Below are positions 1-64,000 of a stretch of DNA of 64,000 nucleotides, in pieces (position 1 is the first letter of the stretch; every line of letters starts with the position of its first letter). The DNA lies in NCBI GenBank assembly GCA_002682825.1, contig NOKP01000001.1:2855296-2919295 (forward strand), read 5' to 3'. A program made the translations under genes and the position numbers. This stretch comes from Neonectria sp. B-13 (lineage: Eukaryota; Ascomycota; Sordariomycetes; Hypocreales; Nectriaceae). Under the pieces are notes generated by a model. It had not been told where the DNA came from, did not search any database, and was given only the letters and a program-made list of their open reading frames with translations.

Positions 1-1633
1 GGGGGTTTGCGTGTATGTGTCTGGTCTGCGAGGGGGAGGTTTGGGAGGGAGCTGGGCGCTGATGCTGATGACGATGATGATCAGACAAAAGAGAGACGAA
101 GGGATGAAGGGAAGAGTTGTCACAGAACGCCAACGTCTATAACGCCAGCCGGTAGTGGTGGTGATGATGGCGGTGGTGAAGCCTACTGTTGCTGATTCCA
201 ACCTGCGAAGTCAACTCTCGCTCTCAGTCCCTTGCGCAAACACCTCCTCCACAATCTCCAACAATACCTCCCTTTATTTACATGCACTGCGTTGTCATGA
301 TGCATCCGCCTGCAGCTGTGTTTACATGCACCTAAGCCTCTGTCGCCGTGGCATCGCCTGCAGCCGCTGCATCACGCGTTGCGACCTCCCCGCCCGGCTC
401 CAATGACAGACCAGACCTACGATGCAAATCGCTGCAATCGCCGCCGAGACCACCCGCTGCGCCCTCAATCGCTCGTCCCATTCGCCCCGGCCGGTTGCTG
501 CTCCGCCAGCTCCCTGTGGCGACCCGGTTTGACGCCGTCGGGGGGTCGGAGGGGTAGCTTCAAAGGTTCAAAGACGCTCCTCGGCCTCATGATTGATTGC
601 CCGCAATCCCGCCTAACAGCTTTAGCATCTCCAGCGAAAGCCCGCCAGGAACAAACGTCGCCGTCATACAGACGGTAGCCGCCCTGGCCGGTGGCTCCGG
701 AGAATCCAGGGCCTACCAGAGCCCAGCGACGTAAATTTACAGCCTGGGCCTTTGGTCGTAAGACGCATGGCCCCATCTTTCGCTCCTGTCTAGGTCTCCC
801 AGGTAAGTAAGACTCAAGAGATGGCGAGGGTCTGTGGCGTATTGCTGATTTGCCAAACGTTGACTCTCAACCACGGGAGACAGATTCGATCAATCCGGTT
901 CATTTCCACCAGCTATCCGCCTGATGAGACCTGCATCCAACAGGCTGCAATGAAGTGACTTGCATGCCCACAACTGCCTCGTGGCAAATGATACATAGGT
1001 GCTCATCCTTGTCCACTCGGTTTAGCATAGCGTTACATCCCGGAGCTGTCAAATCCCTCCGCCTCCCCGTGCGCTCGTGTCATTCTACGTACATAGTAGT
1101 GTCGGCTTAGGCACAGAGCACAAACGCATTACAGATTACCACGATAAAATAGTCCGTGGATAGGGGCAAAGAATACCATTCATTGGCAAGCGAATATGAT
1201 GCTCCGGCTTCTCGTATGGTTTTATGCTTGGGTTTTGCATATCTTTAGCATCTACCGCTATCATACTCTGTTCTATTCGTACATGTGGCCAAGCTCTCCT
1301 CGGTCATCGCTCGAGTCCTTTCTTCTTCGCTGGCGATCAATCCGTTGTTAGTGGATGCACCATAACTCGCACCACGTGAATTCGTCCTCCTCCCGGCCGC
1401 TTTTGTGACATTAGTCTTCAGTCAAAAAATGGCATCCTCCCTTGCATCCCTTGAACCCGCGAATGGCTGGTGTCCGCCTCCAGTCGTTGCATCTCGGTCA
1501 GTTGAGCCTACTTGCGCTGTTTTGTTGGCTCCAACAAGGCGCCGGGGTTTGAAAGCAGTGGGTGGCCACCGGATATGCCCAGAGCAATGTCGTTTGTAGT
1601 GTATCGTCCTCAGTCAAGCAGATGCCGTTCCTA
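1..1633. other. Intergenic, no supported gene
   Basis: No open frame here shows a recognisable family, a splice-extended coding run or a fungal start context. A 103-residue ATG-initiated frame on the minus strand (465-776) is compositionally random and was not accepted. The right part is the 3' flank of the minus-strand gene that ends at 1634. Confidence 0.5.
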
Positions 1634-2680
1634 CTAAGTCGGCGGGCTGTGGTCGCGCTCGATAATGTCTTCACGCCCCAGGGGCCTCGTTCCGTCATTA
1701 AGAACCATGGCTTCTCGATGTTGTCGTCGAAGCCGCTGCTCCTCAGCGGAATGCTCTCGAGTCCGAGGGACCTGCTGCTCCGCGAGTGGCCCCCCTGGCG
1801 TCTCCTCCTCGATCTCCATGATGAGGTCAGGAAGCTCTCGGATTCGCCGCCTCGAGTTTTCCTTGTCGATCAGCCCCGCCTTCTCCATGGCTTTCAACCC
1901 CCGTCTTGAGAGCCTGATCTTGTCCACAATGTCGACAATCCGGTTGCCCTTCAGTTGCATGTAACTTTTGAAGTTGTGGCGTCTCTCCTCCGGCGAATCA
2001 CCCCAATCTTGTTTTGCAAGCCATTTCTCGACGAACCGGGCCTTGACCAGCATGCTGGCACCGTATTTGTTAATCAGCTCCAGAATGAACATGAGGCAAA
2101 ACCTCTCTGCCATATCGCGAAGGTAATACTCGTCCCAGTGGCTGTCAGTTAGCTTTGGGCGCTCGACGTCGGTCAAGCTCAGCTCGAGTGACCTCACAAG
2201 AGCGGAGTACGCCTTTGCGTTGTTCAGCTTGGCCAGTCCATCAAGACCTTGGAAGTTAGTTGGGTCTATAGCTCATCGCGCGTACAAAAACATACCAATA
2301 GTCTGTCCGGTGAGAAGAGCCAACGCTCGGAGACATCGCATGCGCTCATCGTAGTTTGGCCTCGTGATGCCGTAAAGCAGACCCTGTGTGGTCTCGGGAT
2401 CGTTGACAGCCCTGTCGCAAAGAATCTTGATGGAGATTTCTCGGATGGAATAGTTTGGGTGGTCCAGGAGCTTCTCCAGAGTCTCAGGCTGTAGGGAGTC
2501 CTCGGTGTCCTGCGTGATGTACTGTGTCTTCGGCTGAGTTGGCGGTATCTCGTTGTCGTCGCGGATGATGGTAAGAGCAGTGAACACCGTGCTGACAATG
2601 CCAAAGGTGGCCAAGCCCAGGCTCAGGAGAACCACCCGCTCATCGCGAGAAAATGCGAGCAGGCTATTTGCCCAACCCAT
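1634..2680 (-). CDS. Conserved fungal membrane-anchored helical-repeat protein
   Basis: A two-exon gene of 332 residues: exon 1 is 2680-2296 and exon 2 is 2247-1634. The 49-nt intron has a GTATGT donor and an AAG acceptor, and the frame is kept. The ATG at 2680 is chosen because the protein then begins MGWANSLLAF and is followed by one hydrophobic segment (about residues 15-38), which suggests an N-terminal membrane anchor. The rest is amphipathic helix, with a stretch starting LLDHPNYSIREISIKIL that looks like ARM/HEAT repeats, and a charged Arg/Glu-rich tail. An in-frame upstream ATG at 2803 would add 41 residues of poor composition. I recognise it as a conserved filamentous-fungal type but cannot name a function; the repeat assignment is inference. 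Confidence 0.75.
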
Positions 2681-3406
2681 TTTGCTTAGCTGAGCGATAA
2701 TGATTTCATGACACTGTTGCGGGTAGGAATGCGACACCTTGAACGGCAGAGGACGCAAGCTGTCGACCAGTTCCTGACAACGGATGGTTCTGCCGCGTCT
2801 CACCGCAATTGCGATACCGAACCGAGAGTAGCGTCAAATGCCTAAGGTGACGGGCGCTCGGCGCAAGTATCTAATTCCAGGTACGATTCCATGTATTAGA
2901 CAGCGATTAAAAACGTTGTTGTCATGAGACCCGAAGTTCTCATGACGTATGGTGTACTCAAGGCTTGCTCTTATATGCATCGAGGAAAGTACCAGTCGAT
3001 TATAGGGGTGATATGCTTCTGGAAATCGTACGCTCGAGCCTACATACTTACGTCGTAAGAATCAACTGCGCCTCAGAACCAGCGTATACAATGCCTCCAT
3101 CAATTCATGCATGAGAGCAGAGACATGCCATTTCCATAGGACCTGCCCTTTGCATGTACTCCCTCTTATTTCAAGATGATCGCAACCGAAACGACTCCGG
3201 GCTGGGTCGACATTCAGGTAAGGTAGAGAGAGCCCCGTCTCGGTGGTTGGCTCCCAAGTGGGGGGCCGAGGCGGATTCAAGACCAGATGCCCCACACTCA
3301 ATCCGTTACGGAGCCGATAACGATAAGCATTTTCAAGAAAAAAAATCCCAGCTTCAGATCCTTGACAGTCCCACGGCAAAACGCTCCCACAACCATCAAA
3401 GTCGAC
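2681..3406. promoter_or_regulatory. Divergent intergenic region (promoters)
   Basis: About 0.7 kb separate the minus-strand membrane protein from NOP14 on the plus strand, so both promoters should lie here. A short A-run sits near 3339. No other gene was seen. Confidence 0.4.
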
Positions 3407-6177
3407 ATGGCCGGCTCTCAGCTAAAGCGCCTCAAGGCGTCCCTCAGGGAGCAGGGGATTGTTGGTCCACAGAAGTCCAAGAAGCAGAAGCGAAGTCAGG
3501 CACAAGATGAGCGCGCCCGCAACGACAAGCGCCTCCATAGAGGCGCGGTCCTGGAGGGCATCCGCGAGCAGTTCAACCCTTTCGACCTGAAGCATGCCGC
3601 CCGAGGACCCAAATTCGAGGTTACCACCAATCGTCCGGCTGCTACCGGTATGGCAGCTGGTATCAAGGGTCGACCGGGCCAGAACAAGGCGGCCAGCGAA
3701 GCGAGGGTAACAGCCACAACCTCCAAGGCATCGGTGTATCGCTAACAGAGACACGACAGCGCCGAGAAACTCTACTCGTCGAGATGCAACGCCGCAACAA
3801 GGTCGGTGGCATCATCGATCGTCGATTCGGTGAAGACGATCCCACCATGGCCCCCGAGGAGAAGATGCTGGAGCGTTTCGCCAGAGAGAAGCAGAGGAGC
3901 CACAAGAAAGGTTCCATGTTCGACCTGGAAGACGATGAGCCCTCAGAGAGTTTGACCCACATGGGCAAGTCCTTGGCTTTCGACGGTGAGGCTCGGGACG
4001 ACTTCAAAGAAGATGACCTCGAGGAGGACTACGATAGCGATACCTCCGTTCGCGAGATGCAGAGGCGAAAGCGCATTCGCGACCTGGCGGCCGCGGGTGA
4101 TGGAGAGGACGACGACAATGGCGAACCTGAACGGAAGAAGAGCAAAAAAGAAGTGATGGAAGAGGTGATCGCCAAGTCCAAGCTGCACAAGTACGAACGC
4201 CAGGCTGCCAAAGAGGAAGACGACGATGTGCGCGCAGAACTTGACAAAGAGCTGTCGAACATCCACTGGCTCCTCTCCCAAGGTCGACAAGTCCCCAAGC
4301 CTCGCGCCCCCGAGGACGGACCGGTCTCTACTATCGCAGGTGTAGACCGAGGCGCTTTTGAGAGGGACTTTGACATGCAAGTAAAGAAGCTGGCCCAGGA
4401 CAAGAGAGCCAAGCCTGCCGATCGCACGAAGACGGACGAAGAAAAGGTTGAGGAGGAGTCCCAGAGACTGAAAGAGCTTGAGGATAAGCGACAGCGCCGT
4501 ATGAGGGGCGAGGAGGTGTCGGACAGCGAGGACGATGCCAAGGCGGCGCAAGATTACTCCAAGGACCCCGACTTCATGGACATGGACGAAGAAGAAGAAG
4601 ACTTTGGTCTTGGAAGTGGTCTCAGATCCCGGCCTACCGCAACCGAGCTGGGATTCGACGATGAGGACGACTTTCTGATCGATGACGACCTCGTGGCCAG
4701 TGGCTCTGACCTGGAGCTCATGGAAAGCGACGACGACTCGGAAGCGGAGGGCTCTGAGGAGGAAGACGACTTCACCAAAGGCTTGCTCAACGAAGAGGAG
4801 GCCAGAAATCCCGTTTTCGAGGCAGATTCATCCACAAAGGCGTCAGCGATTCAAAAAGGAGACGACGAGGGCCTACCATACACCTTCCCTTGTCCCCAGT
4901 CCTGCGACGAGTTCCAGTCCGTCACTGCGCCGTATCCATCTAAGAGCATCCCCACCATCGTCCAAAGAATCCGCGCGCTCTATCACCCAAAGCTTGACAG
5001 CAGAAACAAGGAACGACTTGCAAATTTCTCTACCGCACTCGTCGACTTCGTCGCTTTTCCTTGGGACGCTGCAACGTCTCCTTCGTTCTCTGTTCTAGAG
5101 AGTATTGTCCGTCATATCCACTCTCTAGCCAAGATGTTTCCCATCGAGATCAGCAAGCAATTCCGGCAAAATATCGAGGAGATGAGCAGCGAGCGCCCCT
5201 TGGCCTTGCAGCCTGGAGATTTGGTTCTCCTCGCAGCTGTCGGCACTGTCTTCCCTACATCCGATCACTTCCACCAGGTCGTCACGCCTGCCATGTTGAC
5301 AATTTCGCGATACCTTGGACAGAAAGTCCCGCAGCAGCTGTCTGACTTTGCGATTGGTACCTATCTATCGATCCTGGCTGTTAGCTATCAGAAGCTAGCT
5401 AAGAGATACGTTCCAGAGGTGATCAACTTCTCTCTGAACACTCTCTGGGCCCTCTCCCCGGTGGCGGCGTCGAAAAAGCTGGGAAGGTTCCCCATTCACA
5501 GTGCTCCCGTTGACGTCCGGGCTGCGTCTACTAGCAAAGTTCTTTTGAGGAAGTTGAACTTCTCTGATTGCCAAGGTGTTGATATCACAGGTACGCAGGC
5601 TAAAATCCTCAAGGTCTCTATCCTAGATACAACCGTTCAAGTCCTCGGGGCTGCTGCGGATGCGTGGACCGGAAAGAGCTCTATTCTTGAGACATTTTCT
5701 CAGGCGGTGGACGTCCTGAAGCACATTGGTAGCAAAAGCTGCCGATCTCATCTGCCTTCTGGTTTAGTTGAGCGAGTCGAGAAGCTCCAAGCCAAGCTTG
5801 AACGGATGCTCCAGGTGGCACAGCTCTCGCGTCGCCCATTAGAGCTGCACTACCACAAGGCCCTGGCGATCAAGACGTTCGTGCCCAAGTTCGAGGAGAC
5901 ATTCGATCCCGACAAGCACTACGACCCCGATCGCGAGCGTGCCGAGCTTGCCAAGCTGAAGGCCGAGCACAAGCAGGAGCGCAAGGGTGCGATGAGAGAG
6001 CTGCGGAAGGACGCCAACTTCATGGCGAGGGAGAAGCTACGGGTCAAGAAGGCCAAGGACGAGGCGTACGAGAAGAAGTACAAGAGGCTTGTGGCCGAGA
6101 TCCAGAGCGAGGAGGGACGCGAGTCGAATATCTACGAGAGGGAAAAGGCATCGAGGAAGAGGGAGAAGAACAGGTAG
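3407..6177 (+). CDS. NOP14: Nucleolar protein NOP14 (U3 snoRNP / SSU processome)
   Basis: NOP14 is a nucleolar component of the small-subunit processome, needed for 18S rRNA maturation and 40S export. The gene has two exons, 3407-3706 and 3760-6177, with a 53-nt intron (GTAACA donor, GCTAAC branch site at about 3741, CAG acceptor), giving 905 residues. Family marks are the N-terminal MAGSQLKRLKASL, the conserved NPFDLKH segment, EMQRRNKVGGIIDRRFGE at the start of exon 2 and FDLEDDE. Long acidic Asp/Glu tracts fill the middle (about residues 190-450). The C-terminus is basic and rich in Lys/Arg helices (KHYDPDRERAELAKLKAEHK). Length fits filamentous-fungal members. The start is the ATG that gives the conserved N-terminus; an earlier in-frame ATG at 3287 does not. 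Confidence 0.95.
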
Positions 6178-7072
6178 AAGGATATCCCGTGCACATAATA
6201 CCAGCACCTTTTTATTTCTATTTACAAATGTGTCCCTTGAAAATCGTACCTCCTTCCGAAATGAGGCCAATCTAATGATGAAGGTGCTCAAACCATGTGC
6301 TTTGAGCGGCTACTTGCAGGAGTATGTATGCTCATGACCAAGACCAAGTGCTATCACCAGATCACAACGGCCTCTAAGGCCTCCAGAACTCGCCCATACT
6401 CAACTATCCCCGTTTGATTAGTAGCTAGTTATTTATTGGCAACTTGGGTACAAGAGATGAAAACTGTGTAGATGCCTAGTCAAACGAGCATGCTTACATC
6501 CTGAAGCAATACCAGGACAGCCCTGTCCATATTCGCACTGTACTGATCAACTATGACAAGAGTGTTGATAAGGACACGAACAACTTTGCCGATGGCACGA
6601 GTAGATAAATGCCTAAACTAAACATGCCTAAAACTAATTACATACTTAAAACTAAAGAATTCAGTAACGATATCTCACACATCATGTATTAGTCCTTAAG
6701 CCCTGTATTTTATTCGTGCCCCTAGCAAGACACTATAAAAATCCACAAGTGTCCTGTAGACCGCCATAACAGTACTATGATACTGTGTTTAAATATGGTA
6801 TTCGGACTGTGCTGTGATCAGCTGAGAATTTTGCCTGTAACGCTCATGAGGCCTTCTGTAAGACGGCGATTTCTCACTAACTAAAAGCCGGGGACAGTTT
6901 TCCCCATCCCATCACATATTTCCATCACATATTTCGCCTCAAGAACCTCCCTCATCCCGCGTCTTCCGACAATCAACACTGCACGTTTCTCATCCCAACA
7001 GTGTTCGATCTGCGATTAGCTACTCCCCGTTTTCAAGCTCAATCCTCACGGCTCTTAGGGCGCCTGCTCATC
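6178..7072. other. AT-rich intergenic region
   Basis: About 0.9 kb with many TA steps between 6400 and 6850. It holds the NOP14 3' flank and the promoter of the G-patch gene. No coding or RNA feature was seen. Confidence 0.4.
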
Positions 7073-8080
7073 ATGAGCACGTTGCAACAAAACGGTGCAA
7101 GTGCACCAGACGACGAAGATGACGACTACATGAACATGACCTTCGACGATCCCGCGCCCGTCAAAGAGTCGTCCTTCGCACGTACACAGCGACTGAAACG
7201 CGAGTCCCGCGCCAGAGGTGTCGTCAAGTCCAAGGCCCAGCTCGCCGAGGAAGAAGAAGCTGCGCGAGAAAAGGCGCTGTCGACATCCATGCTGGACGAC
7301 CCACGGACCAAGAAGAGCAAGGGCCTCGCCATGATGGCCAAGATGGGCTTTACCGGTGGTGGTCTCGGCAGGAAGACGGACGACGGTCAGAGTCAGGGCA
7401 GGACAGAGCCGATAAAGGTCAGCGTCAAGGAGGGTCGCAGCGGCATTGGCCTGGAGAACGAGAAGAAGAGGAAGCTACGGGAAGCGGCGCAAGAAAGAGA
7501 TTTGAAGATGGCCAAAATGGATCCTGATGAGTATCGCGAGCGCGTGAGAAGGGAGCGGGAGGAGGCCCGGCTCGAAAAGCAATTCTGGGCAGCGCAGCGC
7601 GTCGCCGAGGGCATGGACGAGGAACAAACCGATATTCAACACACAAACACAGACGAGACCTCACCCGAAGAAGCCGAGTCGACAAAGAAGCCGCGGTCTA
7701 TTTCATCCCGCCCACTAAAGTCCATCCCGGTGCTTTACCGAGGCCTCGCCCGTTACCGCGAGGAAAAGGAACGCGACAGGCGGATGCGGTACGACCTCGA
7801 ACAGTCGCTCTCCCGGCTTCCTACATACGAAGACGACCTTGAGGACGAAGACGACAAGAAGGCTTTGGGCAAGGGACACACGGTCTATGCCACGGCCGAG
7901 GATTTGGACGAGGAGGATGAGGAGCTGGACGAGTTCAACGCATTGGAGATTGAGGAGCGGTTAAAACAGGTATTGGAGTATCTTCGCGAGAAGCACCGGT
8001 ACTGCTTCTGGTGTAAAATGGCATACGAGGACTCGCAAATGGAAGGGTGCCCGGGACTGACGGAGGAGGATCACGATTAA
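7073..8080 (+). CDS. G-patch domain protein, GPATCH11-like
   Basis: A single exon of 335 residues. The G-patch starts near residue 84 (KGLAMMAKMGFTGGGLGRK) with the glycine pattern G-x2-G-x-G-GLG; G-patch proteins typically activate DEAH helicases in RNA processing. Highly charged Arg/Glu helices follow (KKRKLREAAQERDLKMAKMD). The C-terminus (LKQVLEYLREKHRYCFWCKMAYEDSQMEGCPG) carries a CxxC and a further Cys, matching the DUF4187 module that occurs with a G-patch in human GPATCH11 (CENP-Y). The ATG at 7073 is preferred over an in-frame ATG-like start at 7001 because the acidic N-terminus begins there. Domain order makes the assignment firm; the cellular role in this fungus is inference. Confidence 0.88.
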   Translation: MSTLQQNGASAPDDEDDDYMNMTFDDPAPVKESSFARTQRLKRESRARGVVKSKAQLAEEEEAAREKALSTSMLDDPRTKKSKGLAMMAKMGFTGGGLGRKTDDGQSQGRTEPIKVSVKEGRSGIGLENEKKRKLREAAQERDLKMAKMDPDEYRERVRREREEARLEKQFWAAQRVAEGMDEEQTDIQHTNTDETSPEEAESTKKPRSISSRPLKSIPVLYRGLARYREEKERDRRMRYDLEQSLSRLPTYEDDLEDEDDKKALGKGHTVYATAEDLDEEDEELDEFNALEIEERLKQVLEYLREKHRYCFWCKMAYEDSQMEGCPGLTEEDHD

Positions 8081-8601
8081 ACGATAGATATTTTAGTAGC
8101 CTCGAGGAAATAGGATACATGTTGGGCTTCAAAGGACAGAGTCTCCGGACTATCATCGTGGACGTGGAAGGAACTCAGGGCACATGCTGACCTGTTCAGA
8201 ACTCGTTGTCGGAATAACAGAGGCAGTTCCTGTTGTTACAGATGACAAAGGGCCTTTTCCAGGTCTTCGGGGTCTCAACCTGTGTTCGCTGCATGATATC
8301 TCCCAATGCCTCCGTCTGATTATATGTTCAGTTTTGTCGGCATGACAAAGAAAGTCGAAATATTTAAACGGCCTTGATCCCGCATGCATACCAAACAAAG
8401 TCTTGGGACAACCCAGTCTTAAGACGCATATCAACATCGCAACTCATTTCACAACCTCTAGCAATCTAGGTCCTCGAGCAAAGTCGCCAAACAACCATAC
8501 AGCCCGCAGCACCCTCTTCGGTAAGAATACTACAGTGTACAGCAATCAAGCTAGACCAACACATATCCGACGAGTCAACGAGGCCTATTGGTCGATCAGA
8601 C
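8081..8601. promoter_or_regulatory. Intergenic region upstream of the amidoligase-like gene
   Basis: Half a kilobase between two plus-strand genes. No coding sequence was seen; it should hold the promoter and 5' UTR of the downstream gene. Confidence 0.35.
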
Positions 8602-11600
8602 ATGACCATGGCTTCAATCCCGAAGTTTCCCTCGAGCGTCGAGTTCCAGGTCGAGCTTCAAGTGTTGGTTGCAGTGAACAAATACTTTATGAGCTATGAA
8701 TTCTCGCGCACGGCATTCCTGCCCTTCGCCGGAAAGCAAATTCCCGTACCGCCCACGTCCTTCAACCACGTTCCGCCAGAACTTGAACGTCACACGGGCA
8801 ATCCGAGTTCGGAGGGCAAATACAAAGGGTGGGTTCTTTCAGTGGTTGCATATTCCTTGGGCCGCAAGGGGTTGACCACGAACTGGGCCATGCCTGACGG
8901 TGCTCCCTTGCCCGAGTCCTTTGAAGAGTTCTTTGACTCTCAAGTATGGATGCAGCCACGCAGTTCATCCGATCTAGACTCCGATAGCATCTGGAAGATA
9001 TCTTACGACCAGGACATCGACGAACGCGAGAACCCGGATTTCAGTTTTGTGGGCGTCAAGATCATCTCACCTGTTTATACTCGAGATGCTATAATGTGTT
9101 CCCCCCCACTGAAAGGCCTGACCGTGGTCATTTCCACCCTGGCGGAGGATCACATCACTATTTCAAACGACGAAACCCGTCTGGGAGTTTCGGTGAGGCA
9201 GTTGGGTGGAACATTGGCCTTTGAAGCGGTCAAGTCCATCGCATCGCTCCTCTGGGTAACAGACCCTCTCCTGAACAAGATACACCCTTCTCACTGTGGG
9301 CCTGGTTCACTGAGATCCTTAGGTCTGCAGTTTAGCAACCTCGCAGAGTACCATCACCACATCGATGTGGCAGTTCAACTGGCTTCTGCAGATACTCTGG
9401 AAGACCCCTGGAACAATCGCCTCTCGCCCGATAGACCACCATTGAACCTATTCCCACATCCGGGAGAGTTGAGCGACCCCAGATTCGCTCACGGAGTAGG
9501 CAGAATCCAGAGCACCAGGGACCTCCCAGAGCTCATTCACCTTCTGGGCTTGGTCCCGATAACGCACACCAAACGCCACCCCCGGCCTAGACCTGCGTAC
9601 AACTTCCAAGCACTGGACGGACACAGCGCCGGCGCCATGATCAAGTTCAACCAGCACTGCGGCACTCTCAACGTTGAGGCAATTTCTCACTGGGCGAGTG
9701 TCTGCACACATCTCGTCTCTTTCGGTATCGAAAAGTCCCCAGAGTGTATCCTAGAGAAGTTGACAATTCTCCGTCAACAGATACAAGACGGAACCATTTC
9801 TCTTTTCGGTGGTCTCACTTCCAGAGGTTTAAAGGACACAGCTGAGTACTACCGGAAGATTACCCAGGCAACTCAAATCCCAGAACTCGCAACATGGCCG
9901 GAACTGAAGAAGGGAGTCCCTGGCCCTGAATCCGAGCCGAGTGCGCTTCCTTCAGACATGGACAGGAGCAAGGGAATCCCATTTCTGGATGACCTCGGAA
10001 AGAAGCTCGATAAATGGGAGAGCTCGGCCAAGACCAATGAAACCGACTGCTACACCATAGGCATTGAGCTTGAGATGCTAACTCCGTCGTCTGGTGAAAC
10101 AGAGGAGGAGAAGGCTGACAGGATCAAGCGCATGAAGCGGCTCAATCGAGTTCATTTTCCAGAGAAAGAACTAGACGACGATTCCAAGTTTCTGGGAACC
10201 AACCAGGCGACCAAGCCATGGGAGGACCCTGATCCAAGCGACGGCAGATCCTATGTTCGCGGGATGTGGTCCCAGACGAGATATCCTCAAGTCGCCGAGA
10301 TAATGAAGAACAAATTGCAGCTTTTCGCAATTTGTGACTTCACCTTGCGTCAATATTCAACCGGTTGCTCCGATGCCGCCTTGAACCAATTCTTCGCAAA
10401 GACAGGGGGGTTCTATCCTGACCCCAGCTATGAGTCTGAGTGGCAGGCCTGGACCATCAGATCGGACGGTTCCTTGAGAGCCTTGCTCGACTGGAGAGGC
10501 TACAAGAGTGTTGACGGCATGGAGATAGTGAGTCCCATCCTGAGAGACAAGCCTGAGGGCTGGGAAGCCATCCTCAACGTTGTCGCTGGCCTGCGGCGAG
10601 AAATGAGGCTCGTCGTCGACCAGAACTGCGGAGTCCACATCAACGTTGGTAAAGGCACGGAGCCCATGCCGTTCCATCATTTCCGGAAACTGATCTGCCT
10701 CATGTATTGTGCTGATCCTGTCATTTTCAGTCTCTGCGACCCAGATAGGAGGTGCAGTATCGGGTTCTCTCATCCTCTACGCGGTGGCGGTGGACTGGGA
10801 GGTGAGTACGAGGAAGCATGGGAAACCCTCCCAATCACACCGGATTTTGCCCAATACATGCCCGTTGATCAGCTCAGTTCCGAAGACTGTGCCACCTTGA
10901 AGAAGATATGGATGGCACCTGATTTTGAGAGCCTCAACCACCTTGTCGCACCTCGTGGATATAGAAGCTGCGTCAGTATCAACCGGATCAAGGGTGTCGA
11001 CATCCCCGGGAGCTTCTCGGGGGCTGTCGAGTTTCGACATCTCGAGGGCAGTCTGGATCCTGACTTAATCCTCCGGTTCGGCCAGCTTATGGCCACTCTG
11101 TTCCGATTCGCCGACAAGGCAGAGCCAAAAGCGTGGCAGGGGCTGGTTCGTAACTTGATGCTGTGCAAGGACGCAGGCTGTTACGACTTGGATATCCTGC
11201 ACGCATTCCTCGATCAGCTGGGCCTCCACGAAGACCTTTCTTACTGGAATTCAAAGGTGCGTAAGAACTGGGACCTCCCTAGTGCTACTGGGATCAGAGA
11301 CGCGTCTTCTCTACATGTGCTACCCCCAGTTCCACCACAGCATGTCGAGTCTCATCTCCGAAATATTTGTCGGAGACAAATAAAGCCGGATCTCAATGGT
11401 CAAGGGTCGAGCAATGAGGAGATCAAGACGCCTCAGGCGATCTATGCGAGAGAGGCAATCCAGGATCGCGCCAAGTCCCTTCTCCAGATTGTCTCATCCA
11501 ACGATCCCATGCTTCAGGACAACTTGGAGCATACGCTCTCTGGTGCGACAGAAGTCAAGGAGTCTCCCTGGAAATATGGGGAGAAACGACTGACCGAGCT

Positions 11601-11931
11601 TGAAGCCAGATTTCACGCAACGGGGCTGACGGCTTCAATCCAAGAGGAATCTGAAAACAAAGGAGAAGCCGGAGAAGCCAGAGAAGCGTGTTCCAAGGCG
11701 GCCCAAGGCAAGGAGAAGGGCAGTTTGCCCGAGATTCTCCTTGAGTGTCAAGAGCGGGCAAGAAGCATGGATGCACAGGAACTGAGCCAGGAGGAGCTCA
11801 ACGCCTTCGCTGGTCTGGATCGCCTTCACAAGGATGGACAGGATTTCTTGGATGTTTTTTCACGGACGGTAGGGCCGAGGATGGAGGTGATGGTCACGCA
11901 GGAGGACTGGGAGCGATTTCTTCACGACTGA
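8602..11931 (+). CDS. Large amidoligase-family protein (carboxylate-amine ligase fold)
   Basis: An intronless gene of 1109 residues. The core from about residue 480 to 860 has the sequence marks of the putative amidoligase family (PF12224, glutamine-synthetase/GCS-like ATP-dependent carboxylate-amine ligases). These are YTIGIELEM near 485-493, the SDGSL turn near 628, MEIVSPIL near 640, CGVHINVG near 676-683 (metal-binding His-x-Asn) and AVEFRHLEGS near 807-816. The roughly 480 residues before the core and 250 after it match nothing I know. The C-terminal part is rich in Glu/Lys/Gln and probably helical. Family members are thought to form amide or peptide bonds, and fungal ones are uncharacterised. 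No obvious partner enzyme lies beside it. No signal peptide or membrane segment is seen. Confidence 0.8.
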   Translation: MTMASIPKFPSSVEFQVELQVLVAVNKYFMSYEFSRTAFLPFAGKQIPVPPTSFNHVPPELERHTGNPSSEGKYKGWVLSVVAYSLGRKGLTTNWAMPDGAPLPESFEEFFDSQVWMQPRSSSDLDSDSIWKISYDQDIDERENPDFSFVGVKIISPVYTRDAIMCSPPLKGLTVVISTLAEDHITISNDETRLGVSVRQLGGTLAFEAVKSIASLLWVTDPLLNKIHPSHCGPGSLRSLGLQFSNLAEYHHHIDVAVQLASADTLEDPWNNRLSPDRPPLNLFPHPGELSDPRFAHGVGRIQSTRDLPELIHLLGLVPITHTKRHPRPRPAYNFQALDGHSAGAMIKFNQHCGTLNVEAISHWASVCTHLVSFGIEKSPECILEKLTILRQQIQDGTISLFGGLTSRGLKDTAEYYRKITQATQIPELATWPELKKGVPGPESEPSALPSDMDRSKGIPFLDDLGKKLDKWESSAKTNETDCYTIGIELEMLTPSSGETEEEKADRIKRMKRLNRVHFPEKELDDDSKFLGTNQATKPWEDPDPSDGRSYVRGMWSQTRYPQVAEIMKNKLQLFAICDFTLRQYSTGCSDAALNQFFAKTGGFYPDPSYESEWQAWTIRSDGSLRALLDWRGYKSVDGMEIVSPILRDKPEGWEAILNVVAGLRREMRLVVDQNCGVHINVGKGTEPMPFHHFRKLICLMYCADPVIFSLCDPDRRCSIGFSHPLRGGGGLGGEYEEAWETLPITPDFAQYMPVDQLSSEDCATLKKIWMAPDFESLNHLVAPRGYRSCVSINRIKGVDIPGSFSGAVEFRHLEGSLDPDLILRFGQLMATLFRFADKAEPKAWQGLVRNLMLCKDAGCYDLDILHAFLDQLGLHEDLSYWNSKVRKNWDLPSATGIRDASSLHVLPPVPPQHVESHLRNICRRQIKPDLNGQGSSNEEIKTPQAIYAREAIQDRAKSLLQIVSSNDPMLQDNLEHTLSGATEVKESPWKYGEKRLTELEARFHATGLTASIQEESENKGEAGEAREACSKAAQGKEKGSLPEILLECQERARSMDAQELSQEELNAFAGLDRLHKDGQDFLDVFSRTVGPRMEVMVTQEDWERFLHD

Positions 11932-12156
11932 TTTCCATCTAACCGTAGGTAAGACGAAGAATTAAGAGTAAGCGATGAGGAAATGAAGCCTCTATCATGC
12001 TTCCAGAATCTGACGCCATTGTATTATGCCCCTTATGTCCCTGTGTTTGTATCTTCATTGTGTACTAAACAAAGGCCGTCAAAGCGACGCAGCCTTACCG
12101 TCGGTTTTCTAGTTTAAAACGCCTCTATTGATGGCAGATTCCTTCTCTTTGCTTTA

Positions 12157-13878
12157 TCAGTCGTTTGTTTTAGGCTGTACCCCTGCTTCGAGGTTTTGTT
12201 GAGCTGGAGGAGAAGGTGAATCTCTCCGCGGACTCCAACCTCCTTTCCATCCAACCCAACCTTTCTCCCTCGGGCCTCTCGCGAGGGCGAATATCAATGA
12301 TACACCAACAAAGGCAACTGTAGAGCGTCAGTGAATCGGAAACTGGCAAGCTATATGCCGCTGTCCACGTACTGCTGCATGCACCGCTATGTCTCCAACC
12401 TCCCTCAGCGTAGAGCCTGTTTCCAACTGCCGTGCCTGTCAGCTGTCCAAAGAAGGCGCAAGCCATGTACGCGGTGTTAACGCGATTCCTCGCCTTTGGG
12501 TTGATGTTGAAAATGGCGGCTCGGTTCGCAACCTGGGCCGTCTGCACGCCAATGTCGATTCCAACGGCCTGGATGATGGGCCCTGCAATGGTGAAAGTGC
12601 TGAATAATGTCCCGATAATTGTGCCAACCAGGGCGATGACCTGGCCGGACAAGGTCGACAGAAGGGGCACGAAACGATCGATGAGTCTGCCGATGATGGG
12701 GATTGTGATGATGGTGACGAGGGCCGTCAGGGAGAACAATCCGATCTGCAGCGACGAGAAATCGAAGGGCGGCGAAGCGAGGAGGAAGGTCAAGGTTGTC
12801 CAGAAGGAGGTGAAGATGCAACAGAGGCAGAACGTGATGAGACAGGCCTGGATGAGCACCGGCTCCGTGACCATCATGTACGGAATCGACCACAATGCTC
12901 GGAAATAGTTGAGCCCGTCGGGGTTCGTCGACGGATAGTCGGGCATGAAGAAGAAGAGCGTCACGGCAAGCAGATACTGCGCACCGCAGGCGAACCAATA
13001 GATGTTCCTCCAGCTGGTGAAGTTGGCGACGACGCCAGACAAGAGCCTGGCAACCAGGATACCTAGCATCAAGCCGGATACAACAATGGACAGCAAGGAC
13101 GACTTCCGGTGGGCAGGAGCGAAGTCTCCCACCAGGGGGATCATCAGCTGCGGCGTTACGGTGGTGACGCCGCAGATGAAGGAGAGTGCGCGAAAGACGG
13201 CGAAATCTTTGGTGACACAGAGACCAATCCACTAAACTCGGTTATCAGAGACAGGCCAAGTCATGTTGCTGAGAAGAAGAGGCCGACTAACCATTGTAGC
13301 GGTTGCGAGGATGAGAGAAATGATAAAGGGTCGTCTTGTTAGAATGTCACCCAGAGGTAAGACGAAGACTAGTCCCGCAGCGTAACCGGCTTGCATCAGA
13401 GTTGCCACTTGCGAAGACTCTTCGTAACTAACTCCAAAGTCGACAGCCATTTTGTTAAGAATTGGCTGGTTATAGTAGAGATTGGCGACTGTGAAGGTTG
13501 ACGACTAATGCGATGAGTTGATCAATATACAAGTTGGTTCCGGAGCAATGGCAAGAAGAGAAGAGGTGGAGGAATGAAACCAACCATGGCATAGAGTATA
13601 CAATGGGCCATCGTGAGCGACGTGGGAGCGTTGTCATCCCATCGACAGTTCTTAGGCGTCAGCACCCTAAGAATCCAACTAGATTCATACTTGGAGATGA
13701 CCAGCGGAGGGCCGCAGTCGGCCTCGTCGCCCGAGGTGGGCGAGTTGTCCGAGTCGGGGGCAAGTGTTTCCTTGTCTGTCGAAGCATGACTGTTCGAGGA
13801 TGGCTCGAGGTTTTGGATCGTGAGCTTTTCAGGGTCCGAAGCCGATGACTTTTCGGGAGTGGGAGGGGACGACGTCAT
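12157..13878 (-). CDS. MFS transporter, DHA1-type
   Basis: Four exons encode 508 residues: 13878-13585, 13504-13292, 13231-12373 and 12317-12157. A Ser/Thr/Pro-rich cytoplasmic N-terminus of about 75 residues precedes the membrane helices. MFS marks are TVANLYYNQPILN in helix 1 and GLVFVLPLGDILTRRPF, the A-motif loop between helices 2 and 3. Twelve helices can be counted. The last intron (GTACGT...TACAG) is needed to restore the final helix (IAFVGVSLIFALARG) and the Gln/Pro-rich tail; reading through it gives a low-quality C-terminus. Donors of introns 1 and 2 are GTTGGT and GTTAGT. The substrate is unknown; the family includes drug and sugar efflux pumps. Confidence 0.87.
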
Positions 13879-14427
13879 GGTGTTTACTCTCGAGCCGAGG
13901 TCGGCTGGTGACAAGAGACAAGGGGATGGTTCGCCCAGGGTCGATACATTGACTGCGATGATTAACAGGGACGCGGAAGTCGTCTTGCGCAACCGAGAAA
14001 GCGAGACGGAGAGTTGTCACCAAAAACGTGATGGCGTGATTGATGTGAGAAGGGTATTTTTATTAAAGCGCGAACTGCTACAGAGTACGAGGTAGTAATT
14101 GACGAAGGCAGGCCCTATTGATTTTGGGGGGGATTTCGGATTAGCAAGCAGAGGTTGGTTGGACGGAATTGCACCATCGAGTTCCGACAGTTAGTCCCGG
14201 TCGCGGAGCGGGATGGGGGAGATAAGATGGATCATGTCTGGCCGTATGTACGGACGGAGCTGCAAATAGCGACCCCATTCTTATTAGGTCCGCTGAGAAT
14301 GAGAACCCAGCGCTCGCTCAGTGGTGGGTGGGTAGACGGGCGGACGGATGGATGGATGTGGGTGCTGGCCGGGTTTACAGCGGGCATGAGATGAAGAAAT
14401 GAAAGAATTGGAGACGTGAGTTGAAGC

Positions 14428-14470
14428 AGAGGAGAGGAGTGGAGAGGAGAGGAGAGGAGAGAAGAGAAGA
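14428..14470. repeat. GGAGA-type purine microsatellite
   Basis: A run of imperfect GGAGA and GAAGA units, all purine on the plus strand. Confidence 0.85.
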
Positions 14471-14941
14471 GTCGCGTGGCAATGTGTGTATATTGTGGAG
14501 CCTGCACTGTACATACATCTTAGACAGGACTGTCAGGTAGGGCTTCATGCCGTGCAACCATCTGTAAGAACCTTAATCAAGGGAAGCGAAACGTTTGGAT
14601 GTTTAGGTCGACTTGCACACTACAGAGTACGCGGTATTCCAATGGCCGGTATGCTATGGAGTGTAATAATGAGATCCCCCTTAACCCCGGGCTTATTCCA
14701 TGATCCTTCGGATGTTTACCAAGACAGCCGTTGTTGCAATGATGGTCACAGATCATAACAGTTGCTGTTGCCAGGTTCGGTAACCGGTGCTATCCAATCT
14801 AGCCCTACGGATACGAGAAACCCTCTGGCCACGGGAATAATACCCGTACCTAAACTGAGACAATGCGAGGGGGACAATCACTCCCTGCATTCAAATGACA
14901 CATGTTTGGCTGCTTGCTTGTTGGCCGCACCACCAACCAGC

Positions 14942-14970
14942 GACAGACAGACAGACAGACAGACAGACAG
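14942..14970. repeat. (GACA)n microsatellite
   Basis: Seven near-perfect GACA units. Confidence 0.9.
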
Positions 14971-15430
14971 GCACATCACAGTCCCATCTTGTGAATTAAC
15001 TGCTTCGCCAAGGCCAAGGCCAAGCCCCAAACCCCCCTGCGCCTCCAAAAACTGAACCGCTGAACCACTGAACATCCCCTGATCTCCGCCACCGTGACAC
15101 TAGGGGACATGGGGTCGGCTCCTTCAAGCTCCCTGGTCCTTAGTGGTGGGGGAAACGAGATGAGAGCCTTATGGATCCCTCTTCGTACCAGCTGTGAATA
15201 TTCGGACATTTCCCTTTACGATCACCCTCTAAGCGACCCCGGTTTCACTTCTGCTTCCTGCCTGTTCAGTTTTCCACTTGTCCATACCGTCATTTTTCTT
15301 CTCTTGTTCTCTTCTTTCTCTTACGACCGTTGAACGCGCACAATTATCGAACCAAATCGCGTCTCATATCAACGTCGACATCCCCACGCTCCTTTTCGAG
15401 GGCAGAGAAGCCCCCTATTTTCTGTCCGTC

Positions 15431-15556
15431 ATGTCGCAACCACCAGTTCCAGCACAGCAGCAGCAGCAGCAGCAACCGCCGCAGCAAGAAGGAGAGCTGC
15501 AGGGAGATCTACAACACCATGAGCAGCAGCAACAAGAGCAGCAACAAGAGCAGCAA

Positions 15557-15616
<60 letters not shown>

Positions 15617-16597
15617 CACCAGCAGCAACAGCAATACCAACAATACCAACAATATCAACCTCAGCAACAGCAACAACAGATACCGCAGTATCAACAACCC
15701 GTCAAATCCCAGTTCCAGCCTCAAGGCACCATGATGGAAGCCGTTCGCATCTCCCCGATGTGGCCCAGCAAAATGATCCTGCGCGTGCTCTCCATGATAT
15801 TCTGCCTCATCCTCATCGGCATCTCCGCTAGTGAAACCGCAAATTCGTATTATTATACCATCTACGCCGCCGCGTTGTTTTGCCCTCCTGTAGGTTTCCT
15901 TCCCTTCCCACGCAATCTTTGTTCTTCTCCTTCTTGGGTTGCTGACTCTCTTTTGCTCTTACTTGGCTTAGGCCAGCATCGCCTTCGTCTGGAACCTCTC
16001 TGATACCGTCTTTCTCTGCGCGCGTCGAGGCCATCGCGGCATCGTTCCCGGCGCCGCCGTCGGCGTCGACCTGCTTCTCTGGATCGGCTACATCGTTTCC
16101 GTTACGCTGTTTGGCCTCTCCGATATGTACGGCTCGTACTACTTGTTCGCCACGGCTACCATCTCGTCTTATGGTGCCCTCTTTGCCTTTGGCATCCTAG
16201 AAATGTGAGTTTTACTCTCTCCACCTCTTCCTCTCTCTTGCGCCCCCGCTAATGCCGTAATTTCCCTCTCAGTCTCGTCCATTTCACCTTGTTCGTCATC
16301 GCATGCTACGAAACCGACGTCCGCAACCGCAACGCGCAGCAAATCATCTACGTCCAAGCTGGCCCCGACGGCACCACCATGTACCCTCCCAACTTCCCCA
16401 TGGGCCAGACCTACCAACAGCCTCAGCCCACCTACGCCCCAGCCCAGCCGCCAATGCAACAATACCAGCAGTACCAGCCTCCCCAGCAGAGTCACCTTGC
16501 TTCGTCCGAAGTGCCCACGGCCACCACCACCACCACCAGCCCCACCACGTCGCCTCCCCTTGTTTCACCTCCTCAGAACCAGACGGTTGCGCATTGA
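15431..16597 (+). CDS. MARVEL-like four-helix membrane protein with polyglutamine N-terminus
   Basis: Three exons (15431-15889, 15972-16204, 16273-16597) give 338 residues. Residues about 8-95 are dominated by glutamine, encoded by a nearly pure CAG run at 15560-15608 and interrupted CAG/CAA around it. Four hydrophobic helices follow (starting MILRVLSMIF, YTIYAAALFC, GVDLLLWIGYI and ATISSYGALF/LVHFTLFVIA), with a charged loop FLCARRGHRG, as in fungal MARVEL-type tetraspan proteins. The C-terminus is cytosolic and rich in Pro, Gln, Tyr and Thr. The first intron has a GTAGGT donor and the second GTGAGT; both joins keep frame across conserved membrane segments. MARVEL proteins act in membrane apposition and trafficking; the specific role is unknown. 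The start is the ATG after which glutamine codons begin. Confidence 0.82.
15560..15608 (+). repeat. CAG trinucleotide repeat inside a coding region
   Basis: About 16 uninterrupted CAG codons coding for glutamine, within the MARVEL-like gene. Length variation between strains is likely. Confidence 0.95.
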
Positions 16598-16870
16598 TGA
16601 ATTAAACTACTCCGGTTTCCCCCAAGTAATAAGAAAAATTAGTCGGTAATGATAATGCTCGTTTATGGATATTTGAGGTAGCAGTTAGTGGATATAATTA
16701 TGTTGTTAAGTCTTGACTTGACACTAGCAAGTCCAAGACAAAGACGGCAGTAAATACATCAAACAGCTCAGAACGTTCACAGAAAGATAGGATATACCAT
16801 TCATCCCTAGACCCGCCTCCTAAACGAAATCCAACCCCCAACTTATCTTGCCATCAATATCATTCCTCCT

Positions 16871-17116
16871 TCACGTGCTCACCCGATTGCCCTGGGTCTC
16901 GTTATACGTGTTGACTCCGTCGCAAGCCAGCAGACACCCGTGACAGAGCATGTTACCTTTACAGACCACGTCCGTGGGCTCCAGGCCTCTGTCGCAGTCC
17001 CCGAACGCCCCATGCTTCAGCGCCTCGTCACAAGGTCGCAACCTGCCAAATTCATCCAGCGCCTGGCCGCATTCGGGGTTGGCGCAGGCCTGGAAGAAGG
17101 TGATGATGATGCACAT
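16871..17116 (-). CDS. Small cysteine-rich protein, hypothetical
   Basis: An ATG-initiated frame of 81 residues with nine cysteines (MCIIITFFQACANPECG ... CKGNMLCHGCLLACDG). The pairs C-x4-C, C-x5-C-x2-C and C-x3-C could bind zinc. No signal peptide is convincing: the hydrophobic start is only six residues. Short Cys-rich proteins starting MC are common in filamentous fungi, which is the only basis for the call. It lies between the convergent MARVEL-like and ERJ5 genes. It could be a chance frame; transcript evidence would decide. Confidence 0.5.
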   Translation of the reverse strand: MCIIITFFQACANPECGQALDEFGRLRPCDEALKHGAFGDCDRGLEPTDVVCKGNMLCHGCLLACDGVNTYNETQGNRVST

Positions 17117-17738
17117 GATGTCGGCTTACCAGTTCGATACTCGGTGCGAATGGATTAGGGGAAGCTGGCTGGGTGGTCGTTTGAATTCATCTCATGGCGG
17201 CACTTATATGCCATCCAAGTGCAAATTCGGTTTGGAACAGCCGTACAAACACGCTGGTTCTCTACCCTGCTTTCTGAGAACAGACAATGAACACCATGAC
17301 AACATAGCATTCTTTAACCTCCCACTCATTCACCTCTTCATGGCCCTGAACACCTCGACTAGACAGATGAAGCACGGGCTGGGGATGGGGCCATGGGTGG
17401 CACTGGTGTTGTTCGGTTGTTCATCTTTTTCTTTTAAAATAAATGTCTTTCTCAGAGGTTTACCCAGAACATACAACTGTTACCAATCAATACAGATATG
17501 AACGCGCAAGGTAAACACATGGAGCGGACCAGTCTCGCTCAATATTCAGGGTTCAACAGCTTGTTCGAGATAAGAACACACTCTAAGTGGAGCTATTCAG
17601 ATACTGTTTCCCTCAAGGCGCAAAAATATAGCATCAGGGGCCACAGAAGAGCCCACCTAACATGCTGTTCTATTTCATGGGAACATTTAGGTACGGTGGC
17701 TATCTATGGATCAAGCGCTCCTGCGCGATCCATCCCGT
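17117..17738. other. Intergenic region, 3' flank of ERJ5
   Basis: No supported gene. It should contain the ERJ5 3' UTR and the promoter of the small Cys-rich frame, if that is real. Confidence 0.4.
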
Positions 17739-19138
17739 TTACTTCTTTCTTCCCTTTCTCTTGTTGGCCTTGGCTCCCTGCTGGGCGCCAGAGGCCTTGG
17801 CCTTGTTCAGCGAGTCGGTGCTCTTGTCGAGAATCTCAAAGTCCTCGCCCGAGGAGTCGGTGCTCGGGGTGCGCTGGGGCGCGTCAGACTCATCATCATC
17901 AACAAGGACATCGATCTGAAGGTCGACGGGCTTCTTGGGAAGAAAGCGGCCGGCGGTCAAGTTGAAAAGCCAAATGGGGGCGCGAACGACGGCGGTGTCC
18001 TTGAAGCTAGGCTTAGCAAGCTCATTGGGCTATATCATGTTAGCGCTCCAGTCGCAGAGCAGAATCAAAACTGGGAATCAGTGACTTACATCAAGGAGAA
18101 ACTCGTTAACGTTTCCTTCATCGTCCTCCTCCTCCAGGTACACATCACCGAGAGAGTCAACGACGAGGATCTTACCGTTCTCGGCGACGACCCTCTTTCG
18201 CGCACCGGATGGCGCAGCAGGACCAGCCGAAGCATCTCTCGACAATGCCTGGGCCTTGCGGCCCTTCTTTCCTGCAGGTTTCGTGCCCTCCTTCTTGGTC
18301 TCCTTCTCTTGCATTCTCCTCTGTCTTCGGTTCATGGGCTGAGGTGGGCCATCCTCGTCGTCAGAGGGCGGCGCGGGGGCAGGCTCGGGCGCAGGCGCAG
18401 GCTCGGCGCCGGGGATGTTGAAACCTCCACCCCAGGCAGTATCCCTCGCGAACTTGATGTAGCGCTGGATAAACTCCTTCTGGCGCTTCCAGCTCATGAA
18501 CATGATGTAATAGTGGACGCCTCCGCCAATGACGAGGAACAAGCCGGCAATGACCGTTCCCAGGCCGGGACGGTATCGGTTGTAGTAATAGTCGGTGCCC
18601 TTCCAGAGGGGGAAGCCATTGTTGAGGAAGTGGTCGTAGCGTTCGCGCTCGGGGCCGCGGAGGATGTTGACGATGAGGGAGAGACGGGCCTGGGCCTCGC
18701 CGGCCTTCTTGACGGCGGTCTTGATCTGGGCGGGGGTGGGGGGCTTGATGTTGACACCCGCCTTCTTGTCGCTGGCGCGATCGTTCTTGAGCTGCTGCTT
18801 GACCTTGTCGGGGTGGAGAGAGCGAGTCATCTGGCGGTAGGCCTTGGTGATGTCGTCCTGGGAAGCGGAGGGAGAGACGCCGATGATGTCGTAGAAGGTG
18901 GTCGAGGGATCGGTCTGGTAAGCCATGATTTCATCTCGAATGCGGAAGATTTCGCGATCTGGTAACACGCTCGAGGTCAGCGACGGAGTCGAGGATGATG
19001 TCTTGTCATTGTTTGCGACGTGAACAGGGGCGCGGCCAGAGGCGCGAACGCGGAGGTGAACGAACCTTCTTTGCTCCATGCTGCTGTCAAGGGGCTCAGC
19101 AGGGCCAGGAGCCCAACGGAAAGGTACGAGATCTTCAT
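17739..19138 (-). CDS. ERJ5: ER membrane J-protein ERJ5
   Basis: Three exons (19138-19066, 18958-18090, 18029-17739) encode 410 residues. Exon 1 carries a clean signal peptide (MKISYLSVGLLALLSPLTAA); the intron to exon 2 (GTTCGT donor, CAG acceptor) joins it to DREIFRIRDE. The J domain spans about residues 43-110, with the HPD motif at 73-75 (YRQMTRSLHPDK). A transmembrane segment follows near 150-175 (GTVIAGLFLVIGGGVHYYIM). The rest is cytosolic and Lys/Glu/Pro-rich, ending in a basic KRKGRKK. This order (signal, J domain, membrane helix, basic tail) is that of fungal ERJ5 DnaJ-like proteins of the ER folding machinery. The last intron has a perfect GTAAGT donor and a GCTAAC branch site. Reading upstream of exon 2 without splicing would lose the signal peptide. 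Confidence 0.93.
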
Positions 19139-21011
19139 CTTTGCATGATACGTATGCCCAAGGTCGTAAGCGTGCCAATGTCTCTGCAACGACTGCAACA
19201 AACAAGCAAGCAAGCAACCGGATCGGAAGGCCAGCTGTTGGAACACAGACGGTTGGCAGGACTGGATTCGAAGAGGACCAATGCGAGGAGTAAGTAAGAA
19301 ACAAGAAAAACTCGGGTCCGCGCCGGGCAGTGTTTGGGAAAAAAGAACTGCGACTGGCCGTGAAGAAGTCGTGGCCACTTGAGGACCCCTTGCGTTCCAT
19401 TTAAGCCTTTGCGACAGGGGGTACCTTGGTACTCGGGTACCTAATGCATGAAGAGGCCAGCGCGACAGGGGAGCTACCCTGGAGCTTCGCCAGGCACCAC
19501 GGAAGATTTTCTCTTGAAAGCCGGAGACAAAGCTTTCATGATTCGCGTGCAACACTGTTAGGCCAGTTAGGGCCTCCAGTCTAACAAGCTTAGCAGGCCT
19601 TAGACTAGCTACTTGACAGATAAATATATAAAGTACTTAGTGTATTTAGCCCAGGGCTAATGGCATAATTGCTTTTTCTTAGGACTAAACTTTTGAAATG
19701 CCCCTCCGTAGGCAAGTAGCAAAGTCTTACTGCCCGAACTTCTTCTAGTGGCCGTAGCACAACGTGAAGTGCAGGTGTAACGTGTCACACCCAAGAAAAA
19801 ATCCAGGGACACAAGTGCGTGGAAACAAACCCAAAAAATTGAATCACACGCTACCCAGTAACGGGATATGTTGTCACCTGCCAATGAAAACTGTCACATA
19901 ACTAACTTTTCAGCTTCGTCCCCAAAGGAACGTGACCATCCGCCAACATCGATGATGCCATCATCCTCACGTACCTTAGTGTAAGAGTGCCGGGCAGGGT
20001 CACAGTCGAGACCAGCCAACTAACTAGCTTTCCTATAGTCAGGCGAGCACTCCAATGTGACGAACTGACAAGGCATACGATCATTTATGAGTACTCATAA
20101 AAGCCCTCGGGTCACATCTTGTACTCCTCTCATAAGCAAGAAAGCCGAGCATCGGAGTTGGGTCAGCGAAGCCAGTAGCTCTCCCCAACATTGCAATAGG
20201 CTTTCGTTATTTCTTATTCCACCTGGAACACATTCCTTGCGGAGTCCGGGGTACCACAGATCCATTGGCAAAGATCGGGGTTGTGGTGGAATTATCCAGC
20301 CATGGTTGCCTCTCTCTCTCTTTCATCGAGTTGTGTATGCTGTTGTGAACCCGCCTGGTTTATCACTAGCCGGATCACCTGGTGGCGACAACTGAGATGG
20401 CTGCTCGTGGAGCTAACACGGCTTGGTCTAGACTACTAGCGTACAGCTGAACTCGCAGCCCCTTACCTCATCTCTAGTCGGCTATTGTGTGTCCAGAATG
20501 CAACTCGGGAGCATCATTTGTCAATTTGGCAGGGCTGAGCTGGAACACGGCGTTACCAAGTAAAGTGAGTCTCAGCGGAACGCCCAAACGTGCACACACA
20601 AGCTCTTGCCAAGCACTGCATGTTGGCTGGTTAGTCACTAGAGCAGCCTTTCCTGAGTCCAGCCGACCACTCTCCAGCCATGACCGCCGAGCTGGATGGG
20701 AGCTGAACATTGTGGTTCAAGTTGGCTGATAGACATGAGACACCCAGCCTTACTTTCGTTACCTTTTGTGTCTCCGTTACTTTGCGTCCAGACTCTATTA
20801 GCGAAGGCTGAGCCACGCCACGGAGAATTTGCATACCATGGTGAGTGCTCATCGTTGTCTCAACTATTGAGCCTTGCCCATGGCTGACTTCCTTCCGAAC
20901 TTATAAGAACCGGACCTATCCCACACTGAAGGAGCTGTTTCTGTATCGCTATTAAGTAGCCCATCTTTTCATACACACAAGATTTTTCTTGAAAGAAATA
21001 CCGAAGCAACC
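19139..21011. other. Gene-free AT-leaning interval
   Basis: Nearly 1.9 kb. The stretch 19560-19700 is AT-rich with a small palindrome near 19650 (TTAGCCCAGGGCTAA). No frame of real length or family signal was seen on either strand. It marks the start of the accessory-like segment; decayed repeats are possible but not shown. Confidence 0.35.
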
Positions 21012-22345
21012 ATGGATACTCAACACATGGATGCTCAACCCATCGTTGCTCAACCCATCGTTGCTCAACCCATCGATGCTCAACCCATCGATGTCCAACC
21101 CATCGATGCTGAACCCACCGATGCTCAACCTATCGATACTCAACCCATCGAGGATCAGTCCATGGAGAATGAACCCATGGAGAATCAACTCATGGAGAAT
21201 CAAGCCATGGACACTCAATCCATGACTCATGCGTCTCTAACCGGTTCGGCCAACCCTTGGAGCGGCAAGGAGTTCTTTGTCAATCCTCGCTGGGCCGAGA
21301 AGTTGGAGCCAACCTTCAACATGTTCAAGCAGCGGGGAGACAAGAAGAACGCCGACAAGGTCAGAGTCATCCAGAAAATCGGCACTTTTGTGTGGATCTC
21401 CCACATCGACAGCCTCCCCGACATCGACAGGGCCATCAAATCCGCCCGTGCTAAGGAGAGGGAAACAGGAAAACAGCAAATCGTCGGCTTGGTTCTCTAC
21501 AACATACCAGGCCGGGACTTTAGCGGGGGAGAAAGCCCAAACAACCTCCCCCCCACGGAAGATGGCTTGTGGCGATACAAGGAACACTATGTCAAACCTT
21601 TTGCCGCAAAGCTCGCTGCGGCCCGGGGTCTGAACTTCGCCATCATCCTGGAGCCAGACGTGTTGGGGAATCTCGTCACTGTCAAGGACACGCACTTTAA
21701 GGATAACATTGCTCATTTCTATGAAAGGGGAACTGCCTACGCCATTATGTCGCTGCAGTTCAAGCACGTCAGTCTGTATATAGACGCGGCAAATGGCGGA
21801 TGGCTTGGGTGGAATGACACTCTTGAGCCCGGTGAGTACGAGCTCGATATCATGGAGATGCCGTTACTAAACCCAAAGTAGCTGCAAAACAACTGGCTAG
21901 AATCCTTCAGAGAGCTCGGGACCATTCCTCGCATCGCACCAAGATCAGGGGATTCTCGACCAATGTCTCCAACTTCAACCCATTCAGCAGCCAACGTGAA
22001 ATTTACAATAAGGATTCTGAATCCTGGGACGAGTCCCATTTCATCGAGAGACTTGCCAAACATCTAACAAAACATGGACTGCCGCTGCATTTCATCGTCG
22101 ATCAGAGCCGCGTCGCTCTCCCAAATACCAGAACAGAATGGAAAGAATTCGCCAATGTCAGGCCCGCAAAGTTCGGGATGCGGCCTGGTACAAATGTTAA
22201 AAAAGGATATATTGACAACATTGTTTGGGTTAAGCCCGCGGGTGAAAGCGATGGAAATTCCGATGAACTGAAATGGCCAGGACCGCCTGCAGGAATGTGG
22301 TTTCCCGAGTACATTGAGATGATGGTCAGGAACAGTACCTTTTGA
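21012..22345 (+). CDS. Glycoside hydrolase family 6-like protein, no signal peptide, cysteine-free
   Basis: Two exons (21012-21831 and 21882-22345) encode 427 residues. Residues 7-71 are 13 pentapeptide repeats (DAQPI-type, then ENQxM-type). From about residue 77 the protein follows GH6 cellobiohydrolases closely: NPWSGKEFFVNPRWA, GTFVWIS, LVLYNIPGRDFSGGE, ILEPDVLGNLVT, YIDAANGGWLGW, GFSTNVSNFNPF, VWVKPAGESDG. Equivalents of the Trichoderma Cel6A acid and assisting aspartates are present (Asp169 in PGRD, Asp216 in EPD), as is the Asp in GESDG (397). Known secreted GH6 enzymes have a signal peptide, two disulfides and often a CBM1. Here there is no signal peptide or CBM1, and the usual cysteine positions are non-Cys. 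The intron acceptor is a tandem AAG/TAG; either gives an in-frame protein. An intracellular role or an unseen upstream exon are both possible. Confidence 0.85.
21030..21224 (+). repeat. 15-bp tandem repeat encoding pentapeptides
   Basis: Thirteen 15-nt units. The first eight are of the type GATGCTCAACCCATC (DAQPI) and the last five are divergent (ENQxM-like). They form the N-terminus of the GH6-like protein. Confidence 0.92.
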
Positions 22346-22825
22346 GAGGATCTCGCTTGTGACAGTTTGGGATATACCCATAGATACGTAGGTCTAGTGC
22401 AGCGGCGAGCCACTTCACTTGGAGGCGCAAAGCTTGCGCCAAATCCTTAATCCGGGTTGAATTCACTCAAAGTCATCACATTCATTAAATGCAGGAAAAC
22501 GGTCACCTTTGAAGCCGCCGAGAGAGATGTAATAAGAGCATTTGGAGGGACCTTGAGTTATTGATAGGATGCTACTTTGGTAGTAGGCGTTGATGGTGTT
22601 ATAATGTTGCTATTGCAGTTGTAAAGCTGCCTGCCTCAGTTGGCGTTCATAGGTAGGGAGGTCATGTGATTGTATATCTTATGTAACTATGTTAGGTAGC
22701 TGTTGAAGTAAGTGTAAGATAGTATAGAGTAAATTGAGTCAATTGAATTTAGTACTACTTAACTATAGCTAATTACTGTTACTTATACCCCTACTATAGT
22801 ATATCAATGTATTATAATTGAGCAC
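22346..22825. other. AT-rich interval, RIP-like
   Basis: The stretch 22640-22820 is strongly enriched in TA, TAG and TAA, as expected of repeat-induced point mutation. No gene was seen. Confidence 0.45.
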
Positions 22826-24645
22826 GTGTGTTCCCACGACTCATGCACAAGGCCATTTGATTCCCAAGATGACTTGCTACGACACGTTCGATCTTGTCCA
22901 GCCTCCTCTAGCTTTTCAGTGGTGGTTCGCCCAGAACCTACCATTCAAGAAGCTACGACACAAATGTGCGACCATTGTTCTGAGTCATTTGTGTTTGCAA
23001 CCTCTCTTGAAATGCACCTTCAAGCAAAGCATGGAAACAAATTCTGCCCATGCCTCCACGAAGAATGTGAGCTGAGCACTGAGTTGTACACCAGTTGGAG
23101 CCTTAACATTCATGACATTCTTGAGCATGAAGGGCTGTTATCCGGGACCCCCGACAGATCTTTATAACGGATACAGAGTCTGTGGGGACTCTGCTACTTC
23201 AAGCTGCAGTCGTTGATTCAAAACGAAATATCATTTTCTCAGGCTACATCAACCACGACTGCCTAACTGTAACCGACCTTTGGGACTTGGCCACAAAGCA
23301 TTGCGGTGGAAAGCTGGATCATCGCAATGCTAAAGCGTTGGGCAGAGTGTTTGGCTCGCCATCTTAAAAAAAGCCACAAGGTCACAATATGGCATGGTTG
23401 GCTGAGCAATGGCTGATGGATGTTAAAACAGCATGTTCTACTTATGAAGGTAGCTGAATGGTCCCACCACCCCCATGACGAACGTGTCTACCACGTCAGT
23501 CTAGCTCAGTCAGGGTTCGATCCAGATGAGATTCTACCGGCTCCCTCAAGTTGGGTGCTACCAATGACATGGTTCCAACTCACGGAACCTATTCTTCCAG
23601 GGTATTCGCTCGGATATGTCTGTTCGTTGTTCGCTCCGTCAGATCTCCTTTGGAACTGGCACGATGCTGTGCTTTCATCGAAGATGAGCTCCAACAGGGT
23701 AACGTCACGTCACGATGGAATCTTTCAAGTATGACAAGTTTCTACCCGCTGAAGGGAGGATTCTATCGGACAGCTTCCGCAATTACAAATCGCCTCAGAG
23801 AAACAGTACTTCGACACCAGTCGGAGTCACGCTTCGCTGTTACCAACAACGGAAACATAGATAGAATGAGACGTATCTATGAAGTGCTTTGGGGTCCTAG
23901 GTATAGAAGTACTTACTCTGAAGCCCCCCCTCCCGCAGTCCCGAATTCAGCGCAGTGCTTCCGGTGTTGGGCACTACATCTAAATTATCACTGCGTTGAC
24001 TGCGGGATTCCCACGAATATGTGTGCCAAGCTATGCCGAAGATGTCGAAAAGGAAGAGTTGAGTGGAAGAGTTGCGAGAGCTGCAAAGACCTCACGGCCT
24101 ACGGCCGAATTTACTAGAAATGCACCCAGCACCAACGCTTGCAAATCCTATCATGGCCATGTGTGAAGTGTGGTAGCCCAAGACTTGGGTCAACACCGAA
24201 TTGTCAAAGCTGCCTCAGTGTAGCTGAGCGCCTCCATCGACACCATGGTGTCAAACGCGGTCGCAAAGAAATCACAGAATCGGATTCACAAGAAGCGAGA
24301 GAAAAGGGTTCTTCACACAAAGAAATGCGCCGCAAACTGTCACGCCTTTAGGAGCACAAATCCACGGCTGTATGCACCGAATGTGGTGAACCCAGAACGC
24401 TGGGAAAGACAAAGTGCGATAACTGTTCTAAAGCCGCCGACCGCATTCGAGCCCGCAAAAAGCGAGAAGCAGCAAAACCTTCGTTGAATTGTCTAGATTG
24501 TGGTGGACTTCGAAAGAAGGGAATATCAAGGTGCGAAAGCCACTGGGATAGCTCTTTGCGTCACCAAAGAACAGAAGCACACAAAAACGCTGTAGATTTT
24601 CATTGGATCTTCTTAACGTTCGCAAGTAAAAAAGCATTCCTATAA
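22826..24645 (+). pseudogene. Decayed C2H2 zinc-finger / exonuclease-like gene with Cys-rich repeats
   Basis: Several coding remnants lie in order. (1) 22826-23167: two C2H2-like units (CSHDSCTRPFDSQDDLLRHV; CDHCSESFVFATSLEMHLQAKH), with no ATG in frame upstream. (2) 23161-23364: IFITDTESVGTLLLQAAVVD, which resembles exonuclease motif I (Asp-x-Glu) of the DEDD family. (3) about 23500-23690, another frame: LPGYSLGYVCSLFAPSDLLWNWHDA, like the middle of such proteins. (4) 23930-24645: four zinc-ribbon-like units of the type CxxCGxPRxxGxxxCxxC. In part 4 one frame runs through two in-frame TAG stops (24115-24117, 24349-24351). Both could come from CAG by a CpA-to-TpA change, the RIP preference. 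Frame changes between parts 1-3 might be partly introns, but no ATG start was found. The assignment of part 2 is tentative. Confidence 0.6.
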
Positions 24646-24988
24646 TAATTTTGCTAACAGAGACGAATAAGCGAAGAGGTACACGAAAATCTACTCCGGC
24701 TATGCCCAAAGACTTTCAATAAGCGGCGAGCCATTTAATACTGAGAGATTTAAAATCAAAGTAGTACTCGACACCTATTCTCCCTTGAACATATATTCTG
24801 AGATCAAGTGCGCCATTAATACCATATCAAATAAAAGAATAATACCGGAGACTGACAAGTACGTACATAGTTAACAGATCAGAGGTACATATAAGAAAAG
24901 CCCCTCTACAAGGATACACAATAGAGCAAAACGAGAAAAAGCTTTTCAATGTCCCAGTCAACTCAACTATCTAATCTAGCTGGAGCCT
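24646..24988. other. AT-rich spacer
   Basis: Low-GC sequence between the decayed gene and the 3' end of the ArgC gene. No feature was seen. Confidence 0.4.
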
Positions 24989-26289
24989 TTACATGGTAGG
25001 AATACCCTCATACTCCGCGTAACCAAGTGCGAGATTCATATTCTCTGATGAATTTAGTCAGTAACCAGAGGAAATATCTTGAGTAGGGGACATGGGGGCT
25101 TACGCAGGCACTGAGTACTGGCTCCCTTATTGAGGTTGTCTATCGTGGCACAACTTCGCTCAGTTAGCATCATCAAAGCATCTACTAAGTCAACGATCAC
25201 TTACACAACCGCCCGCTTGCCAGTGCTATCAACAGCAAAGGCTCCGATCTCAACTCCGTGTCGTCCGAAGATGTCTTTCACTAGGGGAGCTTCACCTACA
25301 ACCTTAACGAGCTTCTCACCAGCATATCGGTCCTGGTAGATATGGCGAATATCGCGTGAGGTCATAGTTTGATTCAGGGGTAGGTTGATGGTAAGATGAA
25401 TACCCCTAAACCAAGAAGCAACATGTGGCATGAAGCTAACCGGAGTGCCAAGGTGGTAACTGATTTCTCGTTCATGAATATGACCTGTTAACGAATATGG
25501 AACCAAGTTGTCCTTCAGTCTGTTAAGATCGTTATTCGGGCCTGGCCGAGTGCCAGCGCCAGAATAGCCCGATACGCCAAAGACAGAAGGCGCGCCTCCT
25601 AGGTGTTCAAGCATAGGTGCGATGCTGAGCTGAGCACCTGTAGCATAACAGCCAGGGTTGGAGATTCGGGTAGCCTGGCAAATAGCGGAACGCTTGGTAA
25701 CCTCAGGTAAGGAATAAGTCCATGAGTCATCGAATCGATAGTCGGCGGAGAGATCAACAATAAGGCTCTTGGAGTTGATATTGTCAAAGGCGTCAATAAA
25801 GGGCTTCGCCACACCATTGGGGAGAGCTAGTACCCAGCAGTCCACTTTGCCATCTTTATCCAATTGAACTGCATCCTCGGGAGCCAAGTCATCGTAGATG
25901 ATCTTACGCTTGTTGTAGCCCTGGAGCTCTTGGCCTGCCAGCTCCCGTGAAGACACATGGCGAAGGTCCATGTACGGGTGCTTGTTGAGAAGGTCGATCA
26001 AAGCCTGGCCAGTGTATCCTCGGGCTCCAATCAGAGCGATGCGAGATGGAACATCGTTTGAGGCATTCTTTTTCCCCAGGGGGGGGTTGAGGTTTGTCAT
26101 AGTGGCGTACCCCCGTTCTTGCCGGCTAGGAGTCGCCAGGAATTTGGTAGATATGTTTCGAGAGTTGAGCGTCTGGCGTCGGCCGGCGAGGGATGGGCTC
26201 GAGCTCGAGGAAGCGGAAATTGACTTAATGAGAGGCCCGACGACTCGGCGGGTGCCGCCGCGCATGGCCACAGAGGTGGCAGAGAGCAT
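24989..26289 (-). CDS. Stand-alone mitochondrial N-acetyl-gamma-glutamyl-phosphate reductase (ArgC type)
   Basis: Three exons (26289-25205, 25153-25104, 25044-24989) encode 396 residues. The enzyme reduces N-acetyl-glutamyl-phosphate with NADPH in arginine synthesis. Residues 1-60 look like a mitochondrial presequence (Ser/Arg-rich, ending RQERGYATMTN). GARGYTGQ at 88-95 is the nucleotide-binding loop. RISNPGCYATG holds the catalytic Cys214. YSGAGTRPGP and SFMPHVASWFRGIH are further family marks. Introns 2 and 3 restore the usual C-terminus (ATIDNLNKGASTQCLQNMNLALGY). In most ascomycetes ArgC is the C-terminal half of the ARG5,6/arg-6 polyprotein behind acetylglutamate kinase; here it is alone. 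The segment RGYAT...NPPLGKKNAS resembles the interdomain processing linker of that polyprotein, so duplication of its 3' half is a likely origin. Acetylglutamate kinase is not in the window. Confidence 0.9.
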
Positions 26290-27423
26290 GATTGCGGTTG
26301 CTTCTTAGCTCAATTGAGTCGCCGGTGAGTGGTAGGGACGTTGTGTCTTGGTGATGTCGGTATTGCCTTCAACCGATGGTTTGACTCGGCGGGGTTTGTG
26401 TTGTGTGGCCGAAATCGGTAAATATGGCGCTGGAAATGGTAAGAACATTAAGGTTTTGGCCGATGCACGGTCCGACTATTAATCCTTCGCCCACCTTGCC
26501 ACCTCATTCGGTAAAGCTCGCCAGACAAGCCCCGCGCCAGAGTCTTGCCCCAGCCAGGCCCATTTTCTGGCCTTCAAGGGCGGGGTCCATTTCTTGACCC
26601 TCGTTCTCGGAGTCCTGACTTACTGCTCTTGTCCGTCATAAATGGCGGCAACGCCGTCATTCCCTCTTTGCTCTGCCTCGTCTCGTCCAGTTGCTTCTGT
26701 ACGGCGACCATCCCACCGGCCGGCTCGACCGACTGCTCCGATGGCGCGAACAATGGTCGCCCCCGTTCGCTCCAAAGCCAACTTCGTCCCTCCCGAGTAC
26801 CAGGCAGAGTTCCTCAGGCAGATCGTCACCCGAGAGAACAGAGTCGCCAAGAAGCCAGAACCACTGGCCGGTGTCGCTCATCGAAAGTGGCTAGAGGGAG
26901 TCCGCTTCCTCTAGCGTGACGACAGCTTCTACGCTATTAGTCAAGTGCAGCTTTATGTCATTGGCGGAGGACGGTTTCAACTAAAACTGAATAACAGACA
27001 TTGCTATTCTCTTATATCTACTAAAGGAACGACCTTCTAATATCACCTTCGTCCTCACCCTCGTCCTTGACCAAGTCTATCCTTGATATCTCTTTTCCCG
27101 CTCTCCCGCTCTCCCGTACTGCATACCGTGAACAGCGATGCCGACGCTAGCGACGTCAGTTCATCCTCCGAACAGTCCATCCCGCCACCCCCGGCCGACG
27201 GTACAAAGACCAGCGCCCCGCTCATTCCGCCGTCGCCGCCCGCCGCAGCCAGCTTTCGAGCCCCGATTCCCCAACTTCGTGGAGTAGTGGACCTGTAGGG
27301 TGATACAGCTCCGCTATGTCAAGTCCTTCACGAAGCGTTGATGGATGGCGTCCCATGACAGTCCGTCATTCTTCAACTCGATGAGCTGCTCGTCTTAGTC
27401 AACTGTGAAGCGGCGATTCGTGT
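26290..27423. other. Interval with unsupported small frames
   Basis: This is the promoter side of the ArgC gene. An ATG-initiated 90-residue plus-strand frame at 26642-26914 (ending FVPPEYQAEFLRQ ... KWLEGVRFL) has ordinary coding-like composition but no recognised family. A Pro/Ser-rich frame follows at 27083-27298. These may be remains of one decayed gene. Confidence 0.3.
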
Positions 27424-28222
27424 TTCAACCCCGTTCCACCTGGCCGTGTCTCTCCGTCTCCGGTGCGTCTCTCCGATCCTCAGAGGCACGCTTCTTGTGT
27501 CCGTATGGATCCCAGGTGAATTGTAGCTGGAAGGTTGTCAAGCCCTGTTCCGTCACGCGTTTGAGACACACATCGTGGAGTGGCCACGCCTCGAAAGTAG
27601 CGTAAGCGGCCTCGTCTAAGTCGTTTCCAGTCTGCGACGGGCTTAAGCGCGAAGGAGTGGGCATGGTGCACGACCGAGACCATCTCCTTGCCCAGGCCGT
27701 CAGCGGCGGCGGTCGGGCCAGAGCAGGTCCTGAGCGGACCCGTGGAGAGCCGGCGGTACTGGGCGACGTTCGGGTGGGAGGGGCCGATTTGCGACGCTTG
27801 CGTGGTTGTGGTGGTGGTTCGTCATCGTCGTCCTCGTCCTCGTCGGTCGACACTTGTTCATAGTCCTTATCACCGTGACGTTCCCGCCAATCCTCTCGAT
27901 AAGCAGCACTGCCCCTGCAGAAGCGACTGAGCCGGCGCTTGGGACGATCGGACGGCGGCTCAACTTCGTCATTGTCCCTCCCATAGGCGCCTGCGATGCT
28001 GTGTTCGGGCTTGCGTGATATGGCGTGGAAATGGAGGAGATTCCTGATCGCGCCGCGTCCGCCGGTCGATCTCGTCCAGCACCTCGCACGTAACCTCACC
28101 CATCGCGGTCGCGGAGGTAGGGTCGGTCGGGCGGAGACTCTCGCTAGTGCGGCCTGGCGAGTCGCAAAGGGATCGGGGCGTCAACGGCGGAAGCGATGCT
28201 GCTGACGGAGACGAACTGCATG
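27424..28222 (-). pseudogene. Decayed hypothetical gene with acidic low-complexity tract
   Basis: The minus strand carries coding-like pieces in more than one frame. An ATG near 28210 starts MQFVSVSSIASAV and stops after about 25 residues. A longer frame from about 28099 runs to 27425 without an ATG. It has an Asp/Glu tract (STDEDEDDDDEP), a basic stretch (QPRKRRKSAP) and an end with ATFEAWPLHDVCLKRVTEQG. The last part recalls multi-copy hypothetical proteins in repeat-rich parts of Sordariomycete genomes, but that is memory-level and uncertain. The broken start and frame changes argue for a pseudogene; an intron-containing live gene is the alternative. Confidence 0.4.
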
Positions 28223-28397
28223 AGGAGGTGTAGGAGTGCAGGATCTAGGATCACAATGCGTCCCAGGCGAATGCGACCACCCTCCGTCTCTTACTAGTGA
28301 AGCATCCGTCCTGTGATCGACTGTGCCCGCGTGCATCGTAATAACTGTAAGTAAATTCAACCTAGATTAAAGATTTACTATAAGCTTTATACCTTTA

Positions 28398-28421
28398 AGT
28401 AAAGTAGCTTGCTACTTTACT
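28398..28421. repeat. Perfect 11-bp inverted repeat, AT-rich
   Basis: AGTAAAGTAGC and its exact reverse complement are separated by two bases. It lies in an AT-rich stretch (28330-28450) just outside the tRNA cluster and could be a MITE or repeat remnant. Confidence 0.7.
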
Positions 28422-28686
28422 AGACCTATGTATATATTGTCAACTGAACTGCCATATGGTCCGTGAGGACTTACTAATTACTGTTTAAGACTGCGTTCAC
28501 TAATGACTGACTGGCTGACTTATAAAGAATTATCACCTCGTTCAAAGTGTCAATTCGACCGCCACACCAAAGGTACCCACAGCTGGGTGACTCACAGCCG
28601 CGTTCCTTGGTGTTCACAAACTGTTATATTACGAGCATCATACTACACAACATGCTCCAAGCAAAACGATGGGATCTTCAAATGAC

Positions 28687-28692
28687 AAAAAA
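28687..28692 (-). terminator. Pol III T-run after tRNA copy A
   Basis: Six T on the minus strand, starting 11 nt after the discriminator base of copy A. Confidence 0.7.
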
Positions 28693-28702
28693 TGAATTAT
28701 GC

Positions 28703-28830
28703 TAGCAATTGCACGTTTCGATCGTGCGACCTCCGGGTTATGAGCCCGGCTGATGAGAATTAGATTGAATTCGAACTGATGTATTTGGGGATGGTGAAGA
28801 CATACCGCGCTTCCACTGCGCCAAATTGCT
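28703..28830 (-). tRNA. Initiator tRNA-Met(CAT), copy A, one spliceosomal-type intron
   Basis: Exons are 28830-28806 (25 nt) and 28749-28703 (47 nt), together 72 nt. The joined sequence folds perfectly: acceptor stem AGCAATT/AATTGCT with discriminator A, D stem GCGC/GCGC, anticodon stem CCGGG/CCCGG with loop CTCATAA, and T stem GCACG/CGTGC with loop ATCGAAA. A54 and A60 and the A1-T72 pair are eukaryotic initiator marks. The 56-nt intron (28805-28750) begins GTATGT, has TCTAAT near its end and finishes CAG. It lies between tRNA positions 26 and 27, not at the usual 37/38. The variable loop AGGTC is uninterrupted here, unlike the other three copies. The A box (TGGCGCAGTGG) is intact in exon 1 and the B-box region lies in exon 2. 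Confidence 0.93.
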
Positions 28831-29345
28831 TTGATGCTGTTGAAGACTGCATCGCTGTTTCCCTTTATGGATAAAGATTTAAGGTATGTGGGGCATAGGG
28901 CTGGCAACCACACTTTCACTGGGCGAATGAACGTCTGCAGCTGAGAACACATGCTGCATCAAGGTCCTGGTGCCGGCTTGGGTAGCTGGAAATATCTTCG
29001 TGTTCATATCTGGCTTTTGATGGTATGGCGGAACAATACACCATATGCGCATCAAAATCCTTTCTGACACATGTAAATACTCGTTCATCTGCTGGCACAG
29101 AAATGCAGGGAATGTGGCAACAATGAACCCTTGGCAGGCGGCCCTCCTCGTCCAGTAACCAGATGTCACGTCGCTGAGAACATAACGTTGAAGACGAAGT
29201 TAAACCGCCTAACCCAACTCAAACATATTCGTTAGATACAATTTACTATTTCTGATCCTTGTCTCAATAACCTGAGGAAACCCAACCCTGCTCTTCACTC
29301 TGCTCGTCTGATGCCGGTCTCTCGGAGGTGGACCCTTTCAACCTG

Positions 29346-29382
29346 CTCCATGAGGGGGCGGGGTTAAACCCCCGCCATGGAG
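29346..29382. repeat. G/C-rich imperfect hairpin between tRNA copies A and B
   Basis: CTCCATG at 29346-29352 pairs with CATGGAG at 29376-29382. The inner G-run and C-run extend the pairing. It lies 70 nt upstream of copy B; function is unknown. Confidence 0.65.
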
Positions 29383-29451
29383 CCCCGCCACACAGCAACG
29401 GTCGGGTGCCAATATGAGTTAAAATACAACCAATATTTCTATCAGCAACAA

Positions 29452-29634
29452 AGCAATTTGGCGCAGTGGAAGCGCGGTATGTTTACACCATGATTCTCTA
29501 GCTGTCTCAAACCATTACTAACTATCTTCTCAGCCGGGCTCATAACCCGGAGGGTAAGCTCATCCTTCGACTCCTGACTCAGGAACGTCGACTAACAAGC
29601 AAATCAGTCGCACGATCGAAACGTGCAATTGCTA
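29452..29634 (+). tRNA. Initiator tRNA-Met(CAT), copy B, two spliceosomal-type introns
   Basis: Exons are 29452-29476, 29534-29553 and 29608-29634 (25+20+27 = 72 nt), identical in sequence to copy A once joined. Intron 1 (29477-29533, 57 nt) has donor GTATGT, a perfect TACTAAC at 29516-29522 and acceptor CAG. It splits positions 26/27. Intron 2 (29554-29607, 54 nt) has donor GTAAGC, GACTAAC and acceptor CAG, and splits the variable loop at 46/47. The anticodon loop is intact. A T7 run follows ten bases downstream. Confidence 0.93.
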
Positions 29635-29643
29635 GCACATCTC

Positions 29644-29650
29644 TTTTTTT
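29644..29650 (+). terminator. Pol III T-run after tRNA copy B
   Basis: Seven T starting ten nt after the 3' end of copy B. Confidence 0.75.
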
Positions 29651-30112
29651 GCCTTTTCTTTGGGCTTGTGCTCTTGCAATTTTGCCTTTTTAAAGACTTT
29701 GAACCTTTGAGTTCTTTCTGGAGACTACCAAGTATGACCGGTGGCATTTGTTGTTCCGCAATCGCAATCGCAATCGCAAGTCGTCAGTGAGTGAGTCACA
29801 CTCAAAGGGGTTTCGTGAGACCAATCACAGCAGACCAACCACTGCATCAGCCACAGCCTCATTCTGCATCAGCTGTGTCCGTCAAGCCGAGCTCTGCCAT
29901 TCCCTGTGTTTAGGGGCTTCCACGTCAGTATTATTAAACGTATGAATTGAATTGTAATTATCTTGGATCTGCAGCACCAGAGCGGTAAAGATGCCATGAG
30001 TTGAATGTTTCGCCCTGCCAGTCTACATCCGACGACACTTCAAAACATACTCCACAGGGCAGCCCCTCCGATGCATAAGTAGCAACAATCGCGGGTCTAT
30101 CACAAGCAACAA

Positions 30113-30294
30113 AGCAATTTGGCGCAGTGGAAGCGCGGTATGTCTACACCAGAATCCTCAAGATTCATGTTCGAACGTAACTAACTCATCCCAGCCGGGC
30201 TCATAACCCGGAGGGTAAGCACCTCCATCCACCAAGGTGTCGGAACATCAACTAACAGCAATTCAAGTCGCACGATCGAAACGTGCAATTGCTA
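30113..30294 (+). tRNA. Initiator tRNA-Met(CAT), copy C, two spliceosomal-type introns
   Basis: Exons are 30113-30137, 30195-30214 and 30268-30294; the joined 72 nt are the same as in the other copies. Intron 1 (30138-30194, 57 nt) has GTATGT, AACTAAC and CAG. Intron 2 (30215-30267, 53 nt) has GTAAGC, AACTAAC and AAG. Both sit at the same tRNA positions as in copy B. Intron sequences are related to those of copy B but clearly diverged. A T8 run follows. Confidence 0.93.
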
Positions 30295-30302
30295 GCATAT
30301 TC

Positions 30303-30310
30303 TTTTTTTT
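30303..30310 (+). terminator. Pol III T-run after tRNA copy C
   Basis: Eight T beginning nine nt after the 3' end of copy C. Confidence 0.78.
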
Positions 30311-30564
30311 GCCGGATATTTGCGTCCCCTGTCGGGAGAGAACAGGGACCTGTCTTTTTGCCATATGGGCTGGTTGTCGGACTTGAGCATCAAAAAGGTG
30401 GGAGGGAAAAGCGAATGTTGCGAAGACATTCCATCATACTCCTGGCCAGCACGATACGGGGTTGCCATCAGTCTGTCTACGCACGCAGGACTCATACATG
30501 TCACTTCCCACAGGACTTGCAAAGTTAAGAGCTAAAAAGGTGAGACCAATTTGAATAATAATGC

Positions 30565-30571
30565 AAAAAAA
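30565..30571 (-). terminator. Possible Pol III T-run after tRNA copy D
   Basis: Seven T on the minus strand, about 31 nt after the 3' end of copy D; farther than in the other copies. Confidence 0.5.
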
Positions 30572-30601
30572 GAAGGCCACCTCATAGGGTGGTGAATTGC
30601 T

Positions 30602-30782
30602 TAGCAATTGCACGTTTCGATCGTGCGACTGAAGTTGGAGTCAGTTACTGCTGATTGTTGACAGACTCGAATGTGAGACGTACCCTCCGGGTTATGAGCC
30701 CGGCTGAGGCAAGTTAGCTATGAATTCGGAATTGCTAAGAACTTTGATTGAACATACCGCGCTTCCACTGCGCCAAATTGCT
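30602..30782 (-). tRNA. Initiator tRNA-Met(CAT), copy D, two spliceosomal-type introns
   Basis: Exons are 30782-30758, 30703-30684 and 30628-30602, again the same 72 nt. Intron 1 (30757-30704, 54 nt) has GTATGT, GCTAAC and CAG. Intron 2 (30683-30629, 55 nt) has donor GTACGT, a weaker branch region (GTAACTGAC) and CAG. It converges with copy C. The 5' flank CAGCAACAA just before the tRNA is shared with copy B and nearly with A and C. The 3' flank differs from the other copies. Confidence 0.92.
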
Positions 30783-32549
30783 TTGTTGCTGATGAAATTT
30801 CCAACGCCAAAGCCCCATTATCAGTATGCGCGCGGTCTGCCCTAGCCCTCGGCGGAGAACATTTACGTGTGGGGCATTCCTGCGGCTCACGCAACCACGG
30901 CGGTGCTTTGACTGGTGGTGAGTCACGGTTTGAGAGGTCTGGTAAGGTTATCTATCTATGGAATAGTGCGTTCATTGTGTGGAGAGTTTGAATTGTCAAT
31001 GAAACTTCTGTCGTGACTGTGATGTCTGTTCTAATGTCGTGGAGCACCTGCTAACCGGGGGTCCTGGAAGTGGAGCTACCCGGGACCTCTTGGTTTTTGC
31101 CGACGATGCGAAGTGCCGTTGGACTTTTCCAGTCAGATCAGCTATTCTAAGTGTTTTCGGTTGGTCACATCGTCTCTTTGAGCGACCTGCTTATGCATTG
31201 GGCTTGATCTGGTACAGAAATGCCTAAACTGTGACAGTTGTGTTGATGGTATGACTCAACAGGGCTTGTTATTGAATTATGGGTTGAACTCAGGGTCGCA
31301 TTATAAGTAGTGCCAAGTGGCCGACATTAGCGAACCAAAGTATGGCAGAAAGACCCCAGTACGTATCCAGAAGGCCCAATACCACCTAGTTACTGGTCCG
31401 TATTCGTGCCCGAGAGTATCAGTTTCCAGAACTCATCGAGCAAACATACGGTAAAGAACGGCTTGCGCCCGTCGACATTGAGGATGAATTAGCACCAACG
31501 AGGAGGACGAACGGAGCTTCTTCAGCGAGCCGGACGATGGTTGGTCGGTTATCGGTGGTTGGGGCTGTTAGTGCATCGCTCCGCACCGCTCCGCACCGCC
31601 GCCCCGCCGAGAGCACCCTTAAAACCGCCACAAACGCAGGAGTAGCTGAAGCGCAGCAGGCGCTTTGCACAGTGTATGAAGTATACATATGGATGCAATT
31701 GCAGGTTGCAAAGCTGATTAGATCCTGACTGAACGGCCCGAATGGTTCTCAGTCATTGAGAGTGTTGCCATTGACACAACGTTCCCTTGGGTATTATGAC
31801 AACCTATAGATGTGGCGAGATTTCAAACCTACGAAGAACAACCCTGAACCCTTAAAGACTTAGCCTTAGCTTAGGCACCGAGACCTCAAGCACCAGAGAC
31901 CTGAAATGGATATGATTTACCAAACGCGGCAAGGGATTGCGTGTAAATGCACGTTATTACCCAAACATGGTCTCATCGAGGCAATGCCGCCAGCGTTGGG
32001 TCCAACAACGACTTCCATCCCACGCGTTCGTCGACCGGGATTGATACGAAGCGTCGTACCTATCGCTATGTACAGCGGCTCGCACCTCGCACGCAGGGAC
32101 TCGCCCACCTATGATTACAGTGGGTGGTGGTTTTCGGCATTAGCGCCATGGAGCTCCGTGCCCCGGTTCCCCCCCAATCCGCTCCCGTCCAGCCACTCGA
32201 ATTTACGGTGAAGGACCCTCAGCTCAGCTCCCGTCCCGCTGATTCCCCCCTCTGGACTGACTTGCATTTGGCATCCTGCATAGTCCACCTGCCTGCTGCA
32301 AACCGCACCTCGCGACCGGCACTTGCGTGTCTTCTCTTCTCTCGCACAACCTCAACACAGAGGAGAGAGAAGCCGGACGGGGGATAATTCATATATCCAT
32401 CCAGCTGCGCGATCGCCATTCGCTTTCAATTGGCATCGCTCCTTCATTCGGACAAGGGAACAAAACACCCTCCTCCCCTCACTCATCAAGAAAGAGCACG
32501 GGAAGAAGAGTCCCACTGCCCGGGCGCACACGCACCCGCACCCGCAATC
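30783..32549. other. Gene-free interval between tRNA cluster and core genes
   Basis: About 1.8 kb with no supported gene. The last 200 bases are pyrimidine-rich and probably form the promoter/5' UTR of the SR-rich membrane protein. Confidence 0.35.
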
Positions 32550-33396
32550 ATGGGCTTCCTCGACTCCTTCAACGACGGCGCCTCCATCATCTCCGGCCGC
32601 ACCTCCCATCGCAAGTCCTCCTCTCGCCACCACAAGAAGCGCCGTTCGCGCTCCCGTTCGCGCTCCAGCTCCCCCCACCGTCGCAGCAGCGGCCGCTCCA
32701 TCGCCGGCTCATTCTTCGGCGGTGGTGGCGGCGACCGCGATCGCGACCGCGACCGCCACGACAAACACAGCTCGTCCCGCGGCTCCTTCTTCGGGCTCGG
32801 CGGTAACAACAGCCGATCCAGCTTCTTCGGCAACAGTACGTTTCCCTTTTTAACCTCCCGCGAGCATCATCATGCCTCCCGTGTGGAATGTGTGGCTCCT
32901 AGCCGTGGCGCCACGCCAATGAGACAGGAAACCCTCCGAATTGATGACATCCGCTGACCACTGCGCGCCCATAGACCGTTCGTCCTACTACAAGCGCTCG
33001 CCACGCCAAGGCTTTATCCAAAAGTCGTACAAGCAAGTCAAACGCCTTTTGCGCGACCTGGTCCATTGGGCTAAGCGCCACCCGTGGAAGGTCTTCTTCC
33101 TCGTCATCATGCCTCTCATCACCGGCGGCTTCCTGACTGCCCTGCTCGCCCGTTTCGGCCTGCGCATTCCCACGGTCATCCAGCGCATGCTCAGCACCGC
33201 TTCCAAGGCCGCCTCGGGCGACTCCGTCGGCGTCGTTGGCGACGCTGTTCGCATGGCCTCTGGCGGCTTCGGTGGTGGCGCCTCCTCTGTGCGCGTGGAG
33301 CGCGACAGCTTTACCACCGGTGGCGGCGGCGACAGCTGGGGCGGCGGCTTGGTTGGTGGTGCTAGTTTGCTCGGCATGGCCAAGAAGTTTATGTGA
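32550..33396 (+). CDS. SR-rich single-pass membrane protein, conserved fungal hypothetical
   Basis: Two exons (32550-32835 and 32975-33396) encode 235 residues. The 139-nt intron has a GTACGT donor and a TAG acceptor. The N-terminal 95 residues are rich in Ser, Arg and His (HKKRRSRSRSRSSSPHRRSS) with an Asp/Arg repeat, and would be basic and possibly phosphorylated. One strong transmembrane helix follows (VFFLVIMPLITGGFLTALLARF), preceded by basic residues (KSYKQVKRLLRDLVHWAKRHPWK). The C-terminus is Gly/Ser-rich. I recognise it as a type conserved in filamentous ascomycetes, without known function. Confidence 0.8.
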
Positions 33397-34275
33397 CCGG
33401 AATGCAATGTGCGAGAAGACCTTTCTTGACTTGACTTCAGAGACGTGTTTGGAAATCGTGGGCGTTATGGATGGCTTCCTTCATTACCTTACTTGCCTCA
33501 TATCTTTCTTTCCCCTTGGGTAGCCTCATTGCTTGGCCCGCGTTTGCACCCCCGTACACCCTTGCTCCCACAGACAGATATTATTACTACGTAAAATCAG
33601 ACAGACCAGGTAGAACCTGTACGGAATTGATGAATGATGAATTATTTACATTGCAAGTGACCCAAGTCCTATCAACTTGAAACGTGCCACCGGACACCCA
33701 CGTTGTGGATGGATGGGAAGGCTTGTTTCAGCACTATGTTCATTAATAGTCTGTATCCATCAACCAGGCTGCAGCTAGCTATCCACCCTTGCTTGACATT
33801 CAAGTGCCTAATCTACTCTACCCGATTCCACCGCAAACAACCGCCGACAAGAGCGTATCATCCAATCTCCTTCCCTCTTGTCGCATGTCCAGAGAAGCCA
33901 AGCTTCTCGCTACCCACGAACCCCGACGCAACCGTGGGCCACTGGCTAGGGAGCCAGGGCCCGGTTGTGCCAAGTACCAAATGCTGATCATGCTATCATT
34001 AAAAAACGCTGCGCCCTGTCCCTTAAGTGAATAATAGATCCTTCGACCGAGCCGTAGTGCAAGTCTGTTTGCCACGTGTACCCGTAAAGGCCGGTGCGCT
34101 CGCGTCAGGACCTGCCAACAAACTTGTAGAGGAAGCTATCGGGGTGGCTAGATCTTCCACGAGCGCAAATATGAAATGTGCTGTACATAATATCCATATA
34201 CAATCGTAACGGCATGGCCATGAGCACGACCAATGCCTACTCTGTTGTGTATTGAGCGCCTTTGCGAGGGCTGCT
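33397..34275. other. Convergent intergenic region
   Basis: This is the 3' flanks of the SR-rich membrane gene (+) and the Pro/Ser-rich gene (-). No other gene was seen. Confidence 0.4.
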
Positions 34276-37107
34276 CTAGTTGGATGTGCTCTCCTTGCTG
34301 GGTTTCCAAAATTGCATCATCCGACTCAGCCGCTTTGTCCGGCTCTTGGATTTCTTGGATGGCTCGTTGTCTAACGTAACTTCCATCGAGAGCTTGCTGC
34401 GCTCACCATGTGAGCTGCTGATAAGCCGACTAAGGCTAGCCAGACTAGACCGTCGTCGTCCGAAGGCTGTCGATGAGACTGAGACTGGCCGTGGTTCACG
34501 CAGTGTGGGCTGAGACATGCGATGGCCCGGGATAAACATGCTATCCCGGGTCATTGTCGAGTTGCTCGACGTGAGGGAGGGGATATCGTAGTCCACAGAG
34601 ATTCGGACTTCGGGTCCAGGCTCACCCATCAGTAGTAGAGACTGGAAGTTGTTTTCATCCGTGACCGACGAGGGCGCTGTGGAGATGCGCTGAACATCAA
34701 CTGACATGGGCGATCGGGGAGATGGAAACGACGACGAGTGACTGATTGCGTACGGACTGATGGGAACGTTGTTCGGAGCAGGGAGATGAATGGGGCTGAT
34801 GTCCACGGGAACCAGGTCGTTGTTGCCCGAAAACCTCCGAAGAGAGGGCGTGGGCACCTCTGAGGTATCCGCACGATCCGTAAACATGTTAGCAGATCGG
34901 AAGATAACACTCGGCATCTCCTCGACAATGATGCTGTCATGCAAGGAAGACTTTGATCGTTCTGCCCGGATGGAACCAACCGTCGACTGTTCTTTGTCGC
35001 TCAAGCTTGAGTTGGTCCGTCTCATGCTCTGGGCAGAGCTGTGTGTCGACATTTGGTCTTGAACATCAAGCAACGGATCTTTGGTAGGGGCAGCTGGTGG
35101 CGTGGCGTCACTGTCGGACTCGGACTCGCTGTCTGACTGTAGGAAGGGCGACCTGGACTTGGAGTTTCCATGCTCATCTTCCTCATCTTCCTCGAAGACG
35201 TCGGCCATTGTGGAGCTGCTGTTGAAACGGTGCATAGCCGACCTGCCAGGATCGAAAGGAGGCAGGTCAGGGGCAGACTCCGCACGGCGATGGTAGTGCA
35301 TACCAGGGCCGCTGAATCCCTTCATGCCCTGCGCGCTGTGAAGTCGTCGCTTGCCAGCGTTGCCAGCTGCCCGCTGCGCAGCCTCCCACTCGGGGTTCAT
35401 AGGGAGTGGGGTGTTGAATGGGCCAAGCGCGGCATCTAAGTCAATCATGGGATAAAAGGATTCCTCTGAGCGCTTCTCTTTCTGTTCCGGCAAGTCGGGG
35501 GACGCTGTGACTGTGACCGTAGGCATTGTCGGTTCTAGAAGCTCCGGGTCATCCATGAGGAAGTCATCATCATCGTCAGCCTGGATGTCCGAGGCGGATT
35601 GAGTTGGAAGGCGCACGACATCGGATTTCGACTTTTTGCTGTGGCCCTTGGGCTTTTTCGGTAAGATTGAACCTGCCCATCCCTTGACCTTCTTCTTCTT
35701 CTTGTTTTTCTTCCCGCTCTTCTTTTGCTTCACAGGTGCCGCAACGGGTATTTCAACCGGCGTGTCGGAGCCATGTTCGGACGAGGAGCCCTTTGCTACT
35801 GAACCCGAAGAACTAGAGCTGTGAGGACGTGCCTTGGTGGGAGATGAGCTGGCAGAGGAAGGATCACGAGCGAAGAACGACCATCTCTTGGGTGTCCTCG
35901 TGGGGCTGGCCTCGGGTTGTCCTGCCTTAATAGCCTCCGCCAGATGGATGAGTGTAGGAATAGAGTTTCGGCGTCTCGGGGAAGAGTTGAGAGCTGAAAG
36001 ATCCGGGGTACGCTCGAGGATTGCACCGGCGGTGCTGGGCCTTGAATCAGTGGGATCACGGGTTGAACTCCTTGACAGAGGAATACTCTCGATCGGCTCA
36101 ATCGGCTCCATCGGCGCGGGACTGCTTTGGCCACTGGGCGACGCGGCTGACACAACGGAGGAGATGCTCCCGGATAACGAATGCCCGGGCCGGGCGGTCG
36201 CGGTGCTCGAAGTTTCGTTGGAGACCAGTGACAAGGGCCTGGGAATGAATTCTAGAGTATCGGAGAAGCCAACCCTGGCCTTGCTGCCGGATTTGCTCTG
36301 CTTCGGGCTGCCCTTGGGCGAGGACCGCTCAACGGGTTTCGGTGCGTTCTCTGGTTCTGGTTTTGAGACAGTCTCCGGCTCAGGGAGCGCTGACAGCTCG
36401 AGGCATGAAGTCATGACGCTTTCTTGTCCTTGCCCAAAGCTGGTGGGACTGGTTGGAGCACTGTTACCACGGCCCAGAGAGCTATCGAAGACCGGTGGTT
36501 GGAGGATTGGCAAGTCATTGGTAGAAATAGCGCCTGAGATTCCTCGTCGGTGTCTTCGAGGAGGTTGCAGTGTTGGCGTATTGAATCCACTCTCCGACTT
36601 GGTGGGACTGGTGCTCATGACGGCAATTGAGTTGCCTTCACGGAGGCGGCCACCCACAAATTCGCTTCCACCTCGTCGGTGGCCGTGGCCCATCGGTCGT
36701 GCAGCTGATGCACCATTTCGGATCGACGCAGGGGAGACAGGAGGGCTCAGAAGAAAGGACGCCTGGGGATCTGAAGGAAGTGAAGCACCGGGATTGAAGC
36801 TGAACTGGGGCAGAGCCGATCTGGAAAGCCTGTCATCGTTCTCATCAGACAGTCCAAAAGACCTATTTGGAGACTCGATGGCTGACATGGGACGCCTGGC
36901 CGTGGTTCGCGAGAAGTTTATGGGCGCCGACGCCGGGGAAGGAGGCATGGCGGGAAATGTGAATGGCGGATTCGGGGGAGGAATCTCACCACCACGAGGC
37001 GAGGGTTCCGACCCGAGAGAGGAGGCGGCGAGGGAGCCCATCGAGGCAGCCATACGATCCGGATTGTTGTCGAACATGAACGGCTCGGGACCAAAAGTGG
37101 TTGCCAT
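34276..37107 (-). CDS. Large Pro/Ser-rich conserved fungal protein ('cell wall proline-rich protein' of annotations)
   Basis: A single exon of 943 residues starting MATTFGPEPFMFDNN. The open frame continues 31 codons upstream but has no ATG, so 37107 is the start. The protein is low-complexity and probably disordered: Ser/Pro-rich with many SP/TP sites, short basic patches, a very basic stretch (KQKKSGKKNKKKKKVKGW, about residues 455-475) and acidic patches (ADDDDDFLMDD; FEEDEEDEHG). No signal peptide or membrane helix is seen, so the common 'cell wall' label of such proteins is doubtful; many SP/TP sites fit a cytosolic or nuclear phosphoprotein. The C-terminal 60 residues, very basic (SKKSKSRTKRLSRMMQFW), are the most ordered-looking part. 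Confidence 0.8.
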   Translation of the reverse strand: MATTFGPEPFMFDNNPDRMAASMGSLAASSLGSEPSPRGGEIPPPNPPFTFPAMPPSPASAPINFSRTTARRPMSAIESPNRSFGLSDENDDRLSRSALPQFSFNPGASLPSDPQASFLLSPPVSPASIRNGASAARPMGHGHRRGGSEFVGGRLREGNSIAVMSTSPTKSESGFNTPTLQPPRRHRRGISGAISTNDLPILQPPVFDSSLGRGNSAPTSPTSFGQGQESVMTSCLELSALPEPETVSKPEPENAPKPVERSSPKGSPKQSKSGSKARVGFSDTLEFIPRPLSLVSNETSSTATARPGHSLSGSISSVVSAASPSGQSSPAPMEPIEPIESIPLSRSSTRDPTDSRPSTAGAILERTPDLSALNSSPRRRNSIPTLIHLAEAIKAGQPEASPTRTPKRWSFFARDPSSASSSPTKARPHSSSSSGSVAKGSSSEHGSDTPVEIPVAAPVKQKKSGKKNKKKKKVKGWAGSILPKKPKGHSKKSKSDVVRLPTQSASDIQADDDDDFLMDDPELLEPTMPTVTVTASPDLPEQKEKRSEESFYPMIDLDAALGPFNTPLPMNPEWEAAQRAAGNAGKRRLHSAQGMKGFSGPGMHYHRRAESAPDLPPFDPGRSAMHRFNSSSTMADVFEEDEEDEHGNSKSRSPFLQSDSESESDSDATPPAAPTKDPLLDVQDQMSTHSSAQSMRRTNSSLSDKEQSTVGSIRAERSKSSLHDSIIVEEMPSVIFRSANMFTDRADTSEVPTPSLRRFSGNNDLVPVDISPIHLPAPNNVPISPYAISHSSSFPSPRSPMSVDVQRISTAPSSVTDENNFQSLLLMGEPGPEVRISVDYDIPSLTSSNSTMTRDSMFIPGHRMSQPTLREPRPVSVSSTAFGRRRSSLASLSRLISSSHGERSKLSMEVTLDNEPSKKSKSRTKRLSRMMQFWKPSKESTSN

Positions 37108-40100
37108 CTTTTCCCCAGCCGCGCAGCGGCAACAGAAGCGATGGGCAACTAGCCGATTCGGGTGATCATAGGAGGAGCGAAGGCGGGGATTCGAAGTCAA
37201 TGGGGATCGCTTGATTGATTCGTTCTGGTGACTGGGTGGGTAGATGGAGGTGGTGGAGGCGAGCTGGGCGTGGTTGTCGGAACCGGGTCAAGGTCTAGAT
37301 CAAACTCTGGACGCGTGAAGAGAAGCGATCAGTCTGGTGTTTTATCGGGTTGGCGAGAGCATGAGAAAGCAAAGACACAGAGCTGATTTTCAAGGCGAGC
37401 GGTAGGGACAGTTGCGGAAGAGTGCGAAAGCGCAAGAGAGCGAGAAAGCCAGAAAGCGAGAGTGGGAGGAAGACGGACCAGATGGCAACGGCAACAAGGC
37501 TGTGCGTGGTGAACGCTGGCGAAGGACAGGACAAGTCTAACTGGGGAGAATTAAACTGAAGAAAAGGAGTGGACGGCCAAGACCAGCGCAACTCATAGGA
37601 GAGGAGAGCAACTGGAATCGCACCAAGGAAGTTTGGCGCTCGCGGGGAGGCGGCGATGGGGGATGGAGATGGGAGGAGGACGGAGGTCTTGGAGGAGTGA
37701 GGAAGAGACGAGAGACGGAGACGAGACGGGGAGGGGGGGGAGGCGGTTTCGAGATGGAGAGATGGAGGGAAAAGGCAAAAAGAGGACTAGGCCGGGGTTT
37801 GGGGGGGGGGTGTTCAGCCACCTAGCGCCCACTGCGAGCAGGAGAGTCCAGGGCGTCCCAGGGCGTCTGGGCGCCCGCGGCGCTCCACTCCCTCCACTCC
37901 ATCCACTGTGAGTCCTGTGACCGAGGTACCTGCAATCACGAACCGGCCGCACCAGGGAGCGCCCGGCGCGAGGCCCAGTGCGAAGTACCCAAGGGACACG
38001 AACCTCCGGACCTGGGTCTGGGGCTTGGGGGGCCTGGGTTCAGTTCGTACCGAGAGACACCTCACTCATCCGCGGCACCTCACGCGGTGGCACCTCCGCC
38101 TGTCGCACCCAGCGGTATCCGCGACTCGTCATCATCCATTGAGTTCAATTACTGCGTACGTACAGTGCACTACTATCAGTAGTATCTATCTATCTAACCT
38201 TGAAAGCGGCTTATCCTCGTTATCTTTTCCATGAGGCTTTGCTGCACGCATCCCATACATGATACACCCATAAATCTATCCGCCCATCCCTTTCTCGTGT
38301 CGTACCGTCGCACTCACATCCCAAAAGAGAGAGCCGACTCGGGCAACTCTAACACGCCGCCCACGGAGCCTGGCCCTCCTGGGAAACGACTAGGGACCAG
38401 GGGGCCCGTGAGGGATGAGAGGGTCAGCGGGATTGAGAGGGATGGGGAGGGATGGAAGCAGGACAGCCCACACCCCCTTGTAAGGCAAGTCTTCCTAGTT
38501 CAGTAAGGTACCTTTATCCCATCCATCCCATCCTGTCCAATCCCTCCCACCCGTCTGATCCCTCGCGTCCATGATCCATCTTTGATCCGAATGGCGTCGC
38601 ACGCACTGTGTCTATCTGCCCGTCCATCCATCCCATCTTCCATCTCCCATCTCCAGGCAGCTTTCGTACAGGCTCTCTCCTACATGTACACCCTATATGG
38701 AAATCCCCCTTCCCGACTCCCCACTGAGAGCGATCGATTGATTAATTGATTAATCCCATTGCTTGTCTAATTTGCTTGATTGATTGTGTGGCTCTCTGTC
38801 AAGTTTGTTTGCCTGCATACGGCGGAACAGGGTTGTGCGTTGAAGGTTGACGCTGCCGCCTCCGCACATTGCCGTCGGTTTATTGCCTGACGCAAACGGT
38901 GAGGATCCGTATTAGAGGGATGGATCCTTTGTGCGCTATTGTGCTGGTTCCATCCATCCTTAGCAGGGACGGACGATGCGTTGGTGCCTTGTTGGTGGTT
39001 GATGGTGGCCGCCATGGCCGCCCTGGCCGCTCCAGCCGGTGGTCGCTCTAGACCTCTCAGGGCCTCGGGGCAGACGTCGCGCAGCCTACGGAGTCATGAC
39101 AATCAATATGTTCGCAACAACAAATGGATCGATCCAACAACTTTCCGCGGCGCGCACTGTGTTGGGACTGGCCGAGCCCCTGTCACCCTTTAGCCTGCGT
39201 CTCCCCGAACACTGGCTGTTCTTGCGGCGCTGCGATTTGCCCGCTGTTTCTTTTGGGCTGCCTACCGAGCCCGCACGCCTGCACCCGCCTGCACCCTGTC
39301 CCATGTCGCGCCCAGCGGCCGTGTGTACCTGCACCTGAGAGGCACTTGTGCATGCATGCCGCACCACAGCGCAGCGCAGCGCAGTGCAGCAGCCGCGGCG
39401 CTGGCGGACGGACGAACGAACGAACGAACAAACGAACGAATTGAACTAAAATAGCCCTGCAAGCGAGCCAGCCGACCAGCCAACAGAGTTGTTGAATCCA
39501 GCGCCGGCCGCCACCGGGGCAACGAATCCGTCCGGTCTCTGCATTTGGCGTCTGCGTCTGCGAAGATCCGGTCGGTCAGCGGGAACCACGGAGGGCGAGC
39601 GGGGGAGGCGAGCCACGAATGAGACAGTGGGGAGTTGACGGATGCGGATGCGGCGGACGACACCATGTCGTGCTTCACCTTTGCTGCGACCTCTCACGAC
39701 TTTACACAACTCACAGGACTCACAGAACTCCCAGCGGCCTTGCGCATGCATATTGGAGCATTGCCACAGGCGTGATTTCCATCTGTACCACCACTGAAAC
39801 TGACAGACTGCTAGTAGTAGTAATTAAAATCCAGCAGACCGTTCCCCAGTCATGCATGTGTACTTCCTGCTAAAGAGCCAGAAGCAAATCATTGCATGCC
39901 CGGCTTGACTGCCTACTTCCCGGCCACTCGCCTGCAAAGCCAACCAGGCTGACTCGGAGATGCAATCGCAGATCCGATGGAAAAGAACTCTCCGCCAGCC
40001 ATCATTACAGTACCCTCAACAATAACCTCTAATCCACAGTACTACATACACGCTATCCATGTGGAAACTCTACCCCGTGCAGACCACTGTACCAGCCCAA

Positions 40101-42984
40101 TGGCTCGGCGATTTGTTTTATTACTGCTGGAGCTAGCTGCCTGTCATGGCCGCATCGCGCTGCTTGCTTGATGAATGCCCACTCGAGTTCCACACACTTC
40201 ACCCCTTCAGCTGGACACACTCCGCGAGACATTGGCTTGCACGATTGACTCGGGGGGGCCCAGAACTACTAGTGTAGATGGAGTCCACAATGCGCCACAA
40301 AAGAGTCAAATACGGAGACGGAGTCGTAGGCGACGATCTATTCGTAGAGTCCTGGACGACGCCAAATGCTTCCTTTTCTTTTCTTGCTTTTTCCTCCTTG
40401 CCTCGATCCACCAGATCTGTTTGGGATGATGAGCTGGCCTCGTTTTTGCGTCTCGCTTCCGACGGGCTCAGCTTGTCCAAGTGTCAACACGGCGTCGCGA
40501 GAGATTGCGAGGTCGACTCGGTCGAGGCTGAGCAGCGAGACCACGACCCAGTCGCTTGTCAGTCAGCCAGCCAGGCCGAACAGAGACCTTCCGCATTACG
40601 TACCAACCCGTGCCGAGAGCGAACACCTCCCTAGCTCCAGCTCCGTTCGGCAAGCCATCAAAAGGGATTGCATGGGCTCATCCGCCTTGGTTGGTACGAT
40701 AGTCCATTTCCGTATCCGTACCTGGTAGTATCATTCAATTCTTGCCATCGGTCTCATCGGGTTCCCGCGGGCTCTCCATCCGTATTCCATCTATAGACGC
40801 GGCACCCACTTCCTTGTCACTGCGTGTTGTTGGCGCCTGCAACGCAACTAGGGCCCTGGCACCTTTCCCGGTCGTTCGCCGTTGCCCCTGGTAGGGGGAA
40901 TTGATGATGCAGCAGATGACGGGTGCAATCGAGGCTTGGGGTTTCTTAATCTGGGCCTGCAGAGCAGTCTGTTCCCAGTTGGGACGACAATGGACGCTCT
41001 CAGGCACGACAAACGGCCTCCTCAACATGATTGGCGCCTCCACGCCCGTCTCACAGCGTCGATTGCCAGATCTATCTTCTTCTAAAATGCCATGTTTCAT
41101 CCGGAAGCCGCGCTCCTGGTCTGCCGGTACAAGACTCACCACCAAAACGCCGATGGGGAGTTGGGGACGGCACTGGTCGCGGCGCCTCCCCCGCCTACTG
41201 CCCACTGCGCCGGATGCTTCTCGCCCTTCTCCAGGCCGTCGGGCTTTTGATCTGCGGTCTCGCCGCGCCTTGGACAGGCCGACGGCACCAGATGATCAGA
41301 TCTGACGCAGTGGCGCCCGAGGACGGACAGTCGCTCGCCTCTTGGCGCATCGGCAATGTCGCCCAATGCAGTGCAAAGGAGAGGCATCCCGACCGTTGGA
41401 CTTGACTAGGCAGGCCAGGGCTCTTGCAGGCGTTGTCGTGACGATTGGGGCTCTAGCGTCAGCGTTCACAACCTCGCTCTGGTGCTCGTGATGGGGCTTC
41501 CAAGGTCCATGTTGCCATGGTCCATCTCCACCCGCCAAGCCTCTTCAGGGGTCCTCCCTCATTGCAGGCCCCGGCCCATTGTCTCGCTTGGGATCCACCT
41601 CGTGCAGGGCAATTTCATCGTGTCTGGATTATGATGAAAGGGCTGAAATCTCACGTCGGGCTTCTGAAGAGCCCGCGAGGTTGCCGGTGCACGCTTCCTT
41701 CGCGAATTGCCTCTCGCAGGTGCATATCAATCTTGCGCCAGCAAGTGTGTTCCTTGCATATAATGGCCGGCCAATTTCGCCAGCTCGCGAGCGAGCCACC
41801 AGTGCTGCCGGTCCTGGCGAGATGCATTTACTTATAACGCCCTGTGATAAGCCAGCTAATTTACCCCAGCTAATTACACTCATATTGAATACGTGGTCCG
41901 CAAAAGCTTCCCTCTGTCGTGCTTCCCCCGGAGAGTCCAGCTCGGATACCGGAACCTGAATCTCTTGAAGGGAACATGGTGGTTTTGTTGATGTCCATGG
42001 TCAAATCGTACCAACCCGACATTCCCCATCCATCCCCGGCGCTGGTGGAAATCCTCAGGGGCGTCGCATTTGATTCAATACGATGCCAAGACACTCCCTC
42101 AGGTAGGATAGGCAATCTTCGGCAGGGGCTGCTCCGTTAGACCCGGCCTGGCTCGTCGCTTCTCTGGCTATGTTTTCGTAAGCACGGCACACGGGCAAGG
42201 AGGCCGTACTGTACGGAGCTGGATACGTCAGTATTCGTCCAACATCCTTTGAACTTACGTTACGGTCATCTCCCTTTGCGCCAGTGCGTACGCGCGTTTG
42301 CAATACGAAGCAGCACCCCTGGGCATACCGTCATGCATTTTTAGTGAGAGCCCGAAGCTCCGGGGGAACGTGGGAGGCCGTTCGGGCTGACACAGTAGAG
42401 CTAAATCTGTTCGTCTTCATCCAATAACGAGCGATTTACAATGAGCGACATGAATGAGGCTCTTGACAGATTGATCCCTCTGCCAATCAGCGTCCGTTCC
42501 CCATAAAGGGGAGCCACGCATTGAAGGTGGGTGTTCATCCCATACCGCCACTCATGTAGGTACCGCCACTTGGACAGGACGGATTCATGCTATGCCAAAA
42601 TGGGGGGACGAACACTGGTCAACTAACTTTGGTATTCCACTTGGAATTACATCCTACGGGAGCGGACGGAGACGGTCACAATCGTGAAACGACACGTTAT
42701 GCGCCGCGGCAAGCCCCCCGTAGAATCAACCCCTTTCACTTTCACTCTCTACCTTGCTGTGGGGTGAGGACCCTGAATTCCAGCCACACCTCTATGTGGG
42801 GTAATATAAACTGAGGAGCCCAGCCACACTGCCTGGTCTGCCCCCCGGCACACCGCCTTGGGCGGAATCCCCGCCGTAACTTTTTTGACGGCAGAAAATT
42901 TGGATATCGAAATCGGTGGCGGGCAAGCTCGTTGATGCGTCCCTGTACACCTCAGCACTGGAACGGCCCTACAAAGAATTAACA
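37108..42984. other. Unusually long gene-poor interval (5.9 kb)
   Basis: No gene could be supported on either strand. 37330-37900 is almost pure purine on the plus strand, so pyrimidine-rich in the 5' leader of the Pro/Ser-rich gene. 38150-38760 has many short pyrimidine repeats (CTAT, CCATC, GATTAATT). 39408-39440 is a (GAAC)n microsatellite. Open frames in this span are short, overlap on all strands and lack family signals. Long regulatory sequence, long UTRs or non-coding transcripts are possible. Confidence 0.4.
39408..39440. repeat. (GAAC)n microsatellite
   Basis: About eight units, slightly interrupted. Confidence 0.9.
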
Positions 42985-43462
42985 ATGTCCGACGAAACAA
43001 TCACTGCACCTGATGCTGCACCGCAGGTGGCGAAGCCTCAGGGCATGCGCAAGAATGGTACTGACCCTCCCAGCGCGCGGCGAATTGTGATTAAACTAAC
43101 CCTGTGGACCCAGGCAAGCAATGGCACCTTCCAAGGAAGGCGTTCCGGCCGACTGCAGGACTTAAATCCTATGAGAGGAGAACCCAGGAGCGTGCTCTCA
43201 CTGTGCAGATGAAGGCCAAGGAGAAGGAGATGAAGGAGGAGAAGGAGGAAGAGCGCAAGGTGAGCACGGGACACCACGTGGATCACGATTTGAAAGACAG
43301 GAACCTAACCACTACATACAGCAAAGGATCCAAGTCATCAAGGACAAGCGAGCGAGGAAGGAGGAGAGAGAGAGATACGAGAAGATGGCCGAGACGATGC
43401 ACAAGAAGCGGGTTGAGCGCTTGAAGCGCAAGGAGAAGCGCAACAAGCTGATCAACTCTTGA
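42985..43462 (+). CDS. CGR1: rRNA-processing protein CGR1
   Basis: Three small exons (42985-43057, 43114-43259, 43322-43462) encode 119 residues. CGR1 is a small, very basic nucleolar coiled-coil protein needed for 60S pre-rRNA processing. Family marks are [18 protein letters not shown] across the first splice join, [14 protein letters not shown], and a long Lys/Glu/Arg helix ending [18 protein letters not shown]. Donors are GTACTG and GTGAGC; acceptors are CAG. Unspliced reading gives only fragments. Length fits the family (about 115-120 residues). Confidence 0.94.
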
Positions 43463-44280
43463 TCTGGTGCAGTCTCCCACATCAACCAGAGATTCCGACA
43501 ACGTTACGAGTTATGATGCGACAATACCTCACCTCATGCGGGCGGGAGAAGGGGCCTGGCGATCAGGGCAAATGCGCAGTCGCAGGACGAGTCGAGGCAG
43601 GAGCTGAAAATCGACAACATATGGTTATGGTCATTGTACGACATATTGACACCCTCGCACTGGGACTCTTCCAGACGGACAACGCCCATGCGTTGGAGAA
43701 GCTGACCGCGTCTCTTTTTTGGGTCAAAGGCGTTTGACGGACGTTATGGCGCTGGACAATGAGAAATCTGATAAATGGTGGAGGAGGATGAAGATGAATG
43801 CCCCCAGTTTAATGAAGAACATGCGAGGGGCACGATACATACCGGAATCTCCTCTGAAAACCCTGAAGCCTCACTCCCTTACTTCGTACTTACTCCGTAC
43901 TGGTATGCACTTCCCCACGTTGACCACCGTAATCATAATGGAGAACCGAGCTTCTCTTTTGACGTCTGGAATCTACCGCGCGGACCCCAGAGACGGCCCG
44001 GCAGTAGCATGTGAAACCGGCTGCGTCAGTCGTGCGCGGGCCCCACTTGTCCCGGCTCGGCCTTTGCTGACTGGCCTGATGCAGCGCAACGAGCCGCCGA
44101 CACTGGAACGATCTCGCGTCAGGGCCCCCGTCGTTGCGTCACAGAACAGGGACAAGCAGGTCAGCAAAGCACCTCTGCACCAAGAACAGCCGTGGACACC
44201 GCGCATGGGGGGCTTGGAAGGGAACGAATCGGAACAACCAGGCCACAGACCACCAGAGAGACCACAGGCCACCATTCACC
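43463..44280. other. Intergenic region between CGR1 and the coiled-coil gene
   Basis: About 0.8 kb without a supported gene; short frames here lack any family signal. Confidence 0.4.
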
Positions 44281-45385
44281 ATGGCCAGCGCCTTCAGCCC
44301 ACGGCACTCGTCCGACTCCGTCCGCCGCACCAAGTCAGGCAGCCGCCATCAGCTCAAGCGGTCCATCACCGAGCTCGCATCGCCCGCGAAGCTCTCCCGC
44401 CAGCAGCGCAAAGACCGCGACCGCCAGCATGACGACCGGGCCCTGCACCCAGTATCTGCGAACCCGTTCATCTGGAGCCGAAACTCGGTCGACATCACTC
44501 GCTCCGAGGGCGTAACGCCCATCATGAGCCCAGATCAGAGCCGCCGGCCCAGCCTCATGCTACAGCGAGAGGAGGAAAACCGCGCCCCGAATCCTGCGTC
44601 ACCGCTCGAGCCCAAGGTTAGCAAGGAGAGGCTCCAGGAGGAGCGGGAGAAGGCGTCCTCTCAGGTCGAGTGAGCCACCCCCTCCCTACTCTGGTTGTGC
44701 CGCCGCCAGGACCAGACTTTGCTAATCTTAATGTGTCCCCAGAGCCTTGAAGCAGTCCCTCGTGGACCTCGGCGCCTTCTCGACATCGGCGTCCCGGCAA
44801 CTCGATGACACCTACTACGCTGTCTTAGAGAAGATGAGCTCCCTCTCACACACGGTCAGCGCCTTGAAGGACTTAGCAGAGACATCGCGCAACATCCACA
44901 ACGACTTTGAAAAAGACTCGAAGCAGCTCGAGAACGACATCACAGTGCAGGTGGCTTCACTGGGGCAGTTCGAAGAGCAGGAGGCAAGCATCGAGTCCCT
45001 CCAGACGCGGATCCAAGACGGCCGTGCCAAGATTCGGTCATTGAGTGACCGTGTCGAGGTCGTCCGTAGGCGTGTAGAGGGCTGGGAACAACTCGACAAG
45101 GTGTCACAGGAGAAGACCCGAAGGCGACTCAAAGCCATCTCGATTTGCATGTCCGTGGTGACCTTGGCCATGATTCTGATCTTCTTCTTTGGTTCCCAAT
45201 ATGCACCCTCTAGCTCGTCCTTTAGGGAAACGGAAACCCGCATGGCCGAGTCCATTATCGAGTCTCGCAAAGAGGCGGGCCATACGGATGTTCCGGTGGA
45301 AAGCCACGAGGAAGACGATGGGACATATCTACGGAAGAGGCCTGCCGACGGGGGGGAGCGGTTGCGAGTTTTTGATGAGCTATGA
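44281..45385 (+). CDS. Tail-anchored coiled-coil protein, conserved fungal hypothetical
   Basis: Two exons (44281-44669 and 44743-45385) encode 343 residues. The first 125 residues are basic and Ser/Arg-rich with SP motifs. A long coiled coil follows (about 125-285; e.g. ALKQSLVDLGAF ... SLQTRIQDGRAKIRSLSDRVEVVRRRVEGWEQL). A single membrane helix lies near 287-310 (ISICMSVVTLAMILIFFFG), with a short acidic tail after it. The layout suggests a type II anchor in the ER or nuclear envelope, with the coiled coil in the cytosol or nucleus. No named family was recognised. The intron has a GTGAGC donor and CAG acceptor and joins VE to ALKQS in frame. Confidence 0.8.
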
Positions 45386-47530
45386 TTTTTCCTCACGCCT
45401 GCAACTGCTGCTCTGGCTCTCGTCTCGGCGGTAGACAGAGTTGATGATACCCATATAATTGAAGTTGCCAAATTCCATAAGAAGCGGGACAGTCCTGCTT
45501 GGCCAAGCCAAGATCTGCATCGTCTTGTCAACAGAGGCGAGGCTTATTTCGCCTTGTTACGCCATGTCCCCATTCGACTTGCTCGCCGAGCCACCACCGT
45601 CTTCGGCGCGGCCGGCTGACCAACGTGGATCCCACGCTGAGCCGCGTTTGTGAGGGTTCTCTCCACGGTCTTCTCCGGCCCCCGCTGCGAAAGAAGAATG
45701 CCAAGCGGCGCGAGATGAGGAGAGACGCTTGGTGTCTAGATATCGGGTGCGAGTGCGACGCGCAAGGCTGAGCCTCGGTCGTTTTCTTGGAGAGCTGCGT
45801 GCGTGTTTGGAACAAGCCACAGTGTCTGAGCCCCGTGCCAGCGCGGTGGTAACCTGTTTGCAGGTAATTCGTCCGTTCTGTCGAGCACAATCAAAAGAGA
45901 ATGTGAATTATTCCTTAGTGGAGAGGGATCAGCTTGGACGTTGTTGGTGTTGCGGAGTGACGAGGCATGCTTGCTTGGTATTGTTGACTTTGGTTTTAAT
46001 TCTTAGAGATGACGGCTACAGTCTTGGGTGCAGTGAACAAGCGTTGGCAGAGCGAGTGTTGCACACATAGTAGTATGAGCTACTCCGTACACAAGACGTC
46101 ACGGTGGTAGTGGAATCTCTCCCGGATTATGCTGTTTGTTCTGGTGTGGGAGACTAGAACGAGCCGCTTTCCCGGTCCATAGGGTTGGGAGGGATACTTT
46201 GTGGACATGTCTTGTGTCGATCCCCACGAGGTTCTGAGACTTTGACTATCACAAGTGCGGACACGTGCTTTAAATGATGTTTCGGTACTGGGAACAAGTC
46301 TCCCAAACCTACTTAGCGAAAGCGGAGGTTGTCGACTTCAGGCTTCCAAGTCTGTGGAATTTGAAGAGTCCGATTTAAGACAGCCAAGGGATGAGTCCTC
46401 GGGTGTCATCTCATTACTCGACTTACATAGTGGGGTGTGTGTTGCCAACATTGCGGCATCGTCATGTCGACACTGCCAAGGGCCACTTGCGTATGCAGAA
46501 ATGCTCTGAGCCTGGAGATGCTTCGGGATCAGTGCGAGGGCAGACTTGTTTCTTGTACAGGAGGTTGCGGGACCCCCGTCTCCAGGGTTGAGAGCCGCCC
46601 CAACTTGCAAGGTCAACAAGTGGATGCCATCGTGGCTGGCAGCAGCTCATGAGGTACCCAGAGGCATTTCGAATCAACCATGTCAGTGCCGTTGCTTCCG
46701 TTCGGTGGCATGACAGAGAGGAAGGGGGCGGGGGCGGGGGGCGGAAGGCCAGAGTGCAAAAAAATAAATAGTCCGGATACTCGGCGTTTGGAATCTTGAA
46801 TCTGGAATCTGGAATCTGGACAGAAGTCGAGCCGTTGACGGACTGAGGTACTTTGGCATGTCAAATCTCGCATCCGCATTTTTCTGCCATGCCGCCCTAC
46901 GGCAACGTGATCCCGAAGAAACAGGGCTGTGGGAGTCTGGGCGGGTGGCTTGGGACTTGGCAGCACACGTCATGCCCCTCACTTTAGCGCTTCCCACGCG
47001 CCAGCGCCTAGACCCCCCGACGGCTGTTGGGTATGGGCCCTTGACCTGGCTGTTCGTACATAAGACGGAGGGCAGAGACGACACACCGAGGTGGAGGACC
47101 GTAAACGAAATTTCCGTTTTCCGAATTCCCCGTCCAGCAGCAGCCATAGATATTTACCCTTGGGCTTACGACGAGACGAGACGATAGCGCAGTGTGGCTG
47201 CTGATTATTCTGCGAGACCTGCATTGGTGGAGCTGCTCTGCCTGACGTAGGTCACGACGGCCTAGTGAACTAAGTCTACAGCACTCGCGCTACGTCCCCA
47301 TTGCAGCGCTGCCCCGCCAAAGGCCAAAGTCAACCCGCCGAGCGCTGCGACCCTGCGACCCAACAGAGCACGGCACGCTCGAGTCGTGGTTGGGGATAAT
47401 CTTCGAGGCTTCCTCCGACAAGACATTGACACACACCCAGACATTCTGATCCTCTCTCGGCAGACCTCATCTCCTCTCCTCATCCCCTTCGTCTCAACGC
47501 CCTGCTCGGATCCTGTCTTTCTCGCGAGCC
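45386..47530. other. Intergenic region upstream of the PX-protein gene
   Basis: About 2.1 kb without a supported gene. A G-rich patch lies at 46720-46745 and a short GGAATCT tandem near 46795-46820. Confidence 0.35.
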
Positions 47531-50500
47531 ATGGCTGCTGAGTCGCAAGAAATGCCCGCGACCGCGGGCGCCGCCGTCCCAGCTCCTCCTGTCCCCGTCG
47601 TCGATCTGCCTGTCCGCACAGCCAAGAAGGAGGACACCGTGGCGCCGCCCGGCCAAGCCCTCACCGGCAAGCAAGAGCACTGTAAGTCGCCTCTCCTCAA
47701 AGCCCCTCTCCTCTCGATTTGGTGCGATGGATGCTAATGATCGTGCCACTACAGACCTCAAGAGGGAGCTCATCTCGGAGCAGGTCAAGTACGAAATCAG
47801 CGAGCTCAACTCCACCACCGCCCTCCAACGATTCGGCGCCCCCTTTCGATCCGACCATGGCGAGGTCTCTCCTCAGGAATCGGAACTGCCTCTCCTGCGT
47901 TACATCTTCGTCCATCATGTCCGCGACTTCCCCTTCCTCGACAAGGCTCGGGAGAAGGAGTTCTGGCAGGACAAACTCCAGGTGGTGAGTGATGGATTCC
48001 TTTGTCATCTCTGTGTGTAACAATGTTGACCGGAAATTCGTAGTTCCTCGAGTCGTTTGCCGGAAAGCAGATCTCATCCTCCGAGGATCGCCTCGAGGAG
48101 ACGAAGCGCCGGAAGTTGGCCATCAAGGCCAAGAAGCTCGTTGAGCTCATGATGGTCTCTGGAATCGGAACCTCGTCTGGCTTCGAGGAGCGCATCAGAT
48201 TCTCGGAGATTGACATCGTCGACAGCAGCGCCATCGAAACCGGCGTGATGCACACCCTGCCTGAGGGCAACTACATCAACGGGTGGGACGTCAACGTCGC
48301 TGCTGTTCGTGTCACCACCGTCAAGCATACCATCAGGTATCACAAGCATGCCGAGTTCCTCCTGCGAGTGAAGAAGAGGGGCGAGCTGGAGTCTTTCGTC
48401 GGCCGGAGATACAGCGACTTTGTCCGGCTTCACAAGAAGTTACGCATCGAGCTTCCGGGGAGGATCTTACCCGATGTCCCCAGGAAGAACAAGAGTGATA
48501 CCACCACTACGCTCATGAGCTCGTTGACTAACGGCAACGACTCTGACGCGTCGTCCATATCGTCAGTCTCGACTCGAGTGACAGGCCTCGCCCATGGACT
48601 TGATGGGTCATCTACGTCCCTGTTGAGCCCCGGAGGTATGCTTTCCGAACCATGGCTTCGGCGCAGTTTGTGCTAACATGAGTCAAGGTCATCGCAGAGT
48701 TGGTTCCTCCGCCTCTGTGCGATCCAAGGGTCTCCCGTCACCAAAGGCTATCCCATCCCCACGCCAATCCACCGATAGCAGATTAAGTCCGAATGTTATA
48801 TCGACCCCCGACAAGCAGGAGGTATGTGTAATTGAGACAACCTGTTTCGACCTGCTAACCAGTTCCTTAGCCAATCGTTCTATGGCGTGAAAACCAGCGA
48901 ATTTCCCTCCGAGCATTCCTGAGATCACTCTTGAACAACTCGCAGGTTGCCAACACCCAGGCGGTGCAGGATTTTCTTAGAGGCAACCCCATCACCCCAA
49001 CCGACGAAGATGTGGAAGACATTATCCGGAGAAAGATGATCGACGAAAAGCGGATGGAGGAACAAAAGCAGTTTTATGAGATTGCCAGGAGAAGAGCCGC
49101 CGAACTTGACGAGTACATGGAGCAGTCAGTATACCCCTGTCTAAGATGTCGTAGGGTTAGCTGACGCGTTTTAGGTTCCGACGAGACATTGTGGAGCGCA
49201 ATGGACTCACTGTGTTGTTCCAGGAGATTAAGGAAAAGGAAACCATCCCGGACCTCAGCATCCAATATCGAAAGTTTGCCGAATGGCTTCGAATCGAGAT
49301 CGCCGCCGTCATCTACCACCTCTTCCTCGCCGAGGACAACTCCCCCGAACTGTTCGCCCAGGCAAAGCGGATCCACTCCCTCATCCCCTACTCAGTCATC
49401 AAGAACGTCATTCGAATCGCCAACCCTGCGGCTGTCATGTCCGGTGTTCTCGACATTTTCCTCGCTCAGCCATTTGGAACCCGATCTCTGATGCAGCGAA
49501 TCTTCTCCCTCACTCTCAACGACGGAATCAAGAGTTTCCAGCGATCTATCGAGGCCCTGAGTGCCAAGATTGCGGATCCGATCTTCACGGATAAGATTCA
49601 AAAGTATACCCAGGCGGAGGAGTACATCAAGATAGGACTCCGCGAGGAGGCAGATGCAGAGGATGTGGACCTGATCGTGGTGATCCTGAGGTCAGACCTG
49701 ATCGAACCCGAACTCAGTGGTGAGCAAATCCAGAGGCTGTTCAACGCGTACGTAGCGTTCAACAATGCGGTCGAGAACGTTGATGAAGAACTGCGCCAGG
49801 GGGCACAGTTGTTCTCGTACTTGAAGCAGCACTTGAAACTCTGCACTCGCCAGCGGGACAAGCAGATGATGCTTCAGCTGATCGAGGAGCCCGTCACACT
49901 CCAGCTCTTCCGGGATTTGTTTACCATCTTCTATGAGCCGCTGGTTCGAGTCTACAAATCGGCAAACGTCTACAATAGTGTCACCGACTTTGCGGTATTT
50001 ATCGACGACATGATTCAGGTATGTTTTCGTTGCGATGTGACAGGAGCCCCGGCGACTAAGATAATTTCTACAGGTTGTCGATAAGTGCAGGGAGCAGGAT
50101 GCCTCAGCAGATCCCAACCAGACGGTGCAGGCATTCATCGATTTGTGTCAACGACACGAGCACAACTTTTACAAGTTCGTGCACGAGGTGCACACGCACG
50201 ACAATGGACTCTTTACCCAACTTATGGAGTGGACAGAGGGCATCTTGGAATTCTTGCGCAAGGGGCCGAAGAACGGGACACTCAATGTGAATGCGCTGTT
50301 TGAGGGTGGTGTCAGTTCGGGGTCGATCAACAAGGACAAGGCGATTGAGGAGATCAATTCTCTCATTACGTGGCAAGAAGCACGGAAGAAGTGGCACGCC
50401 GACAAGACACGACAGAAGATGGCGGCCGAGGGACACGCGGGAAGCGACCTCATGCCTACGGGCATGGCTTTCAAGTCGTCCGACTTTGGGCTGGACGACG

Positions 50501-50721
50501 AGGATCTAGAAGACATGGCGTACGATGACGGATCGGATTCTGAGCGAGAAGCGGAAGAGGAGGATGAACTGGACCCAATCGAAGCCGAGAGGAGGCGGAG
50601 GGCGAAGCAACAGGATCGGCTGCGGCGAAGTGCGGGAGAACCGGAAAAGCCTCCGATTAGCGAAGTGCACAAGCTGAAGGAGAATTTCTTGGTCATGTTG
50701 CGGGAGGTGCTGGCTAATTAG
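47531..50721 (+). CDS. PX domain protein of the YPR097W/LEC1 family
   Basis: Seven exons encode 950 residues: 47531-47681, 47755-47984, 48044-48635, 48688-48821, 48871-49124, 49175-50018 and 50074-50721. Every join keeps frame, with good donors (GTAAGT, GTGAGT, GTATGC, GTATGT, GTCAGT, GTATGT). An N-terminal PX-associated helical domain (about 50-180) precedes a PX domain (about 207-340) with the RRYSDF signature at 248-253, a Ser-rich insert, and a long C-terminal helical domain (DUF3818, about 410-820; e.g. FRRDIVERNGLTVLFQEI, QPFGTRSLMQRIF). The tail is acidic then helical. The yeast member YPR097W (Lec1) binds phosphoinositides and acts in sterol distribution; the role here is by homology. 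Confidence 0.9.
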
Positions 50722-51862
50722 GCGTAATGATGGGCGGAGAATCATGATGGGAAGTGATGAGTTTGAAGTGTTATTGCTACGCGCAGGTGACTCCTGTCTC
50801 TGTACAGGCGAGGCAGGAGGCACAGTTCACATACATTTTCTCAGTATTATTACCATAGAGTCGAGAGTCAGTCAGATATGACAGGCGGTTTTTTATTAAT
50901 CTTTTCAGAACGGGTCATTGATCATGATACAGATTGCGATCGCGCATTGATGTGGTGGATGGCTAACAAGGAGAGCACGAGTGTCGGGCAAGGTATCAAG
51001 CCTAGGTGATGTGCGTACCCAATAGGCCATGTGCGCAGGTCGGTAGTAAGGAGGCAATGGACTACGTATTGGACTACGTATTGTGTTTATTATGGCGTCG
51101 ATAGGCAAACGCAGAGGCAAAAGGCAGGATCGGAGGTGGTTGTCCTTGGATCTCGGCTTGGTTTCCGCGGGACAAGGTGACAAAAAAAGCCTAGCACGGA
51201 GGAGTCGGACGGAGCGAGGACGGCGGGATGGATACGATTTGCGGGGAGTGGAGTCGATGGATGAAAGGCGTTCCGGTTCGGCACGTGATGGAGCTGGGGG
51301 GAGTCTGGCCGTCATGGATTATTGTTCCCGAGGCGAGAAGACCCGACAACAGTGATTGTTAGCCACAGGTGTTAGGTCGGTTGTTGTGTTCCTCGGTGAT
51401 GGATAGTGAGGAACTGGAGTATAACGGGATTGTGATGGCTTATGCATAGTGACAATTGGACCTGTCTATTCTACTCTTCCCCAGTCTACAAGAATTAAAG
51501 AAAAAAAGAAGCACCTCGGCCGGCTTTTAATGTCCCTGCAGTGGAACAACAAAGCCTGATGGCAGCCAGTGTGAGGGTCTGTAAGGTCTCGGAGCTGCTA
51601 ATAAGCGCGTGATGATTGGCCGGATCAACCGAGGAGCCGAGAGAATCCGTCCCGGCCAGAGCCTCGCAGCACCTAAGGACATGCGCCCAAAAAAGCGTCA
51701 CAAAATCGTCCATTGGCCAGGGCCAAATCACACTTACTTCCCCCCCCCCCANCCCCCCCCCCCAAACCCAACCAAGTTCTCGTCCTGCTCCCCGAAGTCG
51801 AGTCGTCCCCCCCCCCCTTCGATTCTACCGCGGATGCAGCTTGGCGACACAGACTTGAGTTG
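50722..51862. promoter_or_regulatory. Intergenic region and SDH1 5' flank
   Basis: About 1.1 kb. A C-homopolymer with an undetermined base (N at 51752) lies about 110 nt upstream of the SDH1 start, probably in the promoter or leader. A second C-run lies near 51810. No gene was seen. Confidence 0.4.
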
Positions 51863-54199
51863 ATGATGGCTTCTTCTATGGCATTGAGGCGGTTCGCCGC
51901 TGGTTCTTCGGTGCGTGCTCTCCTCTCCCGCTCCCTGCGATGCCCCGTCGCTGTTCGCGAACCGGCCCGGTGGCCGCCCTTCCCAGATCCATCGCCACCG
52001 GCTTCAAGACTCGAGGGCTTGCAACGCTGACGGTTGGACAAACAGATCTCCCCGGCCTCGAGACTCTCCGCGAGAGCGTTCTCTACCACCAGACCTGTCG
52101 GTATGTACTTCTCCGTGCCCTTGGCCTTGCCCTCGCCGGTGCAATTGCCACCAATGCTAACCGCTCCCGGGTCCCAGCCCGCGTCATTGCGAACGGCCCT
52201 CTCCGGGCCAAGGAGGCTTCGCCCTTCGTGAGCACCAAGTACGCCGTTATCGTATGTCGACTCCTGTTGTCTCCCGAGAAGACCATCAATTGACCCTCCT
52301 CCAGGACCACGAGTACGATGCCCTCGTTGTCGGTGCCGGTGGCTCCGGTCTTCGAGCTGCTTTCGGTCTTGCCGAGGCTGGCTTCAACACCGCCTGCATT
52401 TCCAAGCTGTTCCCGACTCGAAGCCACACCGTTGCTGCCCAGGGCGGCATCAACGCCGCGCTCGGCAACATGCACGAGGACGACTGGCGATGGCACATGT
52501 ACGACACCGTCAAGGGCTCCGACTGGCTGGGTGACCAGGACGCCATCCACTACATGACCCGCGAGGCTCCCGCTTCCATTGTCGAACTCGAGAACTACGG
52601 CTGCCCCTTCTCGCGAACTGAGGACGGCAAGATGTAAGTGGCCCTCAGAAACACCACTAGCTCCCTCCTCGGCTAACCAGCTTCGACAATACAGTTACCA
52701 GCGAGCCTTCGGTGGTCAATCGCAAAAGTTCGGCAAGGGTGGCCAGGCATACCGATGCTGCGCTGCCGCTGACCGAACCGGCCACGCCCTTCTTCACACT
52801 CTCTACGGCCAGTCCCTCCGCCACAACACCAACTACTTCATCGAGTACTTCGCCCTCGACCTGATCATGCAGGACGGCGAGTGCCGCGGTGTCCTCGCCT
52901 ACAACCAGGAAGACGGCACTCTGCACCGATTCCTGGCCAACCACACCGTTCTCGCTACCGGCGGTTACGGTCGAGCCTACTTCAGCTGCACCTCCGCCCA
53001 CACCTGTACCGGCGACGGTATGGCCATGGTCGCCCGTGCCGGTCTCCCCAACCAGGATCTCGAGTTCGTCCAGTTCCACCCCAGTGGTATCTACGGCTCC
53101 GGCTGCCTGATCACCGAGGGTGCTCGTGGTGAGGGTGGTTACCTCCTCAACTCTGAGGGTGAGCGATTCATGGAGCGTTATGCTCCTACCGCTAAGGATC
53201 TTGCCTCTCGCGATGTCGTTTCCCGATCCATGACCATGGAGATCCGTGAAGGCCGTGGTGTCGGTCCTGAGAAGGATCACATCTACCTCCAGCTGAGCCA
53301 TTTGCCCGCCGAGATTCTTGCTGAGCGTCTGCCCGGTATCTCTGAGACTGCCGGTATCTTCGCTGGTGTCGATGTCCGCAAGCAGCCCATCCCCGTCCTG
53401 CCCACCGTCCACTACAACATGGGCGGTATTCCTACCCGATACACCGGCCAGGTTCTCACTGTGGACGAGGCCGGTCAGGATCAGGTCGTTCCTGGCCTGT
53501 ACGCTTGCGGCGAGGCTGCTTGCGTGTCTGTCCACGGTGCCAACCGCCTGGGTGCCAACTCCCTGCTGGATCTGGTTGTCTTTGGTCGTGCCGTCTCGCA
53601 CACCATCCGCGACAACTTCAGCCCCGGCGAGAAGCTGAAGCCTACCGCTGCCGATGCCGCTGCCGACCACATCGAGGTCCTCGACAAGGTCCGAACTGCC
53701 GACGGCCTCAAGAGCACTGCCGAGATCCGCCTGGCCATGCAGAAGACCATGCAGACCGATGTCAGCGTTTTCCGAACCCAAGAGAGCTTGGACGAGGGCG
53801 TCCGCAAGATGAAGGACATCGACCAGCTGTACCACCAGGTCGGTATGAAGGATCGCAGCATGATCTGGAACTCGGATCTTGTTGAGACTCTGGAGCTCCG
53901 CAACCTCTTGACCTGCGCGTAAGTGTTTTCCTTTATAACTTTATAACCATTTTGAACATGCAACTGACACGATCTACAGTGTCCAAACCGCCACTTCCGC
54001 CGCCAACCGAAAGGAGTCGCGTGGCGCCCACGCTCGCGAGGATTTCCCTGACCGTGACGACGTAAACTGGATGAAGCATACTCTCTCTTTCCAGAAGAAG
54101 CCTCACGGAGAGGTCGACCTCTCGTACCGAAAGGTCATCTCCACCACGCTTGACGAGAACGAGTGCAAGGCCGTACCGCCTTTCAAGCGCGTATACTAA
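51863..54199 (+). CDS. SDH1: Succinate dehydrogenase flavoprotein subunit (complex II)
   Basis: Six exons encode 649 residues: 51863-51910, 52046-52100, 52178-52251, 52305-52633, 52695-53918 and 53980-54199. Exons 1-3 build the mitochondrial presequence ([16 protein letters not shown], then [18 protein letters not shown], then [25 protein letters not shown]). This solution needs a 135-nt first intron (GTGCGT...ACAG); reading straight through leaves the wrong frame. The body shows the FAD loop [16 protein letters not shown], the SHTVAAQGG segment whose His carries the covalent flavin, [27 protein letters not shown] and the C-terminal [15 protein letters not shown]. It oxidises succinate to fumarate in the TCA cycle and feeds electrons to ubiquinone. 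Ser in FHPSG replaces the more usual Thr. Confidence 0.96.
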
Positions 54200-54750
54200 G
54201 CGAGGGACCGGACGACGGGGGAGTTTTATAGATTGTTGGGAATTGGTATGATTATAGGCGTGGCAGCGTCGCCTTTGCGGCAAGATGCCCTTTGTGGCAA
54301 GATGTGCGATATATCCGCGGCGACGAGGTGAAGACAAAGAGGGAGCGGAGGGAAGGGGAGGAGACTAGGAGTCTTGGGACCAAAATGGAAGCCCCATTAC
54401 TGTGTATTTGTCGACTTCGAAGTTGGAGCATTAAAAAAAGAAGACTTCTAAATCAGAGTTGCATGTGTTGCGTGTGCTACGTTACAATTACCTTATTTGA
54501 TGTAAGTAACAATTAACGGATACGTAGAGAAAACAAACAGTTCGCAATTCATATATCCTATATCCTAGGGGGTTGGGTATCTACAGAGCTATTACTCCGT
54601 CTTTTAAGAGTCATTACCGTGGTCCAGCCATTGTCATCATATGTTCATCCACACCCCATTACCCATCACGTGTTTCCATCCCATATTCCAATTCCCGTAT
54701 ACTCCGTCGTTTCCAAAGCAATACCCAAACAGCCCAGCGCCGTCCTAGGT
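54200..54750. other. Convergent intergenic region
   Basis: This is the 3' flanks of SDH1 (+) and the GRF-zinc-finger gene (-). No gene was seen. Confidence 0.45.
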
Positions 54751-56008
54751 TTAGTTGTCCTCATACATCTTCATCAGGTTGGCCTTGATGCTGGTAACCT
54801 GGCTGCGGTGCATCTTCTCCCGGTTCTCCAGCACCGCAACGCGTTCTTGCAACGAGGCTATCTTCTCGTCGCGGGCCTTGACGGTGGCCCTCGCTGAGTC
54901 CCGCCCCAGCACGATGCCCTTTGTCCGGCGGGCGGCCGTGGCCAAGGTGCTTTGCACGGAGCGCAGCACCTTGGGGCTGAGGCCCTGGTCGCGGAGGAGA
55001 CCCATGACCTCGTCCGTCATGTCGTAGCCGTCGCTGGGCGGACTACTTGGGGGCGGTGGCGCGCGGTCGGGAGCCGGGGTGGTCGCGGGAGTGGTCCTGT
55101 TTTTGTCCAGCGTGGCCGGGGTAGTCAGCTCGACGGGGGCGCGAGCCGGAGCGGCGTCTTCGAAGGTTACCTGCTTCTGGCGCTTGCTCTCAGGGCCGGA
55201 CCCCGGGAAGAGCGTGCGGGCGACGGACGGGGTGGGCAGGCCGGAGACGACGTCGGTGGAGTTGGAGTTGGTGGGGGTGCTGTATCGCGGCTGCTGTCGA
55301 GCCTGGAGTTTCTGGGCGCTTCGGTCGGTCATCTCGGCCAGCTGGCGTTCCTCGTCGGACTCGAGGTCGCTAAATTTGTCCGAGTCGGAGTCGTCTTCGA
55401 AGACGTCTCGCTTCCTCTTGGACGAGGGTGGACAGGGCGTGTCCATGGGGGCAACGGCAGCGGCAGCAATGGTATCGGCATCGGCAACGGCGCGGTTGTT
55501 GCCCGGCTCCGGGCCCTCGTCGGAGTCGCTGAAGAGTCCGGCTCCGGCTCCGGCTTCGGCGCCCGGAGTGACTTGGTATCCGTAGGCTGTCAAAGGCGCC
55601 TGGGTCAATGACGGCGTCTTCGGCGGCGGCGGCTCGGTGGTGGCGCCGGTGGAGGGCGAGGTGAGGCCCTTTTCGCGGGCTCTGGCGGCGTCCCACCACA
55701 GGAAGAGGTTGCAGTCGAAGCACTTGTAGAAGAGCTTGCCCTTGTTGGGGCCTTCTTTCTTGGTCTCGAGGAGCTGGAGCTTCTTGCGGGGGTCACAGTT
55801 ACCTGGAAAGCATTTGTCAGAGACGGCAATATCCAATGTACGCAGGTGATGGATGTGTGAAGGGGGAATGTCGCATACACCACCACTGGCCGTCGCTGAA
55901 GAGGCCTTTGTCCGGGCGTTTCTTATGGGGTCTAGGAGTCTCAGGCTTTTGCTGCTGCTGCTGTTGCCGTGGGGGGCGGTATCTGCGGTGAGGAGGTTTG
56001 GTAGCCAT
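54751..56008 (-). CDS. GRF zinc-finger protein
   Basis: Two exons (56008-55879 and 55802-54751) encode 393 residues. The zinc finger is split by the intron and is complete only after splicing: GLFSDGQWWC-NC-DPRKKLQLLETKKEG ... LFYKC-FDC-NLFLWWD, i.e. C44-x-C46 ... C71-x2-C74. This is the GRF-type finger found in TOP3, NEIL3 and APE2 (single-stranded DNA binding). The N-terminus is basic with a Gln run. The middle is disordered, with Asp/Ser-rich patches and a KRKRD nuclear signal. The C-terminus (residues about 310-390) is a coiled coil (DEKIASLQERVAVLENREKMH). A nuclear DNA-repair or recombination role is inferred. The ATG at 56008 begins MATKPPHRRYRP. Confidence 0.87.
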
Positions 56009-57043
56009 GACGACGGATGAAGAAGGGGAGCTCCGAGCAACAATGACGATAGTTAAGGTGATGGCTGTAGCAAGCTCCCAACCAAGCAAAGGAGGGTGGA
56101 GATGGAAGGTTTGTGTGGAATGGAGGGGCGGGGCGGGGGCGGGAGCTGCCGCGTAAAGTACTTTGAACAGAATAGGCAGACTAATTACTATGTAATTATG
56201 AAGCACCACCAATACCTAGTTGGACATGCGGGGGACGAAAGATGTGAGGGAAACGTCGCTGCCAGCTGAGTACATACCTAACACTACCATGTTGTAGCAG
56301 GGGTGGGGGCAGGCTATCAGTGTGGCTGGTTGCAGAATACAGAAACCAGGTGCAGGCCGATCCAGTTACCAAGTGAATTCTTTTCCCCCAAAGAAGTCGC
56401 CGTAAGAACTGCGAGAATATCGCGAGACCCGTCATGCGAAAGGTCACAGTGGCCATCGACGGCAGTACCATGATGCTCTTAAGGAGCAGTTCAGTATAAA
56501 AAAAAAGTACCATTTAGACTAAAGAGGCCCACTCGCGTAGCGTAGTCACATGATATTCGTGTCTTGTTCAGCCTCCTCCCTCTCCCTCTATGTAGACCAC
56601 TTGCTCCATCACAGATCAGGAACGTCATCGGGGGTTTCTCTTCAGGGGTTTCTCTTCAGGGGCTTGACGCCTATTCTCTCCAAGTAGTCAAACACTTGCG
56701 GGTATGTGGGAAGAACTGCCGTAGGCTTATTACCACGGGCATGTTGGTGCACTAGAACATGTTCTGGACGGACAATGGACGGATCGACGTATGGTGTCGT
56801 TACTTGTCAACTGGCGTTCACTTTTGATTCTATTTGCCGAGGGGGGTAACTTTGCAACACCCCCCTCCCGTCTCGATGCTGGGGAATAGAAGAACCATAG
56901 ATGCTAAACCGGCTACGCCATTCGCAACCCTCGTTTCGTCGGACTTCTTTGCCCCAACGATGCTATTAACACAGAGCGGTATCAATTGTACCCGTTCCCA
57001 AACCCCATCCCCTTAGTTTGCCAATCATGTTTTGTCTCGTAAC
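56009..57043. other. Intergenic region between the GRF gene and eIF3m
   Basis: This holds the promoter of the GRF gene (-) and the 3' flank of eIF3m (-). No gene was supported. Confidence 0.4.
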
Positions 57044-58568
57044 TTAGTCGTCATTCTCCGTCCGCTCGCGCTGCTGACGGCGCCCGGTCGGGCCGCCCAT
57101 GCCCATGCCGGCGTTGGCCACCTTGCGCTCCAGCTCCTGCTGCTCGCGCTCCTTCTGGGCCTTTGCGGCAGCCTCCTCTGTGTGCAGGACGCCGAGGACG
57201 CTCTGCAGCGTCGAACGCCAGTGATCGACCCGGGTGGCCAGCTCCTGGTACTGTTTCTGGCCGAAAACACGGTACGTGACCTTGTGGACGAGGAACATGC
57301 TGCGCTGTTGCGACAGCTTGCCCTCCACAAGGCCGGCTCGGATCACATCGATGGCCCACATCTCAATCTCCTCCTGGGGGATCTGAAGGGCCTTGGTGAT
57401 CTTGGCGTACTCGATCTCGCGGCTGGGGGTGGCCGCCGCCAGGCTGGCAAAGGTGAGCAGTCGCATCTTGCGGTGGAGCTTCTCGTGGTCCAGCTTCTCC
57501 TTCTCAACCCAACCCTCGTGCTCCTCCGTGAAGTCGTTATAATCCTCAAGATCCTGTTCCGCGAAGATGTCAAGGAGTTGCGAGTAGACAGGGTGAGAGT
57601 CGCTGAGGGCTTGTACGCTGGGAATGGCTCGCAGGTCTTGGAAGAGGAAATAGGTGCTAGAGAGAATGGCCATCTTCACGGCACGGAGGGATAATCGCTG
57701 GGCCTCCTCGGAGACGACTTCGTCCTTCTCATCGCCATCGAATGTTCGCAGAGCCTTCAGAATGTACTCGTAGCCTTGCCTACATCACAGCGGTTAGTAT
57801 GGTGACTCAGCCGCACAACCAAAATTTCAGCATTCGAGTATGCTCATCCTTCGTCGTTCCGCGACTATCGGGAAACCCGCCCGGTGTGTTGATCAAGGCA
57901 TACCAATGAGCCGAGAAAAACAACCAAGTATCCGCATCGCATAATGTCGCATCTTTCTAGAAAAAAAGAAGAAAGAAAAAAGATCCTACTCACATTTCCG
58001 CACCAGCCTCCAGGGCCACCTCGGCCACTTCCTCGTAAATTTGGCGCTGGAGGTCCACTGCGGTGCCCCAGCTCTCCAGCCACTCGGGAAGCTTCTCGAG
58101 GTACGGTCGCAGGCTCTCGTACATGCCGTGTGCTCGCAGGAACTTAAGGATCTCCATGAAGACACGGGCGCGAACAGGGTCGGCGGGTGCGAGCAGGTTG
58201 AAGACGGTCGTCAGAGCATTGAGCGACAGGCCGGTACCGTGGACGGGCGAGTTGACAAGTGGCTTGGCGAAGGTGCTGCATAGCGTGGGCAGGTACTTCT
58301 TGGGATCGGAGGACTGCAGGACCAGGTGGATCATGAGGTTGGTGGCAGCAGTGTACTCCTTCTCGGAGACGGTGTTGAGGGCGTTGGCGGCGGCGACCAG
58401 CTTGGCCAGGACATCCTCCGTCGAAGCCTTCTCATCTTGGCTCAACAGCGCCTTGGCGTCCTCGGCCTTGAGGTAGTCGGCCATCTCGGCGGCCAGGTCC
58501 TCGAAGGATCCATCAACGAAGATCAGCTGGGGCTGGCCAGCGGGCGTGGGGGCAACGGCGGCGGCCAT
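57044..58568 (-). CDS. Translation initiation factor eIF3 subunit M
   Basis: Two exons (58568-57994 and 57779-57044) encode 436 residues. The intron (GTGAGT donor, GTAG acceptor) joins GAEM to [13 protein letters not shown] in frame. The protein is a PCI-domain subunit of the eIF3 complex, with N-terminal helical repeats (about 20-200) and a PCI winged-helix domain near 300-390 ([38 protein letters not shown]). A Gln/Arg/Glu-rich tail follows. It acts in 43S pre-initiation complex assembly in the cytosol. The start ATG follows a GC-rich leader and gives the typical [22 protein letters not shown]. Length fits fungal members (about 430-460). Confidence 0.94.
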
Positions 58569-59225
58569 GATGCCTTTTGCCTCTCGAGGGGAAATCGACG
58601 TCGGTCGGTCGGTCGGTCGGTCACGATTATCGGGGTCGTCGGGTTCGTGGATGGCGATCTCGAGGGCGTCGGGGAGGGGCGTGCAACGTCGTCTTGCGGA
58701 ATAATGAGAGGGTGAGCGTCCCGTCCGAGCAGGGTCGGCGCCCGAATAGCCCTCTGGTGGGGCCTGGATTGTGCCACCCCGCCATTTTTTCTGCCGCTCT
58801 CATTGTGTGGGCGCTAAGCGAGGGCGGTGACGCGGAGGAACCCTCGGGCCGCCTGATTTGCTCGCCCACGTGCATTCTGAACCTCTGAAGCGGTAGTACT
58901 AGTAGCTTTGAAGGAAATCAAAGTGTGAATAATTAGTGCAAAGCAATGACTGTCAGGTAGGGTACCGGTAGCACGGCAACATCATGGCCGATGAACTTTG
59001 CAATGCCAGCCCATCTCCTTGCACCATGTCGGGCGGGAGACACCGCAATGATCCGAACCGACAACGCCCTCGTAACATGATAGTCCAAATCGATAACCCT
59101 CCCACGTCCCATCCGGTAGTGCGGCCTGTATCCGCCATCTATAGAGCCAGTTCCACCGAGAAATAAAACAGACAATAACCCCATAGTACATAGCTGAGAA
59201 CACATCCCGAAACACATCCACCTCA
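58569..59225. promoter_or_regulatory. Intergenic region upstream of eIF3m
   Basis: Short GGTC tandem units lie at about 58601-58622, just before the eIF3m start on the minus strand. No gene was seen. Confidence 0.4.
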
Positions 59226-61536
59226 TCACTCATCGCCCTTTTGCCTTGCCACAGCTTTCTTTGCTTTGTTCGCAGCGTCTGCTGTCTGGTAAATGCTTGC
59301 GTCTTCGTCCGCAAAGAGCTCTTGGTCTCCCTTACCTCCCAACTCCATAAACTCCCCAGCCCCTCGCTGGTGGGCAGGCCCTGCCTCCTTGGCGACGTTG
59401 GTCACGCGTCCCTTGTTCTTCGCGAACACCTTGACAGGATCCTGGTCCTTGCCCACCTCCAGCTGCGCCGTGACTTGGACCGTGTTGAGGGATGACAGCA
59501 GTGTCCGCTCACGAGCCGGAGCACGGCGGTTGACCTCAAGTCCTGCAATACCACCAACGAGCCCGCCGGTGCTATCATTAACACTTGGCGTTGTCTGGTT
59601 GAGCCAGGGGTGCGCCAAACATTGGTCAATAGTGAACCTCTTCTCAGAATCAACTATCAGCATCGAGTCTATGAGGTCGACTATTCTCGGTTAGTAGACT
59701 TCCAAGGAGCAGATGGTGACAGAAATCTTACGTGCTGGATCTCCGACTGAGTCCCAGTATGGGGAAGGGTAATCGAATCGGCCACTCTTAATCTGCTGAG
59801 AAAGCGTGAAGGGGAAGTCGCGAGAGTAGAGCTCGTCGGAGAAGGGAGGAAACCCGCAGAGACAGATGTAGAGCACAACGCCCAGAGACCAGACATCAAC
59901 AGCCTTGGTGTACTTGCGCTGTTTCGAGTCGGCAAGAATCTCGGGAGCAACGTAGCTCGGGGTTCCACAGAGAGTGGTTGTGAAGGACTCCTCTCCGATG
60001 ATCTTGGCCAGGCCAAAGTCAGCCAATTTGACGTGCAGGTTTTTGTCAACTAGCAGGATATTCTCGGGCTTAATATCCCGATGAACAATGTTTCGCTCAT
60101 GCTAGGCACAGTCAGTTTCTGCGTACGCAAGCCTGGTAGGGGCAAGGGGTGAGAGTGGGGAGACCGACGAGATACTTGATACCCTGGAACAATTGGATAA
60201 ACAGCTTCCGCGTCTCGTCCTCGCTGAGCTTCTGCTTCATGACAATGAAGTTGAACAGCTCTCCCTCCGGGGCCAGCTCCAGAACTAGGTAGACGCGATC
60301 CCGTTCGTTAAACGTATCCTTGAGGCAGAGCACATTAGGGTGGCTGACGCCCATCAGCACTCCGATCTCCTGCTGCAGGCCCTCCGTCTTCGATCGTTCC
60401 TCCATGCCTGCGTGCTTGGTGAAGATCTTGACGGCATATCGCTGGCCGGTGGACTTTTCCACGCAGAGGTAGACTTCGGCGAAGTGGCCCTTGCCAAGCT
60501 TCTCCAGTAGCGTGTATTGTTGCTTGAAGCCGCTCGTCTGACGACTCCTGGGGTACCGGAAGACGAAACGTGCCTTGCCGTGGACGGCGATCTCATCCTG
60601 CTCCTCTAGCTCTCTCCGTTGGTTTCGTCCAACGATGGCCTCGTTGACGTATGTGCCGTTGCTCGACAAATCCTCTACAACCGCCACAGTATCCGTTCCC
60701 TTGTTTTCGGTGAAGATTAGGCAGTGTCGGTTCGAAACGATGCCGTCATTGACTACAATGTCTGCGAAAAGGTCAGTCCTCAATGTCCCTCGGGGTACAA
60801 CTGTGACAGTACTAACCGCACTCGGGATGTCGCCCGATCAGGTAGCCGCCTGAAGTAATGCCCTTGGCCTTCTTCTTCTCAAAAACTTCCTCTTCCTTTA
60901 ACAAAGGCGCCTTGCCCTTAGAGTGTTTGGGGTCAGTTTTGGTCGCATCGGCAACCGTGTCGGGCAGTGGGCAGGCACTCCGCTTCTTCAGCACCAGGGG
61001 CTTATCGCCATATTTAGGATCTAGGGGGACTAGATATCCCCAGACACCTTCACGGGCCTCATCTTCAATGTCTTCGGAGATGGCAGGGTGCCGGTCAACG
61101 AACTGACTAAGCGGCTGTGTATCTTGGGGCGGTGATGACAGGGCCTGGCCCTGGGAGAAAGTCTCCTCGGTCTTCTTGGGGGTGACCTCGTCTGTTTGGC
61201 GTTTGGGGGGAGTGGTGGTAGACACCTTGTAGAGCTCGCTAGACTCCTCGGCGGTGAAATGTGTGACTGGCGAAGGGAGATGCTGCTTGTTGGAGACTGG
61301 GGTTTTATCAGGCGACTCAGGGTCGGACCGGCGGGGTTTCTTTGTGTCTGTTTCGTCCTCTGGCAACGAAGCCTGAGATCTCAGAGAGAGCGTCAGCAAA
61401 AAGGGTCAAGATGGTTGGTTTTGCGGCGTGCGCATCAGCGACATGCGCTGGGATCCGGGAGACGGGAGAGGGACGGAAGACTAACGCGCGGGCGCTTCAA
61501 TTGGCTCTTTTCGTTCCGCGGAGCCATATCGGCCAT
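59226..61536 (-). CDS. FHA-domain checkpoint kinase, CHK2/RAD53/PRD-4 type
   Basis: Five exons (61536-61486, 61372-60817, 60761-60169, 60101-59732, 59680-59226) encode 674 residues. A Ser/Thr/Pro-rich N-terminus with SQ/TQ sites (KSQLK, LRSQ region, DTQPLSQF) precedes an FHA domain (about 130-275; GRHPEC, SNRHC, SSNGTYVN). The kinase domain runs from about 284 to 550: glycine loop GKGHFAEV at 292-299, Lys314 in AVKI, HRDIKPEN with Asp409, DFGLAK at 428-433, and APE. A disordered tail follows. The order FHA then kinase is that of CHK2; the Neurospora member PRD-4 links DNA damage to the circadian clock. The first exon is only 17 codons (MADMAPRNEKSQLKRPR), joined by GTTAGT...CTCAG. The last acceptor choice (TAG before LDLIDSML) restores the kinase end. 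Confidence 0.92.
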
Positions 61537-62659
61537 GACCAAGCAAGTTGGGAAGCTGGAGAGAAGCAACGAGAAGTCGAGCACGGGAGTTGACGAGACG
61601 AGAGTGGATGTGGTTGATGGGGGAATGTTGCCTGGGGGAGGAAGTTGGTGCCGTGAACGAGTCCGGGGCCGGGAGGTTTGTACGTGAGCGTGAGCGTGAG
61701 TGGAGGACGTGTGAGTGGAGGAGGGAGCCTGGAGACGAGAGGCTAGAGGCTAATAGAGGTTAGAGCTATCCATGTAGCGAAGGTCAAGCCACCTGCGGCC
61801 CCCAAAAGCCCCAGACTGGCCACGGCCGTACCTACTCGGTAGTTCTTACGAATGCGTTGCCTTCTTTTTCCTTCCCGGGAGTCCTCCTAGGCTCTTGTTC
61901 AGTGGAAGCAAAGGAATGGAACGGAACGCTTCGTACTAGTCTAGGTATTTTCCAAGGCTGAGCCCACCAAGACATCCCGAGTTGAGCAGCAGGCCAGGTC
62001 ATACTGGAACCTACTAGGTACTGTGTACAATGCGCTACACAGCCCATCTTCCAACGGCCCAGGGTTGTCATAGCCACAAATGGCCTGCGGCTTTGGCAGT
62101 GTCGGTGGCCCTGGCGCAGGTTCCCAACGTCTGGGCTCCATTCCTGGCAAGTGCCGGGGCAGCAGGTTATGGAAGCAAGTGCCCACTATCAACCATCCAC
62201 GGTGACTCGATTCCAGCGACCCGACCCGCTCAAGAAGGTGGAGACCTGCACCGCCGTCCCCTGCCTTGGCCTTCGGGCAAGGGTGTTAGTTAATTGACGA
62301 GCAACTGGGCAACTGGGCAACAGCACACGGCAACACGCAGCTGCCATCCAATCCTTGTTCTATTTCTCAGCTCCAGATGATCCATTTCCCAGTCATCTGC
62401 GCCTGTCACTCTCCAACCCAGTCCCCTAGATTAACCCTTCTGTGACTCCCCTGGTTGCCACAATCACCTGCCCATCCGGTATCTAAACCATCCATCCCAT
62501 GGAGCACCACCCATGTCGTCATCCCGAATCACTCGGTTAGTCACGTTCAACGCCAGCATGAGCGTTCCCCGTTTCCATTCATCACGCGTCACGACTCGAC
62601 GAGGGTCAGCGTGAGCAGAGCTACAATACCAGGGTCAACAGTGCCATATCTTGGCCATT

Positions 62660-62688
62660 AGTAGTCAACAGTGGTCAACAGTGGTCAA
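62660..62688. repeat. Short tandem repeat GTCAACAGTG
   Basis: Two to three adjacent 10-bp units; one more related unit lies about 35 bases upstream. Confidence 0.75.
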
Positions 62689-62946
62689 CTCCTAAGAGCT
62701 GTTCTAGTCGTAGTAAATACCTTACAACAAGCAAACACAGAGGTCACGTCTGCGAATCGTATGTCTTGACTTAAACGGTCTTCAAATATGTATCGGCATT
62801 ACCATTATTCAATATCCATGCCCACTGCTACACAGCGTACAATGCCCTATCCAAACCTCGCCAGGCCCTACTATTAGCCTGCACGAACGAGAACCGCCTC
62901 ACTATCGTCAACTACTACCTATAATTGTGTTTCCATTCCCATCCAC

Positions 62947-62965
62947 CTCTCTCTCTCTCTCTCTC
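62947..62965. repeat. (CT)n microsatellite
   Basis: About nine CT units, followed by a CG/GCGC-rich palindromic stretch. Confidence 0.9.
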
Positions 62966-63210
62966 GCACGCGCGTGCGTTGTCTCTTCTGGTCTTCCCGC
63001 TGGTAGTGAAACGGAAAAGCCATCTCCAACGCCGTAAAACTCCCTGCGCCCACCCTCCTCCAGTCAAGAATGCCCGCCATTCGTCATCATGAAAATGTAG
63101 CCATCGCCATAAAATCAAAGTCATTCGCCCTCCCAGCTCCGAAACCGAGGTAATTCGTACAGGTGGTAGCATAGACCGAAGCCCGCCAGTCGATCCTAGA
63201 ATCTGGGCTC

Positions 63211-64000
63211 CTATTTCTCAGGGATTGCAGACCTGGCCAGTCTACCTCCTGTGCTTACTCGCTTTTGCAGTCGGGCCTCCTTCTCGCGTCGCAGCCTCTC
63301 TGCTGCACTCATGTTAGAAGGCAGTGACGGCACTGCATCGCTCGACCCCATAGTCCGCCCTCGCTTCTGCTCCACATACAACTGCGCGAAGCGTCCCAGG
63401 GGAAACGCCGGCATGGTGGCGGGGATCTCGGCTCCGTTTTGAACCAGCAGCTCGGCCACCGGGAACGGTACAGGCTTCCCGTCCGACTCGGTCGCCGTCT
63501 GTCCAGGAGTTTGCGAAGGGGCTGCCGGGTCAGCCGCGGCGAGAGCCAGCCAGACGGCATGGGTGCCCCTCATCTTGTCTACCGTGTTGGGCTTCGCCCC
63601 CAGTGCCAAAGCATACAGGACCTGTTGGATCTCGTTCTTCTTAATCGCTGCCAGGAGTGTCTCGTCTGCCGTCCCATATCGGGAAAGTGTTGGCGAGATT
63701 GGTTCGACATAGATCCGGTCGACGTATTTTGCCGTGATGAACCGGAGCCGCTGCTCTCTCGTCGCTTGAATGGTTGGCTTCAGCGACTGGTCCAACTTTG
63801 CTTCCCACACCATGTTTGACACTCGGTTGCCAATGAGCAGGAGGAGCTCGACAATATCGACGGTGAATGACTTGATGTCAAGCGTGAGAGACCGCACCTT
63901 GCTGATGTGAGTGCCTAGCGACCGGTGAATGCCACTACATTCGATGCAAAGGATGATGCCTAGGTTGATGGATACCCATTCCACCTTGGACCCAGAGCCG
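63211..64000 (-). CDS. ArfGAP-ankyrin protein (3' part, cut by the window edge)
   Basis: The gene is open to the right edge; only the C-terminal 262 or so residues are present and the start lies beyond 64000. The visible part begins inside the ArfGAP zinc module ([37 protein letters not shown]): the second zinc pair CIEC and the catalytic arginine of IHRSLG are present, and the first zinc pair is outside. An ankyrin-like region follows ([49 protein letters not shown]). The tail is basic. This layout matches fungal BAR-PH-ArfGAP-ankyrin proteins that stimulate GTP hydrolysis on Arf in membrane traffic; the BAR and PH parts are inferred, not seen. Confidence 0.9.

Follow-up and report, generated by a model that had tools for sequence, protein, structure and literature searches.

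All six initiator tRNA genes found in this genome, and 19 genes for other tRNAs, are split by GT-AG introns of 51–58 nt with branch-site motifs. From the sequences we predict with high confidence that the spliceosome, rather than the tRNA endonuclease, removes these introns from the Pol III transcripts. The introns are classed as spliceosomal by every sequence feature tested. We also consider it likely, at a somewhat lower level of confidence, that they define a second tRNA-splicing pathway, in which the spliceosome would mature the initiator and all tRNA-Phe, tRNA-Arg(ACG) and tRNA-Gly(TCC). The start of protein synthesis would then be directly spliceosome-dependent, one tRNA-Gln gene would need two unrelated splicing systems in series, and some of the introns may also serve as promoter elements for Pol III. 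A sequence-only reading that preceded this analysis knew of no described case, and we found none described for this RNA class in the open-access literature searched: no report of spliceosomal introns in tRNA genes is among the matches listed there, and an earlier report is possible in bioRxiv and in the subscription papers, most of which lie outside that literature.

Split initiator tRNA genes in the window

The window, the whole stretch of 64,000 nt analysed here, contains four initiator tRNA loci (genes A to D, Table 1), which the sequence-only reading had described as yielding one identical 72-nt tRNA when their exons are joined. All four are present as described, with the common exons AGCAATTTGGCGCAGTGGAAGCGCG, CCGGGCTCATAACCCGGAGG and TCGCACGATCGAAACGTGCAATTGCTA and a joined length of 72 nt. 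The insert lengths of 53–57 nt and the insertion points 26/27 and 46/47 given in that reading were also borne out in the window. Its further claim that two inserts split each locus holds for genes B, C and D, in which inserts follow G26 and G46, and fails for gene A, which is split after G26 only and is uninterrupted at 46/47. The donor, branch-site and acceptor signals that it had noted are found in all seven window introns, with CTAAC in five of them and CTAAT and CTGAC at the equivalent place in the other two.

When joined, the exons were called by ARAGORN as Met(cat) with complete stems. They carry the CAT anticodon, A1-T72 (AGC...GCTA), the GGG...CCC anticodon stem (three G-C pairs, 29-31:39-41) in GGGCTCATAACCC, and the T-loop ATCGAAA with A54 and A60. 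By the identity rules for initiator tRNAs these features mark the 72-nt tRNA as an initiator, which is its predicted function. A T6-T8 run lies 8–30 nt past the end of each of genes A to D. Neither ARAGORN run without introns nor Rfam at the gathering score gave a tRNA match anywhere in the window, the initiator loci included, so that standard tRNA annotation is likely to miss genes A to D; if our interpretation is right, annotation programs would be overlooking the initiator tRNA gene.

Among the proteins encoded in the window, NOP14 is 95% identical to that of Neonectria punicea, 93% to N. magnoliae, 85–86% to Ilyonectria and ~77% to Fusarium, and the first match of the GH6 glucanase is to Neonectria, which places the DNA in a filamentous ascomycete within Neonectria or close to it.

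Table 1. Positions of the initiator tRNA genes, their introns and terminator-like T runs in the window, and of the U6 intron elsewhere in the genome.
Feature	Position	Strand	Description
Initiator tRNA gene A	28703..28830	(-)	exon 1 28806-28830; joined exons 2+3 28703-28749; without second intron
Gene A intron at 26/27	28750..28805	(-)	56 nt, GTATGT..CTAAT..CAG
Gene A Pol III terminator-like T6	28687..28692	(-)	
Initiator tRNA gene B	29452..29634	(+)	exons 29452-29476, 29534-29553, 29608-29634
Gene B intron 1 at 26/27	29477..29533	(+)	57 nt, GTATGT..TACTAAC..CAG
Gene B intron 2 at 46/47	29554..29607	(+)	54 nt, GTAAGC..CTAAC..CAG
Gene B Pol III terminator-like T7	29644..29650	(+)	
Initiator tRNA gene C	30113..30294	(+)	exons 30113-30137, 30195-30214, 30268-30294
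Gene C intron 1 at 26/27	30138..30194	(+)	57 nt, GTATGT..CTAAC..CAG; contains box-B-like GTTCGAAC
Gene C intron 2 at 46/47	30215..30267	(+)	53 nt, GTAAGC..CTAAC..AAG
Gene C Pol III terminator-like T8	30303..30310	(+)	
Initiator tRNA gene D	30602..30782	(-)	exons 30758-30782, 30684-30703, 30602-30628
Gene D intron 1 at 26/27	30704..30757	(-)	54 nt, GTATGT..CTAAC..CAG
Gene D intron 2 at 46/47	30629..30683	(-)	55 nt, GTACGT..CTGAC..CAG
Gene D Pol III terminator-like T7	30565..30571	(-)	
U6 intron	C1 5177443-5177497		55 nt, GTGAGT..CACTAAC..CAG; within ACAGAGA region

Initiator tRNA genes across the genome

The genome searched comprises 60.9 Mb in 123 contigs. The 18-nt exon-1 core, with at most one mismatch, was found at seven places, corresponding to six tRNA genes (the four in the window and two more, on C40 and C94) and one coding-sequence-like place, and the exact exon-2 core GGGCTCATAACCC was found only at those six initiator genes. 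Both introns are present in each of the two additional genes; the first intron thus occurs in 6/6 initiator genes and the second in 5/6, and the exons are identical in all six. A genome-wide search for an intron-free initiator gene had been proposed in the sequence-only reading, and by the exon-1 and exon-2 core patterns no such gene was found. The exon-2 core with one mismatch occurs at 42 places, 24 of which were read by eye and 4 of which lie within ARAGORN-scanned stretches without a match. A search of the genome with the joined 72-nt sequence gave no intron-free copy either, though it was a weak one in which one candidate was scored and one of the six known loci returned. Gene A, from which the second intron is absent, and genes B, C and D, in which it is present, form an exact presence/absence pair.

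The plain exon-1 pattern was also found in 11 viral and 72 bacterial or archaeal stretches; a loose filter let through three of these 83 places, and none has the sequence of an initiator gene from a fungus. Patterns combining an exon and a donor of the initiator, Phe and Arg genes occur at 0 places in viral contigs.

Other genes with GT-AG introns

Further split genes came from an intron-blind tRNA search with T-loop and then T-run patterns, in which GT-AG was not sought and which found Phe, Gly, Gln and many other tRNAs. The two patterns gave 102 and 106 matches, some places being counted several times, and 60 stretches, mostly of ~240 nt and at 58 places, were taken from among the matches listed and examined, followed by 6 and then 1 more. 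In tRNA-Phe, all eight exact places of the anticodon-arm pattern have a GT-AG insert at 20/21 (7 distinct introns, two on C56 being identical); three of the nine one-mismatch places were read, and none of those three is a tRNA. All 7 exact places of tRNA-Arg(ACG) carry a GT-AG intron at 19/20, the sole one-mismatch place being no tRNA. The three tRNA-Gly(TCC) genes found carry theirs at 18/19, with the boundary set by the GT-AG rule where the two ends have letters in common. Two tRNA-Gln(TTG) genes were found: L118 combines a 17-nt anticodon-loop intron with a 53-nt GT-AG intron at 33/34, whereas L130 has the 17-nt anticodon-loop intron only, which makes them another exact presence/absence pair.

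ARAGORN called the joined exons as Met, Phe, Arg, Gly and Gln tRNAs, the Gln tRNA keeping its separate 17-nt anticodon-loop intron. The total stands at 25 tRNA genes (6 initiator and 19 of four other species) with 30 GT-AG introns, 29 of them distinct, plus one in U6. Numbered by hand, the tRNA introns lie at 26/27, 46/47, 20/21, 19/20, 18/19 and 33/34, and none lies at the canonical 37/38. The Rfam tRNA profile search of the genome scored 63 of 1967 candidates, missed many of the families found later and is no census. Our own census of tRNA families is incomplete as well, since the scanned loci yielded no gene for Ile, Ala(AGC) or Lys(CTT).

Two U6 genes were found, one uninterrupted on C83 and the other split (C1:5177381-5177531, Table 1); they are an exact pair for the presence and absence of the intron. 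The Rfam match to the split gene stops inside the intron and misses exon 1, and the gene was placed by hand. Through the uninterrupted copy a circular dependence would be avoided. We also considered 5S rRNA as an additional host of GT-AG introns and rejected it, all 47 scored matches (of 3267 candidates) being uninterrupted 120-nt genes.

Splice signals compared with mRNA introns

The 30 distinct introns (29 from tRNA genes and one from U6) are 51–58 nt long. Their donors are GTATGT (11), GTAAGC (8), GTAAGT (4), GTACGT (2), GTATGC (2), GTAAGA (2) and GTGAGT (1), so that GT[AG]NG covers 30/30 and three, the two GTAAGA and the one GTGAGT, fall outside GTANG[TC]. Acceptors are CAG in 21, AAG in 5 and TAG in 4. 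YTRAY with its A 11–14 nt before the intron end is present in 30/30 introns, as exact CTAAC in 26. The full rule (GT[AG]NG, branch site and NAG) is passed by all 30 distinct introns and by 0 of 20,000 mononucleotide shuffles of the first 29, a figure that is descriptive and no blind test, since the 11–14 nt branch window was set after the introns had been viewed; when the interiors of the first 29 introns were shuffled, 4.9% satisfied the branch rule.

As a reference for mRNA introns we used five from the window, placed with homologous proteins and with GT and AG required by the script. They measure 50–61 nt, which upholds the likeness in length to mRNA introns claimed in the earlier reading, and have branch-like motifs 12–19 nt before the end. 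The full rule is passed by two of the five, compared with 30/30 tRNA and U6 introns; of the other three mRNA introns, one departs from the rule in both donor and branch distance, a second in branch distance and the third in branch motif (CTAAA). In their signals the tRNA introns are therefore stricter than these five mRNA introns. Introns of 51–58 nt are too short to be self-splicing group I or II introns, and Rfam at the gathering score gave no match to a group I or II catalytic core in the window.

Alternative explanations

The genome also has canonical 37/38 tRNA introns, one of them sharing a tRNA-Gln(TTG) gene with a GT-AG intron, and these served as a control. ARAGORN gave 36 distinct tRNA calls with anticodon-loop introns, among them L118, which carries both intron kinds; leaving it out, there are 35 calls with 33 distinct introns of 7–47 nt (7 further calls, including wrong calls on split genes, were excluded by a position filter). 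Unlike the GT-AG introns, these lie in the anticodon loop, lack CTAAC in all 35 cases and show GT-AG in one of 35, a 19-nt His intron, when a 2-nt shift is allowed. Their presence implies that the tRNA splicing endonuclease is presumably present too, and this enzyme, or a relaxed form of it, could be imagined to cut at unusual positions, the GT-AG signals being coincidental. Precedents of a kind exist in Cyanidioschyzon merolae, whose non-canonical tRNA introns at several positions are attributed to the splicing endonuclease, and in nucleomorphs, which have non-canonical tRNA introns too (PMC4090602). We regard this explanation as highly improbable. In 30/30 introns the donor, branch site and acceptor are shared and constantly spaced, which is not so in the 35 ordinary ones, and a bulge-helix-bulge rule, which is a rough sequence pairing with no folding, is passed (boundary ±1) by 14 of the 35 anticodon-loop introns but by only one of the 29 GT-AG tRNA introns. 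Both the positions and the signals of the introns disfavour the endonuclease route, and we rate it lower because the pairing rule has a positive control in the 14/35 ordinary introns.

The exons and introns of the spliceosomal candidates differ in conservation. Joined exons have a single sequence within each of the initiator (6 genes), Phe (8) and Gly (3) sets, and the 7 Arg genes have two (6 and 1), while the mean identity of paralogous introns is 0.60 for initiator intron 1, 0.66 for initiator intron 2, 0.62 for Phe and 0.54 for Arg. Over the 14 donor, branch and acceptor letters the corresponding means are 0.98, 0.87, 0.92 and 0.90. Whole-gene conversion does not fit this pattern, since the introns would then be alike too, and identical exons with diverging introns point to selection on the exons, not decay. 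Flanks differ among most copies, ~80 nt upstream being common to gene C and the C94 gene. Box A and the T-loop box B sit in exons, with introns between the boxes or at a box edge, and box A and box B starts are spaced 95–101 nt apart with one intron and 148–156 nt with two. Of the 24 initiator, Phe, Arg and Gly genes, 21 have a T5-T8 run no more than 35 nt past the gene end, and the stretches taken for the other three stop too early to show one.

These data bear on whether the split genes could be dead relics, with intron-free genes that are absent from the assembly or too divergent to be found supplying the functional initiator, Phe, Arg and Gly tRNAs. Such genes might have escaped an assembly in 123 contigs, a weak joined-exon search with one scored candidate, and pattern searches in which 28 of the 42 exon-2 and three of the nine Phe one-mismatch places were covered; eukaryotic tRNA genes with D- or T-arm insertions are, moreover, usually deemed pseudogenes (PMC4090602). 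Yet exons have stayed identical in 6/6 initiator, 8/8 Phe, 3/3 Gly and 6/7 Arg genes whose introns diverged, terminators have been kept, and working genes would need to be missing for all four tRNA species, so that we give this account very little credence. We reject a pseudogene or SINE-like origin because the initiator exons are identical in 6/6 genes whose introns and most of whose flanks differ, and an assembly error because the arrangement recurs at six separate loci and in five tRNA species.

Intronic TTCGA motifs

The box B core TTCGA is present in 9 of 29 introns, compared with a mean of 0.92 and a maximum of 6 in 2000 shuffles. It occurs in introns 1 and 2 of initiator genes and in Phe and U6 introns, as GTTCGAAAC in U6 and as GTTCGAAC in two initiator introns. 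This excess would suit an explanation in which the spliceosome removes the introns but they are kept since some of them carry an internal promoter element, the box-B-like TTCGA, and a 1990 paper on Schizosaccharomyces U6, cited in PMC10484740, reportedly names B-box matches within introns in its title. We consider such a reason for their retention rather unlikely: no Arg, Gly or Gln intron contains TTCGA, one of the five window mRNA introns likewise has it, and paralogous introns are not independent, which leaves a promoter role for TTCGA as only a lead.

Predicted maturation pathway and known systems

In the spliceosomal pathway that we favour, Pol III, acting through box A and box B, would make the precursor, its donor and CTAAC branch site would be recognised by U1 and U2, and two transesterifications would join the exons, which would then fold as a tRNA; end trimming could come before or after exon joining. 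Against this pathway, the tRNA body might already be folded by the time the spliceosome could engage. For one tRNA-Gln(TTG) gene both splicing systems would be needed. Since the searches gave no intron-free gene for the initiator, Phe, Arg(ACG) or Gly(TCC) tRNA, both translation initiation and the reading of the codons concerned would be spliceosome-dependent. The earlier suggestion that the initiator may need the spliceosome gains support, at the level of sequence, from the signals, the branch spacing, the presence/absence pairs, the conserved exons with diverged introns, the failure to find an intron-free gene, and the same introns in four other tRNAs and U6. If it is true, translation initiation in the lineage would depend directly on splicing, and blocking the spliceosome would have an immediate effect on protein synthesis.

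Spliceosomal introns are known from ascomycete rRNA genes, and Trichoderma belongs to the Hypocreales. PMC9518982 tabulates the U6 promoter of Trichoderma reesei 'with 1st intron', which suggests that Pol III introns are not foreign to the Hypocreales. Fission yeast U6 is a Pol III transcript with an mRNA-type intron that is spliced, and an origin of U6 introns by reverse splicing near the catalytic nucleotides has been proposed, both according to PMC10484740. Fungal U6 introns resemble those described here in being short mRNA-type introns in a structured Pol III RNA; they differ in that U6 is a spliceosomal RNA, whereas tRNA has no such link, and in that several tRNA species here have no intron-free gene found. 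Fungal U3 snoRNA is likewise a structured non-coding RNA with normal spliceosomal introns whose paralogs differ in intron presence (PMC5832005), but it is no tRNA and has no cloverleaf fold.

Nuclear tRNA splicing is stated to be independent of the spliceosome in a 2026 review (PMC13149111). The tRNA genes of C. merolae and nucleomorphs come close to ours in having several introns in the D, anticodon and other arms, with multiple introns per gene (PMC4090602 and PMC9602550). In contrast to the introns reported here, those of C. merolae are attributed to the tRNA endonuclease and bulge-helix-bulge motifs and those of the Guillardia theta nucleomorph are 3–24 nt long, and for neither group are GT-AG or branch-site signals described in the accessible text of PMC4090602. 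The presence/absence pairs found here make intron gain directly testable in a 72-nt gene without a coding frame.

GT-AG introns in tRNA-Gln(TTG) and U6 genes

In the genome of the same fungus, one tRNA-Gln(TTG) copy (L118) carries within its anticodon loop both a GT-AG intron and a 17-nt intron of the ordinary class, and a second copy (L130) contains the 17-nt ordinary intron only. The two U6 genes are listed in the table, and the intron of L103 contains the box-B-like sequence GTTCGAAAC. Over-representation of a box-B-like TTCGA was also observed in the initiator introns (28750-30757 of the window; loci L100 and L101).

U6 and tRNA-Phe loci of Neonectria sp. B-13
Locus	Gene	Position	Feature
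L103	U6	G000:C1:5177381-5177531	55-nt GT-AG intron in ACAGAGA region
L102	U6	G000:C83:406820-406915	without intron
L121, L122, L140, L141, L166, L167, L170, L171	tRNA-Phe		G5-A68

Other tRNA genes and contig structure

The joined sequence was identical in all eight tRNA-Phe genes, and in the ARAGORN drawing of it the acceptor stem is mismatched at G5-A68. Two Arg-like tRNA genes (L156 and L157), named as other tRNAs by ARAGORN and assigned by eye the anticodons CCG and TCG, had anticodon-loop insertions that were unusually long and in which the GT-AG intron pattern was not seen. Genes for Ile, Ala(AGC), or Lys(CTT) tRNAs were not recognized among the genomic loci scanned; they may also be split or may just have been overlooked. 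Lastly, the positions of tRNA and 5S genes were mirrored along each of contigs C105, C27, C114, and C72, suggesting that these are inverted-duplicate contigs or assembly hairpins.
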